Below, one piece after another: positions 1-64,000 of a stretch of 64,000 bases of DNA; position 1 is the stretch's first letter, and each line of letters opens with the position of its first letter. The notes under the pieces are model-generated. The model searched no databases, was not told the origin of the DNA, and saw nothing but the letters and a program-made list of their open reading frames with translations. Source of the DNA: Spirochaeta cellobiosiphila DSM 17781. GTDB lineage: Bacteria; Spirochaetota; Spirochaetia; DSM-17781. The stretch is from NCBI RefSeq assembly GCF_000426705.1, contig NZ_KE384555.1, positions 220,362 through 284,361 on the forward strand, written 5' to 3'. Position numbers and translations under genes: made by a program.

Positions 1-1146
1 GTTAGGGAAAAATGGAGAAAAGAACTTATTAGCACTTATGAAGCGTCTCATCCCAATGTCAACATAGAACTAACTATGATGGATGTGGAATCTTTCAAGC
101 AAAAGATCCAGGTAGCTATCCCTGCGGGAAATGCTCCTGACCTATTTGCTTCTTGGGGTGGAGGGGTAATGAATGAGTATGCAAAAGCTGGTGCTTTAAA
201 AGACATAACACCCTATGTAAAGAAAGAGCTAGCCCCTTACATTGGTGCTGGAGCTTTATCAGTATATAGCTATCAAGGTCATTATTATGGCGCTCCCTAT
301 GATATGGGTGCTGTAGGAATGTGGTACAACAAGAAAATTTTTAAAGAATTAGGCGTTGACGTTCCCAAAACCTGGCCTGAATTATTAAACATTGTCAAAA
401 AAGCAAAAGCGGCTGGATATGTACCTGTTGCTTTAGGTGGTGGAGACAGATGGCCAACTCATTACTGGTGGGTATACCTTGCTATGAGAATGGGAGGTCA
501 AGAAGCCTTTGATAGAGTGGTAAGCGGTCAAGGTTCCTTTAATGACAAATCCTTTGTTCAGGCAGGAGAAAAACTTCTCGAATTAGCAGCCCTAGATCCT
601 TTTCAGGAAGGTTATTTAGGATCCACTTATGATAACGAATCAGCTCTTATGGGTAATGGTAAAGCAGCAATGGAACTTATGGGACAATGGGCTCCCGGTG
701 TTCAAGAAGCTAACTCTGAAACTGGAAAAGGCTTAGGAGATGACTTAGGCTGGTTTAACTTCCCATCTATACCAGGAGGTAAAGGTAAGAACACTGATGT
801 TATGGGAGGTGGCGGCGGTTATGTTCTTAGTGCTGATGCACCAGAAGAAGCCAAAGATTTCCTCAAGTTCTTTTTAACTAAAGAAAACAACATGGCAGCA
901 TACGAAGTGGAAGGAGTTATTCCGGTTGTTAAAGGTGCAGAAGCTGCCCTTGAAGGACAACCTAATGCTCAGAAGATAGTTCAAGCTGTACAAGGTGCTG
1001 ATTATTATCAGCTGTACTATGATCAATATCTTCCCCCAGCTGTGGGTGAAGCAGTCAAGGATGCCGCAACTGGTATACTAGCAGGTTTATATACACCTGC
1101 AGAAGCTGCAGCACTTATTGATGCTACATGGCAATCGGAAAAGTAA
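1..1146 (+). CDS. ABC sugar transporter, family 1 solute-binding protein (5' truncated by window edge)
   Basis: The frame is open from base 1, so the true start and signal peptide lie outside the window; the ATG at 76 is internal. The visible 381 residues look like a family 1 carbohydrate-binding protein: an aromatic and Gly-rich core, the hinge phrase WYNKKIFKELGV followed by PKTWPELL, and a C-terminal alpha-helical lobe. In this family the protein captures an oligosaccharide or glycerol-type ligand outside the inner membrane and delivers it to two permeases. The two permeases follow directly, so it is the binding subunit of that importer. No ATPase gene is visible here; many such importers share an ATPase encoded elsewhere. 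The ligand cannot be read from the sequence. Confidence 0.9.
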   Translation, partial: VREKWRKELISTYEASHPNVNIELTMMDVESFKQKIQVAIPAGNAPDLFASWGGGVMNEYAKAGALKDITPYVKKELAPYIGAGALSVYSYQGHYYGAPYDMGAVGMWYNKKIFKELGVDVPKTWPELLNIVKKAKAAGYVPVALGGGDRWPTHYWWVYLAMRMGGQEAFDRVVSGQGSFNDKSFVQAGEKLLELAALDPFQEGYLGSTYDNESALMGNGKAAMELMGQWAPGVQEANSETGKGLGDDLGWFNFPSIPGGKGKNTDVMGGGGGYVLSADAPEEAKDFLKFFLTKENNMAAYEVEGVIPVVKGAEAALEGQPNAQKIVQAVQGADYYQLYYDQYLPPAVGEAVKDAATGILAGLYTPAEAAALIDATWQSEK

Positions 1147-1152
1147 TATTAT

Positions 1153-1180
1153 AAGAGCGGAATTCTATTCCGCTCTTTTC
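1153..1180 (+). terminator. Hairpin between binding protein and permease genes
   Basis: An 11-bp perfect stem (1153-1163 with 1167-1177, loop TCT) is followed by a short T run. It sits seven bases after the binding-protein stop and before the permease start. Such hairpins in ABC operons usually act as partial terminators or RNA-stability elements that keep the binding protein more abundant than the permeases. Confidence 0.65.
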
Positions 1181-1199
1181 TAACAAAAGGGAACAATTC

Positions 1200-2102
1200 A
1201 TGACACTACAAGATTCGACTTGGGATACTATCAAAAAGTATGGAGTAGTTATCATATTGGTAGGGCCAGCCTTAGTATTATTCACAAGCTTAGTGGTCTT
1301 TCCTGTGATTCAAGCTAGTTACTACTCATTATTCAAATGGAAGGGTTTAGGTCCTTTATCAGACTTTAGGGGAATTCAGAATTTCATCCGCATGTTTAAG
1401 GATCCCATCTTTATTAAGGCCTTATGGAACAATGTGTTAATTGTTGGTTTTTCTTTAGTCGTTCAACTGCCAATAGCCTTCACATTAGCGTTACTAATTG
1501 GAAGAGAATCTTATCCTACGGCTATTATTCACAGGGGAATATTCTTCTTTCCTTATATCCTGGCAGAGATAGCCATTGGGGTTATTTGGAAATTTATCTA
1601 TGATCCAGAGTTTGGGATTCCTACTATCATTGCGAGTCTAATCTTTGGAGAAGGAACAAAGATCGGTCTACTGGGTAATTTGGATACAGCTTTTATGGCT
1701 ATTTTCCTGGTTATCTTTTGGAAATATGTGGGATTCCACATGATCCTCTATGTAGCAGGATTACAAAACGTTCCTATTGAATTGGAAGAAGCTGCTCTCA
1801 TTGATGGGGCTAGTAAAGCTCAAATTATCGGGAATGTTATTATTCCTTGTATGAAAGGAACCATTATCATTTCGGCTTTTCTATCAGTTGTGGGAGCTTT
1901 TAATATATTCGATGTGGTATGGGCTATGGGTCAAGGTGGTCCAGCTCATTCAACGGAAACACTCGTTACATACTTATATAACTTCGGCTTTAAGAGATTT
2001 GCATTTGGATATGGTAGTGCTGTAGCCATCGTAATATTTCTTATTTGCCTAGTCTTCAATCTGCTCTATCAAAAATACGTAGTAGGAGGTCAAAATGACT
2101 AA
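1200..2102 (+). CDS. ABC sugar transporter permease, MalF/UgpA type
   Basis: A 300-residue inner-membrane permease with about six hydrophobic segments. The EAA loop that docks the ATPase is visible near residue 197 (EEAALIDGASKAQ...P). ATG at 1200 is preceded by AAAAGGG. The gene overlaps the next permease by 8 bases, indicating translational coupling. Together with the second permease it should form the heterodimeric channel for the ligand of the preceding binding protein. The family assignment is firm; the substrate is unknown. Confidence 0.9.
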   Translation: MTLQDSTWDTIKKYGVVIILVGPALVLFTSLVVFPVIQASYYSLFKWKGLGPLSDFRGIQNFIRMFKDPIFIKALWNNVLIVGFSLVVQLPIAFTLALLIGRESYPTAIIHRGIFFFPYILAEIAIGVIWKFIYDPEFGIPTIIASLIFGEGTKIGLLGNLDTAFMAIFLVIFWKYVGFHMILYVAGLQNVPIELEEAALIDGASKAQIIGNVIIPCMKGTIIISAFLSVVGAFNIFDVVWAMGQGGPAHSTETLVTYLYNFGFKRFAFGYGSAVAIVIFLICLVFNLLYQKYVVGGQND

Positions 2103-2943
2103 TGATTTAAACCCATCCCAAAGGAAAAGAAATTCCTACTACAAACTAATATTAGGGACTGTGGTGTCTTTGATGATGGTCTTTCCCATCTATGCCGTGA
2201 TAATCGCCGGTTTTAAGACAAATGGACAAATATTGGCAGACCCCTTCGGTTTACCTTCTCCTTTTACCTTAGATGCCTATCGAATGATTCTAGGTAAATC
2301 GGCACAGTTTTGGAATTTTTTATATAACTCCGTATTTATTGCCTTTATTGAAAATGTCATTGTCATTGTATTATCCATGACAGCTGGAATAGCTCTGACC
2401 AAATTACGCTTTAAAGGTCGTTTATTCATCTATAATTTCTTTCTTATGGGTATGCTATTTCCTCTAACAGTAGCAGTCCTTCCTTTGTATCTTCAAATGA
2501 GAAATTTGGGATTATTAGGCAGTAGATTAGGTGTTATCTTAGCAGAAGGGGCATTTGCCTTTCCTTTAAGTATTTTTATTTTTTCAGGATTCTTTAGGGA
2601 TATTCCTAATGAACTACATGAAGCTTGTAAAATTGATGGGGGGACTATTTTTACTTTTCTCTTCAAAATAGTTATTCCTATTTCAACATCTGTTATTGCA
2701 ACAGTCGCTATCATTACCTTTATTCAAAGTTGGAATCAATTTTTACTTCCTTTACTAGTATTGAATGAAGCCAGACAATTTACGATCCCAATGGGGATTA
2801 TGCAATTCCAAGGCCAGTTCTCAACAGGTTGGAACCAGATTATGGCCTTCATTAGCTTGTCAATTATCCCAATGGCTATTTTCTACTTTGCGGCACAGAA
2901 ATTTATCGTAGCTGGACTTACTGCAGGAAGTGTAAAAGGATAG
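2095..2943 (+). CDS. ABC sugar transporter permease, MalG/UgpE type
   Basis: A 282-residue inner-membrane permease, the second half of the channel. It has six predicted membrane segments and an EAA loop near residue 174 (ELHEACKIDGGT...P), the usual MalG-like form. The start lies inside the end of the preceding permease gene. It is the last gene of the importer; a strong hairpin at 2971-3010 separates it from the chemoreceptor gene on the same strand, so co-transcription is possible but not established. Confidence 0.9.
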   Translation: MTNDLNPSQRKRNSYYKLILGTVVSLMMVFPIYAVIIAGFKTNGQILADPFGLPSPFTLDAYRMILGKSAQFWNFLYNSVFIAFIENVIVIVLSMTAGIALTKLRFKGRLFIYNFFLMGMLFPLTVAVLPLYLQMRNLGLLGSRLGVILAEGAFAFPLSIFIFSGFFRDIPNELHEACKIDGGTIFTFLFKIVIPISTSVIATVAIITFIQSWNQFLLPLLVLNEARQFTIPMGIMQFQGQFSTGWNQIMAFISLSIIPMAIFYFAAQKFIVAGLTAGSVKG

Positions 2944-2970
2944 TTAAGTTTTTATTACCTTATCTAGCAT

Positions 2971-3010
2971 TATAACTTCCCATAACTAATACTTGTTATG
3001 GGGAGTTATA
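2971..3010 (+). promoter_or_regulatory. Long hairpin burying the ribosome-binding site of the chemoreceptor gene
   Basis: Bases 2971-2986 pair with 2995-3010: 16 bp including one G-U wobble, with an 8-base loop. The 3' arm contains GGGGAG (3000-3005), the obvious Shine-Dalgarno of the ATG at 3014. No T run follows, so a rho-independent terminator is less likely than a translation-control or RNA-processing structure. The pairing is seen directly; the role is inferred. Confidence 0.5.
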
Positions 3011-3013
3011 GTT

Positions 3014-4525
3014 ATGTTACGAACGAAACGAATCAATACAAAATTTGTCTTATCACACGGAGCAATTCTGCTCTTTTTATTTATAGTATCCCTTCTTGTC
3101 TTTTTAGTATCCAACTCACAAAAGTTTGATGGGTTACGTATCAATTTAGCGGGGCGTCAACGGATGTTATCACAACGTATGACGAAGGAAATACTCCTAT
3201 ACTCAAAAAGAGAAACAGATCCAGATAAGATACAATTAACAATGACCATATTTGAAGAAACATTGAATGCACTCAAAGACGGAGGAAAGGCCCCTCTAGA
3301 TACGGCCTTAAAAGATTATGTATATCTACCTCAAATGGAAACAAAAACTACTTTTGATCAACTTAAAATCGTTCAGGACCATTGGTTTATCTTTAAGGAT
3401 ATGTGTAATTCCTATATTACCAATAAAAATGAAACAGCTTATAATTATATTATAGCTAACAATATCCCTCTTTTATCAGAAATGAATACAGCGGTAGTCA
3501 TGATGCAAGCGACATCAGAAGGGAAAACCCAACGTTTATTATTCATTATCATCATAGGGGTTAGCCTATCTGTAGTCACTTTTATCATTTCCCTTTTCAT
3601 GACCAGATCTATAACAAGACCACTTATACATTTAGTAGGTATTCTTAAAGCTTATGAGAATGGACAACTAAATAAGGAGTTACCTTCTTCGATTTTGAAT
3701 CGTAGTGATGAAGTAGGACAACTTGCCCAATCGTTGAACAACATGAATAAAAAAATAGGAGAGATTATTAAGATCGTTCATTCTGGAAGTAATGAAATGA
3801 CAACGGCAAGCATGGAATTAGCCAGTGGTAATCAAGACCTGGCGGATAGATCTGAGGAACAAACAGATTTATTGGAAAAGACGACTATTGAAATTGGAGA
3901 ACTGAACCAATCGATTAAGAATAATGCAGAGCACACTGATGCCGCAAAGGCTTTAGCACAGGAAGCCTTGGACAAATCAGTAAAAGGATCGGCAGCAGTC
4001 CATGACATAGACTCTTCAATGCAATCTATATCTCAAACGAGCAATCAAATTACCAGTATAATTGAAGTGATCAATAACATAGCATTTCAAACTAACTTGC
4101 TGGCTTTAAATGCAAGTATTGAAGCAGCAAGAGCAGGCGAACAGGGAAAAGGCTTTGCTGTTGTAGCTGTTGAGGTAAGAAAACTGGCAAAAAGATCAAA
4201 TAAAGCGGCAGATGAAATATCTGATATCATCAAAAATAGTAGCAATAGAGTTAATGAAGGAGTTAAGATAACACAAACAGCACGTAAAGTCCTTGATGAC
4301 ATTAACCGATCTGTCAGTAAAGTAACTTCTCTGGTAAGTGATATTACTATTACCTCACAAAAACAGATTAACAGTGTTATCAAGATAGAAAAAACTGTAG
4401 AAAACCTCAATGATCATACCCAAAGAAATGCTGCCATGGTTGAAGAAACAGCTGCAGCAACAGAAGAGTTATCCTCCCAATCCCAGGAATTACGTAATAC
4501 CATAAGCTACTTCAAAATAGATTGA
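3014..4525 (+). CDS. Methyl-accepting chemotaxis protein with PilJ-type sensor
   Basis: A chemoreceptor of 503 residues from ATG 3014; an upstream TTG at 2993 is in frame, but GGGGAG at 3000-3005 fits 3014. An N-terminal membrane segment is followed by a periplasmic PilJ-type domain containing NLAGRQRMLSQRMTKE, a motif of the nitrate/type IV pili transducer N-domain. A second membrane segment near residues 175-200 leads into HAMP and a long coiled coil. The tip that contacts CheA/CheW is intact ([20 protein letters not shown] and [15 protein letters not shown]). The ligand is unknown. It stands between a sugar importer and mgsA with no clear operon partner. Confidence 0.93.
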   Translation: MLRTKRINTKFVLSHGAILLFLFIVSLLVFLVSNSQKFDGLRINLAGRQRMLSQRMTKEILLYSKRETDPDKIQLTMTIFEETLNALKDGGKAPLDTALKDYVYLPQMETKTTFDQLKIVQDHWFIFKDMCNSYITNKNETAYNYIIANNIPLLSEMNTAVVMMQATSEGKTQRLLFIIIIGVSLSVVTFIISLFMTRSITRPLIHLVGILKAYENGQLNKELPSSILNRSDEVGQLAQSLNNMNKKIGEIIKIVHSGSNEMTTASMELASGNQDLADRSEEQTDLLEKTTIEIGELNQSIKNNAEHTDAAKALAQEALDKSVKGSAAVHDIDSSMQSISQTSNQITSIIEVINNIAFQTNLLALNASIEAARAGEQGKGFAVVAVEVRKLAKRSNKAADEISDIIKNSSNRVNEGVKITQTARKVLDDINRSVSKVTSLVSDITITSQKQINSVIKIEKTVENLNDHTQRNAAMVEETAAATEELSSQSQELRNTISYFKID

Positions 4526-4627
4526 ATCAACTAATTGTTGATTATAGGTAACAAGTAGCTTATAGGCTTTTTTACCAAGCTTCTTTATACTCATCTTAAT
4601 ACTATGTTAGAAAAGGATAAGGCATCT

Positions 4628-5092
4628 ATGAAAAAACGAAAAACTATCGCTCTTGTAGCCCACGATAATCGTAAGGAAGACTTGGTAGAATGGGTTTATT
4701 ATAACTGGCAAAAACTTAAAAGTCATAAACTTGTCTGTACAGGAACAACAGGACGTCTAGTGACAGAAGCTTTTCTCAAGAAAACAGAGGCAACAGTTGA
4801 TGTCCTTCCAGAAATAATCAAACTCAAAAGCGGCCCCCTGGGAGGAGATCAGCAACTTGGTTCGATGATAGCTACAGAGCAAATTGATATCATGATCTTT
4901 TTATGGGATCCAATGGAGCCACAACCTCATGATGTGGATGTAAAGGCCTTAGAAAGAATATCCGTTCTGTACAATATTCCCTTGGCTACAAATAGAGCCT
5001 CTGCAGACTTTTTAATTGCCTCAGAATTATTTGATACAGATTATAGACCAAAATCTAAAGATTATTCTGCTTATATCAATCGTAAAGTATGA
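4628..5092 (+). CDS. mgsA: Methylglyoxal synthase
   Basis: Converts dihydroxyacetone phosphate to methylglyoxal and phosphate, a cytosolic bypass that relieves sugar-phosphate overload. From ATG 4628 the protein is 154 residues, matching the family length of about 150. Active-site residues are visible: Asp74 in GGDQQ, His101 and Asp104 in the PHDVD stretch, equivalent to E. coli Asp71, His98 and Asp101. An in-frame ATG at 4604 would add eight residues but lacks a ribosome site, whereas AGGATAAGG precedes 4628. The 3' end overlaps the convergent GH43 gene by 17 bases. Confidence 0.93.
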   Translation: MKKRKTIALVAHDNRKEDLVEWVYYNWQKLKSHKLVCTGTTGRLVTEAFLKKTEATVDVLPEIIKLKSGPLGGDQQLGSMIATEQIDIMIFLWDPMEPQPHDVDVKALERISVLYNIPLATNRASADFLIASELFDTDYRPKSKDYSAYINRKV

Positions 5093-6536
5093 AGCTCTTG
5101 AAGTCTATCGCCCCTGTACCTTCATAAAAGAAATAAAGAGGATAGACTCCTTCCAGATTCTGACTGGACACCATTATGGTCACCCATCTCTTTTGATTCT
5201 GTATATTCACAGGGATGATCGTAATGGGTTTTCCCTTCGCAAGAGAGGTAGACAAGATTAGATTTCCACTTGCTTTCCCTCTGATCTTTACTGATACACT
5301 ATGAAGTCCTTGAAAAGTGAAGAACTTGAATCCCACCGAACTTCCGTCTCTTATATTCGCTATAAACTGATCAGGCGTATCCTCTCTATCCTTTCCCGAC
5401 TGGGTGATATAAGGATGATCGTAAAGGAAGATCTTTCGAAGTGGTTTATCATATCGTGCCACACCTTTTGAAGAGCGAAGATGACAGGCGATACGGCTTT
5501 CATAGTATCCTTGACCAGATAGGGGTTTGCCGTTCAGACCACAACTAGAAAGAGGAGCTTGTAGAAAATGACCATCTTTAAAGATGATTTCCTCTGCACA
5601 AGCCTGCCTTGAATAGGAGTGTCTATTCGTATGACGATGATAAAAAATATACCATTTGTCCTTTATATTAAGGAGTCCCCCATGGGTGTTGCCCAGATAA
5701 TTGAGGCCCTTCTTTTCTCTATCTATATCATTAAGATTGATGTCTCCCAAACTAACCAAAACACCACCAAATAGGTAGTCCTTATTTGGGTAATCACTAT
5801 AAGCCCAGCATAATTCATGATTATGTACAGATGAATAGACAAAGTAATATTTATTATTGATTTTCCGGATAGAGCTTGCTTCAAAAAACTCATGACCTTG
5901 AAAAGAATCCACTCCGTCACTTGGGAATATAAGTTGAGGTTCTTCTTTAATTGTTAGCATGTCATTTTCCAAAGTAAGAACAGTACCACCCTTACATTTT
6001 AAGGGAACAAAACCAGTAAGAAAGGAAGGAATGTATTTAGCAAAACCAGAGTACAAATACACTTGTCCCTTATCAATAAATACAGCCGGATCAAAAGGAA
6101 GATAATCATTTTTTCTTCTTCCCCATAAAGTGCCGTCTTTATGGCTCACATGACCATGAAAATGAAAGGGGCCTTGAGGGATATCACTAACTGCGACGCC
6201 CATGATTCCAGAAAAACCAAGAGTATAATATAGATAATACCGTTTATCCTTACCATATACGACATCTGGAGCAAATAGTAAATTCAGGCCATGACGATTT
6301 CTGGGATCCTGATTCTTACGATAAATCACACCTTCATTAGTCCAATTACCCAGATCGTCCACTGGCGCAGAATAACAAACGTAGTCATTAAGACAAAATA
6401 TGGATCCACCAAAACGATCATGAGAACCATAAAGATACACCCTATCACCAAAGACATAAGGCTCTCCATCAGGTATGTATTCATAACTAGGTAAAAAGGG
6501 ATTAACTGATTGATTCAAAGTATTCTGATTAGTCAT
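5076..6536 (-). CDS. Glycoside hydrolase family 43
   Basis: A 486-residue protein with an N-terminal five-bladed beta-propeller and an extra C-terminal beta-rich domain from about residue 320. The usual triad can be proposed: an Asp in the YIPDGEPYVFG opening, the pKa-tuning Asp in FAPDVVYGKDKRYYLYY, and the acid Glu in FFEASSI followed by YYFVYSS. The family includes arabinofuranosidases, xylosidases and galactofuranosidases. No signal peptide is evident, suggesting action on imported oligosaccharides. It is the last gene of the minus-strand glycan locus but lies behind a terminator-like hairpin, and no good ribosome site precedes the ATG. With a UDP-galactopyranose mutase upstream, a furanoside substrate is an attractive guess only. 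Confidence 0.85.
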   Translation of the reverse strand: MTNQNTLNQSVNPFLPSYEYIPDGEPYVFGDRVYLYGSHDRFGGSIFCLNDYVCYSAPVDDLGNWTNEGVIYRKNQDPRNRHGLNLLFAPDVVYGKDKRYYLYYTLGFSGIMGVAVSDIPQGPFHFHGHVSHKDGTLWGRRKNDYLPFDPAVFIDKGQVYLYSGFAKYIPSFLTGFVPLKCKGGTVLTLENDMLTIKEEPQLIFPSDGVDSFQGHEFFEASSIRKINNKYYFVYSSVHNHELCWAYSDYPNKDYLFGGVLVSLGDINLNDIDREKKGLNYLGNTHGGLLNIKDKWYIFYHRHTNRHSYSRQACAEEIIFKDGHFLQAPLSSCGLNGKPLSGQGYYESRIACHLRSSKGVARYDKPLRKIFLYDHPYITQSGKDREDTPDQFIANIRDGSSVGFKFFTFQGLHSVSVKIRGKASGNLILSTSLAKGKPITIIPVNIQNQKRWVTIMVSSQNLEGVYPLYFFYEGTGAIDFKSFILYD

Positions 6537-6560
6537 TCATCATGTCTTTATCATTCCTAT

Positions 6561-6604
6561 GAAATAAAGAAACTCCCAGGAGAAATAAAGATACTCCCGG
6601 GAGT
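6561..6604 (-). terminator. Rho-independent terminator after the membrane GH3 gene
   Basis: Read on the minus strand, ACTCCCGGGAG pairs with CTCCTGGGAGT (11 bp with one G-U, 11-base loop) and is followed by a T-rich tract. The 5' arm is part of a 12-bp perfect palindrome at 6593-6604. It separates the GH3 gene from GH43. Confidence 0.7.
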
Positions 6605-6617
6605 GAATTAGATTATA

Positions 6618-9545
6618 TTAGTCTTCTTTTGTTTTTATTTTTTTGAAAACAAAGAAGGTTCTTAAACAAAGAAGTAAAGCAATAATAATATCTCCAATAA
6701 TCAACCCTTTAACCCAAGGGGCCATAGTGAAAGAAACAGTAGAACCAGGAACAATTCCATTCATAGCATTACTATTCGCCACTGTGTACATTAGGTTATG
6801 AGCTACGCGTCGTAATTGATTAGCGACAGTAGGACTATTGACTTTATCTAAGGATTTGGAAGTTGAGAAGGTAATATAAATATCTGTCCCAGCAGCTATC
6901 CCTTGATTTCCATACATGTATTCATAGAGGTTGAAGTCACTTATAGCAAGTCCCTGGAATCCCCATTCATCACGTAAGACATTAGTCATCAATTCAGGTG
7001 AGCCACCTGCCCATGTAGCACCAATACGGTTAAAAGAACTCATTATCGCCATGGACGCTGGGATTTCTTTCTCAGCTAAGGTTCCCTTATCATCAGCGAT
7101 GTACTTAATATTCGTTCGACTATTTTTGACGACCCATTCAAAAGGTTTAAGATAGATTTCTCTGAAGGCTTGTTCATTGGCCCATACAGAAACCCCATTG
7201 TTTACTCTGTTAGTTTCCTGGTCATTCATGGCAAAGTGTTTAATAAATGAGTAAACACCTTTACTAGCAGCCCCTTCAACAACAGACTGGGCTATTTTAC
7301 CTGACAGAATAGGATCCTCAGAATAGTATTCAAAGTTTCTACCACCAAAGGGTGACCTATGAATATTTACAGCTGGAGCGTACCAGCCATTAACACCATT
7401 AGCAAGCGCTTCATTACCTATCATTTGTCCCATAGTAGATGCCATATCTTTGTTAAAAGTTCCAGAGATCATGACAGCTGAAGGATAGGCAATTCCACTA
7501 ATCTTGGCGCCCATAAAAGAATTAATACCCGCTGGTCCATCTAAATCAACAGTAGCAGGTTTACCAACAGACTCAATAGCCCCGGTATTGTAAGCACTAT
7601 TGACGACAATAGCAGCAACATCTTCAGGTTTGAGTTGATCAAGGAAGTCCTGCCAAAGGGGATCATCATAATCCCTGGCTCTCATATTGATTAAGTTAAT
7701 ACCATTTTGTTTACCTGTCGTAGGCATATGAGCTTCAGGATCAAGATTTTCAGCAATGGCCCATTCTTGGAATGATTGAATGATAGCTTCATTGGCAGTC
7801 ATATCATCAACAGTGGGAGCTGTTGGAAAGGTACCTTCAAAGTCAGATCTTGACATATTGGTGATCTTACCAGCTTCCGGTTCATCAGTGAATAAATTCG
7901 ATATTTGATCAAACTCATTTGTCACTTCAGAAGCATCTGAATTTCTATGATCATTGCCTGAATAAACAACAGTTTTCTTCACATCATAAGTTATTGGGGC
8001 TATACCTTCTTTTCTATTATGTGAGTCTGTTTGTACGAGGATTTCGTACTCCCCTTTATCCAGAACATAAGCCCGCTCTGTTTTATAATCATAGGAAGCC
8101 ATATCTTCTACAGGAAAGGATAGACTAAGGATTTCAGATTCGTTTGGCTCAAGTAATTTTGTTTTAGCAAAATCTCCTAATACAACCTGGGCTTTTTCGA
8201 TTCCACCATCATAATAGGGAGCATGATAATAGAGTTGTACTACATCTTTTCCCGCTCTATCTCCTGTGTTTGTCACTTCCACATCTACTTGAATTGTACC
8301 ATCAACATTACCTAGTTCTTGATTAACGACTTTCCAGTCAAAGTCAGTGTAACTCAACCCATATCCGAAGGGATACACTACAGCCTCATCATAATCAATG
8401 AAACCTTCATTGGCTGCTGTTTCATAATATCGATAACCATAATAAATTCCTTCTTCATATTGAACAAAGAATCCATCACCAATAGCATTGTCTTCACTAA
8501 TGTTGTTATATTGATAAAAACCAAAGTTCACAAAAGTGGGATCCTTTGTAAAATCTGAAGCAAATAAATCTACGGTTCTACCTGATGGATTTACCGTTCC
8601 ATTAAGAACTTCACCTACAGCATAAAACCCAGTCTGACCTGGTGAACCAACATAAAGAATAGCATCAATATCAGGATCGTCTTCCAAAATGCCTAATTCC
8701 ATTGAAGTACTAGCGTTTATTATGACAATAACTTTGTCAAAATTAGCTTTGGCTAAGGCTAGAAGATCCTTTTCGTCTTTGTTCAATTCCAATTGATGTT
8801 GACCTGATACATAATTAGGATCAGAGCCTTCCATATCAAGAGCTAAATCACCGCCTTCTCCACCACCCCGGCCAAAGACCAGGACTGCAGCATCATTATA
8901 TTGATTAAAGCTAGCTACAGTACTATCAGTGAATTTTGAAACAGGCATTTCTCCTATTCGATAATTTGATTCTTCTGGCTTATCCATAACAATGTCAGCT
9001 TTTGGATTTTCATACTTTTTGACAGGGGCACCAAATTGATTTCTTCCCACATTATAAGATGCATATTCATCATACAGTGCGTAGACTTCAGGATTAATTA
9101 CATAATGAGAGGCTTCCAATCCTGTCTTGAGATCAATTACGGTAAAGATATCTACCGATCCCGACCCGGAACCACCATAAACAGCATCGACAGAATCACG
9201 GCCCATAAGGGTTATTCTTGTTTGATCCGATTCTGATGTTGATAAAGGAAGAACTCCATTATTCTTTAATAAAACAATTCCTTCTGACTCAATGGTAGAA
9301 ACAACTTCTTCTGCCGCAGTTTTGACTTCTTCATCAGAAGCATAATCACTACTGTAATATTGGCTATCCCAATCTTCAGTTCCTTCTGCCTGTGTAATAA
9401 CGGCCTTACTTGTTCCTAAGTAAAGATCAGCATAACCACTCAATACATTAAATGCTATGTTGATAATTGCCGTTAAACCAATTACAAGCACTAGAGATAT
9501 TATCCAACTACGTAGTAGCTGTTTTTTACTCTTTTCCTTTTTCAT
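6618..9545 (-). CDS. Membrane-anchored GH3 glycosidase with reversed domain order
   Basis: A 975-residue protein with a membrane segment at each end (about residues 13-33 and 942-962), leaving the middle outside the cytoplasm with both ends inside. The domain order is the reverse of ordinary GH3: the C-type alpha/beta sandwich domain comes first (VVSTIESEGIVLLKNNGVLPL near residue 80), then a fibronectin III-like domain around 410-510, and the catalytic barrel last. The barrel carries KHFAMND and the nucleophile Asp870 in GLAISDF. Reversed GH3 enzymes are known from Ruminococcus and Butyrivibrio, so clostridial ancestry is plausible. A strong GAGGAGG precedes the ATG. It follows the GT2 gene by 20 bases, so it belongs to the same operon. 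Confidence 0.9.
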   Translation of the reverse strand: MKKEKSKKQLLRSWIISLVLVIGLTAIINIAFNVLSGYADLYLGTSKAVITQAEGTEDWDSQYYSSDYASDEEVKTAAEEVVSTIESEGIVLLKNNGVLPLSTSESDQTRITLMGRDSVDAVYGGSGSGSVDIFTVIDLKTGLEASHYVINPEVYALYDEYASYNVGRNQFGAPVKKYENPKADIVMDKPEESNYRIGEMPVSKFTDSTVASFNQYNDAAVLVFGRGGGEGGDLALDMEGSDPNYVSGQHQLELNKDEKDLLALAKANFDKVIVIINASTSMELGILEDDPDIDAILYVGSPGQTGFYAVGEVLNGTVNPSGRTVDLFASDFTKDPTFVNFGFYQYNNISEDNAIGDGFFVQYEEGIYYGYRYYETAANEGFIDYDEAVVYPFGYGLSYTDFDWKVVNQELGNVDGTIQVDVEVTNTGDRAGKDVVQLYYHAPYYDGGIEKAQVVLGDFAKTKLLEPNESEILSLSFPVEDMASYDYKTERAYVLDKGEYEILVQTDSHNRKEGIAPITYDVKKTVVYSGNDHRNSDASEVTNEFDQISNLFTDEPEAGKITNMSRSDFEGTFPTAPTVDDMTANEAIIQSFQEWAIAENLDPEAHMPTTGKQNGINLINMRARDYDDPLWQDFLDQLKPEDVAAIVVNSAYNTGAIESVGKPATVDLDGPAGINSFMGAKISGIAYPSAVMISGTFNKDMASTMGQMIGNEALANGVNGWYAPAVNIHRSPFGGRNFEYYSEDPILSGKIAQSVVEGAASKGVYSFIKHFAMNDQETNRVNNGVSVWANEQAFREIYLKPFEWVVKNSRTNIKYIADDKGTLAEKEIPASMAIMSSFNRIGATWAGGSPELMTNVLRDEWGFQGLAISDFNLYEYMYGNQGIAAGTDIYITFSTSKSLDKVNSPTVANQLRRVAHNLMYTVANSNAMNGIVPGSTVSFTMAPWVKGLIIGDIIIALLLCLRTFFVFKKIKTKED

Positions 9546-9565
9546 TAGCTCCTCCTCGTAAATAT

Positions 9566-10585
9566 TTAGTTAAATCCAAAGGTTTTTTGTGAAATTTTAT
9601 AACAAGTTATTGATATAGATCGCCCCAGTCGTCCAGGTAAATGGCTGACTAGACCGAATAGTCCATATCTCAAACGTCTATACAAATAGGGATCCTGGTA
9701 TTTTACAGAACGCCATAGTTTATTTTTTTTATTTAGATTCTCTTCCTGCCTAGATCTAATGAGCAGGATACTTGATACGGTCATAATGATTTCAAGAAAA
9801 TGGCGCATATAGCGTTTGAGCTTAGCATTAGTAAATTCGGTATTCAACATATGATCTATCATGATTTGATTGACTTTAAGCTGCTGATCTATGCGCTTAA
9901 TCATCACCTGTTCATTAACAGACTGATCCTCCCGTCCAATGAAATATCTATAGAAATCAACATTGAGATAGTAGAGCTTTTTAACATAAGGTAAAGGAAT
10001 GAAAGCAAATAGATTATCAACATAAAAAGTATGTTCAGGGAGTATTAATCCAGACTCAATCAGCAGTGCTCTTCTATATATTAAGGAGTGCATTAACAAA
10101 TACTGACCTTTTCGAAAGGATTTAATGTCATTCCAGGTAAAGACTGTGTTCTGAGGTAACGCATTTGTATATCGTATGGTTTTCTTCATCTTAGCGCCTA
10201 ACTTCTCGTAGACAAAATTACTAACCAGCATATCAATAGATTCACCTGATGAGTGTAATGATTTCAATTGAGTTAAAATCGTAGAAAGGGCAGATTCCTC
10301 AACCCAATCATCACTATCAACAACCTTAATATATTCACCAGTAGCGTTGGTGATGCCTGTGTTCACAGCACCACCATGCCCCTTATTATCTTGATTGACT
10401 AGTTTAACGATATGGGGATAACGTTGTTCATAGTCCTGTCCTATTTGAGATGTTTGATCTGTGGACCCATCATTAATGATTAAAACTTCTAAGACTTCAT
10501 CGGTATCACTCAGTAAAGAATCTAAGCATTTACCCATATAATCTTGAGAATTATAACAAGGAACAATGACAGATAATAACTTCAT
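9566..10585 (-). CDS. Glycosyltransferase family 2
   Basis: A 339-residue GT-A fold enzyme. The N-terminal nucleotide-sugar half shows SVIVPCYNSQDYMGKCLDSLL, INDGSTDQT, and the metal-binding acidic motif VVDSDDW near residue 92. The C-terminal third is basic and helical without a clear membrane segment. It should transfer a sugar from a nucleotide donor onto a glycan or lipid carrier at the inner face of the membrane. It lies 8 bases after the GtrA-like gene, and GtrA-like proteins often work with GT2 enzymes in lipid-linked sugar export. AAGAGG gives a good ribosome site. Donor and acceptor are unknown. Confidence 0.88.
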   Translation of the reverse strand: MKLLSVIVPCYNSQDYMGKCLDSLLSDTDEVLEVLIINDGSTDQTSQIGQDYEQRYPHIVKLVNQDNKGHGGAVNTGITNATGEYIKVVDSDDWVEESALSTILTQLKSLHSSGESIDMLVSNFVYEKLGAKMKKTIRYTNALPQNTVFTWNDIKSFRKGQYLLMHSLIYRRALLIESGLILPEHTFYVDNLFAFIPLPYVKKLYYLNVDFYRYFIGREDQSVNEQVMIKRIDQQLKVNQIMIDHMLNTEFTNAKLKRYMRHFLEIIMTVSSILLIRSRQEENLNKKNKLWRSVKYQDPYLYRRLRYGLFGLVSHLPGRLGRSISITCYKISQKTFGFN

Positions 10586-10593
10586 AATACCTC

Positions 10594-11190
10594 TTAGGCC
10601 TCTTTTTCCTTAAAAATGATTTTGAATATAGGGAAGAAAACCCAAAAGGAAATAGCTGCATTAATGATCATGGTAATAAAGTCAGCCATCGCTTCTCCTG
10701 CGGATCCTAATCCAAGAGTATTCATAAGTAAGTTATAGATGGGGGCTTTATATAATCCCTGCAGGGCAGCCGCTAAAATAGTGATAACTATCCATGCGAT
10801 AAAATACCAGAATGCTGATTTCCAAATATTATTATTCGATTTAAAAGTAATATTACGTTGAGCAAAAAAGTTAATGATTTGAGCTATGGCTAAAGTAATC
10901 TCGACAGCAAGGAAATAAGCTAATCCACCACCCCCACCATTCGCTATCGAACCTGCTGGGTAGTTAAATATATAGTATAGGCTTCCATCCAAATTGTGTC
11001 CTATAGGCCAGATTTGGAAGCTAGTATGCACGAGGCCAGTTCCTTCAAAAATACTTTTTAGAAGGGGCATCATTAACATTTGTAATAGAGTAACCCCATT
11101 ACTCAAAATAAAAAATACAATAAATTGCGCTATAGTAGGATGCTTTTGTGTAAAGCCTGTCCACCATGCTTTAATTCCAGTGTTATTCAT
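10594..11190 (-). CDS. GtrA-like polytopic membrane protein
   Basis: A 198-residue protein with four predicted membrane segments, an asparagine/phenylalanine-rich loop ending in FFAQRNITFKSNNN and a basic C-terminus. This layout matches the GtrA family, small membrane proteins proposed to flip or handle polyprenyl-linked sugars. A longer frame reaches ATG 11223 directly after the upstream stop, but AGAGAG sits at good spacing before ATG 11190, so I chose the shorter form. It lies between a GH3 and the GT2 gene in a tight operon. The family call rests on topology and the RNITF-like loop, so it is moderately sure. Confidence 0.7.
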   Translation of the reverse strand: MNNTGIKAWWTGFTQKHPTIAQFIVFFILSNGVTLLQMLMMPLLKSIFEGTGLVHTSFQIWPIGHNLDGSLYYIFNYPAGSIANGGGGGLAYFLAVEITLAIAQIINFFAQRNITFKSNNNIWKSAFWYFIAWIVITILAAALQGLYKAPIYNLLMNTLGLGSAGEAMADFITMIINAAISFWVFFPIFKIIFKEKEA

Positions 11191-11223
11191 ATCTTTTCTC
11201 TCTCTTGATAAGCTTGGGCTCAT

Positions 11224-13635
11224 TTACTTATGAGCCTTTTTCAATTTTTTCTTTTCTTTAAAAAAGTGATTGAAACCTTTAAAGAAGTGTCCATTTACAA
11301 CCATAAGAAGACCATCGATCATTGGAAGACTAAAAATCCCCCCTGTCATTCTAGCTATTCCTCGAAATGGCATATGATAAACAGACATAATAATCAGGTT
11401 GGCAGTCGCTCTTTGACCTATACACTTCAAAAACCAATGAGCAAAGATTATCAATCTAAAACTTAGACGGGCTACCCAGCTTTTGGCATATTGGCATTGG
11501 GCAATGGTGTCATTGTAACCAAGGGCTTTTTTTCTATTCCAAAGAGTGTCAGGACGGGGTTCTATTAAGAGTTCTTCATATTCCGCATCTCCTACATTGG
11601 CGACTTTGCCATTAAAATAAGAAGGAAGGTTTTCTTTCTTATAAGGAGAGGGAGCATCAGTACCCGTAATTTCTATTTTGTCCAATAGCTGTATATCTGC
11701 ACTGGAAGAACCTATCATAATGGTATAACTACCAGATTCGATTTCCCAGGTTTGAGTTTTGACATTAAAGTAACGAAAAGCTTTGTCATCTAAAGGAATA
11801 GTTATATTAATACTTTGTCCTGGTTCTAGATGATTCTTAGAAAACCCTTTTAATTCTTTTGAAGGTCTGAATATCTGATCAGAAGGTCCTTTTATATATA
11901 GTTGTGAAATTTCAGAACCTTTGACTAAGCCTGTATTGCTTAAAGTAAAACTAACGGATGTTTGGGAAAGCTTCAAATCTTCATATTTGAATTGGGTATA
12001 ACTCAAACCATATCCAAAGGGAAATAATACAGGAGTATTGCTTGTATCATAATATCGATATCCGACAAAAAGACCTTCACGGTATTCCACAGAGTTTTCC
12101 ATTCCTGGAAAGTTAGACCTAGAGGAAACATCTTCATATTGAAAAGGATAAGATTCAGCTAATTTACCAGAGGGATTAACCTGACCAGTAATAACATTAA
12201 GGATCGCTCCTGCCCCAGCTTGTCCTGAAAGATAAGCATGTAACACTCCGGAGGCCTTATTAATCCAAGGCATTTCAACAGCTGATCCACTGGACAAAAC
12301 AATGATAATGTTTTTATTGACCTGGGATAGTTCATGTAAAAGGTCAATTTGATTTTGGGGTAACTTCATGTTAGGCCGATCAAGACCTTCTACTTCACTA
12401 TACTCATCTAGTCCTATGAATAAAATAACTTTGTCAGCCTTTTTCGCAAGTTGACAGGCTTTTCGAATGAGAGCGTTACTGGTTCCTCCATATCGTTTAA
12501 ATCCTCTAGCATAGCCAACATAGTTTAATGAGCTTGAGGGGATTAAATCTAAAAAGGAGTCAAGTTTTGTTGGATTTACAATAGAAGACCCAGCACCCTG
12601 ATAACGGGGTACATCAGCAAAGTCTCCAATAACAGCGACAGAGGTATTCTCTTTTAGAGGAAGAATATCCCCTTCATTCTTAAGCAATACTATAGACTCT
12701 TCAGCAGCCGTTTGAGCAAGCTTATGATGTTGTTCTATATCGACTGTAACATCTCGGTCTGACAAGGCTTTATTAGTATCATAAGTCAAAGTAAGCAGGC
12801 GGTTTACAGCTTCATCCAGGATAGACTCTTCAATTTTTCCTTCCTTTATAGCAAGAACGATATCTCTATCTGTTTCGCCTCCAGTTGTTGGCATTTCAAG
12901 TTCATTTCCTGCTCTCAAACCTTCAACTCTATCATTGCTTCCACCCCAGTCTGTTATAACACAGCCATCATAGTTCCAGTCTATTCGAAGAATATCCTGC
13001 ATTAAATGAAGATTTTCATTGGTATAAAAACCATTCAGTTTGTTATAAGAGGACATTAAAGATTTAACTTGTCCTTCTTTTACGGCCATTTCAAAAGCTG
13101 TAAGGTATATCTCTCTTAGAGTCCTTTCATCAACAATAGTATCAATGGTCATCCGATTCATTTCCTGATTATTGACACTGAAATGTTTGACACAGGCAGA
13201 GACACCCTGAGATTGAATTCCACGAATCATTGACGAAGACAACTTACCTGCCAGGTAGGGATCTTCACTGAAGTACTCAAAGTTTCTACCACAGAGGGGG
13301 TTTCTCTTTATATTGATACCAGGACCTAATAAGACGTTTACTTTTTGACTTAATGCTTCTTCACCCAAAGCTTGACCGATTTGTTCACCCAGGTCCTCGT
13401 TCCAACTATTGGCTAATGTAGCGGCTGTAGGAAAACAAGTTGCTGGTAAACTCTCATTTAAACCTAGGTGATCTGCAGCAACTGCTTGTTTTCTTAAACC
13501 ATGGGGACCATCTGACAAAAACAAATTGGGAATGTTTAAGCGGGGTATGTCCTGGGATTGCCAGAAGTCCTTACCTGACATAAGAGAAGCCTTCTCCTCT
13601 AATGTCATTTGATCAATAATTTCTTTATATTTCAT
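11224..13635 (-). CDS. GH3 beta-glycosidase (sister 2) with C-terminal extension
   Basis: An 803-residue GH3 enzyme in the normal order: barrel domain (GRNFEYFSEDPYLAGKL, KHFSVNNQE), nucleophile Asp229 in VITDWGGSND, C-type sandwich domain (ESIVLLKNEGDILPL), and a fibronectin III-like domain (about 560-660). A further 130 residues follow, with hydrophobic or amphipathic helices and the phrases YHMPFRGIARMTGG and VNGHFFKG. No signal peptide is seen, so it probably hydrolyses imported or membrane-linked oligosaccharides in the cytoplasm, perhaps held to the membrane by the extension. It is visibly homologous along its whole length to the product of 14886-17303, consistent with duplication. It precedes the GtrA-like gene without a gap. 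Confidence 0.9.
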   Translation of the reverse strand: MKYKEIIDQMTLEEKASLMSGKDFWQSQDIPRLNIPNLFLSDGPHGLRKQAVAADHLGLNESLPATCFPTAATLANSWNEDLGEQIGQALGEEALSQKVNVLLGPGINIKRNPLCGRNFEYFSEDPYLAGKLSSSMIRGIQSQGVSACVKHFSVNNQEMNRMTIDTIVDERTLREIYLTAFEMAVKEGQVKSLMSSYNKLNGFYTNENLHLMQDILRIDWNYDGCVITDWGGSNDRVEGLRAGNELEMPTTGGETDRDIVLAIKEGKIEESILDEAVNRLLTLTYDTNKALSDRDVTVDIEQHHKLAQTAAEESIVLLKNEGDILPLKENTSVAVIGDFADVPRYQGAGSSIVNPTKLDSFLDLIPSSSLNYVGYARGFKRYGGTSNALIRKACQLAKKADKVILFIGLDEYSEVEGLDRPNMKLPQNQIDLLHELSQVNKNIIIVLSSGSAVEMPWINKASGVLHAYLSGQAGAGAILNVITGQVNPSGKLAESYPFQYEDVSSRSNFPGMENSVEYREGLFVGYRYYDTSNTPVLFPFGYGLSYTQFKYEDLKLSQTSVSFTLSNTGLVKGSEISQLYIKGPSDQIFRPSKELKGFSKNHLEPGQSINITIPLDDKAFRYFNVKTQTWEIESGSYTIMIGSSSADIQLLDKIEITGTDAPSPYKKENLPSYFNGKVANVGDAEYEELLIEPRPDTLWNRKKALGYNDTIAQCQYAKSWVARLSFRLIIFAHWFLKCIGQRATANLIIMSVYHMPFRGIARMTGGIFSLPMIDGLLMVVNGHFFKGFNHFFKEKKKLKKAHK

Positions 13636-13795
13636 AAGTTCCTATCTCTTCCTGGTTGGTTTGATGACTATAACATGGCTTTTTTCAGACAGCCATAAGC
13701 TTATTGTTAAGGGGGAGCAACCATTAGTTTAACCATAAACAAACAGTTACCCCCTACAACCAATTGTAGAGATAGAAAACAAAAATACTATTATT
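13636..13795 (-). other. 160-bp gap inside the glycan locus with inverted repeats
   Basis: The gap between the mutase stop and the next GH3 start contains, on the minus strand, an imperfect stem GGGGG/CCCCC flanked by AAC/GTT, two copies of ATGGTT, and a small ATGGCT/AGCCAT hairpin. It is the only sizeable gap inside the locus and may hold a second promoter or a site for the LysR regulator. No clear sigma-70 promoter was recognised. Confidence 0.35.
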
Positions 13796-14896
13796 TTAAT
13801 CTATCATTGATTCTACTTGTGATAAGGCAGCGGCGACGGTCTTATCCATATCGTAGTATCTATACTCACCTAAACGCCCACCAATGTGTACATCAGGAAG
13901 TGTATCGGCAAGAGCCTTATATTGCCTATAAAGTTCATTATTTTTTGTATCATTAATGGGATAGTATGGTTCATCCCCCAAAGACCACTCTTCACTATAT
14001 TCATAACTGATGACTGTCTTTGGCTGCTGTCCAAAGTTAAAGTGCTTGTGCTCAATAATCCTGGTATAAGGTGTTGATTTATCTGTGTAATTCACAACTG
14101 CATTTCCCTGAAAATTAGGAATATCCAGGTACTGAGTGTCAAACCTGACTTTTCTATATTCAAGTGTTCCTAACTTGTAATCAAAAAAAGCGTCTATAGG
14201 TCCAGTGTAGATTATTTTTGAGGCTTGACTATTCCAATAGTCCCTATTTTCTAAATAATCCGTATTGGTTTTGACGTCTATATTTTCAATTAATTTTTCT
14301 ATTAGGTAAGTGTAACCTTTTTTGGGGATCCCCTGATAAGGATGATTGAAATAATTATTATTGAATGTAAACCTAACAGGTAAGCGTTTAATAATAAAAG
14401 CTGGTAATTCAGAACACGAACGTCCCCACTGCTTTTCTGTATAGCCTTCAATCAATTTTTCAAAAATATCTTTTCCGACCAAATTGATGGCTTGTTCTTT
14501 TAGGTTTTTCGGTTCATCGGTAAAGTTATCTTTTCTTTGTTTCTCAATAATCTCCCTAGCCTCATCAGGAGTTTTGGCTCCCCACATCTGGTAGAAAGTA
14601 TTCATATTAAAGGGGAGATTATAAAGTTCTCCATTATAATTAGCTATTGGACTATTTACATAATTGTTGAACTCCACAAATTCATTAACATAGTCCCACA
14701 CAAGTTTATTATCTGTATGAAATATGTGAGCTCCATATTGGTGAATATGGATTCCTTCCCACTCTCTAGTATATATATTCCCACCAATGTGGTTTCTTTT
14801 TTCAATAATTAGGCATCGTTTTCCAGCCTTTGTTAATTCATGTGCCAGAACTGAACCATAAAGACCTGATCCGACAATTAAATAATCATACATCAT
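13796..14896 (-). CDS. glf: UDP-galactopyranose mutase
   Basis: A 366-residue flavoprotein that interconverts UDP-galactopyranose and UDP-galactofuranose in the cytoplasm. The N-terminus has the FAD dinucleotide fold (YDYLIVGSGLYGSVLAHEL), then IEKRNHIGGNIYT and the family's GAHIFHT. YTEKQWG and the C-terminal GRLGEYRYYDMD with its FAD-contacting Arg are also typical, and the length matches the family. The start overlaps the 3' end of the upstream GH3 gene by 11 bases, so the two are translationally coupled. Its presence says that the cell makes a galactofuranose-containing glycan, which makes the neighbouring GT2 and glycosidases candidates for building and trimming it. Confidence 0.95.
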   Translation of the reverse strand: MMYDYLIVGSGLYGSVLAHELTKAGKRCLIIEKRNHIGGNIYTREWEGIHIHQYGAHIFHTDNKLVWDYVNEFVEFNNYVNSPIANYNGELYNLPFNMNTFYQMWGAKTPDEAREIIEKQRKDNFTDEPKNLKEQAINLVGKDIFEKLIEGYTEKQWGRSCSELPAFIIKRLPVRFTFNNNYFNHPYQGIPKKGYTYLIEKLIENIDVKTNTDYLENRDYWNSQASKIIYTGPIDAFFDYKLGTLEYRKVRFDTQYLDIPNFQGNAVVNYTDKSTPYTRIIEHKHFNFGQQPKTVISYEYSEEWSLGDEPYYPINDTKNNELYRQYKALADTLPDVHIGGRLGEYRYYDMDKTVAAALSQVESMID

Positions 14897-17303
14897 TTCT
14901 ACCCTTCTGTTTCTTTTTTAGGATAGTACCTATCCCTTTGAAGAAATGCCCATTGGCTATTAAAAGAATACCATCTACAGTCTGAAAAGAGATCTTGCCT
15001 CCGGTTAAAAGAGATAAGGCTCTAAAGGGCATGTTGTAAACAGATACTTTTAAGAAATTATAGGCTTTTCTCTGTCCTGTTCTTTCTAAAAGCCACATTA
15101 TCAGTTGAAAGAACCGAAAAGAGATTCGTATGACAAGACCCTTTGCATAAATACATTGTGCAATCGAGTCGTTATAGTCCAATGGCCGATTACGATCCCA
15201 TAAGGGGGAAGGTAAAGGATAACCCAATAGTTGTTCAAACTCATGGGAGGGAACATTTTGTATTTGACCAGATTGATAATGCTTCAAGCTGTGATTTGTA
15301 TAAGTCTGTTGTTTTGAAGTCCCTGTTATGAATAGGCTATCGGTTAATTTTATATCTTGACTTGAGGAACCTATTAATATGTCGTAGGAAGATTCTTCAA
15401 CCTCCCAGGAATTATTCTCTATATCAAAATATCGGAAACTTTTATCATCAAAAGATATTGTGATTTCTTTTGTTTCTCCCGGATTTATAAATACTTTCTT
15501 AAAACCTTTTAATTCTTTATATGGTCTAAATATGGCTTTACTCTGACAATGTATATATAATTGGGCTATTTCCATTCCCGGTACAGATCCAGTGTTGGTT
15601 ATTTTAAAAGTCACCCCTTCAGAATTCACCTTTAAATCAGAGTATTCGTAACTAGTGTAACTTAGGCCAAAACCAAAGGGAAATAAAACATTTACATTTG
15701 CTGTGTCATAATAACGATATCCAATATAAACAGATTCGCGATATTCAACACTGGCTTCTTTTCCAGGAAAATGATTATAGGTTGGAGTATCTTCATAACG
15801 ATAGGGATAAGTTTCAGCTAACTTACCAGAAGGGTTAACATCACCAGATATTATACGGAGTAATGCACGTGCTCCCGCTTGACCACTTAAATATCCATGC
15901 AATAGGCCTTTCACCTTAATGATCCATGGCATTTCAATCGCTGAACCGCTGGATAAGCAAACAACAATGTTTTCATTCACTTTGTATAAGGTGTTTAATA
16001 GTTCTATTTGATTTGAAGGTAACCTCATATCTTTACGATCTAGACCTTGTACTTCTGATAACTCATCTAAACCCAGGTAGAGAAGCACAACATCCGCCTT
16101 CTGAGCTAGCTCACAAGCGGTCTTTACTAACTTTTTTTGCGTCTTGCCATTACGTAAAAAACCTTGGGCATAACCAATACTAGTAATACCTGACTCAGCA
16201 AAGCATTCCAATGTATTTTCTAAAATTGTGGGATTGACCTGAGAAGACCCGGATCCCTGGTATCTTGCTTCTTTGGCAAAATCCCCTATAACAGCCACTT
16301 TTTTGTTATATTTAATGGGTAGAATATCGTCTTTGTTTTTAAGTAATACAATAGATTCTTCAGCCATTTTTTGAGAGATCCGATGATGTTTGGCTACATC
16401 AAAGGGCATACTAGGTGTTTTTCCTATTTGACTAGTTTTTAAAACCAAATCCAATACACGATCAACACATTCATCTAATTGTTCTTCAGCTAATTCATTA
16501 GATTTAATAGCATCGATGATTTGTCTATCTGTTTCTCCTCCAGAAGAAGGCATTTCCAATTCATTTCCCGCTTTTATTCCTTTAACGCGATCACTACTCC
16601 CACCCCAATCAGTAATAACACAACCATCATATTCCCATTCATCTCTTAATATGTTGACCATGATATGGAGGTTTTCATTTGTATATTCCCCATTCAATTT
16701 GTTATAAGAGGACATAATGGCTTTAGTTTTCCCTTCTTTAACAGCTATTTCAAATGCAGTTAGATAGATCTCTCTTAATGCTCTTTCATCTACGATGGTG
16801 TTAAGGGACATACTTCTTTCTTCTTGGTTTTTAGCACAATAATGTTTGACACAAGCAGAGATACCATGTGTTTGAACGCCACGAATATAACTTGCGGCTA
16901 ATTTGCCAGCTAAATATGGGTCTTCACTGAAGTACTCAAAATTACGTCCACAGAGAGGGCTTCTCTTCATATTTATGCCTGGTCCTAGTAGGACATGAAC
17001 ATTTTGTGATACAGCTTCCTTTCCTAAATAAGATCCAACGGCTTCACTCAGCTCAATATTCCAACTATTCGCCACAGTAGCTTCAGTTGGAAAACAGGTA
17101 GCAGGAATTCCCTGATTGAATCCCATTTGACTTGAGGATACAGCTTGTTTTCGTATTCCATGGGGTCCATCTGCCAAAAAGATACTAGGAATTCCCAAAG
17201 AGAGAATATCCTGTGTCTGCCAAAAATCCTTACCAGACATAAGAGAGGCTTTCTGTTCCAATGTCATTTTTTTTATTATATGTTGATATTTAAGATTAGA
17301 CAT
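14886..17303 (-). CDS. GH3 beta-glycosidase (sister 1) with C-terminal extension
   Basis: An 805-residue GH3 enzyme in the normal order: barrel with GRNFEYFSEDPYLAGKL and KHYCAKNQE, nucleophile Asp232 in VITDWGGSSD, then the sandwich domain (ESIVLLKNKDDILPI) and a fibronectin III-like domain. The last 130 residues repeat the extension of the 11224-13635 product, with YNMPFRALSLLTGG and ANGHFFKG. No signal peptide is present. It starts 6 bases after the LysR regulator's stop and overlaps glf, so regulator, hydrolase and mutase look co-transcribed. Replacement of the usual KHFxxN by KHYCAKN suggests it has diverged in substrate from its sister. Confidence 0.9.
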   Translation of the reverse strand: MSNLKYQHIIKKMTLEQKASLMSGKDFWQTQDILSLGIPSIFLADGPHGIRKQAVSSSQMGFNQGIPATCFPTEATVANSWNIELSEAVGSYLGKEAVSQNVHVLLGPGINMKRSPLCGRNFEYFSEDPYLAGKLAASYIRGVQTHGISACVKHYCAKNQEERSMSLNTIVDERALREIYLTAFEIAVKEGKTKAIMSSYNKLNGEYTNENLHIMVNILRDEWEYDGCVITDWGGSSDRVKGIKAGNELEMPSSGGETDRQIIDAIKSNELAEEQLDECVDRVLDLVLKTSQIGKTPSMPFDVAKHHRISQKMAEESIVLLKNKDDILPIKYNKKVAVIGDFAKEARYQGSGSSQVNPTILENTLECFAESGITSIGYAQGFLRNGKTQKKLVKTACELAQKADVVLLYLGLDELSEVQGLDRKDMRLPSNQIELLNTLYKVNENIVVCLSSGSAIEMPWIIKVKGLLHGYLSGQAGARALLRIISGDVNPSGKLAETYPYRYEDTPTYNHFPGKEASVEYRESVYIGYRYYDTANVNVLFPFGFGLSYTSYEYSDLKVNSEGVTFKITNTGSVPGMEIAQLYIHCQSKAIFRPYKELKGFKKVFINPGETKEITISFDDKSFRYFDIENNSWEVEESSYDILIGSSSQDIKLTDSLFITGTSKQQTYTNHSLKHYQSGQIQNVPSHEFEQLLGYPLPSPLWDRNRPLDYNDSIAQCIYAKGLVIRISFRFFQLIMWLLERTGQRKAYNFLKVSVYNMPFRALSLLTGGKISFQTVDGILLIANGHFFKGIGTILKKKQKGRNDV

Positions 17304-17309
17304 ATTAGC

Positions 17310-18185
17310 TCATATACCCTGTTGCTTTATATAATTAAGGAACTGTTGTTCAACTTGATTCTTTATATCCCTCACACGTGTGACAAAATATACATTTAAG
17401 GGGATTTTTTCTTTTAATTTTACAACTTTTAAATTTTTATTAGGGAAGGTCTTTTCTACAAAATCTATAGAGATACCTACTAAGTGCTGGCTTTCACATA
17501 AACCATGAATGGCGGCCAAGTTTCCACTCTCATGGATGATAGAAGGAGAGAAACCTAGCTCAAGACATTTGTCTATAATACTATGATTCTTATCTGAATC
17601 TACAGTTTTAAGTGCTATTTTCTGATTTTCCAAATCTGCAATTGAGATTTCAGAAAGCTTGGCAAAAGGATGATCAAGAGCTACCACAACAACGATCTCT
17701 CCAGAAGACAAAAGCTCATATTCACAATTATCTAAGCCTTCATGTCCAAGAAGAATGGCAACATCTGCTTCTTCTTGAACGAGTTCATTTAAAGAATAAT
17801 CATCGGGTATCTCTTTTATTTTCAATTGAATATGTGGTTGTTCCTTTGTAAACTCATATATTTTATTTAATGGAATCAGAGAGCTGATGGAATAACAGAT
17901 CATCACTTGAAAAGCGCCTTGACTACCATTTAACAAACTGATTTCTTTTTGAATATCTTCCATTAAATAAAGAATATGACGGGCACGGGCATAGAGTAAC
18001 TCTCCAGATTCAGTTGCTTCCATACCTTGAGTCCCTCTATAGAATAATTCAGTATCCAATTCTATCTCCAACTGCTTTATAGCTTTGCTTAAACCCTGAG
18101 GAGATATAAATATTTCTTTGGCTGCTGAAGTTATGCTTTTTCTTTCATATACCTTAATAAAACATTGAAGAGCCTTCGTATTCAC
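17310..18185 (-). CDS. LysR-family transcriptional regulator
   Basis: A 291-residue regulator with an N-terminal winged helix-turn-helix (ALQCFIKVYERKSITSAAKEIFISPQGLSKAIKQLE) and a two-lobed effector domain. It begins with GTG at 18185 and no strong ribosome site is visible. It lies at the head of the minus-strand glycan locus and in the same direction, 6 bases before the first GH3, which is unusual because LysR genes are more often divergent from their targets. The likely targets are its own operon; the effector is unknown. Confidence 0.92.
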   Translation of the reverse strand: MNTKALQCFIKVYERKSITSAAKEIFISPQGLSKAIKQLEIELDTELFYRGTQGMEATESGELLYARARHILYLMEDIQKEISLLNGSQGAFQVMICYSISSLIPLNKIYEFTKEQPHIQLKIKEIPDDYSLNELVQEEADVAILLGHEGLDNCEYELLSSGEIVVVVALDHPFAKLSEISIADLENQKIALKTVDSDKNHSIIDKCLELGFSPSIIHESGNLAAIHGLCESQHLVGISIDFVEKTFPNKNLKVVKLKEKIPLNVYFVTRVRDIKNQVEQQFLNYIKQQGI

Positions 18186-18248
18186 ATTAACAGTCTATGA
18201 GTATTTTCCTATTTTTGCCATAATCTTTTGGTTGGACCTGTCAACTGT

Positions 18249-19772
18249 TTATTGATCATCTCTGGGAAAATGAATGGAAAAAGTGGTTTTTTCTCCTGTT
18301 TCCAATTCCATATCCCCTTCTAGTTGTGAGACCAGAGCCTCTATAAGATCAGAACCTAATCCCCGGTGACCGTCCTGATAGGGTTTGCCATCGTTTGATA
18401 TTCGAAGAAGTATCATATTCTGTTCCTGAAAACCTCCATTAAAAGATATTGTTCCTCCAGGTAACAGGCCATATTTAATAGCATTTGTGATTATTTCCGC
18501 AGTCAATATGCCCAAAGGGATTACTCTTTTGGCAGGTAATGTAAATTTATTCATATTATTCTCAACTGCAACAGGGAATTGGCAGACTGAGGACAATATC
18601 ATTGTTGTGATTTCCGTTAAGTATTGAGGAATCTCAATCTGAGATAAATCACTACTTTTATACAAAGTATCATGGACATTTTGAATGGCAATGATACGAG
18701 CACTCAAATCTTTTAATGTCTGCTCTGTATAAGGACCACCTTCATCAGTAATTAAACTTATAATGTGATTAATAAGAGCCAGATTGTTCTTTACACGGTG
18801 ATGAATTTCTTGAATTAACAACTTTCTTTCTTTACTGGTCTTTTCGAGTTTTTTATTTAATTCTTGAAGATTATCATTTTGAATACCTAAAGATTTGTTG
18901 TATTTTTGTTGTTGATACATAAAACTCAAAACCCAGGTGATAGCACTGAAGGTAAGGAACAGACCTATAAGAAGTCCAGACTGCTTTTGAAAATTTCTTA
19001 TATCCGGATTTCGATCCATCACCATAGTAAAATACAAAGGAAAAGCATTTAGCTGTTGAATCCCTTGTGTGTATTTTTTGAATGATCGAATATGAGTACC
19101 ACCTGTTAATGAAGAAGCTACCTTTTCCTCCCCATTGTATATCTCTATATCTGCAAAAGATTTTGTTTGCTTATAATTACGCTCTAATAAAAGACTAAAC
19201 TTAGCATCCCATAAACTGATATTGAATATATTGGACATTGATGGATCTTCCGGTGAAGGAAAAAGACTTTGGTCATTAAGACCTATTTCGAATAGATATT
19301 TGATATATCCTTGTTCATCAAATATAACACGACTCAAATGAATATAATTATCGACATCATGGTTTCCCTGAAGTAAAACAAAATCCACCTGGTTATTACT
19401 ATGGTACTGGCTTAGCAAAGTGTAAACTTCATTACTATCAGGAGAAAAGACACTCTTCCACAATACTTGACCTGTGCCATTAAAAACTTTGAGATAGGAT
19501 ATCTCTGGATGAAGTATTAGCTCTTGTCTAAGAAATTCCAGACCTTGATCAGTGAGACTTTGATTATTCATATAGACTAAATAACGAAGAAAACTATCAG
19601 CAGTAAGTAAACTATTATTTATTTGGGAGCTCATTAGCTGGAGAAGATGTTCCATGTCGGCATTTGTCTTTCTTTCCAATGCTGACCACAGGTTCTTGAT
19701 AGACAAAGAAACAATTATAATTGTTGTCACAGTTAACATAAGGGTCAACAGGTACCGCATTTTGTTTACCAA
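18249..19772 (-). CDS. Sensor histidine kinase, HisKA_2 (HWE-like) type
   Basis: A 507-residue membrane sensor kinase. It has a membrane segment at about residues 7-28, a periplasmic region of about 230 residues, a second membrane segment near 265-285 and a coiled coil. The phosphoacceptor motif IHHRVKNNLALINHIISL is near residue 323, followed by an ATPase domain (ITNAIKYG, GLGSDLIEALVSQL). This HisKA_2 type often signals to stand-alone receivers or stress pathways. The start is TTG at 19772, supported by AGGAG seven bases upstream; the in-frame ATG at 19760 is badly spaced. It follows the TRAP-type binding protein by three bases, so that protein may present its ligand to this kinase. No response regulator is adjacent. 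Confidence 0.9.
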   Translation of the reverse strand: MVNKMRYLLTLMLTVTTIIIVSLSIKNLWSALERKTNADMEHLLQLMSSQINNSLLTADSFLRYLVYMNNQSLTDQGLEFLRQELILHPEISYLKVFNGTGQVLWKSVFSPDSNEVYTLLSQYHSNNQVDFVLLQGNHDVDNYIHLSRVIFDEQGYIKYLFEIGLNDQSLFPSPEDPSMSNIFNISLWDAKFSLLLERNYKQTKSFADIEIYNGEEKVASSLTGGTHIRSFKKYTQGIQQLNAFPLYFTMVMDRNPDIRNFQKQSGLLIGLFLTFSAITWVLSFMYQQQKYNKSLGIQNDNLQELNKKLEKTSKERKLLIQEIHHRVKNNLALINHIISLITDEGGPYTEQTLKDLSARIIAIQNVHDTLYKSSDLSQIEIPQYLTEITTMILSSVCQFPVAVENNMNKFTLPAKRVIPLGILTAEIITNAIKYGLLPGGTISFNGGFQEQNMILLRISNDGKPYQDGHRGLGSDLIEALVSQLEGDMELETGEKTTFSIHFPRDDQ

Positions 19773-19775
19773 GTT

Positions 19776-20777
19776 TTACTCCTGCAGATAGGCTCCAATG
19801 GAAAGTTGCTTTATAAATTGACCTTCTAAATTACGTACTTCCTTTTGAGTCTGATTTAAGTCATCTTTTTGGGGAGCTGTTACAATTATGCCATGTGATT
19901 GAGCACTATTTATAGCTTCTATTTGAGCCAATTGTGCTTGCTTTCTTTGTTCCAAAACGATTTTATTCCAAGTACTAACAAACTCATTTTTCTGTTGTGT
20001 ACTTAATTTTTTCCAAAACTTAACAGAAACAATAGGGACATATTGGGCAAAGTATTCATAATCGGTAAAGGCATATTTAATGCCTCCTTCCCACAGATTT
20101 GCACTGTTAATGGTTTCAAAGGTGGTTAATATCCCATCGATGGAATGATCCTTTATACGGGGAATCAGATCAGGCCAAGCAATGATTACGCCTTGAGCAC
20201 CCAGGGCATTAATTCGTAATCTGTTGGCTTCTCCTCCTGCTACTCGAATCTTTAACCCTTTCAAGTCTTTAAAACTCTTTATTTGTTTTCTTGTTGTAAA
20301 GATATGAGCTGGGCCTAAATCCATCCAAAGACCAGGAACAATAACTCCCAGATTACCCTCAATCTTATTCAGTAACAACTGACCTTTATCACTCTCCAAA
20401 AACTCATCATAATCTTTACTATTTTTACCCCAGAACTGAGGAAGGAGGAAATAACTGATATCGGGAACATAACGATCGAGTTGCCATGTACCAGGAACGG
20501 CCATTTCCAAACTGCCACGAGCTAATGCAGTTATCACTTCCTGATCTCTGAATAGTTGAGCAGAATCATAAAATTGGACCTTATATTCTGGTCCTAATAT
20601 GTCAGATATTTCCTGGGCAAATAGTGCAACACCTTTGGTTTGTACATGGTTTTGAGTATTTTCGACAGATATACGAAATAGAATCTGTCTCTGATTGTAG
20701 GCACTGCTCAACAAAAGCAGGAAGAGAGATAGTAAGATAATGGTTTTCTTTTTAGATAAGTCCATAAAAAAATCCAT
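19776..20777 (-). CDS. DctP-type TRAP binding protein, probably a sensory accessory
   Basis: A 333-residue exported protein of the DctP family: an N-terminal hydrophobic signal (residues about 12-26) and the family core FKDLKGLKIRV, GAQGVIIAWPDLIPRIKDHSIDG and FETINSANLWEGGIKYAF. The conserved Arg that pairs with a carboxylate ligand would be in KIRVAGG. The usual DctQ and DctM permeases are absent on both sides; instead a histidine kinase follows three bases later. The best reading is a periplasmic receptor that informs the kinase about an organic acid or sugar acid. GGAG precedes the ATG. Signal peptide versus membrane anchor cannot be settled by eye. Confidence 0.85.
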   Translation of the reverse strand: MDFFMDLSKKKTIILLSLFLLLLSSAYNQRQILFRISVENTQNHVQTKGVALFAQEISDILGPEYKVQFYDSAQLFRDQEVITALARGSLEMAVPGTWQLDRYVPDISYFLLPQFWGKNSKDYDEFLESDKGQLLLNKIEGNLGVIVPGLWMDLGPAHIFTTRKQIKSFKDLKGLKIRVAGGEANRLRINALGAQGVIIAWPDLIPRIKDHSIDGILTTFETINSANLWEGGIKYAFTDYEYFAQYVPIVSVKFWKKLSTQQKNEFVSTWNKIVLEQRKQAQLAQIEAINSAQSHGIIVTAPQKDDLNQTQKEVRNLEGQFIKQLSIGAYLQE

Positions 20778-20906
20778 AAAATAACTCCATTTCCCTTATC
20801 TATCAACTAATCCTAATGACTGTGATATGTAAATACAAGTCTACTTCAGTAAAAGATTGTTTTCCCCCCACAGACAACAGACTAATTAAATGTTAACATA
20901 ATTAAT

Positions 20907-22718
20907 ATGCCTAGGTATTCAAATCATCATCACACATCAATCCAATCTGCTGAGAAACTCGCTGATACTATATTAAAAAAGGTATATGGTGCTGCTAGAA
21001 AAGAAAAATGGGGAACTGCTTTTATGCAAATAGCATGGACAGCTGGACCTGTTACCTACCTGGGATTACAAGGGGGGTATTATGTAGCTTATGGCAAGAC
21101 TGCATCTCCAGAAGTATTTATATATTTTGCTGGATATACTGTCATTGCAGGTATATTTGCTTTAATCTCTAAGTTTATTTACAACATGACAGCAGGGGAT
21201 AGTAGAGAGGAAGAAAGAAATTCCCTGGAAAGGGTTTTTAACCTTCTGCCCAAAAGAATTGCAGAAATCAGGGATTTGCAATTGACAAATCTTGATGAAA
21301 AGGGCCGTAACATATTAGGGGCAAAATACCTGTTGGAGAATCCTGATGCAGATGCCTATGCCTTAGCAACAGCTATGTACGATCTAACAAATGATCTAGA
21401 AATATCAGAGATTATGGCCCATGCCGAGACTTATCGTCAAAATGGACTCTTATCTAGAGCAAAAGAAAAGAGAGAACGGATAAAAATCCTGCTGGAACCA
21501 CACATGGAGCAAATAAAAGCATCCTCCGAAGAAGTGACACGCTTAATATTGAACAGAGTAAATGGTGTAGGACCGGATAAAAATGTTGGAAGAATGAGAA
21601 CCAGAGGGTTTATTTCCAGGGTCTTATCGGCAGCTGAGAATGATGATTTAAATTTAATGACGCTTTCAGATTCTGAAGAAGTGTGTATCTTGGCCTTTGA
21701 GCTTATATGCAGTAGACAATATCCTTACTTTCATGCCCATTATATCGGGCACAAAGCCTATACAATCGCAGCGAAGAGATTGGAGATAGCAAGAAGAGAG
21801 TATGGATCAGCCATATATAAACGCAATAGTTACTTAAGAATACTGGCAGAACGACTGTACCGAGAAAGTGCAAAGAATACTCATATAAAGGGTATTCATA
21901 AGGTTATAGCCTCTCTGCCCAATATTAGATCATCCCAAATACTTCAAGAGAAAATTGTAGCAACACTCAAGGAAAATATCCATAATAAAAGCTACTCAGC
22001 TTCAAAGTTAAGAGCAGATTTAGATATATATCAGAGACTTCGTCGAGCAGGTTTAAAAACAAAACAGGCACATAAAAAATTCCAGACTACATGGATTAAT
22101 TATGTAAAGATGCTTCAGGAAATGGATCGTAGTGAACACCCCCTTTCAAAACTACATCTGATGCATAAAAAGAATAAAGGAAAGGGAGTATACCTAACAG
22201 AAAAATCCATAGGTCTGCACCAAAAGCAGATAATACCTATGGTTCAACTTTTCGAACAAAAACTGGAAGAATTCACATTAGAACATGAAACAGCAGAGGT
22301 CAAAGTAAATGATCAAAAAGAACTAGCCGTAGATTTACTTTTGATTATAGATAAATATATTCCCTTAAGCCCACCCAGAACACAACGAACTATTGAAGAT
22401 ACACGGTCAGCGTACTTAAATTATATTTTCCGTGACACCAGTATATCCATGAGGCAACCTTGGGGATTATCATTAATCTCAGGTATAAAATATTCACGCC
22501 AACAGGCAATACATAGCGTTATAAGTAGACTCATTGAATATGATCGCTTAAAGCTAACAAAAGAGGATATCCCCTATCTTATAGAAAACTATGATGGAGA
22601 TATGACTTTTCTAGAAGAACAGATGAATCAGGAACAACAAAGCTGGACATCTGATTTTGATATCCCGGAACCTATTGTCGTTCCCGTCTTAAATGAAATT
22701 AAAAGGCAAGACTCTTGA
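20907..22718 (+). CDS. Unrecognised 603-residue membrane-anchored protein
   Basis: I do not recognise a family. The first 40 residues are polar and include HHH. Two hydrophobic segments follow (about 40-62 and 70-92), and then about 510 mostly helical, strongly charged residues that look cytoplasmic. One stretch (about 240-330) is rich in Tyr, His and Arg, and the last 90 residues form an acidic region with a Pro/Val-rich end. No enzyme motif, Walker box or metal site is apparent. No Shine-Dalgarno precedes ATG 20907. It is divergent from the TRAP-binding-protein/kinase pair and lies 34 bases before the Thr leader peptide. It may be a lineage-specific structural or signalling protein. Confidence 0.75.
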   Translation: MPRYSNHHHTSIQSAEKLADTILKKVYGAARKEKWGTAFMQIAWTAGPVTYLGLQGGYYVAYGKTASPEVFIYFAGYTVIAGIFALISKFIYNMTAGDSREEERNSLERVFNLLPKRIAEIRDLQLTNLDEKGRNILGAKYLLENPDADAYALATAMYDLTNDLEISEIMAHAETYRQNGLLSRAKEKRERIKILLEPHMEQIKASSEEVTRLILNRVNGVGPDKNVGRMRTRGFISRVLSAAENDDLNLMTLSDSEEVCILAFELICSRQYPYFHAHYIGHKAYTIAAKRLEIARREYGSAIYKRNSYLRILAERLYRESAKNTHIKGIHKVIASLPNIRSSQILQEKIVATLKENIHNKSYSASKLRADLDIYQRLRRAGLKTKQAHKKFQTTWINYVKMLQEMDRSEHPLSKLHLMHKKNKGKGVYLTEKSIGLHQKQIIPMVQLFEQKLEEFTLEHETAEVKVNDQKELAVDLLLIIDKYIPLSPPRTQRTIEDTRSAYLNYIFRDTSISMRQPWGLSLISGIKYSRQQAIHSVISRLIEYDRLKLTKEDIPYLIENYDGDMTFLEEQMNQEQQSWTSDFDIPEPIVVPVLNEIKRQDS

Positions 22719-22743
22719 TTAATAAGAAAAAAGTCATTAACAT
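22715..22743 (+). promoter_or_regulatory. Candidate sigma-70 promoter of the threonine attenuator
   Basis: TTGATT (22715-22720) and TAACAT (22738-22743) are separated by 17 bases, four of six matches to each consensus box. Transcription would start near 22750, only a few bases before the leader ATG at 22753. That would make the leader peptide nearly leaderless and would explain why no ribosome site is seen. Read-through from the preceding gene is the alternative. Confidence 0.35.
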
Positions 22744-22752
22744 CGCTAGAAT

Positions 22753-22818
22753 ATGAATTACATTAATATAAATTTTACAACGACTACGACAACTCTAACT
22801 ATACCCATTGCGGGCTAG
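22753..22818 (+). CDS. Threonine-rich attenuator leader peptide
   Basis: A 21-codon frame, too short for ordinary gene calling: Met and seven further residues (NYININF), six consecutive Thr codons (22777-22794, using ACA, ACG and ACT), then LTIPIAG and TAG. Seven of 21 residues are Thr. It resembles the E. coli threonine operon leader peptide in length, in its Thr run and in ending with Ala-Gly. A stop codon at 22747 fixes ATG 22753 as the earliest in-frame ATG. The Thr run overlaps the 5' arm of the protector hairpin and the stop codon lies in its 3' arm, as attenuation requires. The role is inferred; the reading frame is seen directly. Confidence 0.8.
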   Translation: MNYININFTTTTTTLTIPIAG

Positions 22819-22864
22819 AGGTCGTACAAATATATACGAAAACCCCGCATAGCGGGGTTTTTTT
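22785..22864 (+). promoter_or_regulatory. Ribosome-mediated transcription attenuator upstream of the ThrRS-like gene
   Basis: Three alternative structures can be drawn. Protector: TACGAC (22785-22790) with GTCGTA (22821-22826), CTCTA (22793-22797) with TAGAG (22816-22820), and CCC/GGG inside. Antiterminator: TCGTA (22822-22826) with TACGA (22835-22839), and GCGGG (22810-22814) with CCCGC (22844-22848). Terminator: 22839-22864. The protector and antiterminator share 22810-22826; the antiterminator and terminator share 22839-22848. Ribosome stalling on the Thr codons would block the protector's 5' arm, free the antiterminator and allow read-through, so expression should rise when charged tRNA-Thr is scarce. 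No T-box consensus is present. Confidence 0.8.
22839..22864 (+). terminator. Attenuator terminator hairpin
   Basis: A perfect GC-rich stem (CCCCGC 22843-22848 with GCGGGG 22852-22857, loop ATA), extended by A-T pairs, is followed by seven T residues (22858-22864). It is a textbook rho-independent terminator, placed 49 bases before the synthetase ATG on the same strand and too far from the preceding gene's stop (120 bases) to be simply its terminator. Confidence 0.9.
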
Positions 22865-22912
22865 AGGTCCTGACCTATAACCTTGTTGTGCGTGACAATA
22901 AGGAGCATTATT

Positions 22913-24109
22913 ATGAAAAACCATTTACAATTAGGGAAGGAACTAGACCTCTTTATACAATCACCAACTGTAGGTAAAGGTTTGCCATTACTAACAGAAA
23001 AAGGTAATTGTATTAAGAGAAGCATGATTAAATTGGTAGAAGAACTAGAGGAAAAGAATGGCTATCTCTTGACTAGTACTCCCTTAATGGCAAGTAAAAA
23101 CCTGTATGAGATATCAGGACACTGGGACCTGTATAAAGAAGACATGTTTGTACTGGAAGCCGGTCCAGAAGACTATTATGCTTTGAGGCCTATGACATGT
23201 CCTTTTCAATTCCAATTATATCTTAGAAAAAAACATAGTTATAAAGAACTGCCTATTCGTTATTCCGAAACTTCTACTTTATTTAGAAATGAACCTACAG
23301 GATCTATTCATGGACTAAATAGGATTAGGCAATTCACTTTATCTGATGGACATATTATCTGCAGATTTGACCAAATTGAAAAAGAATTTCTTAATTGCCT
23401 GGATATTATTAATACCATAATGGCTAAACTAGACTTTAAAAACTTCTGGTTTAGATTCTCAACAAGAGATCCTCAAAAGAAAAACAAATATATAGAAAAT
23501 GACTCAGCTTGGGAAAAATCTGAGTCCTTACTAAAATCCTTTTTGGTAAAACATAATATTTCCTATTCTGATGGAAAAGGAGAAGCCGCATTTTATGGGC
23601 CTAAACTGGATATCCAAATGAAAGATGCTGAAGGGCGCGAAGAAACTCTTTTTACATTACAACTAGACTTTGCACTAGCAGAACGTTTCGGAATGACCTA
23701 CACTGATGAAAACAACAAAGAAGAGCATCCGTATATAATCCATAGATCCAGCATTGGGTGTTATGAGCGGACATTAGCCCATTTATTGGAAATTCATCAA
23801 GGTGCCCTCCCCTTTTGGTTAATGCCTACACAGATAATGATAATACCTGTGAATGATAAGCACCTTGATTATGCACTTAAAGTACAGGATTTTTTAACTG
23901 ATAGTAAATTTCGAGTTGAAATAGATAAGAGAACCGAGACCTTGGGTAAACGCATACGCGAAGCAGTAAAAATACGTACTCCCTATCTGATCATTATTGG
24001 TGAGAAAGAAATAGCAACAAAGACAATTAATGTAAGAAAAAGAGGACAGAAGGATTCTACCCAAATAACTTTAGATCAGTTCAAACAGATGTTAAAGAAT
24101 CAATACTGA
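22913..24109 (+). CDS. Threonyl-tRNA synthetase-like protein lacking TGS and editing domains
   Basis: A 398-residue class II synthetase, against about 640 for standard ThrRS. It begins at the catalytic core (LGKELDLF, equivalent to about E. coli residue 245), so the TGS and editing domains are absent. Motif 2 (FRNEPTGSIHGLNRIRQFT) and motif 3 (IHRSSIGCYERT, Arg286) are intact. All three zinc ligands that select threonine are present: Cys96, His147 and His277, matching E. coli Cys334, His385 and His511. CPGH is changed to CPFQ and FTQDD to FTLSD. The C-terminal anticodon-binding domain is complete. ATG 22913 has AAGGAG; an upstream in-frame TTG does not. The threonine attenuator suggests a starvation-induced second enzyme. 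Confidence 0.9.
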   Translation: MKNHLQLGKELDLFIQSPTVGKGLPLLTEKGNCIKRSMIKLVEELEEKNGYLLTSTPLMASKNLYEISGHWDLYKEDMFVLEAGPEDYYALRPMTCPFQFQLYLRKKHSYKELPIRYSETSTLFRNEPTGSIHGLNRIRQFTLSDGHIICRFDQIEKEFLNCLDIINTIMAKLDFKNFWFRFSTRDPQKKNKYIENDSAWEKSESLLKSFLVKHNISYSDGKGEAAFYGPKLDIQMKDAEGREETLFTLQLDFALAERFGMTYTDENNKEEHPYIIHRSSIGCYERTLAHLLEIHQGALPFWLMPTQIMIIPVNDKHLDYALKVQDFLTDSKFRVEIDKRTETLGKRIREAVKIRTPYLIIIGEKEIATKTINVRKRGQKDSTQITLDQFKQMLKNQY

Positions 24110-24457
24110 ATTAATTATATGTGGATCAGATCCTATTAATAAAATCTCAACTTAGAAGTTAGGACATCTAAATATTGACTATAGAATAGGGACTTCATGT
24201 AAGCCAATGAACAAAACCATAGAAAAAAGTCCCATCTTAGAAAACTAAAGATGTCCTAAATTAACAGGTTTCCAAAATGTTCAAATTTGATTAAATTGAT
24301 ATTTAACAATGTATAGTGACAAAATAAATTAAAAAAAATGCTCTCTTCTAGGATAGCCTAAAGAGTTCTTAGCTAATAGTCACAATTCATTAATGAAATG
24401 TAATCAAGAGGCAGAATAAAAGTTTTAGATTTCAGCGAATAGGACTATGGAGGTTTT
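24110..24457 (+). other. 348-bp intergenic region with nested inverted repeats
   Basis: The gap between the synthetase and a chemoreceptor holds an 11-bp perfect inverted repeat (24159-24169 with 24249-24259). Nested inside is a 7-bp repeat, GGGACTT (24189-24195) with AAGTCCC (24227-24233). A second hairpin lies at 24343-24365 (CTCTT-c-TAGG with CCTA-AAGAG). No small frame with a ribosome site and no confident promoter was found. It may carry the synthetase terminator, a structured leader RNA or a decayed small repeat element. Confidence 0.4.
24159..24259 (+). repeat. Nested inverted repeat, about 100 bp
   Basis: The outer arms TTAGGACATCT and AGATGTCCTAA are perfect complements 79 bases apart, and the inner arms GGGACTT/AAGTCCC are also perfect. 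The arrangement fits a multi-stem RNA or a miniature inverted-repeat element. No other copy was noticed in this window. Confidence 0.5.
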
Positions 24458-26533
24458 ATGAAACTTAGAGGTAAAGTTCTGCTCCCTACAGCAATTGTCA
24501 TGATTGCAGGACTTATGGTTGTCTTTTTAACAATGGTAACAAGTGTTATAAAAGAAATTGAAACAATACATGAAAGGGAATTAAAGCAGTTAACGGATGT
24601 AACAACGAATAAAGCAGAAACATGGCTTGAAGAACGAAGGGCTAATATTGAAACAATAGCCCAGATGAATGATCTTATTATTCCCCTTGAAGCGAAGGTA
24701 TCAACACAAGAATTAGCCAAAATCAATAATAAGTTAAAACGTTTAACCGTTATTATGAATGATTTTGACACATTGGGAATCCTTAACAAAGAAGGAATAG
24801 CTATTGCCCATAGTGAGGCAAGTCAGGTGGGATCATTAAATCTAAGTAGTAGAGACTACTTTAAGGAAGCTATCAAAGGGAATTTGGCTATCTCCAAGGT
24901 TTTGGTTAGTAAGGTATCCCAAAAACCCGTATTTGTAATAGCCTCACCACTTAAAGATGGTGATAACATTATCGGTATTATCTATGGAGCTATCAAATTA
25001 AGTAATTTTACTCAATCAGCAGTTGATACCATCCAAATTGGGGATGATGGGTATGCCTATATGGTTGATGATAAAGGAGTTATGATAGCCCACCGTAATA
25101 GTGCATCAATCCTCAAGGATAACATAACAGATAGTGATTTCGGAAGAGAAATTATGTCACAGAAAGAAGGAATAATAGATTACAAATTTGAGAATGAACG
25201 TATTCTCGCTGGCTATAACCTTGTTCCCATTACAGGCTGGAAATTAATAACAAGAGTTACTTACAATGATATGTTTGCCTCACTAAAAGAATTAACCATT
25301 ACTATGAGTATCATTATGGCGTTAATTCTTATCGTGATGTTAATAGTTCAATTTGTCCTTGTGCGGTCCATTGTTAAACGAGTTCAAGCCATGGTATTAA
25401 ATCTCAAAGATTTGTCAGAAGGGGAAGGGGATTTAACAAAACGACTTCTTATACAAGGATCTGATGAAATCGATCAAATGGCAGATTATGTCAATAAGAC
25501 AATGACACGTATCGAGGATATGGTTAAACAAATAAAAGAAGAGACCCTATCCTTGGCAGATATTGACACAGATCTATCTTCCAATATGACTGAAACAGCC
25601 TCAGCAATTAATGAGATTACCGCTAATATTGAAAGTGTAAATGTACGTATTATTAATCAATCCGCAGGTGTTGAAGAAATGCACGCAACATTAGATGCCA
25701 TAGGGGATGGAATTGAACACCTTGACTATCGTATTGATGAACAGATAAAAAACATATCAGATTCTTCTGCCGCCGTAGAACAAATGGCGGCAAATATCAA
25801 CTCTGTTAACCAGAGTCTCCAAACGAATGCTGCTTCTATGCAAGAATTGCAGTCAGCATCTGAGTCTGGTTATCAATCTATTGGAGAACTTTCCAATATT
25901 TTCCAACTTATCATCAAAGAATCCGCAGGTTTGGAAGAAGCAAGTACAATAATCCAGGATATCGCATCTCAAACCAATTTACTCGCTATGAACGCAGCAA
26001 TAGAAGCAGCTCATGCAGGTAATACAGGAAGAGGTTTTGCTGTTGTAGCTGAAGAAATCCGTAAATTAGCAGAAAATTCAGGATCCCAAGGTAGTAAAAT
26101 TAGTCAAGCCTTAACTTCCCTTAAAGATAGCATAGATAAAATTGGTTCTGCTTTGGATTCTACACAAGGTAAGTTTAATTCAGTATATCTTTTGAGTCAG
26201 AAAACAGTAGAACAGGAAAGTATCATCAAACAAGCGATGGATGAGCAAGTAACAGGCAGTAAAGAGGTATTACACTCATTAACAGCCATACAAAGTCAAA
26301 GTGATGATGTCCGTGATTCCTCAAAAGAAATGTTGGTTGGAGCCAAGCAAGTTCTTGAAGAAATCTCTCACTTAACAGAAGTAACAGAAGAAATCCGCCT
26401 CAGCATTAATGAAATGGCAACTGGTGCCGTACAAATAAATAAATCGGTAGAATATGTCAGAGAATTAACGCACCAAACTAGCGACAGTGTAGGAACTTTA
26501 AATAATCAAGTTTCTAAATTTGTGACAAAATAA
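24458..26533 (+). CDS. Methyl-accepting chemotaxis protein with dCache-type sensor
   Basis: A 691-residue chemoreceptor. A membrane segment (about 8-28) precedes a periplasmic double-Cache domain of about 250 residues ([40 protein letters not shown]). A second membrane segment near 280-300 leads into HAMP ([12 protein letters not shown]...[13 protein letters not shown]) and a long signalling coiled coil with the conserved tip [20 protein letters not shown]. dCache domains generally bind amino acids, polyamines or carboxylates. GGAGG precedes ATG 24458. It is closely similar along its whole length to the receptor at 47506-49581, indicating duplication. Confidence 0.94.
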
Positions 26534-26544
26534 CACGCCCCTAT

Positions 26545-26566
26545 AGGGAGAGAAACATCTCTCCCT
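26545..26566 (+). terminator. Hairpin after the chemoreceptor gene
   Basis: AGGGAGAGA pairs with TCTCTCCCT (9 bp, loop AACA) twelve bases after the stop. A C-rich tract rather than a T run follows, so it is a probable but not ideal terminator. Confidence 0.55.
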
Positions 26567-26710
26567 CCCCTTCTGATTGCAATATAAGAAATATTCACAG
26601 TTTTTTTAATCATAATACTGGATATAAGAACCACAAAACTATATATTGACTGGCCAAAGATATATCTAATAAGAAAAGTACAAAAGAATTATTAATGAGG
26701 TTATTGTTAA

Positions 26711-27346
26711 GTGATTATTAAAACAAGGAACTACTTAGTAAGAGAGTTTCTTAATATCGCATCTCCCTATCTTGAACAAGATACATATATATGTCGTGAT
26801 TTCTATAAAATGAGGACAGGAAAATTTTTTGGTTTAAAAGGATTCTATTATGAAGATTATAGAAATAGTGAGCCATTAAAAGCTCTGAATAACTTACCTG
26901 GCAGTTCAAAAACATTACTAAAATTACAATCAGCCCGCTTCTATTCTTATATTATGGAATCCCAACCTAAGGCTAGAAAGATTCGATTATCCCTGAATAA
27001 AAAAGAAATAAAAGTGGAAGTATGTACACCAGGTCAGATAATCCAGGATATAAAATCACAACAACAACATTGGCTACAAGATAATCATCTAAGAATGTCA
27101 ATTGATGATGTAACATTTAATCATGACACTAATTCAGATACCATTTATTTACAGATTACCAATGAATCCACATCTAAACAAGGAACCCATCACACAAATG
27201 ACATTTCTATATCCAGTAGCGAATATGAATACTTAGTTTATACCTTAGATTCAAAAATAAAGAAGCTAAAGATGATTTTAGACAAAGATGGTTTTATAAT
27301 AAAAGCAGACAGAGCACTTCCTCAATGGAGGATTGAAAAGATGTAG
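26711..27346 (+). CDS. Unrecognised 211-residue protein
   Basis: I recognise no family. The protein appears soluble, with no signal peptide or membrane segment. It is rich in charged residues, with an N-terminal half of mixed helix and aromatic residues (YYEDYRNSEP, KLQSARFYSYIME) and a C-terminal half of apparent beta strands. The start is GTG at 26711, preceded by GAGG ten bases upstream; no in-frame ATG gives a better length. It stands alone between a chemoreceptor and a convergent membrane protein. Its regular codon use and ribosome site suggest a real gene. Confidence 0.65.
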   Translation: MIIKTRNYLVREFLNIASPYLEQDTYICRDFYKMRTGKFFGLKGFYYEDYRNSEPLKALNNLPGSSKTLLKLQSARFYSYIMESQPKARKIRLSLNKKEIKVEVCTPGQIIQDIKSQQQHWLQDNHLRMSIDDVTFNHDTNSDTIYLQITNESTSKQGTHHTNDISISSSEYEYLVYTLDSKIKKLKMILDKDGFIIKADRALPQWRIEKM

Positions 27347-27354
27347 GCAAGATC

Positions 27355-27432
27355 AGAGCCATAAACTCTTTATTTTTAAGCGTGGCTCTTGTTATTCACT
27401 CAAGAACTCAGCTCTTAGATGAAGAGCTGAGT
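27355..27432. terminator. Convergent terminator region with two hairpins
   Basis: AGAGCCA...TGGCTCT (about 27355-27389) and ACTCAGCTCTT/AAGAGCTGAGT (27406-27416 with 27422-27432, 5-base loop) lie between two convergent genes. The second is an 11-bp perfect stem. Neither has a long T run, so a shared bidirectional terminator is likely but not certain. Confidence 0.5.
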
Positions 27433-27445
27433 CTAGGCTACTAAT

Positions 27446-28222
27446 TTATTTAACTAATACTTTAGATTCAACAGCTTGTTGTTTTTTGTAGCGATACTTA
27501 AAAAAATCAGTTGAGTGTATAAGACATTCAATGGAGAATAACATAAAACTTATACCAATAGTTGCCTCTGTGAACTCGTTGAATCGATTGTAGTCAAATG
27601 TCCCCTCAATTAATGAAGGAAAAAACCTAAAGGTCTTTCCAATAAACCAAGAACCAGCACCCCACATGATTAGTTGAAGTGATGGAATAGGAAGATAGAT
27701 TTTATGGAAGAATACTCGTACCTTTTTAATAAGAGTTAATAAGGGAAGCAGAAAGAAAGGCAACATTTGTAACAAAGACTGGAATCTTTTGGCGATGAAG
27801 CTAGATTCAAAAAAACCCATATTGTGTATGTTAGTTTCATTTTGAACATTTTGCATAGGGCCTTCAAAATGACGAAATTCCTTTACCTGATATTGTTCAG
27901 GAAGTTGAACATTAAAGATTCTCTGTCCCCAACTAATTTCTTCACCAAAGGCTATAAATGCAACTAAAGCCCAGCATATTATAAAAAAATAGGCACCTTT
28001 TTTTTGCTCCCTTAGCTCTTTTGATTTAATTGTAAAAACTGTAAACAAAATAGATGCTAATAGAAAACCAATAGTACCAGTAGTTTCAATTAGCCCATCT
28101 TCATTTGTTAAATTACTGAAGAAAATGGGATGATTAAACGCAAATACAACAACAAAAACGTAAAATATGGCAGAAATACCATACCAAAATAAAATTTTAT
28201 TAAATTCAGATTTTTCTTTCAT
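27446..28222 (-). CDS. Unrecognised polytopic membrane protein with an EEISWGQR motif
   Basis: A 258-residue protein with about six hydrophobic segments. Polar residues cluster in two phrases that look functional: FGEEISWGQRIFNVQLPE, and further on NVQNETNIHNMG. The pairing of an EE-SWGQR motif with an N-Q-E-N-HN motif is reminiscent of an uncharacterised membrane family, and the acidic, Asn and His residues could form a metal or lipid headgroup site. AGGAG precedes the ATG. It has no obvious operon partner; the neighbouring hydrolase gene is divergent. The function is unknown. Confidence 0.75.
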   Translation of the reverse strand: MKEKSEFNKILFWYGISAIFYVFVVVFAFNHPIFFSNLTNEDGLIETTGTIGFLLASILFTVFTIKSKELREQKKGAYFFIICWALVAFIAFGEEISWGQRIFNVQLPEQYQVKEFRHFEGPMQNVQNETNIHNMGFFESSFIAKRFQSLLQMLPFFLLPLLTLIKKVRVFFHKIYLPIPSLQLIMWGAGSWFIGKTFRFFPSLIEGTFDYNRFNEFTEATIGISFMLFSIECLIHSTDFFKYRYKKQQAVESKVLVK

Positions 28223-28396
28223 AACGAACTCCTGGAGGGGGATATTATGTAAGAGGTAAGAAAAGATCCATGATTTTAGATCAGAGTTTAGACATATGTT
28301 ATATTTTCATTAGTTTATTAATATTATGTTAATAATTCAGATATCAGCTATAAAGTCTTCATTGACAATATCTATTTAATTATTCACCATTAAATT

Positions 28397-29197
28397 ATGT
28401 TTTTTGATAGTACTTATGGGAAGATTTATTACGATATTCAGGGAGAAGGCCCAGACCTTGTCCTTCTGCATGGAACCCCGTTTTCTTCAGCGGTCTGGAG
28501 TGAGATACTAAAGGAATTGAAACCTTATTATAGAATATATATTTACGATCTTCTGGGTTATGGACAATCAGAAAAAGTAGGAAATGTCTCATTAGATATA
28601 CAGAATAAAGCTTTCGTTGAATTAATGCTGTATTGGAATTTACAATCACCTTATGCTGTTGCACATGACTTTGGAGGAGCTACATTGTTACGCTCAATTA
28701 TTATTAACCAACTAGCTATTAGTAAAATGTTGCTTTTTGATGTAGTGGCCTTATCTCCTTGGGGTTCCCCTTTTGTTAAGCATGTAAAGCATCATGAAGA
28801 AGTTTTCAACCAAATACCAAATTACATTCATAAAGCAATGGTCCAGGCTTATATTAGAGACGCTCTATACAAACCATTTACTGATGAGGATTTAGATATT
28901 CTTGTAGAACCTTGGCTAGGGGAAGAGGGCAAAAAAGCTTTTTACCGTCAGATTGCGCAAATGGATCAAAAATATACTGATGATATCAGAGAAGGACTAG
29001 CAAACATCAATATTCCAACTCATATATTATGGGCGGAACAAGACAATTGGATTCCCATTGAGAAAGGTAGAGAACTCGCTCAACTGATTCCTTCTGCCAG
29101 TTTTACCGGTGTAAGTTCCTCCAATCATCTTATGCAATGGGACCAACCACAAGTTATTTTGAAAGCTATTAGAGACTTTCTTCCAAGCTATGAATAA
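28397..29197 (+). CDS. Alpha/beta hydrolase with an aspartate nucleophile
   Basis: A 266-residue alpha/beta hydrolase. The oxyanion region is LLHGTP, the nucleophile elbow reads AHDFGG near residue 94, and the C-terminal His is in SSNHLMQWDQP. The acid would be the Asp in AEQDNWIP. Asp rather than Ser at the nucleophile position is the pattern of haloalkane dehalogenases, epoxide hydrolases and haloacetate dehalogenases, so a covalent ester mechanism is expected. The HGTP motif leans toward the epoxide hydrolase side. No ribosome site is visible before ATG 28397. An MscS channel gene follows after 59 bases. Confidence 0.85.
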   Translation: MFFDSTYGKIYYDIQGEGPDLVLLHGTPFSSAVWSEILKELKPYYRIYIYDLLGYGQSEKVGNVSLDIQNKAFVELMLYWNLQSPYAVAHDFGGATLLRSIIINQLAISKMLLFDVVALSPWGSPFVKHVKHHEEVFNQIPNYIHKAMVQAYIRDALYKPFTDEDLDILVEPWLGEEGKKAFYRQIAQMDQKYTDDIREGLANINIPTHILWAEQDNWIPIEKGRELAQLIPSASFTGVSSSNHLMQWDQPQVILKAIRDFLPSYE

Positions 29198-29256
29198 CGA
29201 CTAGAGAAATTACTAAATATATTGTCCTCCTCATAAATTACTTATAGACTTGAAAT

Positions 29257-30693
29257 ATGAAATTGCTTTATGAAAATCAAGAGCTTCTCATCAGATTGGC
29301 TATCCTCATTGGTCTAGTTATTTTAATTGAAATATTATTAAAAAAACTTGTTAAGAAAGATAGGGCTATTTTTCTTAAATACTTCTCTAGAGTCGTTTTA
29401 ATATTACTGACAGGAATTATCATCAGCAGTAGTTTACCTGAGGATACTGATATAATGTCCATACTTATTTTTGAATTAGTACTGGCTATCATTATTCAAA
29501 TCCCTCTTTGGTCTATTACCCATGCCTTTAAAGTTAACTATCCTTCCGAAAAGAATAAACCTAATACGCTTGTTTTAGCCTTAAGGACATTATTTATAAT
29601 ATTGTCTCTTTCCATATTAGTTTGGACTTACTTTAGAAGTGATTCTAATTTATTACCTATTCGATACACAAATTATATATTGATAGCTAATATCTTTATT
29701 CTTCTTTTTAACAGCATCTGGTGTGTATCTGAAACCAGAAAGATAATAGACACACTCCAAAGAAAGAGCAATAAGATACTAAATAATCTTGTTTTATCAG
29801 CCTTTTCTGGTCCTGTCCGGATCTTATTAATCGCTTTAAGTTTTTATGGGATGAGTCCTTTATTAGATTCGAGCTTTTTTCTATTCACAACATATAAAAC
29901 AGGTTCTAGTGTATTACTCACAATATCTTTCTTTTTGTTTTTTTATCGTTTATCTGAAAATATTGGACATTCCTTCAGCCAATTATCGGAGTCAAAGGAT
30001 AATGATTTTGACAGAACTCAAGTTGAGATCATCAGATTTAGCCTTAGAATCTTCCTCATCTTGCTTACCACTTTTATTGTCATCCAACAGATTACAGGTA
30101 AAAATTTAAACTCACTCCTAGCAGGCTTGGGAATTGGTGGTATTGCTATTGCCTTTGGAGTGCAGGACGTTCTAAAAAATATATTCGGTAGCTTCATGAT
30201 ATTTGCAGATAAACCTTTTAAATTAGGAGAAAGAATACTCATTGAAGACTATGATGGTATTATTGAGAACATAGGCTTTCGTAGTACTCGTCTGAGAACA
30301 ATGGATGGGAACTTAGTCGTTATACCCAATGAAAAAGTGGCCTCAGTATCAATAGAGAATGTCGGAAAAAGAGAGACAATACGCAAACTTATTGACCTTA
30401 AAGTTCCCTACAACACTCCTATGTCCAAAATCAATCTTCTACTAACAAGACTAAGAGAACTTATGGACAATCATGAAGGGATGATAGAAGAGTTTCCCCC
30501 TCGTGTCTATTTTAATGAATTAGGCAAAGATGCTCTGAATATTAGAGTACTTTTCTGGTATAGCCCACCAGTTTATTGGGACTTTATGAATTTTTGTGAA
30601 ATGATAAATATGAAAATTGTGAGTATTTTCGAAGATTTAGAGATTGAATTCGCCTATCCGACGACTACAAATATAATTCAAGGCAAGGAATGA
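29257..30693 (+). CDS. MscS-family mechanosensitive channel
   Basis: A 478-residue membrane protein with seven or so hydrophobic segments. The pore-lining helix rich in Gly and Ala (LAGLGIGGIAIAFGVQDVLKN near residue 300) is followed by the beta domain signature FKLGERILIEDYDGIIENIG and the cytoplasmic vestibule. It should act as a tension-gated safety valve during osmotic downshock. It is larger than E. coli MscS (286 residues) because of extra N-terminal helices, as in YbdG/YnaI relatives. The next gene begins after one base, so they are probably co-translated. Confidence 0.92.
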   Translation: MKLLYENQELLIRLAILIGLVILIEILLKKLVKKDRAIFLKYFSRVVLILLTGIIISSSLPEDTDIMSILIFELVLAIIIQIPLWSITHAFKVNYPSEKNKPNTLVLALRTLFIILSLSILVWTYFRSDSNLLPIRYTNYILIANIFILLFNSIWCVSETRKIIDTLQRKSNKILNNLVLSAFSGPVRILLIALSFYGMSPLLDSSFFLFTTYKTGSSVLLTISFFLFFYRLSENIGHSFSQLSESKDNDFDRTQVEIIRFSLRIFLILLTTFIVIQQITGKNLNSLLAGLGIGGIAIAFGVQDVLKNIFGSFMIFADKPFKLGERILIEDYDGIIENIGFRSTRLRTMDGNLVVIPNEKVASVSIENVGKRETIRKLIDLKVPYNTPMSKINLLLTRLRELMDNHEGMIEEFPPRVYFNELGKDALNIRVLFWYSPPVYWDFMNFCEMINMKIVSIFEDLEIEFAYPTTTNIIQGKE

Positions 30694-30694
30694 A

Positions 30695-31180
30695 ATGAAG
30701 GAAGTTAAAACAAAACGTATTGATGGTTATCTCCACAGAATTATACAAATCGAAGGAGATCAAAACAAAATTAACTATACGCTTCAGCCCATAGGCTGGG
30801 AGTTTAAACCTCGGGATTTCTTTCAAATACTAATGGGGGCGGCTATATTGGCTATCCCATTAGCTTTTACAGGTGAGGTTTGGGATCTAGGAAAAGATTT
30901 GTCCATGACACGTGTTGTATGGATTGGTATTACTACAATAACAATCCTTGGATTATATGTTTACTTCAATATGTACCGTTTTCATTTACGTAACTATATC
31001 CCGCATTTTTTAATTAGAATCTGCTTAATCTACCTTGGATCCTTAACAGTTGTTACAATAATTTTGCTTCTCATTGATAAGGCGCCCTTCTTAACAGCAC
31101 CACAAATAGCTATCAAAAGAATAGTTATAATTGGCTTTGCCAGTTCTATGAGTGCAACTGTTACAGATAGTTTAAAGTAA
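30695..31180 (+). CDS. Small membrane protein coupled to the MscS gene
   Basis: A 161-residue protein with an N-terminal cytoplasmic segment of about 45 residues (RIDGYLHRIIQIEGDQNKINYTL) and four hydrophobic segments. I do not recognise a family. The gene starts one base after the MscS stop with an AAGGA ribosome site within the MscS 3' end, so it may modify or accompany the channel. The hydrophobic segments contain few charged residues, arguing against a transporter with a polar path. Confidence 0.7.
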   Translation: MKEVKTKRIDGYLHRIIQIEGDQNKINYTLQPIGWEFKPRDFFQILMGAAILAIPLAFTGEVWDLGKDLSMTRVVWIGITTITILGLYVYFNMYRFHLRNYIPHFLIRICLIYLGSLTVVTIILLLIDKAPFLTAPQIAIKRIVIIGFASSMSATVTDSLK

Positions 31181-31248
31181 TACAAATCCCCTTTAATAGA
31201 CATAAATAGACTTTTCATTTTTTTTAATATTTAAATATAAAATATCTA

Positions 31249-31277
31249 TTGACCAAAAAATGACCGATGGTTATATT
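31249..31277 (+). promoter_or_regulatory. Sigma-70 promoter of the tetR-RND operon
   Basis: TTGACC (31249-31254) and TATATT (31272-31277) have the ideal 17-base spacing. The spacer contains the first TetR-type operator copy, so repressor binding would directly exclude RNA polymerase. Confidence 0.75.
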
Positions 31278-31307
31278 TTCTATATCAAAAATATGACCGT
31301 TGGTTAT
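31260..31307 (+). promoter_or_regulatory. Two TetR-type operator copies
   Basis: ATGACCGATGGTTAT (31260-31274) and ATGACCGTTGGTTAT (31293-31307) are near-identical and each is palindromic in the form AT-n-ACC-GnT-GGT-n-AT. Their starts are 33 bp apart, about three helical turns, placing both on the same DNA face. The first overlaps the promoter spacer and -10 box, the second lies in the early transcribed region. They are the likely sites for the TetR protein encoded immediately downstream. Confidence 0.75.
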
Positions 31308-31323
31308 TTTTTAAGGAGAGGAT

Positions 31324-32007
31324 ATGCATGATGCTGACAAAATAGCGAGGAAACACGAAGCTAAACGCGAACTGATTCTTGATGCAGCTATGCAACTCAT
31401 ACGGGAAACAGGATTTGATGATCTCACAATGAAGGATATTGCAAATAAATGCTCCTTGAGTAAAGGAACATTATATATATACTTTAAAAGTAAAGATGAG
31501 ATTCTCGAATCCTTATTCTTAACAGCAGGTAATCGCTTCTTGATCTATGTCAAAGAACATACCAAGGAGGTAATGACCGGACTACAAAAATTGATGGTAA
31601 TATGGGAAGCATATCTTCAGTTTTATGGGACATCAGATGATATCCTATTAATTGCAGGTATAAAGAATTATATGGATCCAACTTTCCCTGTAGTACTACC
31701 CCAAAATAACCAATCAAAATCATCTCCTCTCTACCTACTATATGAGTTCTTAGTGGAAGTAATTGAGTCCGGACACAAGGATGGAACCATAGAAAAAGGA
31801 GTCAATGCAGAGGGTATAGCAAAGGCTGTCCTCATTGTTCATGGAGCTATTCTTGACATTGTTCAAAGATTGCCAAAATCAGATGAGGACAAAATAAAAA
31901 AAGTTATCATGGAAATAAGATCCATCTTTATGATTTTTCTTCGTGGGATTGTCCCAGATAACGTAGACCGATCAGAATTAAATCTTATTGATATTGATAT
32001 GGTCTAA
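31324..32007 (+). CDS. TetR-family repressor of the export operon
   Basis: A 227-residue regulator. Its N-terminal helix-turn-helix is characteristic (ILDAAMQLIRETGFDDLTMKDIANKCSLSKGTLYIYFKSKDEI, written here only as the TetR signature at about residues 18-60). The remaining helical domain would bind a small inducer. AAGGAG precedes ATG 31324. It is the first gene of an operon with an RND exporter, a LolA-like protein and an outer-membrane protein, and two matching palindromes lie on its own promoter, so it probably represses itself and the exporter until the cargo or a toxic ligand accumulates. Confidence 0.93.
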   Translation: MHDADKIARKHEAKRELILDAAMQLIRETGFDDLTMKDIANKCSLSKGTLYIYFKSKDEILESLFLTAGNRFLIYVKEHTKEVMTGLQKLMVIWEAYLQFYGTSDDILLIAGIKNYMDPTFPVVLPQNNQSKSSPLYLLYEFLVEVIESGHKDGTIEKGVNAEGIAKAVLIVHGAILDIVQRLPKSDEDKIKKVIMEIRSIFMIFLRGIVPDNVDRSELNLIDIDMV

Positions 32008-32037
32008 ATGTTTTTACAGAAAGGAGAATAGAGGTTA

Positions 32038-34674
32038 ATGAAAAAACTATTCAAATGGCCAAAACTAAACGTGGTCGTTGTATTGTTGATAACAGCTTTT
32101 TTTGGTTATCAACTCAAAAATGTTGCCCTCGACAACAATAACTATCGATTTGTACCAGAAACAGATCAATCACGTGTTATTGCTGATTATATTGAGGAGA
32201 CTTTCGGATCTCAGGTATTTGTATTAATAGCCTTAGATCGTCATTACGATTCAGTGTTTGAAGCTGATTTCCTTCAGAAAATCAAAGAATTTGATGATAA
32301 GGCAGAGCTTATAACAGATGTAGAGTCTGTTGATTCTGTATTATCAACTGATTACATAACATCAGAAGGAGATTCCATAGTTGTACAACCCATAGTCTCC
32401 GAAGACTTTGATGGATCAGCAAAGGAAGTAAATGAAGCAAAACATAGAGTTGTATCATGGGAAATGTACAAAAATGCGCTTGTCTCTGATGACTTAACTT
32501 CTACACAGATAATTGTTAAGTTTGGAATCAAACAAAATGAAGCAGGTAATCCGGAGAGCCTGGAAGCTTTAGAAAGTGTCCATCAATTAGCTAAAGATAT
32601 TTTTGAACCAAATACTACTGTCTATATTACGGGAATGCCAGTATTTAATTCAGATATTAACAAGGCCATGTCTGCAGACATTAAGTTGTTAATTCCCATT
32701 GTAGCTATTGTGGTGATCTTTGTTCTTTTCTTATCCTTTAAAAGAGGATTTGCGGTTGTCATTCCTCTTATAACTGTTTTGATTGCCACGATATGGTCTA
32801 TGGGAGCTATGCCACTATTCCATGTCAAATTATCGGTGATATCCACTGTTCTGCCAGTCATACTGATAGCTGTGGGGAGTGCCTATGGAATTCACGTTGT
32901 TACTCACTACATTGATGATAGAGAACTAAAGAGTAAACTAACAAGAAAAGAACATGATGAGTTAGTTCTAGAACTTGTATCAAAGATAGGCAAACCTGTA
33001 TCTTTGGCTGCACTAACGACATTTACAGGATTTGTATCCTTTTGTTTCACAAATGTGCTTCCCATTAGAGAATTTGGTATCTTCTCAAGTTTCGGAGTTA
33101 TTGCCTCCTTTATTGTGGCTATGACTTTTATTCCTAGTTTATTCCTTATTATTGGACCCAGGCCCTTGAAGAAGAAATTGTTTTCCAAATCAAAAAACAA
33201 TGATGAAGAAGATGAATCAACAAAAGCCATTGCCAAGGTTTTTATAGCTATTACACGAAAAAAACACACAGTACTTTTTTTAGCCGTAGTAATCGTAGTG
33301 GTATCTCTTTTTGGTGTATCAAAACTCATTATTGATAATGTTCTAGTTGAGTACTTTAAAGACGGAACAGATGTTGTTCTGGCAGATAAATTTGTTAGGG
33401 AAAAATTTGGAGGATCCAAAGTTGTTAGTGTCATAATCAAATCAGAAAAAGCTGGGGGCGTACTTGACCCTGAAGTCCTTGAATCAGTAGATAGTCTAGA
33501 GCAATATTTGGATGAAAAGATTCCAGAAGTTGGAAAAGTTACCTCTTTCACAGATCTAGTGAAACGGATGAACCAAGTTTACAATGCTGACGAAAGTCCT
33601 GATGGTCTAAAACCAGTAGAAGCCCCAACAGTCCAAGACGACTTTGGTTTTGGATCTTTTGATTCTTTTGGTTTTGAAAGTAGTGATGATTTCTCCGCAA
33701 CCACTACTACAGAGCCAGAAGTAGTAGCTACAGATAATACAGACACTATCACTTTGGATCCACTTGATGTTAAAACATTAGTGGAAACCTTAAATGATGC
33801 TTCCCTTAATAGAGGACACTACACAATGAATGCAGAGGAATTATTAACTTTGCTTCGTGAAAAAGTAAATTATGAGGGAGCGACCTATTATGAGATACCT
33901 ACAGATCCTCAAAAGTATGGTAAGAAAACTACAGAGGAACTCAAGAGCATTGTATCCAACTATATGCTTCTATTGTCAGGAGATATAAGCAGCTATTCCA
34001 ATGATCCTCTTGAGCCAACATCCATTAGAATGAATGTACTAATGAAAACAAAAGGGCAGATAGACACGCAAAGAGTAGTAGACGCTATTAATGCTTATGT
34101 AGATGCAGAATTCCCTGAAACAGTTTCTGTTGAAGTGGGAGGAATGGCCTTGGTAGAAGCTGCTTTAAGTCGATTGGTTGTATACTCCCAACTTACTTCG
34201 GTAATCATAGCACTCATTAGTGTATTCATCATTATATGGGTATCTTATCGATCAGTGATTGCTGGATTAATAGGAGTAATTCCTCTATCGATCTCCATAC
34301 TTATGAACTTCGCCATTATGGGTTTCTTTGGTATTAAGCTGAATATTGGAACAGCTTTGGTAGCTAGTATCTCTATAGGGATTGGTATTGATTATATCAT
34401 CCATTATCTTGATTCCTATTATAGAGAACGTAAAGCAGCCAATGGTAAGGACTTCTTAGCTAAAACTTTTACCTCCTCCGGTAAGGCAATCATTATAAAC
34501 GCCGTATCTGTAGGAGCTGGTTTTGCTGTTCTCATACTCTCTAAGTTCAATATCCTATCCCAATTGGGAATACTCATTGCCTTCACTATGTTCTCAAGTT
34601 CTCTCATTGCATTAAGCCTATTACCAGTAATTCTAAACTGGTTTAAACCATCATTTCTTGATAAGGAGTTTTAA
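32038..34674 (+). CDS. RND/MMPL-family exporter
   Basis: An 878-residue inner-membrane protein with twelve predicted membrane segments in two halves. Each half has one helix, a large periplasmic loop and five more helices (second bundle about 225-375, last bundle from about 725). It belongs to the MMPL/HpnN-like branch, which exports lipids or hydrophobic compounds using proton flow. The second periplasmic loop holds a low-complexity insertion at about 534-585 beginning DDFGFGSFDSFGF and continuing with Ser, Thr and Asp. AAGGAG precedes the ATG. The next two genes encode a LolA-like carrier and an outer-membrane barrel, suggesting an envelope-spanning lipid or lipoprotein route. Confidence 0.9.
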   Translation: MKKLFKWPKLNVVVVLLITAFFGYQLKNVALDNNNYRFVPETDQSRVIADYIEETFGSQVFVLIALDRHYDSVFEADFLQKIKEFDDKAELITDVESVDSVLSTDYITSEGDSIVVQPIVSEDFDGSAKEVNEAKHRVVSWEMYKNALVSDDLTSTQIIVKFGIKQNEAGNPESLEALESVHQLAKDIFEPNTTVYITGMPVFNSDINKAMSADIKLLIPIVAIVVIFVLFLSFKRGFAVVIPLITVLIATIWSMGAMPLFHVKLSVISTVLPVILIAVGSAYGIHVVTHYIDDRELKSKLTRKEHDELVLELVSKIGKPVSLAALTTFTGFVSFCFTNVLPIREFGIFSSFGVIASFIVAMTFIPSLFLIIGPRPLKKKLFSKSKNNDEEDESTKAIAKVFIAITRKKHTVLFLAVVIVVVSLFGVSKLIIDNVLVEYFKDGTDVVLADKFVREKFGGSKVVSVIIKSEKAGGVLDPEVLESVDSLEQYLDEKIPEVGKVTSFTDLVKRMNQVYNADESPDGLKPVEAPTVQDDFGFGSFDSFGFESSDDFSATTTTEPEVVATDNTDTITLDPLDVKTLVETLNDASLNRGHYTMNAEELLTLLREKVNYEGATYYEIPTDPQKYGKKTTEELKSIVSNYMLLLSGDISSYSNDPLEPTSIRMNVLMKTKGQIDTQRVVDAINAYVDAEFPETVSVEVGGMALVEAALSRLVVYSQLTSVIIALISVFIIIWVSYRSVIAGLIGVIPLSISILMNFAIMGFFGIKLNIGTALVASISIGIGIDYIIHYLDSYYRERKAANGKDFLAKTFTSSGKAIIINAVSVGAGFAVLILSKFNILSQLGILIAFTMFSSSLIALSLLPVILNWFKPSFLDKEF

Positions 34675-34675
34675 C

Positions 34676-35449
34676 ATGAAGAAGTTTTTCTTAATAAGCA
34701 GTTTACTAATTGCTTCACAGTTTGCTTTTGCACAGCAGTCAGCTGAACAAATCATTGATGCCTCACGGAATCGTATTGATGCAAAGACTACATCAACAAG
34801 ATCAACAATGATTCTTACAGCTAAAGATGGCTCTACAACAGAGCGCATGATTGATGAGTATACCAGTGATGCCAAAGATGGCAGTAATCGTGGTGTCATA
34901 ATGTTTCAAAAACCAGCAAGTGTCGCAGGAACACGTTTTTTAACATTGGAAGTTAAAGACGGTGATGACAATAAATGGATATATTTACCAGCACTTGGTA
35001 AAGTTAGAAGAATTAGTTCTTCAGAAGGGTCAAGCAGCTTTGTAGGTACAGACTTTTCCTATGATGATTTATCAGCCCTTGATAGAGATGTTAATAAAGA
35101 TACCCATACTCTTCTAGGTAGTGACTCATTAGACGGTAACGACTGTTGGTTAATCCAATCTGTTCCCAAAGAATCTTATCAATATGCAAAAGTAAAAATT
35201 TGGGTAGACAAAAATACTAAGGCAACTCGTAAGATGGAACTGTATGATGACAAAGGGGATATGGTCAAATTATTCCAAGTACTTAAATTCGAGACGGTTC
35301 AAGGTTGGGTAACGCCCATGGAAATGAAAATGACCACAATAAAGTCCAATACAAGTACAACCATTAAAGTTGATATCATCAAGTACGATCAACCCATTCC
35401 TGATGCTGTATTTACTACTAACTACCTTGCAACAGGGAGAGCTAGATAA
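34676..35449 (+). CDS. Outer-membrane lipoprotein-sorting (LolA-like) periplasmic protein
   Basis: A 257-residue exported protein with a clear signal peptide ending at FAFAQ. The mature part shows the beta-rich LolA/LolB-like fold of the lipoprotein-sorting family often found beside MMPL exporters: MFQKPASVAGTRFL, KWIYLPALGKVRRI, DFSYDDL, and WVDKNTKATRKMELYD. It should ferry a hydrophobic cargo from the RND protein to the outer membrane. The true start is ATG 34676 after AAGGAG; the longer TTG frame would place the ribosome site inside the gene. The stop overlaps the next ATG by one base. Confidence 0.9.
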   Translation: MKKFFLISSLLIASQFAFAQQSAEQIIDASRNRIDAKTTSTRSTMILTAKDGSTTERMIDEYTSDAKDGSNRGVIMFQKPASVAGTRFLTLEVKDGDDNKWIYLPALGKVRRISSSEGSSSFVGTDFSYDDLSALDRDVNKDTHTLLGSDSLDGNDCWLIQSVPKESYQYAKVKIWVDKNTKATRKMELYDDKGDMVKLFQVLKFETVQGWVTPMEMKMTTIKSNTSTTIKVDIIKYDQPIPDAVFTTNYLATGRAR

Positions 35450-36756
35450 TGAGAATACCTAGGATTTTGACCATTGTAAGCCTATTCCTTGCAGCGTCTG
35501 GTCTAGCAGGTGCTCAGGATTTTGGCTTCGGAGATACAGCTACTACTGATTCAAGCAGTAGTAGCACAGCACCAGCAGTAGAGGTATCAGGGAAAGTGAC
35601 TTCCTCTACCACTTTATTTGCTGATAATTTTGATTCTATTGATGAAGTGGGAGATGCCTCAATTGGTGACTTATTCACTGGAGAACTAAAGTTCTCAGCC
35701 ACAGGGAGTAATGTAGATGGTGTCATTGATTTGGATGTTAACCAGGAGGATGAATTATTCTCTATTAATGAGGCTTATCTAACAGCCTATTATGGAAAAC
35801 TTGATGTTGAAACAGGTATAAAGAAAATCATCTGGGGAAAAGCAGACAGTGATGGACCTCTAAGCGTTATCAATCCTGTTGACTACAGTGACATGACTGT
35901 AACCGATAACTTAGAAAGAAGAATAGGTGTTCCTCTACTCCATATGTCTTATGCTTTAGGGATGTTCTCTAAGTTAGAAGGAGTGTTTGTTCCTTATGCG
36001 AAACAAGATAATTATGATGAGAGCGGAGTTTGGAAACCAGGAAGAATTGCACTATTAGAAAGCTATGTTGCAGATCCTAGTGTAACAGTAAATGGATTGA
36101 ATAAAGACACATCCACCCTACAGTACTCCCAAGGAGGAGTAAGATTCACTACAACAGTAGGAACTTCTGATATAGGATTCCAATATTATTATGGTGTGCT
36201 GACCTCTCCTAGTGCTCATTTCACATCACAAACATCGATTGATCTTGAATATAACCGCTATCATCAGATAGGGGCAGACTACGCTTCTGTTTGGGCAGGA
36301 TTTAATGTACGTGCTGAATTGGCAGGTTTTATTACAGAAGATTTGGACGGAGATGATGGTGCTGTGAAAAACCCTTTTCTAGTGGGTAACTTTGGATTTG
36401 ACAGAGATCTTTGGGGAGGAGTCAACCTCAACTTACAAGGGGATCTTCGTTATAGATTAATGGATGATCAAATTACTGATAACGCTTCAGATAGTGAATA
36501 CGACACAGATCTAACAAAAACCACTATACGTGCCAAATTGAACAAAAAGTTCAATAAGGATGAGTTTGAAACAAAACTAACCACAGTGTATGAAGTGGAA
36601 GATGCAGATTATTACATCATCCCAGGGTTTGTATGGTCCAAAGGGGAAACAGAATTAGAAGCAGTTTATGGAATCTTTGGTGGTGATGAAGATGGTCAAC
36701 TCGGTTATTACGACAACAATGACTACTTCAAGATATCCTTATCCTATTCCTTCTAA
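35449..36756 (+). CDS. Outer-membrane beta-barrel protein of the export operon
   Basis: A 435-residue protein with a signal peptide cleaved near AGAQ and a mature chain dominated by alternating hydrophobic and polar beta strands, ending in FKISLSYSF with the terminal Phe typical of barrels. The mature N-terminus begins DFGFGD and continues with a Ser/Thr-rich linker, echoing the DFGFG insert in the RND partner. Similar RND-LolA-barrel sets carry DUF1302-type barrels; this one is compatible with that but I cannot verify it. A terminator-like hairpin follows at 36773, so it ends the operon. Confidence 0.82.
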   Translation: MRIPRILTIVSLFLAASGLAGAQDFGFGDTATTDSSSSSTAPAVEVSGKVTSSTTLFADNFDSIDEVGDASIGDLFTGELKFSATGSNVDGVIDLDVNQEDELFSINEAYLTAYYGKLDVETGIKKIIWGKADSDGPLSVINPVDYSDMTVTDNLERRIGVPLLHMSYALGMFSKLEGVFVPYAKQDNYDESGVWKPGRIALLESYVADPSVTVNGLNKDTSTLQYSQGGVRFTTTVGTSDIGFQYYYGVLTSPSAHFTSQTSIDLEYNRYHQIGADYASVWAGFNVRAELAGFITEDLDGDDGAVKNPFLVGNFGFDRDLWGGVNLNLQGDLRYRLMDDQITDNASDSEYDTDLTKTTIRAKLNKKFNKDEFETKLTTVYEVEDADYYIIPGFVWSKGETELEAVYGIFGGDEDGQLGYYDNNDYFKISLSYSF

Positions 36757-36772
36757 TAATATGATTAATAAA

Positions 36773-36799
36773 GCTGTTGTCTCTACTGGAGACAACAGC
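36773..36799 (+). terminator. Terminator after the export operon
   Basis: GCTGTTGTCTC pairs with GAGACAACAGC (11 bp perfect, loop TACTG) about 15 bases after the stop. Only a weak T-rich stretch follows. Confidence 0.7.
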
Positions 36800-36803
36800 C
36801 TAC

Positions 36804-36977
36804 TCATTTAAATAAACGCCTGTTGATAGGCTGTAGATGTGTATAGACAGAATAATACAATAAAAGTGATGATTTAATATTAGGATAACCACACCCAGAT
36901 TCCCATTTAAACACTGTAACCCTTGAAACAAAAAGTTTTTCAACTAGTGGCTCCTGTGTTAATTCGGTATTTATTCT
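36804..36977 (-). pseudogene. Decayed XRE-family helix-turn-helix regulator fragment
   Basis: The minus-strand translation keeps an unmistakable Cro/C1 helix-turn-helix pattern (TELTQEPLVEKLFVSR, then VTVFKWESGCGYPNI and a Leu-rich third part). It is only about 58 residues and has no start of its own: the frame continues upstream into the rex coding region, where it is out of frame with rex. A typical member begins with a short helix such as LR-x6-TQEELA. The piece looks like the remains of a regulator truncated at its N-terminus when rex was placed beside it, with the rest of the protein lost. Confidence 0.55.
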
Positions 36978-37617
36978 AAGAGGGTAGTGTTTTTTTGTGG
37001 TGGAGATACTCAGCAATAAAGGACCCAAAAAGAAAACCTAAGTCAATATTCTTTATCCATATAACTTTTTGAGATTGTAGGGCTTTGGTTGTAAAATTCC
37101 ATACCCCCTTAATACCTACCTCTACCAGTTGATCCAAACAAGATTGAGCCAGATCATCATTCACAGCCAGAACAGCTACTTCCATTGGATTTTCTTTCAC
37201 GTATTTTTTTAAATTGCTCATAGGATATACGGGAATACCATTGATATGAGACTTTCTTATTTTACTATCAAAAGCAGCTTTTATGGAGATTCCATAATAT
37301 TTGAACTTAGGGTATTCCATTAAAGCCCGGCCAATAGCGCCCAAACCAACAAGTATAACTTCAAACCTGGAATCTAAACCCAATAGATTCCCCAAGGCCT
37401 CCTCTAAATCCCTACATAAATAGCCTTTCTTAGGCCAACCCTTAACATTTAAGTACTCCAAATCTTTTCGGACCTGAATAGAGGTAATATGAAGAGAACG
37501 AGAGAGAAGAGAGGTTGATATATATTCTTGACCTTCCTGCAAGGCTAAAGTCACTTTTCTCAGATAACCGGGCATTCTACGAAGAGTGGGCAGAGGTAAA
37601 CGATCTTGTACATCCAT
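36976..37617 (-). CDS. rex: Redox-sensing transcriptional repressor Rex
   Basis: A 213-residue Rex protein. The N-terminal winged helix has the family form (YISTSLLSRSLHITSIQVRKDLEYL), and the Rossmann domain follows with VGLGAIGRAL near residue 90. A C-terminal domain-swap helix completes it. Rex represses fermentation and hydrogenase genes and lets go of DNA when the NADH/NAD ratio rises. It is divergent from the hydrogenase operon across 134 bp, so it very probably controls that operon. No clean Rex palindrome is visible; TTGATAA...TTATTAT upstream of the -35 box is a poor candidate. The substitution of some usual wing residues suggests a diverged site. Confidence 0.88.
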   Translation of the reverse strand: MDVQDRLPLPTLRRMPGYLRKVTLALQEGQEYISTSLLSRSLHITSIQVRKDLEYLNVKGWPKKGYLCRDLEEALGNLLGLDSRFEVILVGLGAIGRALMEYPKFKYYGISIKAAFDSKIRKSHINGIPVYPMSNLKKYVKENPMEVAVLAVNDDLAQSCLDQLVEVGIKGVWNFTTKALQSQKVIWIKNIDLGFLFGSFIAEYLHHKKTLPS

Positions 37618-37672
37618 AGCTCATTATATTACAAGTTTCTCAATTGATAAATAAATAGTTATTATCTGGATA

Positions 37673-37701
37673 TTGACATATCCTTTCACTATTCATATTA
37701 T
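37673..37701 (+). promoter_or_regulatory. Sigma-70 promoter of the hydrogenase operon
   Basis: TTGACA (37673-37678) is a perfect -35 box, followed after exactly 17 bases by TATTAT (37696-37701). The -10 box is repeated 14 bases further on because of a tandem duplication. Confidence 0.75.
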
Positions 37702-37722
37702 TTTATAGATATTATTTTATAG
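37695..37722 (+). repeat. Tandem 14-bp duplication over the -10 box
   Basis: ATATTATTTTATAG occurs twice head to tail. The duplication copies the TATTAT -10 box; the second copy is too far from TTGACA for a standard promoter, so it may tune start-site choice or regulator access. Confidence 0.8.
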
Positions 37723-37751
37723 ATACTAAATATCTAATTAGGACACAAAAG

Positions 37752-37994
37752 ATGGAGAGAACCAAGATTGCCATTTGCATGGGAAGTTCATGCTTTTCCA
37801 GAGGCAATAGGACAAACTTAGGCGTCATTCAGGAATGGATGGAAAGTAATAAGGCCAATGACAGATTTGAGTTAACAGGGCGTTTATGTTGTGAACAATG
37901 CAGCAAGGGTCCCATTATTGAAATCAATGATAAAGCAATAAAGGTTGAAAGCATAGAACACCTCCATCAACTACTAGAGAAAAACTATGACTAA
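37752..37994 (+). CDS. Thioredoxin-fold [2Fe-2S] ferredoxin, hydrogenase operon (first copy)
   Basis: An 80-residue protein of the NuoE C-domain/ferredoxin-2 type. Cluster-binding Cys are placed as in the family: CMGSSC near the N-terminus and CCEQC around residues 46-50. It should carry electrons to or from the hydrogenases. The stop overlaps the next ATG by 8 bases, as part of a tight five-gene operon. A second related protein occurs at 40895-41119. Confidence 0.85.
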   Translation: MERTKIAICMGSSCFSRGNRTNLGVIQEWMESNKANDRFELTGRLCCEQCSKGPIIEINDKAIKVESIEHLHQLLEKNYD

Positions 37995-39705
37995 AACTTC
38001 ACCTATATTTACAGTGGAAGCAGAATGCCAGGACTGTTATAAATGCGTTCGCCATTGTCCAGTCAAAGCCATTCAAGTCAAAAATGCCAGCGCAGTAATC
38101 TTAACCGATCAATGTATACTATGTGCCAAATGTGTTCAGGTTTGTCCTTCCCATGCAAAACGTATACGAGATGATAGTTATAGTGTTGAAGAGTTATTAA
38201 GAAATAAAAAGGCAATTGCCCTACTGGCACCATCTATTGTTAATACTGATACAAACTCAAAACAAGGGGATCTCTATCAAATGTTAGCAGAGGTAGGTTT
38301 TACCCATTTCAGCTTTGTATCCAATGGAGCAAACCTTACCACAAAATATATCAAAGGCTTTCTCTCCAGGGAGGAGGCCAAAGGAACAACCTGGGCATCT
38401 TCAGCCTGTCCTGCCATAGTTCGCTATTTATCCATGTATCAGGATCAAAGTAATATCAATATTTTACCAATCCCGTCTCCCCTCCTCATTCAAAGTCAGG
38501 TGGTTAAGGAACTGCATCCTCAAAAGGCTATTGTATTTATTGGTCCTTGCGCCGCCAAGAAGTGGGAATCAGATGAGTATCCCCAATACATAGATAAAGC
38601 CCTTACAATTGATGAATTTATACAGCTCCATAACCGGATGAGGAAGGGAGACTTTCCTTTACGAAAGAAATGTACATCCCTGGATCGATACCAAGGAACA
38701 GGAACCCAATATCCCCTGCCAGGAGGGATGATGACCGCTTTAGGGGAGGATAGGGACATAACCATGGGTGCCCAAAGCTTATCTGGTATCAGTTTTATTA
38801 AAGATTGTTTGGAAAATTACACTAATGATGATTCACAAACAATGTTTCTCGATCTTTTAAGCTGTCAAGGAGGTTGTATGGAAGGTCATTGCACATCCAC
38901 AAAAACAAGCTTTCTTCAACGTAGTTTATTAAAAGATAAAGAACAAAAGAAAAACAACCCTGCCCTGTTAAAACAAGAAACTATTACCCTACCAAAGCAT
39001 GCATGGCCTATATTAACAAAACCTGACATTCAAACAGATTATGTTAAGATACAGGAATTTCTGAAAAGCATCGGTAAGTATACCAAGGAAGATGAAAAAG
39101 ATTGTGGAGGATGTGGTTACAACTCCTGTTACGACTTTGCCAGAATGAGTATCAACGGACAAGGGGAACCTAATATGTGCGTTAGTTACCTTCGGAAAGT
39201 AGCGGAGAAGAAAGCCGTAGCCCTGCTTCACACCATTCCTTGCGGTGTCGTTATTATTGACAAAAAACTAAACATCGTTGAATCGAATCATCTCTTTCTA
39301 CAGTACTTTGCTCCCGAAGCAGCAAAGGTTATTGATGATACATCACACCAGCTATTAGAAGGACGTCCCTTAAATAAGTTTGTTCAACTGGAACAATTCT
39401 TTGGACTCGTCCTAAGGGACAATAGATTCATATCAAGCAAAAGCTTAAAGGCCAAAGGTAAGGTCTATAACTACTCCCTGTTTCCCATAGAAAATAACAG
39501 GATAGCCGGAGGAATATTTCAAGACATTACCCAGGTATTTGTCCAGAGAGAAAACATCATTAACAAAGCCAAATCAGTGCTGGAGACAAACGTACAGACC
39601 GTACAACAGATAGCATTTCTCTTGGGAGAAAATGCCTCAGCTAGTGAAGTCATGCTTAATTCTATTATTGAATCCTTTTCAACCTCCAGCGAAAGTGCTA
39701 ACTAA
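37987..39705 (+). CDS. Sensory-type [FeFe] hydrogenase with PAS domain (HydS-like)
   Basis: A 572-residue protein. Two 4Fe-4S ferredoxin motifs (CQDCYKCVRHCP and CILCAKCVQVCP) precede the H-cluster domain. The H-cluster motifs are altered: L1 is SSACP (138-142), with Ala where catalytic enzymes have the proton-shuttle Cys; L2 is GPCAAKK (186-192), lacking the usual Met; L3 is LLSCQGGC (Cys293, Cys297). A small Fe-S cluster domain (CGGCGYNSC) and a C-terminal PAS-like domain (about 415-520) follow. This is the group of putative H2 sensors found near phosphatases in anaerobes. Sensing rather than bulk catalysis is inferred from these substitutions and from the phosphatase encoded one base later. 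Confidence 0.9.
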   Translation: MTKTSPIFTVEAECQDCYKCVRHCPVKAIQVKNASAVILTDQCILCAKCVQVCPSHAKRIRDDSYSVEELLRNKKAIALLAPSIVNTDTNSKQGDLYQMLAEVGFTHFSFVSNGANLTTKYIKGFLSREEAKGTTWASSACPAIVRYLSMYQDQSNINILPIPSPLLIQSQVVKELHPQKAIVFIGPCAAKKWESDEYPQYIDKALTIDEFIQLHNRMRKGDFPLRKKCTSLDRYQGTGTQYPLPGGMMTALGEDRDITMGAQSLSGISFIKDCLENYTNDDSQTMFLDLLSCQGGCMEGHCTSTKTSFLQRSLLKDKEQKKNNPALLKQETITLPKHAWPILTKPDIQTDYVKIQEFLKSIGKYTKEDEKDCGGCGYNSCYDFARMSINGQGEPNMCVSYLRKVAEKKAVALLHTIPCGVVIIDKKLNIVESNHLFLQYFAPEAAKVIDDTSHQLLEGRPLNKFVQLEQFFGLVLRDNRFISSKSLKAKGKVYNYSLFPIENNRIAGGIFQDITQVFVQRENIINKAKSVLETNVQTVQQIAFLLGENASASEVMLNSIIESFSTSSESAN

Positions 39706-40883
39706 TGACAGACCGATTTTTTGTAGATGTGGCTTCCAATATATGTACGAAGTCAGGAGAAATGGCCGCAGGGGACACTTTTGTCTCCACAAGAGATAAG
39801 GAAAGTGGGGAAATTATTTCTGTTCTATCAGATGGTTTAGGGTCAGGAATCAAAGCAAATGTACTATCCACCTTAACAACCCAGATAGCCCTAAAAATGT
39901 CCTTGGCTCAACATAAAATAGATCAGTGTGCGAAACTAATCTACCGCAGTCTTCCCAGTTGTAGTTCACGGAAGATCAGCTATGCCACCTTCTCGATTAT
40001 AAAAGTAGGAAAAAAGGACTTTACCTCTCTCATTGAATATGAAAATCCACCTGCCCTTGTTTTTAGAGGAGATACTATTCTCCACCTAGATCAGGAAGTT
40101 CAAAAGTTCGACAGACCCCAGAGCTATCCAACTCATATTAGTAAACGCGAATTTCAGCCCCAAAGGGGTGATCGAATTATATTGTTTTCCGATGGGGTAA
40201 CCCAGGCTGGGATGGGAAACAAAGCGACCCCCTTTGGATGGCAGAATCCCATACCATTTATTCAGGACATTATAAGAAAAAACCCCACCATTTCGGCCCG
40301 TAAATTAAGCGAAATGATGGTCAACAAAGCTAGGTATTATGATACTTATAAAGCCAAGGATGACATTAGTTGTGCAGTCGTTTACTTTCGCAAACCCCGG
40401 AGAGTCCTCCTTGTATCCGGTCCTCCCTTTGAGTCCCAAAGGGATCCTCTTCTCGCACAAAAGCTTAAAGACTTCAAAGGTAAAAAGGTAATATCCGGAG
40501 GCACCACAGCCCAAATTATCAGCAGAGAATGGCAAGTTCCTGTTACGGTAGATCTCCATATGGGGAACCACAAGCTCCCTCCCTGCTCCCACATGGAAGG
40601 AATCAACCTGGTTACAGAAGGAATCCTAACCTTAGCTCGCACAGTGGAGTATCTTGAGGAACCGAACAAGCAAAACAAAGATTCCGGGGATCCGGCTATG
40701 AAACTTATAGAACTACTGTTGGAAAGTGATGAAATATTTCTTCTAGGAGGGACAAGGATCAATAATGCCCATCAAGATCCCAGTATGCCAGTAGAATTAG
40801 AAATAAGACGTAATATACTCAAGAAACTAAAAGATGTTCTCAAAAACAAATATACCAAATCAGTTCAAATTGAATACTTGTAG
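39705..40883 (+). CDS. SpoIIE-type protein phosphatase of the hydrogenase operon
   Basis: A 392-residue protein. The N-terminal 225 residues form a PP2C/SpoIIE phosphatase domain, with metal-binding acids in SVLSDGLGSGIKAN, RIILFSDGVTQAG and KDDISCAVV. The C-terminal 165 residues form a separate domain with the phrases VISGGTTAQIISR, MEGINLVTEGILTL and LLLESDEIFLLGG, a pattern I associate with hydrogenase-linked phosphatases but cannot name. It is translationally coupled to the PAS-bearing hydrogenase, so the sensor may control dephosphorylation of an unknown target, classically an anti-sigma factor antagonist. No such target is encoded nearby. Confidence 0.88.
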   Translation: MTDRFFVDVASNICTKSGEMAAGDTFVSTRDKESGEIISVLSDGLGSGIKANVLSTLTTQIALKMSLAQHKIDQCAKLIYRSLPSCSSRKISYATFSIIKVGKKDFTSLIEYENPPALVFRGDTILHLDQEVQKFDRPQSYPTHISKREFQPQRGDRIILFSDGVTQAGMGNKATPFGWQNPIPFIQDIIRKNPTISARKLSEMMVNKARYYDTYKAKDDISCAVVYFRKPRRVLLVSGPPFESQRDPLLAQKLKDFKGKKVISGGTTAQIISREWQVPVTVDLHMGNHKLPPCSHMEGINLVTEGILTLARTVEYLEEPNKQNKDSGDPAMKLIELLLESDEIFLLGGTRINNAHQDPSMPVELEIRRNILKKLKDVLKNKYTKSVQIEYL

Positions 40884-40894
40884 GGAGTGACCAT

Positions 40895-41119
40895 ATGAAA
40901 GTAGAAATATGTCTAGGAACAACCTGCTACCTCTTGGGAGCAGCAGATCTATTAGAGGAATTAAAAGAACTTAATCAGACCCAGTCTTTTGAGCTCAAAG
41001 GAACAAACTGTCTACAGGCCTGTAAACTAAGAGATCAATATGGAGCACCTCCCTATATCAAGATAGATGGTCAAATTCTGGGAAACGCTCATATAGACAT
41101 GGTACGCAGCAATGGATAG
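40895..41119 (+). CDS. Thioredoxin-fold [2Fe-2S] ferredoxin, hydrogenase operon (second copy)
   Basis: A 74-residue small ferredoxin with CLGTTC at the start and CLQAC around residues 35-39, the same layout as the protein at 37752. GGGAG gives a good ribosome site. It overlaps the following hydrogenase by 8 bases. Having one copy before each hydrogenase suggests that each enzyme has its own electron partner. Confidence 0.83.
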   Translation: MKVEICLGTTCYLLGAADLLEELKELNQTQSFELKGTNCLQACKLRDQYGAPPYIKIDGQILGNAHIDMVRSNG

Positions 41120-42542
41120 AAGATCCAGTCTCATAAGAAGAGAAGTCCTATGCCAAACGGCTAAGGGACTTCTTGCGGGAAAGCCCGAAGAGCTACATAA
41201 GATACCCTTCCATATCACCAACAATAATGAAAGCATTAACAGATGCTGTATTCATCATGATAGAGCGGTTATCAGAGCACGGATTATATCAGCCCTGGGA
41301 TTTAAATATGACCAAATATCTGATGAGACCATCCTAAGCGAATTGTGGGAAAATATACCTGAAGACATGGACCAGGTATCCCCCCAGATCAGCATACTAC
41401 CCGAAGCTTGCAGCACCTGCCCGGAACAAGAACTATTAGTAACCGATCTTTGCCGCACTTGTCTGGACAAGAGTTGTCAATCCCTTTGTCCAAAGGACGC
41501 CATAAGCTTTCATCCCAAAGCCTTCATTGACCAGGACAAATGTATTAAATGTGGTAAATGTCAATCTGGCTGTGCCTATGGTGCCATTGTAAAAACCAAG
41601 ATCCCTTGTCAGGAAGCTTGTCCTGTCAAAGCGATAGAGCGAAACCATAACGAACCAGCCAGGATTGATCCAGATAAATGCATTGACTGTGGAAAATGTC
41701 TAATATCCTGTCCTTTTGGAGCACCAGTAAGTCCTTCTTACATGGGAATGGTTGCCAAGAAATTATTTCAAAAAGAGGTCCCTATGGTAGCCATGTTAGC
41801 ACCATCTATACAAGGCCAACTTCCCGGGACCTACAAGCAACTCCTTAATAGCTTATACCTACTAGGCTTTGATTATGTAACAGAAGTGGCCTCAGGGGCG
41901 ATCGAGACCATAAAAGCAGAAGGACAAGAATTGACAGAACAACTAGAAGAAGGGAAAGGTTTTATGACTTCCTCCTGTTGTCCCGTATATCAGCGCTTAG
42001 CCCATATTCATATACCTGATATGGTTAATCATATCAGTGAGACCCCCTCGCCTCTAACATTCACAGGACGTCAATGGAAGAATAAAAACATTTTCCGGGT
42101 CTTTATTGGCCCCTGTCTGGGCAAAAAGAGAGAAGCCCGTCTTAATGGTTCTGCTGAAGCTGTTCTGACGTTTGAAGAATTAGGAGCACTTCTCGTAGCT
42201 AAGGGAATACAAGTAGAAGAGCAATGGGATAATACACTCCAGGAGACATGGAATACAGCTCCTAGAGAAGGACACAATTTTGCTGCTTCAGGTGGAGTCA
42301 GTAAAGCAGTGGCTGAGGCCACTGGAATCAAGGATGACAGAATACAGAAGCTAGAAGGAATAGATCGAAAAGCTGTTCTTATACTCAATAGCTATGCGAA
42401 ACGTCCCGGAACTGTGAACTTCGACTTTCTGGAAGTTATGGCCTGTCAAGAGGGCTGTGTAGGAGGTCCAGGGAATATATGTTCTTCGAAAATATTAAAG
42501 AGATCCCTGGAAGAATTCACTGAAAGTACAGTCAAATCTTAA
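41112..42542 (+). CDS. [FeFe] hydrogenase, ferredoxin-domain type (group B-like)
   Basis: A 476-residue enzyme that reduces protons or oxidises H2 in the cytoplasm. The N-terminal 100 residues end in a Cys-rich segment (CSTCPEQELLVTDLC), followed by ferredoxin domains (CIKCGKCQSGC, CIDCGKCLISCP). The H-cluster motifs are essentially complete: TSSCCP (286-291), GPCLGKKRE (from 333) and EVMACQEGC (441-449), with Gly in place of Met before PC in L2. The two adjacent Cys in L1, including the proton-shuttle one, are present, so catalysis is likely, unlike the sensory partner upstream. It is the last gene of the operon. Confidence 0.9.
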   Translation: MDRRSSLIRREVLCQTAKGLLAGKPEELHKIPFHITNNNESINRCCIHHDRAVIRARIISALGFKYDQISDETILSELWENIPEDMDQVSPQISILPEACSTCPEQELLVTDLCRTCLDKSCQSLCPKDAISFHPKAFIDQDKCIKCGKCQSGCAYGAIVKTKIPCQEACPVKAIERNHNEPARIDPDKCIDCGKCLISCPFGAPVSPSYMGMVAKKLFQKEVPMVAMLAPSIQGQLPGTYKQLLNSLYLLGFDYVTEVASGAIETIKAEGQELTEQLEEGKGFMTSSCCPVYQRLAHIHIPDMVNHISETPSPLTFTGRQWKNKNIFRVFIGPCLGKKREARLNGSAEAVLTFEELGALLVAKGIQVEEQWDNTLQETWNTAPREGHNFAASGGVSKAVAEATGIKDDRIQKLEGIDRKAVLILNSYAKRPGTVNFDFLEVMACQEGCVGGPGNICSSKILKRSLEEFTESTVKS

Positions 42543-42607
42543 TGGATATTGAAATCTTAAATCTATTAGGCTATCTTTTGAGAAAAACAGATCAGTAGGA
42601 GTAAGAA

Positions 42608-43066
42608 ATGATAGATAAAATCAAAAGTATTATTGAAACGAAGTACACTGACTACGATATCAAAGTCGAACAAGAAGAAGACAAAGAAAAGGATAAAGAC
42701 AAAAAAACATTAACTGCGATGAAGGGCTTCGCAAAAGGTTTCGAAATAGAATTAAAAAAAGAGGAAGAACACCCCCAAATATCCTTCACTAGTAAGATCA
42801 GAAATTACGCATTATTACTAGCCATTGGAATTGCCGTTGTATTAATGTTTATATACGGAAGCCGTATGCTCATTGCCATGGGATTAGTATCAAATACAGG
42901 AAGGACTTTAAGAGCCTTTTATGTCATACCTGCAGTTATTTTTCTCATACCATCATTTATAGTCATTTTTGGAGCCCTTAAGTTTATCAACCCTGTAGAC
43001 AAAGAACTCCTTAATGAAGTCAAAGAAACTTTGAAAAAAGAAGGCATTGAAAGTCAAATTGATTAA
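42608..43066 (+). CDS. Small membrane protein with acidic-basic N-terminus
   Basis: A 152-residue protein I do not recognise. The first 65 residues are very rich in Lys, Glu and Asp (EEDKEKDKDKKTL); two membrane segments (about 70-95 and 108-130) and a short charged tail follow. An AGGAG ribosome site precedes ATG 42608. It lies 65 bases after the hydrogenase operon, possibly as its last gene, and is convergent with the sugar-binding lipoprotein. No catalytic motif is visible. Confidence 0.7.
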   Translation: MIDKIKSIIETKYTDYDIKVEQEEDKEKDKDKKTLTAMKGFAKGFEIELKKEEEHPQISFTSKIRNYALLLAIGIAVVLMFIYGSRMLIAMGLVSNTGRTLRAFYVIPAVIFLIPSFIVIFGALKFINPVDKELLNEVKETLKKEGIESQID

Positions 43067-43084
43067 CCAGATGAGAATAACTCA

Positions 43085-44035
43085 TTACTTGGTTAATTGT
43101 TGTAATATTTCATCAGCCCTATCTGGAGTCACCACTTCATAGGGCACATCAATATAGGAAGCTAGTTTCTTGCCCTGGGTATATTCATAAGCTGTTTTTG
43201 CGGCTATATAGCCCTGGGATATACCATTCTGGAAAATGGTAACTTGAAGACTCCCTTCTTTAAGCAGGCGAAGAGCCTCCTCAGTAGCATCAACACCACC
43301 AAATAAAAGTCCCCCATCTTTACCCGCTTCCTTGTAAGCGGATATAGCCCCGATGACCATTTCATCATTGTTAGCCATAATTATATCAATTGGTAAACCG
43401 GCCTCTATCCAATTTACACTTATATCATAGGCCTGTTTTCGATCCCAAAAGGCTGATTCTTCTACAATGAGACGCAGATCAGGATAAGAATCCAGTACTT
43501 CATGAAACCCTTCTGTTCTCATACGAGCCCCTTCAGCATTGGGGTCTCCCACAAAGATAGCCACATTTCCTTGACCTTTCGCTAATTCTGCTAGATAAGC
43601 AGCCTGAGCCTTTCCCATAGCCTTTTCCTCAGAAGCAACAAAAGTATCATAGGAAGATCCTATGGAACTATTAACGACAATAAGGGGAACCCCTGCCTTT
43701 TTACAGGCCTCCGATATGGGTGCGGTTCCTTCTGAATCCACTGCTCTTATCAATATGGCCTGATATCCCATCGTCAGGAAATCATTTACATCCTTAATCT
43801 GAGTCTCCATATCGTTGTCAGCGATACGAATATCAAACAGGGTATTTGTATTTTCCTTATCATAATTATCAATACCCAGTTTTATATAGTATTGAAAAGC
43901 TTCTACAGAGATTACGGATACTCCTATTTTTACATTTTCTTTTGCCCTCTCAGAACTGCCCCCGCAAAAGACAGGCAATACCCACATAACCATAAAAAGA
44001 AAACTAAGGGTGAATATCTTTTTTTCTTTTATCAT
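43085..44035 (-). CDS. Periplasmic sugar-binding lipoprotein, RbsB-like, without transporter
   Basis: A 316-residue type I binding protein. After a hydrophobic signal comes a lipobox-like VFCGG, typical of the relaxed spirochaete form. Family features include GVSVISVEAFQYYIKLGID, GYQAILIRAVDSEG, NVAIFVGDPNAEGARMR and GGVDATEEALRLL. The listed longer frame begins with TTG at 44062 but would contain the ribosome site AAGGAGG, so ATG 44035 is preferred. There is no ABC permease or ATPase beside it. It is divergent from a chemoreceptor gene, so it may serve as a ligand-binding partner for that receptor, as ribose- and galactose-binding proteins do in enterics. Confidence 0.88.
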   Translation of the reverse strand: MIKEKKIFTLSFLFMVMWVLPVFCGGSSERAKENVKIGVSVISVEAFQYYIKLGIDNYDKENTNTLFDIRIADNDMETQIKDVNDFLTMGYQAILIRAVDSEGTAPISEACKKAGVPLIVVNSSIGSSYDTFVASEEKAMGKAQAAYLAELAKGQGNVAIFVGDPNAEGARMRTEGFHEVLDSYPDLRLIVEESAFWDRKQAYDISVNWIEAGLPIDIIMANNDEMVIGAISAYKEAGKDGGLLFGGVDATEEALRLLKEGSLQVTIFQNGISQGYIAAKTAYEYTQGKKLASYIDVPYEVVTPDRADEILQQLTK

Positions 44036-44185
44036 AATGAGTTCCAGCCTCCTTATTATCAATCATAAGTTATGGGAGAGTGGCCTTCAAACTTTTTATC
44101 ATTCCATAACAATAAAAATGTGCATTTTTTACTTCTCTCTCTTAGACTTGATAAGGAGAAAGTCAAACAAGTGTGAGGACAATAG

Positions 44186-46222
44186 ATGAGGTTAAAGGTC
44201 AGGACAAAACTTATTTTAGGTTTTATGGTTTTAATATTTATATCACTTTTTATGGGAATATCAGGTTCAATGGGCATACGAAGGATCATTGATCAGACCA
44301 ATGTGAGCACTATCTCCAATAATATAATTATTAATGCTCAAGAGGCATTAACTAATTCCCTTAGCTATACCCTAACTAATGACTATAACTATTATGCAAA
44401 TATCAAAACGAATTATAAAAATGTAATAGCTCAAGTTAAGGCTATTGATCCTTTAATCACAGAAGAAGAAAGAAAAGAAACAAAATTGTTAAGTGATAAT
44501 ATGACTTCCTATAATTCTGAGAATCAAGATTATTTTAATATTAACTATCAACTTATGGCAGCGGAACACATTCGAACAGAAATATTTAATGAACTTCAGG
44601 AAAAAATGAACTCCTTTCTACAAAAAGAAAACGATGAGAACAGGACATTTATGTTCGTTATTCAAAACCTCTTATTCCACATCAATACAGAAGTACTTCT
44701 ATCAGATGAAAACAATGTCAATATTCTGGATCAGGAATGGGCGGAGCACTTTAAAGAACTAGAGGTAAATCTAAATTTAACAGCTCGTAGCTGGACTACC
44801 CCTTCTAACCTGGCATTCCTAAAAGAAGTACGTGAGGGAATAGATATTTACCGATACAACCTTAGCTTGAGCAGGCAATATGTAGCATCCCAAAACAGGA
44901 TCATTGAAGAGCAAGCTATTGCAGCAGAGAAAGTTATAAATAGTGCAAAAGATTTTCAATCAAGTGTAACAGCCAATATTAAAAGTGCTGCTAAAAATAA
45001 CTCCATATTAACAGTAATATTATCCCTTCTGGCTCTTGTTATTGGAATTGCAATAACTACCGTTATAACAGAATCGCTCCTTAAGCAATTAGGAGGAGAA
45101 CCGTATAATATACAGATGGTAACCTCACGCATAGCCAGTGGTGACCTTAATATTGATTTTCCCAGTAGGGATCTTACTGGCGTGTATGGATCCATGCAGA
45201 CCATGACCCATGCTTTAAAGGACATAGTAATAACCATAAGCCAGGCTTCCAGTAGAATCACGGCCAATAGTGAACAAATAGCCTCCTCAGCACAGCAAAT
45301 ATCAACAGGAACAACAGAACAGGCAGCAAATATGGAAGAAGTAGCCGCAGCTGTAGAAGAACTAAATTCCAACATACAGCAAAACAGCAATAATGCAGTA
45401 GAATCGAATCGAATGGCTCAAAAAGTCGCCAATGATTCCATTGAAGGTAATGAAGCTGTTCTGGATACGGTTAACGCCATGAAGGAAATAGCAACAAAGA
45501 TATCCATCATCGAAGAGATCGCACGTAGCACAAATCTACTTGCTCTAAACGCAGCCATTGAAGCAGCCAGAGCAGGTGATGCAGGCAAAGGGTTTGCTGT
45601 AGTAGCCACTGAGGTACGTAAACTCGCCGAAACCAGTGGATCCTCTGCCAAAGAAATCACCAATATTTCCAAAAATAGTACAGTGAGGGCTGCGGCTGCT
45701 CAAAAGAAAATATCAGAGATCGTACCTGCCATGCAGACAACTGCTACCCTCATAGAAGAAATTTCTGTAGCCAGCACCGAACAAAGTAAAGGGGCGGACC
45801 AAATCAACAGCGCGATCAATCAACTGGATTCGGTGGTGCAACAAAACGCATCCTCCTCAGAACAATTAGCTTCAATGGCTGATGAACTTCTATCACAAGC
45901 CACAAACATGAGGGAAACTATTGCTTTCTTCAAGATCGACGAACAATATGGAGTCACGAATCAAAGTCCCAATCAGAAAGAAATAAAGACCCATGAGTCT
46001 AAAAAACTTATGCCTCCTCAAGAAAGCAAAAAGAAAGAACCAATAAATATTGAATTAGAAGAGAAACCAACCCCTGTAAAGCCTAAAGCAACCGAGCCCC
46101 CTGCTCCAACGCCCCGCCCAGTGGTACCTCCTACTCCTAAAATGGATAAAGAAGAAGAGGTTATCACCGGCTTTAAATACGACGTATCTGAGGCAGAAAA
46201 TGATGACTTCGAAGATTTCTAA
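44186..46222 (+). CDS. Methyl-accepting chemotaxis protein with helical-bundle sensor and Pro-rich tail
   Basis: A 678-residue chemoreceptor. A membrane segment (about 8-28) is followed by about 240 helical periplasmic residues resembling a four-helix-bundle domain, then a second membrane segment near 280-300 and a HAMP of the LGGEPYNI...IASGDL type. The signalling tip is intact ([19 protein letters not shown]). The last 65 residues are unusual: a Pro- and Lys-rich linker and an acidic end, NDDFEDF, which could tether an adaptation enzyme. It is opposite a binding-lipoprotein gene that may supply the ligand-binding partner. Confidence 0.93.
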
Positions 46223-46303
46223 AACTTATAAACGAAAGACTTTAGCCTCCTTGCTATTGATTAGCTAATTAAAATAATCAATAATTGCAATTCGGAGGAT
46301 ACA

Positions 46304-47161
46304 ATGGCAGGACTATCAGGTAGCGGCTGTGAACTACTCATACCAGAATCAGAATTAAAACCAATACAAGAAATCGAAAAGAGTCTGATAAAACAGTACC
46401 GTAAACAATTATGGACTCCTTTTGTAAAAGGGATCAAAGAATTTCAAATGGTGCAGGAAGGAGATTCCATTGCCGTAGCCATATCGGGAGGTAAGGACAG
46501 CTTACTGCTGGCTAAATTATTCCAGGAATTCCACCGTCATAGTGGTACGAAGTTTGATCTCCATTTTATATCCATGGATCCTGGCTTCCATACGACTAAC
46601 AGGGATCAACTTATGTTTAATTGTAGTCACCTGGGAATTCCCGTTCAGATATTCAACAAGCAAGTCTTTGAAGTGGTTGATGAAATCGCTAATGATTATC
46701 CCTGTTATCTCTGTGCCCGTATGCGCCGAGGTGCCCTCTATGCCAAGGCAGAAGAATTAGGCTGTAATAAAGTCGCTCTGGGTCACCATTTTGATGATGT
46801 TATTGAGACTATCATGATGAATATTCTCTGTTCTGGTAAATACCAAACCATGATGCCTAAGCTCAAATCCCAGAACTTTAACAATATGGAACTCATCCGT
46901 CCTCTCTATTATGTCAGAGAAGAGGACATAAAAACCTTTTCAAAACAAAGTGGTTTAAATCCCATGAATTGTGGTTGTATTGTTGCTGCGAAGAAAACCT
47001 CCAGCAAACGGCGAGAAGTAAAGGAACTAATTGCCCAATTAGGTAATACCTTCAAAGATGTGGATAAGAGTATCTTTATGTCCAGCAAAAACATCTTTAC
47101 CGATGCAATCATAGGCTGGTCCAATAAGGGTGAAAAGAAGACATTTCTTGATGAATACTAA
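46304..47161 (+). CDS. TtcA-like PP-loop tRNA thiolation enzyme
   Basis: A 285-residue PP-loop ATPase. The ATP-binding motif SGGKDS is near residue 61. A CxxC (Cys134, Cys137 in CYLC) and a further Cys (223 or 225 in NCGC) fit the three ligands of a [4Fe-4S] cluster in TtcA, which makes 2-thiocytidine at tRNA position 32. Related PP-loop enzymes of the same family act on other bases or on unknown substrates, so the exact modification is not assured. GGAGG precedes the ATG, and the N-terminal 35 residues include a Cys in GSGCELL not needed for the core fold. Confidence 0.85.
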   Translation: MAGLSGSGCELLIPESELKPIQEIEKSLIKQYRKQLWTPFVKGIKEFQMVQEGDSIAVAISGGKDSLLLAKLFQEFHRHSGTKFDLHFISMDPGFHTTNRDQLMFNCSHLGIPVQIFNKQVFEVVDEIANDYPCYLCARMRRGALYAKAEELGCNKVALGHHFDDVIETIMMNILCSGKYQTMMPKLKSQNFNNMELIRPLYYVREEDIKTFSKQSGLNPMNCGCIVAAKKTSSKRREVKELIAQLGNTFKDVDKSIFMSSKNIFTDAIIGWSNKGEKKTFLDEY

Positions 47162-47243
47162 GCATTGACCTAACTTGGTTCAACCAGTCAAAAAAGGGGG
47201 AAGCAACTTAGAAAAATTCCCCGTTTATATTGTAAAAATAATA

Positions 47244-47274
47244 GCAAAAAGGCCCTAACAAAGGGGCTTTTTTA
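47244..47274 (+). terminator. Rho-independent terminator
   Basis: AAAAAGGCCC pairs with GGGGCTTTTT across the loop TAACAAA with G-U tolerance, followed by T residues. It should end transcription from the TtcA-like gene. Confidence 0.8.
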
Positions 47275-47354
47275 TTAAAAAGGATGTCTCGATTTATGGT
47301 TTTAATCTTGACATAATGACTAATAATATGACAAAAATACAACTATAAGACCTT

Positions 47355-47383
47355 TTGTATACGCATTGCTATCACTTTATAAT
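47355..47383 (+). promoter_or_regulatory. Sigma-70 promoter for the dCache chemoreceptor
   Basis: TTGTAT (47355-47360) and a perfect TATAAT (47378-47383) are separated by 17 bases. The predicted start gives a leader of about 115 bases before ATG 47506. Confidence 0.7.
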
Positions 47384-47505
47384 ATAAAGAATTAATCCAC
47401 ACTTCTTACAATTTTATTAAGGAATTAAACAGCAATATCCTATCCTAATTGAATAGACCCGTATCAAAGAATTACAAGCTATTTTTACAGAAAAAGGGAG
47501 GCTAC

Positions 47506-49581
47506 ATGAAAATTAAGGGTAAATTTATACTGCCAAACAGCATCATTCTCGTTATAGGTCTAGCGATAGTCTTTATGGGAATCATGATCCCCGTTAGTAA
47601 CGAGATTGAGCACATGCACCAATTAGAGATCGAAAGACAAACAGATTTGGCATCCACAAATGCAGATTCATGGATTAATGATAATAGAAAACTTATATAT
47701 TTGTTATCACAAACCCAGGATATTTTAATTCCCTTTCAGAATTCTTCCACAGCTGAAGACATTAGGGGTTTAGATAAAAAACTCCAAGACTGGAACCAGA
47801 GACTGAATTACTTTGATACAATTGGCGTTGTGAACAAAGAAGGCCTAGTAGTTGCTTTCAATGATGAAGAACAAGTTGGAGTGTTGAATTTAGCCACAAG
47901 AGATTACTTCAGGAAAGCCATAAAGGGACAAGAAGCTATCTCTGATGTGATATTGAGCAAGGTAAGTAATTTACCTGTCTTTGTTCTGGCCGCGCCAATC
48001 AAGCAGAATGGTAAAGTAGAAGGGGTACTTATAGCGACCGTTCCCTTGGAAAAGTACAACAAAGAAGTGGTTGACCTTATGCAACTAGGGACAGATGGAT
48101 TTGCCTATATGGTAGATCACAATGGTGTTGTTATCTCCCATAAAGACAATGATAAAGTAATGAATCAGAACATTAGTAATTATGATTACGGGAAGGAGAT
48201 TCTTAATAAAGACTCCGGTCTAGTGGACTATACTCTGGATGGGGAACGTTATATTGCAGGATATAAAAAGATTTTCAGTACTGGCTGGCGCATAGTAGCT
48301 GAAGTTGCTTATTCTGATATGTTTTCTTCTTTATTAAAATTAAGATCTATTATGCTCTTCACCATGGGTCTGGTTCTTATCTCCATGTTGGGAGTACAGA
48401 TTCTTATCTCAAGTATCATGGTGAAACGTATTAAAACTATGGCCCTTAACCTTCAGGATATTGCCGAAGGAGAGGGAGACCTCACAAAGCGATTGAAAAT
48501 TAAAGGTTCAGATGAACTAGATCTAATGGGTGAATACATTAACAGAACAATGATCCGTATTGGCAACATGGTTAGGCAAATAAAAGAGGAAGGTCACTCC
48601 CTCTCTAATATTGATTCAGATTTAACAGCTAATATGACCCAAACGGCTTCAGCTATTAATGAGATTACAGCGAACATTGAAAGCATTAATTCCCGAATTC
48701 TCAACCAATCAGCTGGTGTGGAAGAAATGCATGCCACCTTGAATGCCGTGGGAGAAGGGATAAAACATTTAGATATACGAATTGACGAACAAATTAAAAA
48801 TATTAGTAACTCTTCTTCAGCCGTAGAAGAGATGACCGCTAATATTAGTTCTGTTCACCATAGTCTTCAAGCCAATGCCATTACTATGGAAGAGCTGCAG
48901 TCAGCTTCTGAATCTGGTTACAAATCAATAGGAGAATTATCACAAATCTTTGATTCGATAGTACAGGAATCGGTAGGATTGGAAGAAGCGAGTAACATCA
49001 TTCAGGATATGGCTTCCCAGACTAATCTATTAGCAATGAATGCGGCTATCGAAGCTGCCCACGCTGGTAATACTGGTCGTGGTTTTGCCGTAGTAGCTCA
49101 AGAAATACGTAAACTGGCCGAAAACTCTGGTTCCCAGGGAAGTAAAATCAGTCACTCCCTATCAGCCCTTAAGGAAAGCATAGACAAAATTGGTGTGGCT
49201 CTCGTATCTACGAAGGATAAGTTCGATGTAGTGCATAATTTAAGTCAAAAGACAGTTGAACAGGAAAACATGATAAAATCAGCAATGGATGAACAGGTAA
49301 CGGCTAACGAAGAAGTGTTACAATCTCTAACGGTTATCCAATCACAAAGTGATAAAGTTAGTAATTCATCAAAGGAAATGCTAGCGGGAGCTAATCAAGT
49401 ACTGGAGGAAATATCACATCTAGCTGAAGTAACCGATGAGATACGTTTAAGTATAAATGAGATGGCCACAGGAACTGTTCAAATAAACCAGTCCGTTGAA
49501 TTTGTCAGAGAACTAACCCATAAAACCAGTGACAGTGTGAAATCATTGAATAAGCAAGTCTCTCAATTTATCATTGAGTAG
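47506..49581 (+). CDS. Methyl-accepting chemotaxis protein with dCache-type sensor (paralogue)
   Basis: A 691-residue chemoreceptor from ATG 47506, where GGGAGG provides the ribosome site; the in-frame TTG at 47449 adds residues without one. Organisation is the same as at 24458: membrane helix, dCache domain ([40 protein letters not shown]), second membrane helix, HAMP ([20 protein letters not shown]), and a signalling coil with [20 protein letters not shown]. The sensor halves have diverged more than the signalling halves, as expected for two receptors that kept the same CheA/CheW contacts but may detect different ligands. Confidence 0.94.
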
Positions 49582-49586
49582 CTTAA

Positions 49587-49627
49587 TAAAGTGGGGAGAG
49601 GAAGGATTAAAACCCCCTCCCCCTTTT
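49587..49627. terminator. Terminator between convergent genes
   Basis: A GGGGAGAGG stretch pairs with the C-rich CCCCCTCCCCC around an 11-base loop, with A and T runs on either side. It suits termination of the plus-strand receptor, and possibly of coaX from the other side. Confidence 0.6.
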
Positions 49628-49639
49628 AAGACTGTTCTT

Positions 49640-50407
49640 TTACCTTCTATTCTTTTTGGCAATGATCTTAAGACCTTCCAGAATGAGCCAGGGTTCTTTT
49701 TCAGTAAAGCGGTCTGTTAATTTGGCCACCACATTAGCACGGCCACCGGTCGCAATGACAGGAACATCCTTACCTATTTCTTTTTTAATACGATCAATCA
49801 TGTTCTCTACAAGACTGGTATAACCATAAATAACTCCAGACTGAATCGATTGAATGGTATTACGTCCCAGGACTTTCTCTGGTGGTTCCAGCCACACTTG
49901 GGGAAGCTGTGCAGTATGAGAGGACAGGGCTTCCGCAGCAGATTGAAAACCTGGAGCAATAGCTACTCCCAGGAATTCCCCCTCATCAGACAAACCTGTA
50001 AAAGTCAGGGCTGTACCGAAGTCAACAACAATACAGGAAGATTTAAAGCGTTCATAAGCAGCTACACAATTACAGATGATATCTGTGCCCAGTTCGGATG
50101 GATTGGCAATATTAATCTTGATACCCGTCTTGACACCAGGACCTACAATTAATGGCTCTTGACCTGCTAAGCCTCTGGTCATTTCCTGAATCTTCCCTGT
50201 TAAAGAAGGAACAACAGAACTCATGATAACCTGATCGAGGTCAGTACCAACTATGTTTTCTTCACGAAGGAGATCCCTAAAGAGAACAGAATATTCATCA
50301 GGCATCTTAAAAGGATCTGTTCGCAGCCGCCATTGGCGGACCCAACGATCCTCGTCACAGATTCCAAAAACAATATTTGAGTTGCCTATATCAATAGCTA
50401 ATAGCAT
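49640..50407 (-). CDS. coaX: Type III pantothenate kinase
   Basis: A 255-residue kinase that phosphorylates pantothenate, the first step to coenzyme A. It has the ASKHA-fold signatures DIGNSNIVFGI near the N-terminus, the catalytic DFGTALTF and GVAIAPGF, and ATGGRA near the end. Type III enzymes escape CoA feedback. It follows the ECF S-component gene directly, which supports that transporter being for pantothenate. Confidence 0.95.
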   Translation of the reverse strand: MLLAIDIGNSNIVFGICDEDRWVRQWRLRTDPFKMPDEYSVLFRDLLREENIVGTDLDQVIMSSVVPSLTGKIQEMTRGLAGQEPLIVGPGVKTGIKINIANPSELGTDIICNCVAAYERFKSSCIVVDFGTALTFTGLSDEGEFLGVAIAPGFQSAAEALSSHTAQLPQVWLEPPEKVLGRNTIQSIQSGVIYGYTSLVENMIDRIKKEIGKDVPVIATGGRANVVAKLTDRFTEKEPWLILEGLKIIAKKNRR

Positions 50408-50983
50408 TTATTCCTCCAGTGCTTCCAGGGATGATCCTGACCTGCGATCAATTCCTTTCCATGCTAAGATGACAGCTGTGGATATTATCGCAGCGGCTGC
50501 CGCTTCTGCAACACTGTTACCTGCCAGAACACCAAGTATTACAGCCCAGGGAATAGCTCCAAATACGGCTAGGGCAGATAATACAAGAATAGAGTTCACA
50601 TAGCTTCCTACAATAGCAGAGACAACCACTGCAACTCCTTCGAACTTCCCCTGGAATAACCGATAGGCTCCCCAGGTAGCTAATCCAATAAGAATACGGG
50701 GGGCAACAGAAATCAAAGGATTAGTAAAATAGGGATCGATAGGACCTGTTGACCCAATAGAGGCTTGAATTAAACTAAACACACCAAAGATCAATCCAGT
50801 AATCATACCGACTATGGGCCCTTCTAAAATGGCCCCTATAATAACCGGCACATGCATAATAGTTAGAGAAGCTCCTGAAAACCATGGAATAAACCCTAGA
50901 TGGGTTATTCCCATAATGATAGAAATAGCAGACATAACACTGGCTACAACAATCTTTCTAAGTCCACTGTTTGATTTGTTCAT
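50408..50983 (-). CDS. ECF transporter S component, probably for pantothenate
   Basis: A 191-residue membrane protein with six hydrophobic segments. The N-terminal helix has small residues packed as ASVMSAISIIMG, used by S components to contact the T subunit. Length and topology are those of vitamin-binding S components. Its stop abuts the coaX start, so pantothenate is the best inferred substrate; sequence alone does not exclude another vitamin. The start overlaps the ecfT gene by 26 bases. Confidence 0.82.
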   Translation of the reverse strand: MNKSNSGLRKIVVASVMSAISIIMGITHLGFIPWFSGASLTIMHVPVIIGAILEGPIVGMITGLIFGVFSLIQASIGSTGPIDPYFTNPLISVAPRILIGLATWGAYRLFQGKFEGVAVVVSAIVGSYVNSILVLSALAVFGAIPWAVILGVLAGNSVAEAAAAAIISTAVILAWKGIDRRSGSSLEALEE

Positions 50984-51791
50984 AGAATAACACTCCTAAC
51001 TTCCCTTCAACAGAGAAGATTTTTATCAATATAAGAAGAATAAGAAGGATGGTAGTATTAAACATCCATCTATAATCAGCAGGACATTTGGCAATGACTC
51101 GTAAGCGGGTTCTTTTACCACTAGTATCATAACCTCTGGCTTCCATAGCTTCGATGAGATGTTCAGAACGCTCTAAAGCATTAATAAATAAAGGAATAAT
51201 CAGAGGGAAGCGACCTGTTATATTCTGGAGAAAACCTTTCTTTTTTCCTAAGTCTGTCCCTCTGGCCTTCTGAGCCATAGTCAATCGATCCAGTTCTTCT
51301 GCCAACAGGGGAATAAAGCGAAAAGTTAAGGTAATGATCAACCCCACGGTATGAGTGGGAAGTCCTTTTTTCTCCAGGGGATAGAGAATCTCCTGAACCG
51401 CATGGGAGAGATCCGCCGTGTCCAATACCCTAGTGAATAACCGGAATAAGAAGAGGACATTAATCAAGCGAAACACAAAATGACAGAACAAGTTTATATC
51501 GTAGGTAGAAAACTCAATAAAAGCCCAGTGATACCAGATAGTAGTAGAGTCATCTACAACCACAAAAAGAGTCTGAAAAAGTCCTAAGAGAAGGATGACA
51601 ATCCAATACTTACCAATAGCAGCAAAAGTCCCTGAAAGGGATACAGTACTTTGACTATAGAGGTATCCCAGATAAAGGAAAATCAGAGGTGACCCCAGAT
51701 AAGGTGAGGCCACAAAGGCCGACACCATCAGGACAATCAAGACAAAAAGCTTTGTACCAGGACTATGATCATGAATGCTTTTAGTAGGCAT
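50958..51791 (-). CDS. ecfT: ECF transporter T component
   Basis: A 277-residue transmembrane coupling protein. After several membrane helices it carries the two coupling-helix motifs with Ala-Arg-Gly (MAQKARGTDLG and MEARGYDTSG), which engage the ATPases. It is co-encoded with the S component and the fused ATPase, in overlapping reading frames. It shares the energy machinery with the S component for uptake of one vitamin or several. Confidence 0.9.
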   Translation of the reverse strand: MPTKSIHDHSPGTKLFVLIVLMVSAFVASPYLGSPLIFLYLGYLYSQSTVSLSGTFAAIGKYWIVILLLGLFQTLFVVVDDSTTIWYHWAFIEFSTYDINLFCHFVFRLINVLFLFRLFTRVLDTADLSHAVQEILYPLEKKGLPTHTVGLIITLTFRFIPLLAEELDRLTMAQKARGTDLGKKKGFLQNITGRFPLIIPLFINALERSEHLIEAMEARGYDTSGKRTRLRVIAKCPADYRWMFNTTILLILLILIKIFSVEGKLGVLFYEQIKQWT

Positions 51792-53415
51792 ATTCTGCTC
51801 CTAAAAGCTTATCCCATTGCTTCCAATCTGCTATCATGGGAAGATCTAATCCTTTCTGCCGGAGATAATTACTGAGCTCAGCCCCTGGAGGGAGGTCCAA
51901 GGCAGGCCAGTTCTGAACAAAAAACTCCTGAGGAGTTTTTATAACCTGAGCTTGTCCCTGGGCCAAATAAAGGATTCTGTCACCTCTGGCTGCGGTTTCC
52001 ATATGATGGGTAGCAATTATCAGGGTAGTCCCTCCTTCCTGCAGCCTATCCAACATAGCTTCCATTTCTTCCATGGCCATAGGATCTAATCCGGCTCCCG
52101 GTTCATCCAGAAGGAGGAGGTCCGGCTTTAAGGCGAGGACACCGGCGATAGCGGCTTTTCTTTTTTCACCACCACTGAGGGTTCTTACCTTACGATCTTT
52201 GAAGAGCTTAAAAGGTAATCCAGCCATTTCCATAGCGTCCCTAACCCTGAGGGCAAGCTCTTTTCCTTTGATCCCTTGATTGGAGGGACCAAAGGCCACA
52301 TCATCCCCTACATAGTTCTTGAATAACTGGAAAGCAGGGTTCTGCATAACCAATCCCTTCACCATGGTTGTATCATTCCACACTAAGGAGCCCTCCAGGG
52401 ATGTTTTTACCCCCCCTAAGAAATGAAGCAAGGTTGATTTCCCTGCCCCCGTTTCTCCTGTCAGGATCAGTCTTTCCCCTTTATAGAGTGATAAGTGATC
52501 CAGATGAATACCATGTTCTGAATTGGGATATTGGTAATGAAGCCCTTCAATGACTCCCAAGAGAGGTCTTGAAGGGGCTTCTTCTGTGGGGAACTGGAAA
52601 GAGGTCTGTCGAAGCTTCTGATAAAGTTGGGCACTAAAGTCTTTTAATTCCAATGGTATGGGTTTGAAGTTCAACGCTCTGCCCCTGTCTATCCAGGGAA
52701 AAGTTTTGTAGGGAAGTTGATCCAAATCTGGAAGGGTTAATAAATCCCGGGGGGTAAAAAGCCCTTGCAGAACACCTTTATGTATTAGAATGACCTGATC
52801 AGCACGAAGTAATTCATCCAAATGATGTGTCACACTAATGATGGTCCCCCCAGCCTCTCTATATTCATCCAGGAGATGCAATAACTCTTTTCTTGCTTGA
52901 GGATTCAACATAGAAGAGGCCTCATCCAGGATAAGACAATCAGGATTAATGACTAAAGCACCAGCCAGAGCCACCCGTTGCTGTTGCCCTGCAGATATTT
53001 GATCTGTTCGGGCTTTACGGTATTCACTCATATGAACATCATCAAGAACTGTTGAGATCTGTTCTTCCATACGTTCTGTGGGCCAGCAGAGGTTTTCCAT
53101 AGCAAAGGCGACATCCTCTTCTACTATTGAAGATACGATTTGGTTCTCAGGAGCCTGGAAGACCATGGCTATCTTTTGACGGATAAGAACTAAATCATGA
53201 CTATCCTGAGGATTTAAACCTTCGACAGTAATGCTTCCCTTATCTGGTTGAACCAGACCATTAATCATGCGAATGAGAGTACTTTTGCCACTTCCATTAG
53301 TGCCTGCGACACAATAATAGCGACCCTTTTCGATATCAAAATTGATATTATCCAAGACAGGAGTGTCCTGATGAGAGTAGTATTTAGATACTTGGCGTAT
53401 CTCTATAAAAGCCAT
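51781..53415 (-). CDS. Fused ECF transporter ATPase (EcfA-EcfA')
   Basis: A 544-residue protein containing two complete ATPase domains in one chain. Half one has GTNGSGKST, the signature ISAGQQQR and Walker B LILDEASSML; half two has GETGAGKST, LSGGEKRKA and LLLDEPGAGLD. Most ECF systems use two separate ATPases, so this is a fusion. It drives uptake through the T component. Its ribosome site lies in a perfect 9-bp hairpin just upstream. The stop overlaps the ecfT start by 11 bases. Confidence 0.92.
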   Translation of the reverse strand: MAFIEIRQVSKYYSHQDTPVLDNINFDIEKGRYYCVAGTNGSGKSTLIRMINGLVQPDKGSITVEGLNPQDSHDLVLIRQKIAMVFQAPENQIVSSIVEEDVAFAMENLCWPTERMEEQISTVLDDVHMSEYRKARTDQISAGQQQRVALAGALVINPDCLILDEASSMLNPQARKELLHLLDEYREAGGTIISVTHHLDELLRADQVILIHKGVLQGLFTPRDLLTLPDLDQLPYKTFPWIDRGRALNFKPIPLELKDFSAQLYQKLRQTSFQFPTEEAPSRPLLGVIEGLHYQYPNSEHGIHLDHLSLYKGERLILTGETGAGKSTLLHFLGGVKTSLEGSLVWNDTTMVKGLVMQNPAFQLFKNYVGDDVAFGPSNQGIKGKELALRVRDAMEMAGLPFKLFKDRKVRTLSGGEKRKAAIAGVLALKPDLLLLDEPGAGLDPMAMEEMEAMLDRLQEGGTTLIIATHHMETAARGDRILYLAQGQAQVIKTPQEFFVQNWPALDLPPGAELSNYLRQKGLDLPMIADWKQWDKLLGAEYAY

Positions 53416-53420
53416 TTTTC

Positions 53421-53441
53421 TCTCCTCTGAGACAGAGGAGA
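53421..53441 (-). promoter_or_regulatory. Hairpin burying the ribosome-binding site of the ECF operon
   Basis: On the minus strand TCTCCTCTG pairs perfectly with CAGAGGAGA around a 3-base loop. The 3' arm is the Shine-Dalgarno (GAGGAG) of the fused ATPase gene. Melting the 9-bp stem would be required for efficient initiation, suggesting regulation of the operon at translation. Confidence 0.6.
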
Positions 53442-53487
53442 CAGGTTAGGCAACCAATCTATTATTATCATATTAACCTCACGTCCC

Positions 53488-53516
53488 GGTCCGTTTCGGA
53501 TCCAAGCGTTATGGAT
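53488..53516 (-). promoter_or_regulatory. Two mutually exclusive small hairpins in the ECF leader
   Basis: GGATCCG can pair with CGGACC (one bulge, loop AAA), or its GGAT part can pair with ATCCA across the upstream segment. The two share 53500-53503, so only one can form. The 135-base gap is otherwise unremarkable, and no known riboswitch consensus was recognised. The case for a switch is weak. Confidence 0.3.
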
Positions 53517-53550
53517 TTAAACTAATAGAAAGGTCGCACTTCGTCAAGAA

Positions 53551-54297
53551 TCAAACAGGATACCCACGAGGTGTTATGATGACATCCCCCCATCTGCGGC
53601 TTTGACTATTACCTATAATGACAGTGGAGTTCATATTCATATTTTCATACAATGCAGACATTTGCTCTAATGTACTGATCTGAATATCACAGGCTTCCCT
53701 ATAGGCAGCTGTCACCATTCCCACAGGAGTCTGAGGAGACCGGGATTGAAGGAAGATTTGCCGTGCTTCTTCTATAAGGGAGACACGTTTCTTACTCTTT
53801 GGATTGTATAAGACAGTCACAAAATCCCCTTGGCTTGCCAATTCTAATCTTTTGACAATAAGGGATCTCTCAGTAAGAAGATCACTTAAAGAGATCACCG
53901 CGTAGTCATGCATGAGGGGAGCCCCTAATAAAGCAGCACAGGAATTAGCTGCTGTGATTCCCGGGACAACCTGGATATCCCTGCCCAGTCCCCCCCCCTT
54001 TTTCCAAAGTTCATAGGCTAGTCCTGCCATACCATAGACTCCGGAATCCCCACTGGATACAATGGCTACGGAGCGTCCTGTGAGAGCCTGATCGACAGCA
54101 TACTTCACCCTGTCAATTTCTTTGGTCATTCCCGAAGTGAAGCATTCTTTATTCTCTATTAATGGTCCTAAAAGATTAAGATACTTTCCATATCCTACGA
54201 TAAGTTCAGACTCTTCCAGAGCTGTTCTAGCTGCAGGAATAATATAATCACCATCACCCGGTCCTATTCCGATCACATACAATTTAGGTTTTATCAC
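53551..54297 (-). CDS. cbiH: Cobalt-precorrin-3 C17-methyltransferase
   Basis: A 248-residue SAM-dependent methyltransferase that methylates C17 and contracts the corrin ring. The tetrapyrrole methylase features are visible: YVIGIGPGDGDYI at the start, SSGDSGVYGMAGL and VPGITAANSCAALLGAPLMHD in the middle and TVIIGNSQSR near the end. It is the last gene of the minus-strand cbi operon and overlaps cbiG by 14 bases. Confidence 0.93.
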   Translation of the reverse strand: MIKPKLYVIGIGPGDGDYIIPAARTALEESELIVGYGKYLNLLGPLIENKECFTSGMTKEIDRVKYAVDQALTGRSVAIVSSGDSGVYGMAGLAYELWKKGGGLGRDIQVVPGITAANSCAALLGAPLMHDYAVISLSDLLTERSLIVKRLELASQGDFVTVLYNPKSKKRVSLIEEARQIFLQSRSPQTPVGMVTAAYREACDIQISTLEQMSALYENMNMNSTVIIGNSQSRRWGDVIITPRGYPV

Positions 54298-55045
54298 GTA
54301 TCTCTTCCTCTTCCTCTGCCACAGCTATGGTAACATCTTTATAGATTTGTTTAGATAGCACCAGATGGCCTCGTCTGGAGGCTAAAAGGGCACAAGGTTC
54401 CGCCACAGCTCTCACCCCTAACTGGCGCAGGGATACAGGATTGTCTTGAAACTCACCGGGACAATGATTGATTTCCTCTTTAGTATAGAACTTGAGGGGA
54501 ATAGCTAATTCATGGAAATACCCAAGTAATCCTGCTTCGATTTTCTTTACTTCAAAGCTTCCCCCCAAACGAAGGGAAGAGAGGGGAATATTGTGTGCGT
54601 CCAGTGTCTGTTCTACAGCTTCTTTTATTTGGGCTGCAGGAGTGCCTTTTCTACAGCCAATACCGATCGTTCTAAAGCGGTTTGTATCACTGGCTGTTGT
54701 TATGACAGCTTCTGCATCCAGGATAGTGGCCACCTGAGAAGCCAGACCGTTCGCCCCTCCTTCATGACCAGATAAGAGACTGATGGCATAACGTTGGGCA
54801 TCGTCCACAACAACCACTGCAGGATCGGAATATTTAGACTGGATATAGGGCGCAATCATACGGACGACAATCCCTGTAGCCATCACAAAGATAAGCCCCT
54901 CATACTGGGTGAAGAAGAATTCCATATGAGCCTTTAACCAGCCCTTTTCCAAGGAATGATGATGTACACAATTCTCCATAGTCTGTTGTAATAACAGTCC
55001 TGTGGTATAAGCTGATTTGGTTATGGTGATGACTCCAATCTTCAT
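54284..55045 (-). CDS. cbiG: Cobalt-precorrin-5A hydrolase, short form
   Basis: Opens the lactone of cobalt-precorrin-5A and releases acetaldehyde. At 253 residues it is about 100 shorter than the usual CbiG. The N-terminal part (FVMATGIVVRMIAPYI, SLLSGHEGGANGLASQVA) and the C-terminal part (GIGCRKGTPAAQIKEAVEQ, FTTKEEINH-like segment) are both present, but VITTASDTNRF runs directly into the C-terminal domain, so the middle domain is missing. Short forms lacking it occur in some anaerobes and can be active. It overlaps both neighbours. Confidence 0.88.
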   Translation of the reverse strand: MKIGVITITKSAYTTGLLLQQTMENCVHHHSLEKGWLKAHMEFFFTQYEGLIFVMATGIVVRMIAPYIQSKYSDPAVVVVDDAQRYAISLLSGHEGGANGLASQVATILDAEAVITTASDTNRFRTIGIGCRKGTPAAQIKEAVEQTLDAHNIPLSSLRLGGSFEVKKIEAGLLGYFHELAIPLKFYTKEEINHCPGEFQDNPVSLRQLGVRAVAEPCALLASRRGHLVLSKQIYKDVTIAVAEEEEEIRDKT

Positions 55046-55824
55046 GAATTATCCTTTTGGTGACCTGTTCTATAACCATGGGAGAACTGGCCATCATAGA
55101 GTTTGGACATTTCATAAAAGAAAGGTTCTTCCTGGGCACGTAGAACATGACCTACCATTACCAGAGCATGTTTATGAATCCCTTCCCTACTCACCTCTTT
55201 CTCTATGGAACCTAAAGTACTGGGAATAATCTTTTGATCCTCCCATGACACCCGGTACAAGACATAACAGGGAGTATCAGCGGGATAATACTCCTTTAAT
55301 TGCTCTGTGAGCCTTCCTATCTGATTCACAGACAGGAAGAGAACCAAAGTAGCCCCAGTTCTGGCGAATGCTTTAATATCCTGTCCTTCAGGAACAGGAG
55401 TTCTCCCGGCTAAACGAGTGAGTACAACAGACTGGCTAACTCCTGGTAAGGTTAACTCCTGACATAAAGCGGCAGCCCCAGCCTGGAAGGAACTGACTCC
55501 AGGTACCACTTCATGGTCTAATCCCTGTGACCGGCAGTAATCTATCTGCTCCTGAATGGCTCCATAAATACTGGGATCACCAGTGTGAAGGCGGACAATG
55601 AGTCCTTCCTTCCGGGCATGTTCCTCATAGATACTAGTGACTTCCTCATAATTAAGGGAAGCTGAGTTATAGATTTGAGCCTTTGGGGAGGCATAGGCAA
55701 GGAGCTTTTCATTAACAAGAGAGCCAGCCCAAATGATAATATCAGCCTGTTGAAGCAGACGATGCCCTTTTAATGTTATTAGTTCGGGATCACCAGGTCC
55801 GGCACCTACAAAGGATATCTTCAT
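55042..55824 (-). CDS. cbiF: Cobalt-precorrin-4 C11-methyltransferase
   Basis: A 260-residue SAM-dependent methyltransferase of the tetrapyrrole methylase family. Diagnostic phrases are ISFVGAGPGDPELITLKG, the HTGDPSIYGAIQEQ segment and the C11-specific VPGVSSFQAGAAAL with LTRLAGRTPVPE. It methylates C11 in the anaerobic corrin route. It overlaps cbiG and cbiL by 4 bases each, making the operon translationally coupled throughout. Confidence 0.94.
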   Translation of the reverse strand: MKISFVGAGPGDPELITLKGHRLLQQADIIIWAGSLVNEKLLAYASPKAQIYNSASLNYEEVTSIYEEHARKEGLIVRLHTGDPSIYGAIQEQIDYCRSQGLDHEVVPGVSSFQAGAAALCQELTLPGVSQSVVLTRLAGRTPVPEGQDIKAFARTGATLVLFLSVNQIGRLTEQLKEYYPADTPCYVLYRVSWEDQKIIPSTLGSIEKEVSREGIHKHALVMVGHVLRAQEEPFFYEMSKLYDGQFSHGYRTGHQKDNS

Positions 55825-56552
55825 TCTCCTTTCTCCTGAGAAGGGACATGAATAATGGCTGTAGAGAGGTAAGCCTCTTCCTGATGAATATCGTTTAAAG
55901 AGGGGAAAATCTTTTCTCCTTCTAATCCCACTCGACTAACAAGGGCACAATGATCTGTTAAATCTAATCTGGCCATGAGTTCCTGAAACTCCTTCAAGCG
56001 ATTAGAAACTTTATAGATTACAATCGTATCAAAGTAACTTAAGAGTCCTTCAATCTCATCCAGGTTACGAGGAAGAGGAATGAGAGCCATCTTCTGTTTG
56101 CCGATGACCAGTTCCTTATCCAAAACAGCGGCAGCGGCATTCATAGTGGATATACCCGGAACAGTGTTGACTTCGATATGATCAGACTTATCCAGAAGAG
56201 CTTTCTTCAAGTAAGTCCATGTACTATAGATAGAAGGATCCCCTAGTGTGATAAAGGCCCCTGTCTTGCCCTGAGGTAATAAGGTGAGGATCTGGTCAGC
56301 AGCGTCCTTCCATTTGCGAGCTAATAAGGTTTTATCCAATACCATAGGGAACTCCAGTTCCTTGATTTTAGAAGGTTCAACCCCTGCCTTAAGGACGATA
56401 TCCAAGGCTAGGGAATCTGATTTAATTCGAGCCTTGGGAGCAAATACAATATCCGCTTCTTCTAAGAGACGTTTAGCCTTAAGGGTAAGAAGCTCTGCTT
56501 CTCCCGGCCCTATCCCTATCCCGTAGAGACGGGTAATAGGATCATGATGCAT
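55821..56552 (-). CDS. cbiL: Cobalt-precorrin-2 C20-methyltransferase
   Basis: A 243-residue methyltransferase that adds the C20 methyl, the first step after cobalt insertion. It shows LYGIGIGPGEAELLTLKAKRLL, the TLGDPSIYSTWTY segment and VPGISTMNAAAAVL. The start lies 37 bases inside the 3' end of cbiE, which is a longer overlap than elsewhere in the operon, but AAAGGA precedes this ATG and the N-terminal fold would be damaged by a later start. Confidence 0.93.
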   Translation of the reverse strand: MHHDPITRLYGIGIGPGEAELLTLKAKRLLEEADIVFAPKARIKSDSLALDIVLKAGVEPSKIKELEFPMVLDKTLLARKWKDAADQILTLLPQGKTGAFITLGDPSIYSTWTYLKKALLDKSDHIEVNTVPGISTMNAAAAVLDKELVIGKQKMALIPLPRNLDEIEGLLSYFDTIVIYKVSNRLKEFQELMARLDLTDHCALVSRVGLEGEKIFPSLNDIHQEEAYLSTAIIHVPSQEKGE

Positions 56553-57151
56553 AATTTGTTATCCTTTAATTCGGGTATATTATTAAGACGGTATAGGGTG
56601 TATTCCTCTGTTGCTAGACTGATGTCTTTACATAACCAGACAGAAACATTCTCCCAGCCTTTCTTCAATAACTCCTGACTAATGTTATGGGGTGTATTCT
56701 TTGGGTCTGTCAAAAAAATAGCCCCCTTCTGAATATTTAAATTCTGTGCCTGTGAAGTTAGACTCTGGCCGTGACAACTCACCAAGTCCATATCCTGCCA
56801 TTCGATCCCTAAATGAGAACAAGCCACCTGATAAGCACTAATTCCGGGAATCACTCGATATTGCTCTGGGGAAAAACGCTTTCTCACTCGTTTTAAAAGA
56901 CTGTGATATCCTGGATCACCTGTCACTAAGAGGGCACAATTATATTCCTCTGCCAGAGTATCCAAAGAATTAAGTAATTCCTTTATAGAGCCTTTTAGAG
57001 GAACAAGTTGTTTATGATGTTCCTCCCGGTACATTTCAAGGAGCCGGGGCGATCCCAGAAGAACCTCCGCATCTTTAATACACTGGATGGCTTTAGGCAA
57101 TACATAATCCTTGTGTCCAGGTCCCGTTCCTATTACATAAAAGCCTGGCAT
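56516..57151 (-). CDS. cbiE: Cobalt-precorrin-7 C5-methyltransferase, without CbiT
   Basis: A 211-residue methyltransferase of the CbiE type (FYVIGTGPGHKDYVLPKA, LVTGDPGYHSLLKR, VIPGISAYQVACSHLGI). In aerobic bacteria this function is fused to the decarboxylating C15-methyltransferase (CobL), and in anaerobes it is normally followed by cbiT. Here neither a fused nor a separate CbiT is present in the operon, so that step must be encoded elsewhere. It overlaps cbiD by 19 bases. Confidence 0.9.
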   Translation of the reverse strand: MPGFYVIGTGPGHKDYVLPKAIQCIKDAEVLLGSPRLLEMYREEHHKQLVPLKGSIKELLNSLDTLAEEYNCALLVTGDPGYHSLLKRVRKRFSPEQYRVIPGISAYQVACSHLGIEWQDMDLVSCHGQSLTSQAQNLNIQKGAIFLTDPKNTPHNISQELLKKGWENVSVWLCKDISLATEEYTLYRLNNIPELKDNKLCIMILLPVSTG

Positions 57152-58308
57152 AAGGCCTCCAGTGTAAGTTCAGAATTGGACCACCCTAAGGGTCGGCCTT
57201 TTAGGTCCAGCACAATGGTTTCCAGATGATATCTATGTGCCTCTTCTCCCTTATTCGTTAGATACTTATCCAAACGTTCATAACAACGCTTTTGAGCCCT
57301 TTGGGCAATATAGTTAAAGCAGGAATTAAGATGCCAATTCTCAATCAAAGTAACCGCTTCTTCAGCTAAAGACAAATCAAGAATCTGTCTCACTTGCTCA
57401 GAGCTTCCCCCTGCTAAAGCTAAACAGGCGGCAATAGTCTCTAATCGGGCATCTCCATATTGGCTATGGGTATTAAACATTCCCGCAGCCACCTTCGTCA
57501 GTTTACCAATATGAAAGGGTATTAATAGCTCAGTAATACCACGCCTTAAACATTGTTCAAGGGCAAAGCCAATAAAATCGCCCACAGAGAGGGCCGCCTC
57601 ATCAGGAATATGAGTTTGACCTAAGAACTTATCCCCTACGTACCCACTGCAGATAACTAAAGATTGCCTCTGGGTAGCTGTAGCCCTTATAACGATTCCC
57701 AGAGAAGTCAAAAAGGCCTTTTCCGAATAGGGTTCCACCACGCCTGTGGTTCCAATAATGGATATTCCTCCCTGAACACCGACCTTTGGATTCCAGGTTT
57801 TAAGGGCCATCTCTACTCCTTCAGGAGCAGAGATTTGAATATTCACCCCCCTATTTATTTGGTTTTCGTTCAGGAGAGTCATCACTTCTTGGTAGATCAT
57901 CTTACGGGGAACAGGGTTAATAGCCGCTTCTCCTGGAGGGATAGGCAAACCTTCTCCAGTCACCATACCAATCCCAGTGCCTCCAGTTAGTTGAATACCT
58001 TCTATATGATTCCAACTTACTTGAGCTGTTATTTCGATACCATTTGTGTCATCTTTATCATCACCCGAATCTTTTACCACTGTAACAAGAGCATACTCTG
58101 AGTTTAATTCTGAGTGTGCAAGAGGTATGGTTATGGTTTTACCACTATAGACACGGCTACTGGAAGGAAGGGTTACTGAGACATCTTTCTGGGTTTTACC
58201 TAAGATTAATAATTGAAGAGCCGCTTTAACTGCAGCCTGGGCAGTAGTGCCTGTGGTATACCCCCGGCGTTTCCCTTCAACAGAACCGAGAACTTCCTTG
58301 TAATTCAC
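57133..58308 (-). CDS. cbiD: Cobalt-precorrin-5B C1-methyltransferase
   Basis: A 391-residue methyltransferase that methylates C1 in the anaerobic pathway. The family signature RRGYTTGTTAQAAVKAA is at the N-terminus, with GGTGIGMVTGEGLPIPPGEAAINP and GYVGDKFLG further on. CbiD has no relation to the other methylases; its presence marks the oxygen-independent route. It begins four bases after the cbiC stop. Confidence 0.95.
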   Translation of the reverse strand: MNYKEVLGSVEGKRRGYTTGTTAQAAVKAALQLLILGKTQKDVSVTLPSSSRVYSGKTITIPLAHSELNSEYALVTVVKDSGDDKDDTNGIEITAQVSWNHIEGIQLTGGTGIGMVTGEGLPIPPGEAAINPVPRKMIYQEVMTLLNENQINRGVNIQISAPEGVEMALKTWNPKVGVQGGISIIGTTGVVEPYSEKAFLTSLGIVIRATATQRQSLVICSGYVGDKFLGQTHIPDEAALSVGDFIGFALEQCLRRGITELLIPFHIGKLTKVAAGMFNTHSQYGDARLETIAACLALAGGSSEQVRQILDLSLAEEAVTLIENWHLNSCFNYIAQRAQKRCYERLDKYLTNKGEEAHRYHLETIVLDLKGRPLGWSNSELTLEALCQAFM

Positions 58309-58312
58309 AGGC

Positions 58313-58918
58313 TTACCTGTTTGCCAATACGATCAAACCATTAACGATAGCCGCGGCTATGGGACTGCCGCCTCTCTCACTAAGATTGGTAATATGGGTA
58401 TAGTTCTTATGAGATAATTCTACTTTCGACTCAAGAGCCCCTACAAAGCCAACAGGCACCCCTACAATCAAAGAAGGAGTTACCAGACCTTCATCAATCA
58501 TTTCCATGAGAGTGAAGAGAGCCGTAGGAGCATTACCAATGGCAACCACAGCCTCATTAAGAACGGATCCTGCTTTCCTCATGGCCAGTGCGGAACGGGT
58601 TGTGTCCTGATGTTTGACGGCTTCTACCACTTCCGGATCATTTAGAAAACACAAAACCTGATTCTGGGGAATGAGCTGTTTTCGAATCCCTGTTCGTACC
58701 ATCTCCACATCAGTGACAACAGCACGCCCCCTCTTAATAGCATCCACACCAGTCATAATGGCTTCATGAGTCATATTGAATGTCTTGGCAAATTCCACAT
58801 CGCCCGTCGTATGGGCAATTCTTATGATGATTTCCCTTTGTTCTGGAGTGACATCGAGAACACCTAGACGATCTTCTATAATCTGAAAACTTTTATTTGT
58901 TATACTTTGGCCATTCAT
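58313..58918 (-). CDS. cbiC: Cobalt-precorrin-8 methylmutase
   Basis: A 201-residue enzyme that moves a methyl group from C11 to C12, giving cobyrinic acid. The catalytic His is in RIAHTTGD near residue 50, and TDVEMVRTGIRK and GVPVGFVGALESK are further family segments. It lies nine bases after cbiA. Length is normal. Confidence 0.95.
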   Translation of the reverse strand: MNGQSITNKSFQIIEDRLGVLDVTPEQREIIIRIAHTTGDVEFAKTFNMTHEAIMTGVDAIKRGRAVVTDVEMVRTGIRKQLIPQNQVLCFLNDPEVVEAVKHQDTTRSALAMRKAGSVLNEAVVAIGNAPTALFTLMEMIDEGLVTPSLIVGVPVGFVGALESKVELSHKNYTHITNLSERGGSPIAAAIVNGLIVLANR

Positions 58919-58927
58919 GAATGCTCC

Positions 58928-60322
58928 TTATTCTTTGTGATCCCAGCAACTTTGAAGAAAACCTTCCAGCACCTGGGGATTTGTTGCAAAATGCAGATGT
59001 AAATATCCTGCCCAGGTTTGATAGCGAAACAAGCCATCAGGGACAACTTCCGGACTATCTTCCTTGGTTAAATCCAGCATGTGATTCAACTCTTCAGTGG
59101 TATTCTCCCTCTGTGACCAATGGAACAAATGCCCCGTGAGGGATTGTCCCTTTGGCCCCATCCAGGAATCTGCTTTTAATTCTCCTGTATAATATCCTAA
59201 AGCACGAAGGCCTTTCTTCATAATCGTCCGCCCAGGAAACACTCCGACCATGGGATACTCCTCTCCTTCCTGGGTTACCAGGCTATCCAGAAGGTACATT
59301 AATCCACCGCATTCCCCCCAGATAGGTCTGTTATTGAGAGCCCAATCCTTAATGCTTCTACGCATGCTAGTATTCTGGGATAACTGATGGGCAAAAACTT
59401 CCGGATAACCTCCCCCTAAGTATAAACCATCTATTCCCGGGGGAAGAGCATCCTCTTCCATCGGACTAAAGGGAACGAGCTGAGCCCCAAAATGACCAAA
59501 CATATCCAGGTTGTCCTGATAATAAAAATGAAAAGCCTTATCCAAAGCGTAGGCTATTTTGACAGGATAAGTTTTGGGGGGGCCAGGTGATGATTCATAA
59601 ACAGGACCTAAAGGTGGAGCTCCTTCAGCTATTTCCTTAATCAAAGACCAATTAATATAAGGTTCCACCAACTCTAATAAAGCATCATAATGGGGAATAT
59701 AGTCATAATCTTCCCAGGCAGGAATCAAGCCCAGATGCCTTTCAGGAAGGGTTAATTCTTTTTTTACGGGTATGCTTCCTACAACAGGAAGACCTGTCGC
59801 CTTTTCCACAGCTCTAATGACGAGAGCTTCATGACGAGTACTGGCAACACGATTTAAGAGAAAACCTGCTACATTAACGTCCGGGTCAAAGACTTTATAC
59901 CCTAAGGCTAGGGCCCCAGCTGAACGAGCCATGGATTTGACATCCAGAATCACTATAACCGGGGCTTTTAAGGTTTTGGCAATATGAGCCGCGCTTCCCC
60001 TTTCATCTAATGAGCCAGCCCCATCGTACAACCCCATAACTCCTTCTATAATATTAAGTTGTGCTCCTTCAGCGTGTTTTTGAAAGAGAGCTTTAACTTG
60101 TTCACCAGACATCAATCTACTATCCAGATTAGCACAACTTCTACCAGTGGCCATAGCATGATAAGAGGGGTCGATATAGTCGGGACCGCACTTAAAGGAC
60201 TGGACCTTCAGCGACCGTTGCCAATACCTTTCGATGAGGGTGCTAAGGAGGGTTTTTCCGGAACCAGAGCGGTCAGCACTAATTACAATACGGGGATAAT
60301 TCTTATTTATGGAGTCTACCAT
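58928..60322 (-). CDS. cbiA: Cobyrinate a,c-diamide synthase
   Basis: A 464-residue glutamine amidotransferase that amidates the a and c side chains. The N-terminal dethiobiotin-synthetase-like ATPase begins IVISADRSGSGKTLLST (P-loop), and the C-terminal class I glutaminase has its nucleophile Cys in WGECGGLMYL. It is the first gene of the cbi operon. The 5' region on this strand shows no cobalamin riboswitch; that element is on the other strand. Confidence 0.95.
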   Translation of the reverse strand: MVDSINKNYPRIVISADRSGSGKTLLSTLIERYWQRSLKVQSFKCGPDYIDPSYHAMATGRSCANLDSRLMSGEQVKALFQKHAEGAQLNIIEGVMGLYDGAGSLDERGSAAHIAKTLKAPVIVILDVKSMARSAGALALGYKVFDPDVNVAGFLLNRVASTRHEALVIRAVEKATGLPVVGSIPVKKELTLPERHLGLIPAWEDYDYIPHYDALLELVEPYINWSLIKEIAEGAPPLGPVYESSPGPPKTYPVKIAYALDKAFHFYYQDNLDMFGHFGAQLVPFSPMEEDALPPGIDGLYLGGGYPEVFAHQLSQNTSMRRSIKDWALNNRPIWGECGGLMYLLDSLVTQEGEEYPMVGVFPGRTIMKKGLRALGYYTGELKADSWMGPKGQSLTGHLFHWSQRENTTEELNHMLDLTKEDSPEVVPDGLFRYQTWAGYLHLHFATNPQVLEGFLQSCWDHKE

Positions 60323-60396
60323 CTCTTTTAACTTAGAAAAGGAATCAAGATTTTGTCAATCGTTCTTTTCTACCTAGACTAATCCTACTTATATCC

Positions 60397-60575
60397 AGTA
60401 GTGTTGGTAACACAAACATTCCATTATAGGGGAATCCAGTGAGAATCTGGAGCGATCCCGTCACTGTAAGTCACCCTGTGGTGATAAGTCAGGCTACCTA
60501 TAGGGAATGAATAATAACAATCTTCGCGGAAGGAGAGTTATTACCCGTCGCTTTTTGGACTAAGGTAGTCTCTTG
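60397..60575 (+). promoter_or_regulatory. Cobalamin riboswitch
   Basis: The conserved core is recognisable: GGAATCCAGTGAGAATCTGG, then GCGATCCCGTCACTGTAAG, and the B12 box AAGTCAGGCTACC at 60486-60498. ATTCC-ATTATAG upstream pairs with CTATAGGGAAT after the box. The expression platform is less clear: GACTAAGGTAGTC at 60558-60570 can form a small hairpin or pair with CTACC of the box, and AAAGGAAG is the ribosome site of the next gene. No obvious terminator was seen, so control of translation is suspected. Ends are approximate. Confidence 0.92.
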
Positions 60576-60595
60576 TCCCGTATAAAGGAAGTTCC

Positions 60596-61468
60596 ATGAA
60601 TAAATCAGTTATCTTATATTTGCTTCCCTTATTATTTCTGATAGGAGTGGGTATGAGTTCATGTCAAAGCAATAAATATACTTCAAGCAATAAGGAAAAA
60701 CCTGTTATTGTCATAGCGGCTTTTGGGAGTAGCTATGAGAGTGGCCAGAAAAATCTTGAAGACTTTGATATAGCAATGAGAAAAGCCTTTCCCCATAATG
60801 AAGTGACATGGGGATTCACATCTTCCTTTATTGTTAAAAAACTTTTAAAACAAGGCAAAACCACTCTCTTTGCGAGTGAAGTTCCTATTCGAAAGATTGA
60901 TCAAACGCTAGAAGATTTAAGTCTGGTTGGTAAGAAAAATATTGTCATCATTAATTTTCTTCTTATGGTTGGATCGGAATATAGACAAGTAATGACTTCT
61001 CATTCTTCTGAATTAAATATCAAATACGTTCATCCCCTCCTCTACTATCCTGAAAACATGCCAAAGATTATAAAGGCCCTGGAATCAGAATTCGGAGATA
61101 AGGATGAACTCACTGTCATTTGTGCTCATGGTAATGAAAAACATCCAGAATATAACAAAGACTTCGTACAAATGAATAATTACCTAAAGGAGCATTATTC
61201 CCATAGCTATGTGGCCGTTATGGAAGGGAATCCAGAGTTTGAAGAAGTGAAAGAAGTGGCCCAAAAGAATGACTTTAAGGCTGTCCGCTTCATTGCTTTC
61301 ATGCTGACCTATGGGGACCATATGTCAAATGATGTCATGGGGGAAGAAGAGGATTCCTGGAAAAACCAACTAGGACTTCCTGCTACAGCCACAGGAGGTT
61401 TGGCAAGCATAACTCCTATCCAAAAAATATTCATTGATAAAACAAAATCAGCCATCAAGGAATTCTAA
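60596..61468 (+). CDS. cbiK: Predicted exported sirohydrochlorin cobaltochelatase
   Basis: A 290-residue class II chelatase that inserts cobalt into sirohydrochlorin. Metal-binding residues of CbiK are present: His178 (CAHGNEKH), Glu210 (MEGNPEF) and His242 (YGDHMSND). The N-terminus is a hydrophobic signal ending in a lipobox-like MSSC at about residues 20-23, so the enzyme should be a periplasmic lipoprotein. Exported CbiK is known from Desulfovibrio, where its role is unclear. It lies under the cobalamin riboswitch and overlaps the importer's binding-protein gene by one base, apart from the rest of the biosynthesis genes on the other strand. Confidence 0.92.
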   Translation: MNKSVILYLLPLLFLIGVGMSSCQSNKYTSSNKEKPVIVIAAFGSSYESGQKNLEDFDIAMRKAFPHNEVTWGFTSSFIVKKLLKQGKTTLFASEVPIRKIDQTLEDLSLVGKKNIVIINFLLMVGSEYRQVMTSHSSELNIKYVHPLLYYPENMPKIIKALESEFGDKDELTVICAHGNEKHPEYNKDFVQMNNYLKEHYSHSYVAVMEGNPEFEEVKEVAQKNDFKAVRFIAFMLTYGDHMSNDVMGEEEDSWKNQLGLPATATGGLASITPIQKIFIDKTKSAIKEF

Positions 61469-62508
61469 TGGAATCCTTTAAAACAACGGCTTTCATACTA
61501 GTCATCCTCCTTAGCCCTTTTATTCTCTTTGGAGGAGGACAACAAACACAGGATGAATCAGAGTCCCAAGATCAGCTACAGTTTGTAGACGGAGAAGGAT
61601 CGACTGTCCCTGTTAAACTCCCTGTGGACAGAATCGTAGTCTTAAACTCAGGGCTAAGCTCCTTAATTGTGTCCTTAGGGCAATCAGATAAAATTGTTGG
61701 CCGTGATTCTTATTCAACCTTTCCCTCCTCATTAAAAGGAATACCTGTTGTAGGAAAGAATTCTGCCCATCCCAATATGGAAAGGATATTAAGCTTGAAT
61801 CCCCAGGTGGTTCTGGCAGATGCTATGTTCAAAGATGAGCTGATTGCAAAACTCCAGAGCTTAGGAATATCTGTACTGATAGAACAAACGAGCGCTCCCT
61901 CTCTGACAGCAGATATGATTACCAGATATGGAGCTTTACTGGATTGCAGGGATAGGGCAAAGGAAATCGTTAACTACCTGGCAAAACAGGACAAACTCAT
62001 CGCTGACAAAGTGAATGAGGGGCAATCTTTATACAAGGGAAAAGGGAAGATTTATTTTGAATTACGTAAAGACTATCATTCCAATTCCCGACTATCCACT
62101 TCCCAACAATACCTGGATAGGGCGGGAGGCATTAATATAGCAGCAGACAGGGAAGTCTCTGTACCCGTTCTTAGTCCTGAGTATATTGTGGATGTGGATC
62201 CGGATATCATCATTCGCAGGGCAAGTGGAGATCTTAGTGCTAAGACAATGAAAGAGCTGCGCTCTTCCCTTATGAGACGACCTGGGATTGCAAAAACAAC
62301 AGCAGTACAGCAGGAAAGGGTGTTTGTTATTAAGGCAGATTTATTTCTAACAGACCGTTATCCAACGGCTATTTACTATATAGCTTCCTGGTTATACCCC
62401 GAAGCCTTTGCCGATAAGTCACCAGAACAATATAATGCAGAAGTAATGGACTTTCTATTTGGTTCAGGAGTTACCAATCAAACAGCAGAGATCTACAGTT
62501 ACCCTTAA
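61468..62508 (+). CDS. BtuF/FepB-like binding protein of a cobalamin or metal-chelate importer
   Basis: A 346-residue exported protein with an N-terminal hydrophobic signal ending near ILFGGG, and a helical-backbone type III binding fold: VDRIVVLNSGLSSLIVSLGQSDKIVGRD, NMERILSLNPQVVLADAMF and IADREVSVPVLSPEYIVDVDPDIIIRR. Placement after a cobalamin riboswitch and before a FecCD permease argues for a corrinoid or cobalt-tetrapyrrole ligand. It overlaps both neighbours. Confidence 0.88.
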   Translation: MESFKTTAFILVILLSPFILFGGGQQTQDESESQDQLQFVDGEGSTVPVKLPVDRIVVLNSGLSSLIVSLGQSDKIVGRDSYSTFPSSLKGIPVVGKNSAHPNMERILSLNPQVVLADAMFKDELIAKLQSLGISVLIEQTSAPSLTADMITRYGALLDCRDRAKEIVNYLAKQDKLIADKVNEGQSLYKGKGKIYFELRKDYHSNSRLSTSQQYLDRAGGINIAADREVSVPVLSPEYIVDVDPDIIIRRASGDLSAKTMKELRSSLMRRPGIAKTTAVQQERVFVIKADLFLTDRYPTAIYYIASWLYPEAFADKSPEQYNAEVMDFLFGSGVTNQTAEIYSYP

Positions 62509-63535
62509 GAGGGAACAAAACTTTTTATTATTACCACTCCTGGCCTTTCTTGTTCTTCTAGCACTAATACTAGGTTTATCTGTGGGATCTGTCCTGCTCA
62601 ATCAATGGGGAATAATTCAAGATCTATTCACAGGAAAATCTTTTGTCCCTCCTTCTGTGGATCTTAATCACCATTATATAATATGGGATATTCGTCTACC
62701 TCGTGTATTGCTAGCCCTATTAAGCGGAATGGGATTAGGCATCGCAGGAGCGTCTATGCAGGGGATACTGCGCAATCCTTTAGCCAGTCCTTATACGCTT
62801 GGGATATCATCAGCCGCTGGTTTTGGAGCCTCTTTATCTATATTACTCAAGAACTTTGTCCAGACTAATTTAGCTTTAGAATACCATATCTTCATGATAT
62901 TCTGTTCTTTCTTCTTTGCTCTGGGAGCCTTGGCTATTGTTCTTGTAATGAGTAGAAAGAAAGGATTTAAACCTTCCATCATGATCCTAAGCGGGATATC
63001 TATGATGTATCTGTTCTCAGCGGGAACTTCTCTTATTCAATTTATGGCCTCCAACGACCAGTTAGCCCAAATCGTCTTTTGGCTAATGGGAAGTCTAATG
63101 AGCGCTGATTGGACCAAAGTAAGCCTATTGTCTGCTGTATTGCTACTGGTTACTCCCTTTTTAATTAAAATGTCATGGAGTTATAACTTACTTTCTTCAG
63201 GAGAAGAAGTGGCACAAACCCTGGGGATCAACCCTGGGCGCGTTATGATTATAACAGCTTTGTTGTCCGCTTTTTTAACGGCAACTATCATTAGTTTTTG
63301 TGGGGTTATCGGATTCATCGGCCTCGTAGCCCCTCATATGATCAGATTACTTATGGGTGGAGATTATCGTCTTATTATACCAGGTTCTGCCTTAGGGGGA
63401 GCTTTGATATTAAGTTTGTCTGATACCTTATCACGAAGCTTGTTTGCCCCTATGGAGCTCCCTATTGGTGTTGTAACAGCCTTTATTGGGGTGCCTTTCT
63501 TTATATCCCTCCTTATGCAGAGAAGGATGAGTTAA
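62459..63535 (+). CDS. FecCD/BtuC-family permease
   Basis: A 358-residue membrane permease with about ten hydrophobic segments. Family signatures are DIRLPRVLLALLSGMGLGIAGASMQGILRNPLA and GFIGLVAPHMIRLLMGGDYR, written here only as the BtuC-type N- and C-terminal motifs. There is no ATG near the expected N-terminus: the only candidate start is TTG at 62459, 50 bases inside the preceding gene and without a clear ribosome site. An AAGAGGG lies further in but no start codon follows it at useful spacing. Confidence 0.88.
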   Translation: MVQELPIKQQRSTVTLKREQNFLLLPLLAFLVLLALILGLSVGSVLLNQWGIIQDLFTGKSFVPPSVDLNHHYIIWDIRLPRVLLALLSGMGLGIAGASMQGILRNPLASPYTLGISSAAGFGASLSILLKNFVQTNLALEYHIFMIFCSFFFALGALAIVLVMSRKKGFKPSIMILSGISMMYLFSAGTSLIQFMASNDQLAQIVFWLMGSLMSADWTKVSLLSAVLLLVTPFLIKMSWSYNLLSSGEEVAQTLGINPGRVMIITALLSAFLTATIISFCGVIGFIGLVAPHMIRLLMGGDYRLIIPGSALGGALILSLSDTLSRSLFAPMELPIGVVTAFIGVPFFISLLMQRRMS

Positions 63536-63538
63536 TTC

Positions 63539-64000
63539 ATGAAGCTAGAGACGGCGAACTTATCTATCTACTACAAACAGGTTGAGGCCCTTCAGAGGAT
63601 AAACATGAATTTATCCCGGCCTGGTGTGTATGGGATCGTTGGTGAAAACGGATCTGGAAAGTCCACCTTACTCAAAAGTCTCTGTGGTCTGTGTCAACCT
63701 TCCTCGGGAGATATTCTTTATACCAACAAAGCATTAAAAGATATTCCCTTGGCAGAGAGAGCCAAATTATGGGCCTATGTACCTCAACGTAGTCATTATG
63801 ATAGAAGCATGCAGGTATATGATTATCTAATACTGGGACGTAAGCCTTATTTTACATGGACCCCATCTACTAATGATCATAATAGGGTTAAATCAGTTCT
63901 AAGCTTATATGAACTAGATCATATTGCTTCAAGAACCATGAGCCAGATCAGTGGTGGAGAAAGACAGAGAGTGGTAATAGGAAGAACAATTCTGCAGGAT
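63539..64000 (+). CDS. BtuD/FecE-type ABC ATPase (3' truncated by window edge)
   Basis: The frame is open from ATG 63539 to the window end (154 residues visible). Walker A GENGSGKST is at residues 35-43, the Q-loop at VPQRSHYD, and the signature ISGGERQRV at the window end. It starts three bases after the permease stop and completes the importer. The Walker B motif and the C-terminus are outside the window. Confidence 0.92.
   Translation, partial: MKLETANLSIYYKQVEALQRINMNLSRPGVYGIVGENGSGKSTLLKSLCGLCQPSSGDILYTNKALKDIPLAERAKLWAYVPQRSHYDRSMQVYDYLILGRKPYFTWTPSTNDHNRVKSVLSLYELDHIASRTMSQISGGERQRVVIGRTILQD

Follow-up and report, generated by a model that had tools for sequence, protein, structure and literature searches.

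In Escherichia coli, the thrABC attenuator (thrL, RF00506) combines a Thr-rich leader peptide with alternative antiterminator and terminator structures; in that leader Thr codons are interspersed with Ile codons, and the genes controlled are biosynthetic. In pheST of the same species, an operon for an aminoacyl-tRNA synthetase (aaRS) is attenuated through a leader peptide with many codons for the amino acid that the enzyme charges, and attenuation of aminoacyl-tRNA operons was reportedly surveyed by Lopatovskaya and colleagues in 2010. Leader peptides are known for trpS and leuS in Streptomyces (PMC1262725). In Bacillus, second aaRS copies among the hisS paralogues are under a His leader peptide and another hisS gene has a T-box (PMC2965389). 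For thrL-thrS of Streptomyces lividans, a leaderless leader peptide has been proposed, with two Thr codons and without a clear terminator (PMC8079986), and leaderless poly-Cys attenuators are described for mycobacteria (Canestrari 2020, cited in PMC9031893; PMC4633059). Conditional second threonyl-tRNA synthetases (ThrRS) include Bacillus subtilis thrZ, which has tandem T-boxes (PMC2494555), and Anabaena T2, which is Zur-controlled, impaired in editing and proofread in trans by T1 (PMC4787780).

The locus analysed here lies in a stretch of 64,000 nucleotides from Spirochaeta cellobiosiphila DSM 17781 (the window), in which a short frame with a run of Thr codons and an intrinsic terminator precede the gene for a truncated ThrRS paralogue, ThrRS2 (Table 1). 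It is like thrL in its Thr-rich leader peptide and its alternative antiterminator and terminator, and unlike thrL in that the gene encodes a ThrRS and a leaderless start is predicted; against Rfam Thr_leader (RF00506) the leader scores 24.0 bits over the full model (gathering cut-off 55) and is not a member, and membership of Phe_leader was rejected in the same way, below the cut-off. Both pheST and the window have a leader peptide on an aaRS, but pheST concerns Phe, a housekeeping enzyme and Proteobacteria. Bacillus hisS likewise has a second aaRS copy under a leader peptide and another copy under a T-box, but the amino acid is His, the organisms are Firmicutes, and the available part of the paper does not mention a leaderless start (PMC2965389). 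The S. lividans locus shares the leaderless leader peptide 5′ of thrS but has no more than two Thr codons, lacks a clear terminator and is actinobacterial (PMC8079986); it is a published, though weak, candidate for a thrS leader. The mycobacterial leaders also have a leaderless short open reading frame (ORF) in which a codon run for a single amino acid attenuates downstream genes, whereas the amino acid is Cys, the genes are others, and conserved intrinsic terminators are lacking there (PMC1262725). As conditional second ThrRS enzymes, thrZ and T2 resemble ThrRS2, although T2 keeps a degenerate editing domain (PMC4787780) and ThrRS2 is without any.

Thus, leader peptides on aaRS genes and leaderless attenuators were already known, and what is new here is the predicted leaderless start of Thr leaders on spirochaete ThrRS. 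The original prediction, that leader-peptide attenuation of a ThrRS gene in such an organism looks undescribed, was too strong in view of the S. lividans thrS leader (PMC8079986) and other aaRS leader peptides (PMC2965389, PMC1262725); nevertheless, the searches of open-access papers turned up no account of threonine attenuation at the ThrRS gene of a spirochaete.

The two threonyl-tRNA synthetases of the genome

ThrRS2 matches TIGR00418 with 482 bits (cut-off 384) at profile positions 171-564 only, and its Pfam domains are tRNA-synt_2b (class II core) and HGTP_anticodon (anticodon binding) and nothing else. The TGS and editing (N2) domains are absent from it, profile positions 1-170 being missing. 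Three of its residues, C96, H147 and H277, which match the zinc ligands known for ThrRS, are invariant in the alignment, and by this comparison the enzyme looks competent.

The same genome encodes a full-length ThrRS behind a T-box (RF00230; Rfam cut-off 93, score in Table 1), so that the ThrRS gene in the window is a spare. The gene had been predicted to encode a ThrRS, and it does; it is, however, a truncated second copy rather than the housekeeping enzyme, which is the one with the T-box. No match to the T-box model RF00230 was found on the ThrRS2 leader loci (L009 and L039). An early T-box survey found none in six spirochaete genomes (PMC2494555). Upstream of the leader, at 20907-22718 on the plus strand, there is a 603-aa ORF with no Pfam or NCBIfam match.

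Table 1. Features of the ThrRS2 locus (window positions), the T-box of the main ThrRS, and the leader peptides of relatives
Feature	Position	Strand	Details
Predicted -35 hexamer	22715..22720	+	TTGATT; best sigma70-like site, 17-nt spacer
Predicted -10 hexamer	22738..22743	+	TAACAT; best sigma70-like site, ends 9 nt 5′ of leader ATG
Leader peptide ORF	22753..22818	+	ATG to TAG, 21 codons, no Shine-Dalgarno; MNYININFTTTTTTLTIPIAG, then stop
Six consecutive Thr codons	22777..22794	+	ACA ACG ACT ACG ACA ACT
Seventh Thr codon	22798..22800	+	
Leader stop codon	22816-22818	+	
Protector stem	22786..22825	+	22786-22797 pairs 22816-22825; minimum free energy (MFE) fold of full-length window leader
Antiterminator	22809..22849	+	TGCGGG 22809-22814 pairs CCCGCA 22844-22849, enclosing small hairpin 22822-22826/22835-22839
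Intrinsic terminator	22839..22864	+	AAAACCCCGC-ATA-GCGGGGTTTTTTT; 10-bp stem, 3-nt loop, U tract
ThrRS2 Shine-Dalgarno	22900..22905	+	AAGGAG
ThrRS2	22913..24109	+	truncated ThrRS paralogue of 398 aa, reduced to its catalytic and anticodon-binding domains
T-box riboswitch (RF00230) of main ThrRS	L001:3278-3537, contig C24	-	106.6 bits
GWB1_60_80 leader			MNQHCNNTTTTTRTFPRRGACFAVS
PLM2.Bin13 leader			MAFIPALRHTGILTTTTTFLTMRGRAMSPA
G477 leader			MNRYLLKNITNAPATTTTTTEICERGQHCKGILVR
G493 leader			MINRILITTTTTQTTTGL
G402 leader			MNKNIEFTITTTQTTTKI

Thr leaders in the window and in other spirochaetes

The short frame, its six consecutive Thr codons, the seventh and the end of the frame had all been placed correctly to the base. 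Of 5000 dinucleotide-shuffled versions of the 450-nt upstream region, none contained seven Thr codons in eight and one contained six. Elsewhere in the 3.95-Mb genome, six ACN codons in a row are present at one other site, which is a low-complexity tandem repeat. Compared with shuffles, the fold of the leader region is better by 3.8 SD.

Conservation of the Thr codons in relatives had been set beforehand as a refuting check, and it was found in five further genomes. The nearest homologue of ThrRS2, from Spirochaetes bacterium GWB1_60_80 (55-56% identity), is also truncated and has its own Thr leader and terminator. A scan of a genome collection and whole-genome searches of the class added the truncated enzymes of PLM2.Bin13 and G477 and the full-length enzymes of G493 and G402, each of these spirochaete ThrRS genes again with a Thr leader. 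All six leaders follow one design: a cluster of 5-8 Thr codons is followed by a segment that can pair with the 5′ arm of the terminator, and this by the terminator itself. In a scan of 176 ThrRS genes, at least six Thr in eight codons were found at these six alone, each time together with a terminator. The recurrence of this arrangement in relatives in which the surrounding DNA cannot be matched makes it very likely, on comparative grounds, that the arrangement is real.

A second, full-length ThrRS is encoded elsewhere in the genomes of GWB1_60_80, G477 and PLM2.Bin13 (= G525), with no Rfam T-box in the stretch examined at any of the three; in G493 and G402, a single ThrRS passed the search threshold, and it is this gene that has the leader. 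A maximum-likelihood tree groups the four truncated enzymes in one clade (87/97) within an 11-row spirochaete clade (96/96) and places the four main ThrRS enzymes elsewhere. As no Thr leader was seen on two full-length members of this 11-row clade (L154 and L157), the history of the leader could be either one gain with losses or two gains. Before the full-length ThrRS of L157 (G504) there is an inverted repeat, CCTGCAAAAA...TTTTTGCAGG, without a T run, and this gene may be under some other control.

No new carrier was found in a second draw from the class, nor in the families and order of the member genomes. Among Clostridia and other relatives (80 loci minus the leader-bearing spirochaetes L070 and L116), no leader-like run adjoins the gene, and many of these ThrRS loci have a T-box motif. 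Two candidates were rejected: a distant Thr run in L123, which does not qualify as a leader, and a five-Thr match upstream of the main ThrRS of PLM2.Bin13 (L198), which falls in what looks like an upstream reading frame and lacks a terminator. On the minus strand of L040 (G073), the open frame called mechanically for a related full-length ThrRS has LTLTMTSAKTISLTTTTGITLTYPS at its N-terminus, which is rich in Thr and in frame with the enzyme; possibly, this is a fused, translational version of the same sensor, or else a wrong start.

Outside the Thr run, the leader peptides have nothing evident in common, and their lengths range from 18 to 35 residues. This tells against a functional small protein to which the terminator belongs, a reading which the conserved position of the short ORF might suggest and which we regard as highly implausible. 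In the sister leaders of G493 and G402, six Thr codons are in register and three of them differ synonymously, whereas eight codons have been replaced with codons for other residues, one of these at a Thr position. Synonymous change within the Thr codons, together with amino acid change in the codons that flank them, is what selection for reading as threonine predicts.

Terminator, antiterminator and protector

An intrinsic terminator lies between the leader and the ThrRS gene in all six loci, and in each it is strong on its own. The segment 3′ of the Thr run is complementary to the 5′ arm of the leader's own terminator (6/6). That arm reads CTCCAG in the sister genomes G493 and G402 and CCCCGC in the other four, and the antiterminators change along with it. 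Column-wise covariation calls for an alignment, which the six leaders do not allow beyond the Thr run; complementarity was used instead to test for co-change. Against dinucleotide shuffles, single duplexes gave P values of 0.0005-0.14 and the six leaders a combined Fisher P of 1.4e-8, which is somewhat optimistic since the sisters G493 and G402 are counted as independent. For the window by itself, the antiterminator pairing reaches P = 0.07 when judged on duplex energy and 0.018 when judged on fold gain. Computation shows the elements in the sequence, that they are conserved, and how they pair.

When a ribosome stalled in the Thr run was modelled on a transcript ending at the 5′ arm of the terminator, the antiterminator formed in 6/6 leaders; with the modelled ribosome at the stop codon, the terminator formed in 6/6. 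Full-length RNA at equilibrium gave the terminator in 5/6 even with the stalled ribosome, so that antitermination, like that of classical attenuators, has to be a kinetic effect. In four of the six leaders, that of the window among them, a partial transcript free of ribosomes favours the antiterminator over the protector. Thus, of the three stems originally predicted as mutually exclusive, the terminator and the antiterminator were borne out and the protector was not favoured in these four; in the models, the protector appears the weakest, i.e., least secure, element of the attenuator. The terminator stem of the window is flanked by A and T tracts (22839-22861) and is also terminator-like on the minus strand.

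The short frame could be incidental, with a terminator that is constitutive or governed by a protein or by another RNA sensor. The strength of the isolated terminators would suit this, as would the fact that the tie between Thr codons and read-through is drawn from sequence. Yet Thr runs with synonymous change stand in six of six leaders that are otherwise unalignable, terminator and antiterminator change together, and the leader matches neither the T-box nor any other Rfam family at its cut-off; an incidental frame is accordingly a very improbable explanation. Ribosome-mediated attenuation at the ThrRS2 leader, as judged by this comparison, is strongly supported.

Predicted transcription start, proposed switch and meaning

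In the six leaders, the distances from the end of the best sigma70-like promoter to the ATG are 9, 7, 7, 7, 8 and 7 nt, the window being the first of these; among 962 other ORF starts, called mechanically in the same loci, the best site lies at 7-9 nt in 3.0%. There is no usable Shine-Dalgarno sequence at five of the six leaders. The sixth, that of PLM2.Bin13, has a clear Shine-Dalgarno-like stretch, but this is 5′ of the -10 and so outside the predicted transcript. A Shine-Dalgarno sequence precedes each of the six ThrRS genes. Promoters so close to the ATG and the lack of a usable Shine-Dalgarno make leaderless translation of the leader peptide probable, with the start site predicted at or within about 3 nt before the leader AUG. 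The original prediction had the anatomy of the leader right but missed this probable leaderless start. In G493, the promoter of the Thr leader is immediately preceded by a tRNA gene (Rfam, 64.4 bits; L151:3540-3613, minus strand).

Perhaps the same attenuator has a normal 5′ UTR instead, with transcription starting further upstream and internal initiation without a Shine-Dalgarno, in which case the leaderless reading would be wrong. The promoters are predictions, the -10 of the window (TAACAT) is weak and 9 nt from the ATG (as compared with 7-8 nt in the other five leaders), and the window has a competing, weaker promoter-like site, TTAACA-N16-TACATT (22737-22764), a start from which would exclude the leader ATG. 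Such a 5′ UTR is nonetheless unlikely when set against the placement of the best promoter in 6/6 leaders and the absence of a usable Shine-Dalgarno-like site, even in PLM2.Bin13.

With a leaderless start preferred, transcription, stalling, termination and induction can be inferred to proceed as follows. Transcription would start at the leader AUG or a few bases from it, as the placement of the promoter suggests, and the 5′ end would be bound directly by a 70S ribosome. With ample Thr-tRNA, this ribosome would reach the stop codon and cover the 5′ strand of the antiterminator, and the terminator, being left free to form, would end transcription. When Thr-tRNA is scarce (through threonine starvation, or because the main ThrRS is failing or inhibited), the ribosome would stall in the Thr run, TGCGGG would capture CCCGCA, no terminator would form and ThrRS2 would be made. 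This is the logic first proposed for the locus (low charged tRNA-Thr, stall, antiterminator, expression), and the comparison of the six leaders supports it. We are highly confident that the element is a ribosome-mediated, Thr-responsive transcription attenuator, which would keep an editing-less spare ThrRS off until charged tRNA-Thr falls.

The findings are evidence, of a comparative kind, that spirochaetes have leader-peptide attenuation of the classical type, on ThrRS and with a predicted leaderless start. In the genome of the window there are two ThrRS paralogues with two different RNA sensors of tRNA-Thr charging, a T-box and a leader peptide, which makes it possible to study what a sloppy spare synthetase is kept for and under which conditions it comes into use. 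Possibly, and we give it about an even chance, some spirochaetes evolved a leaderless poly-Thr stalling switch that raises an editing-deficient ThrRS only when threonylation fails, beside a full-length ThrRS (with the T-box in the organism of the window); two RNA sensors of the same tRNA would then grade the response, and the accurate enzyme would proofread the mischarged Ser-tRNA-Thr of the spare in trans. The arrangement is also relevant to the question of whether Shine-Dalgarno-independent attenuation is a general design or an actinobacterial oddity.
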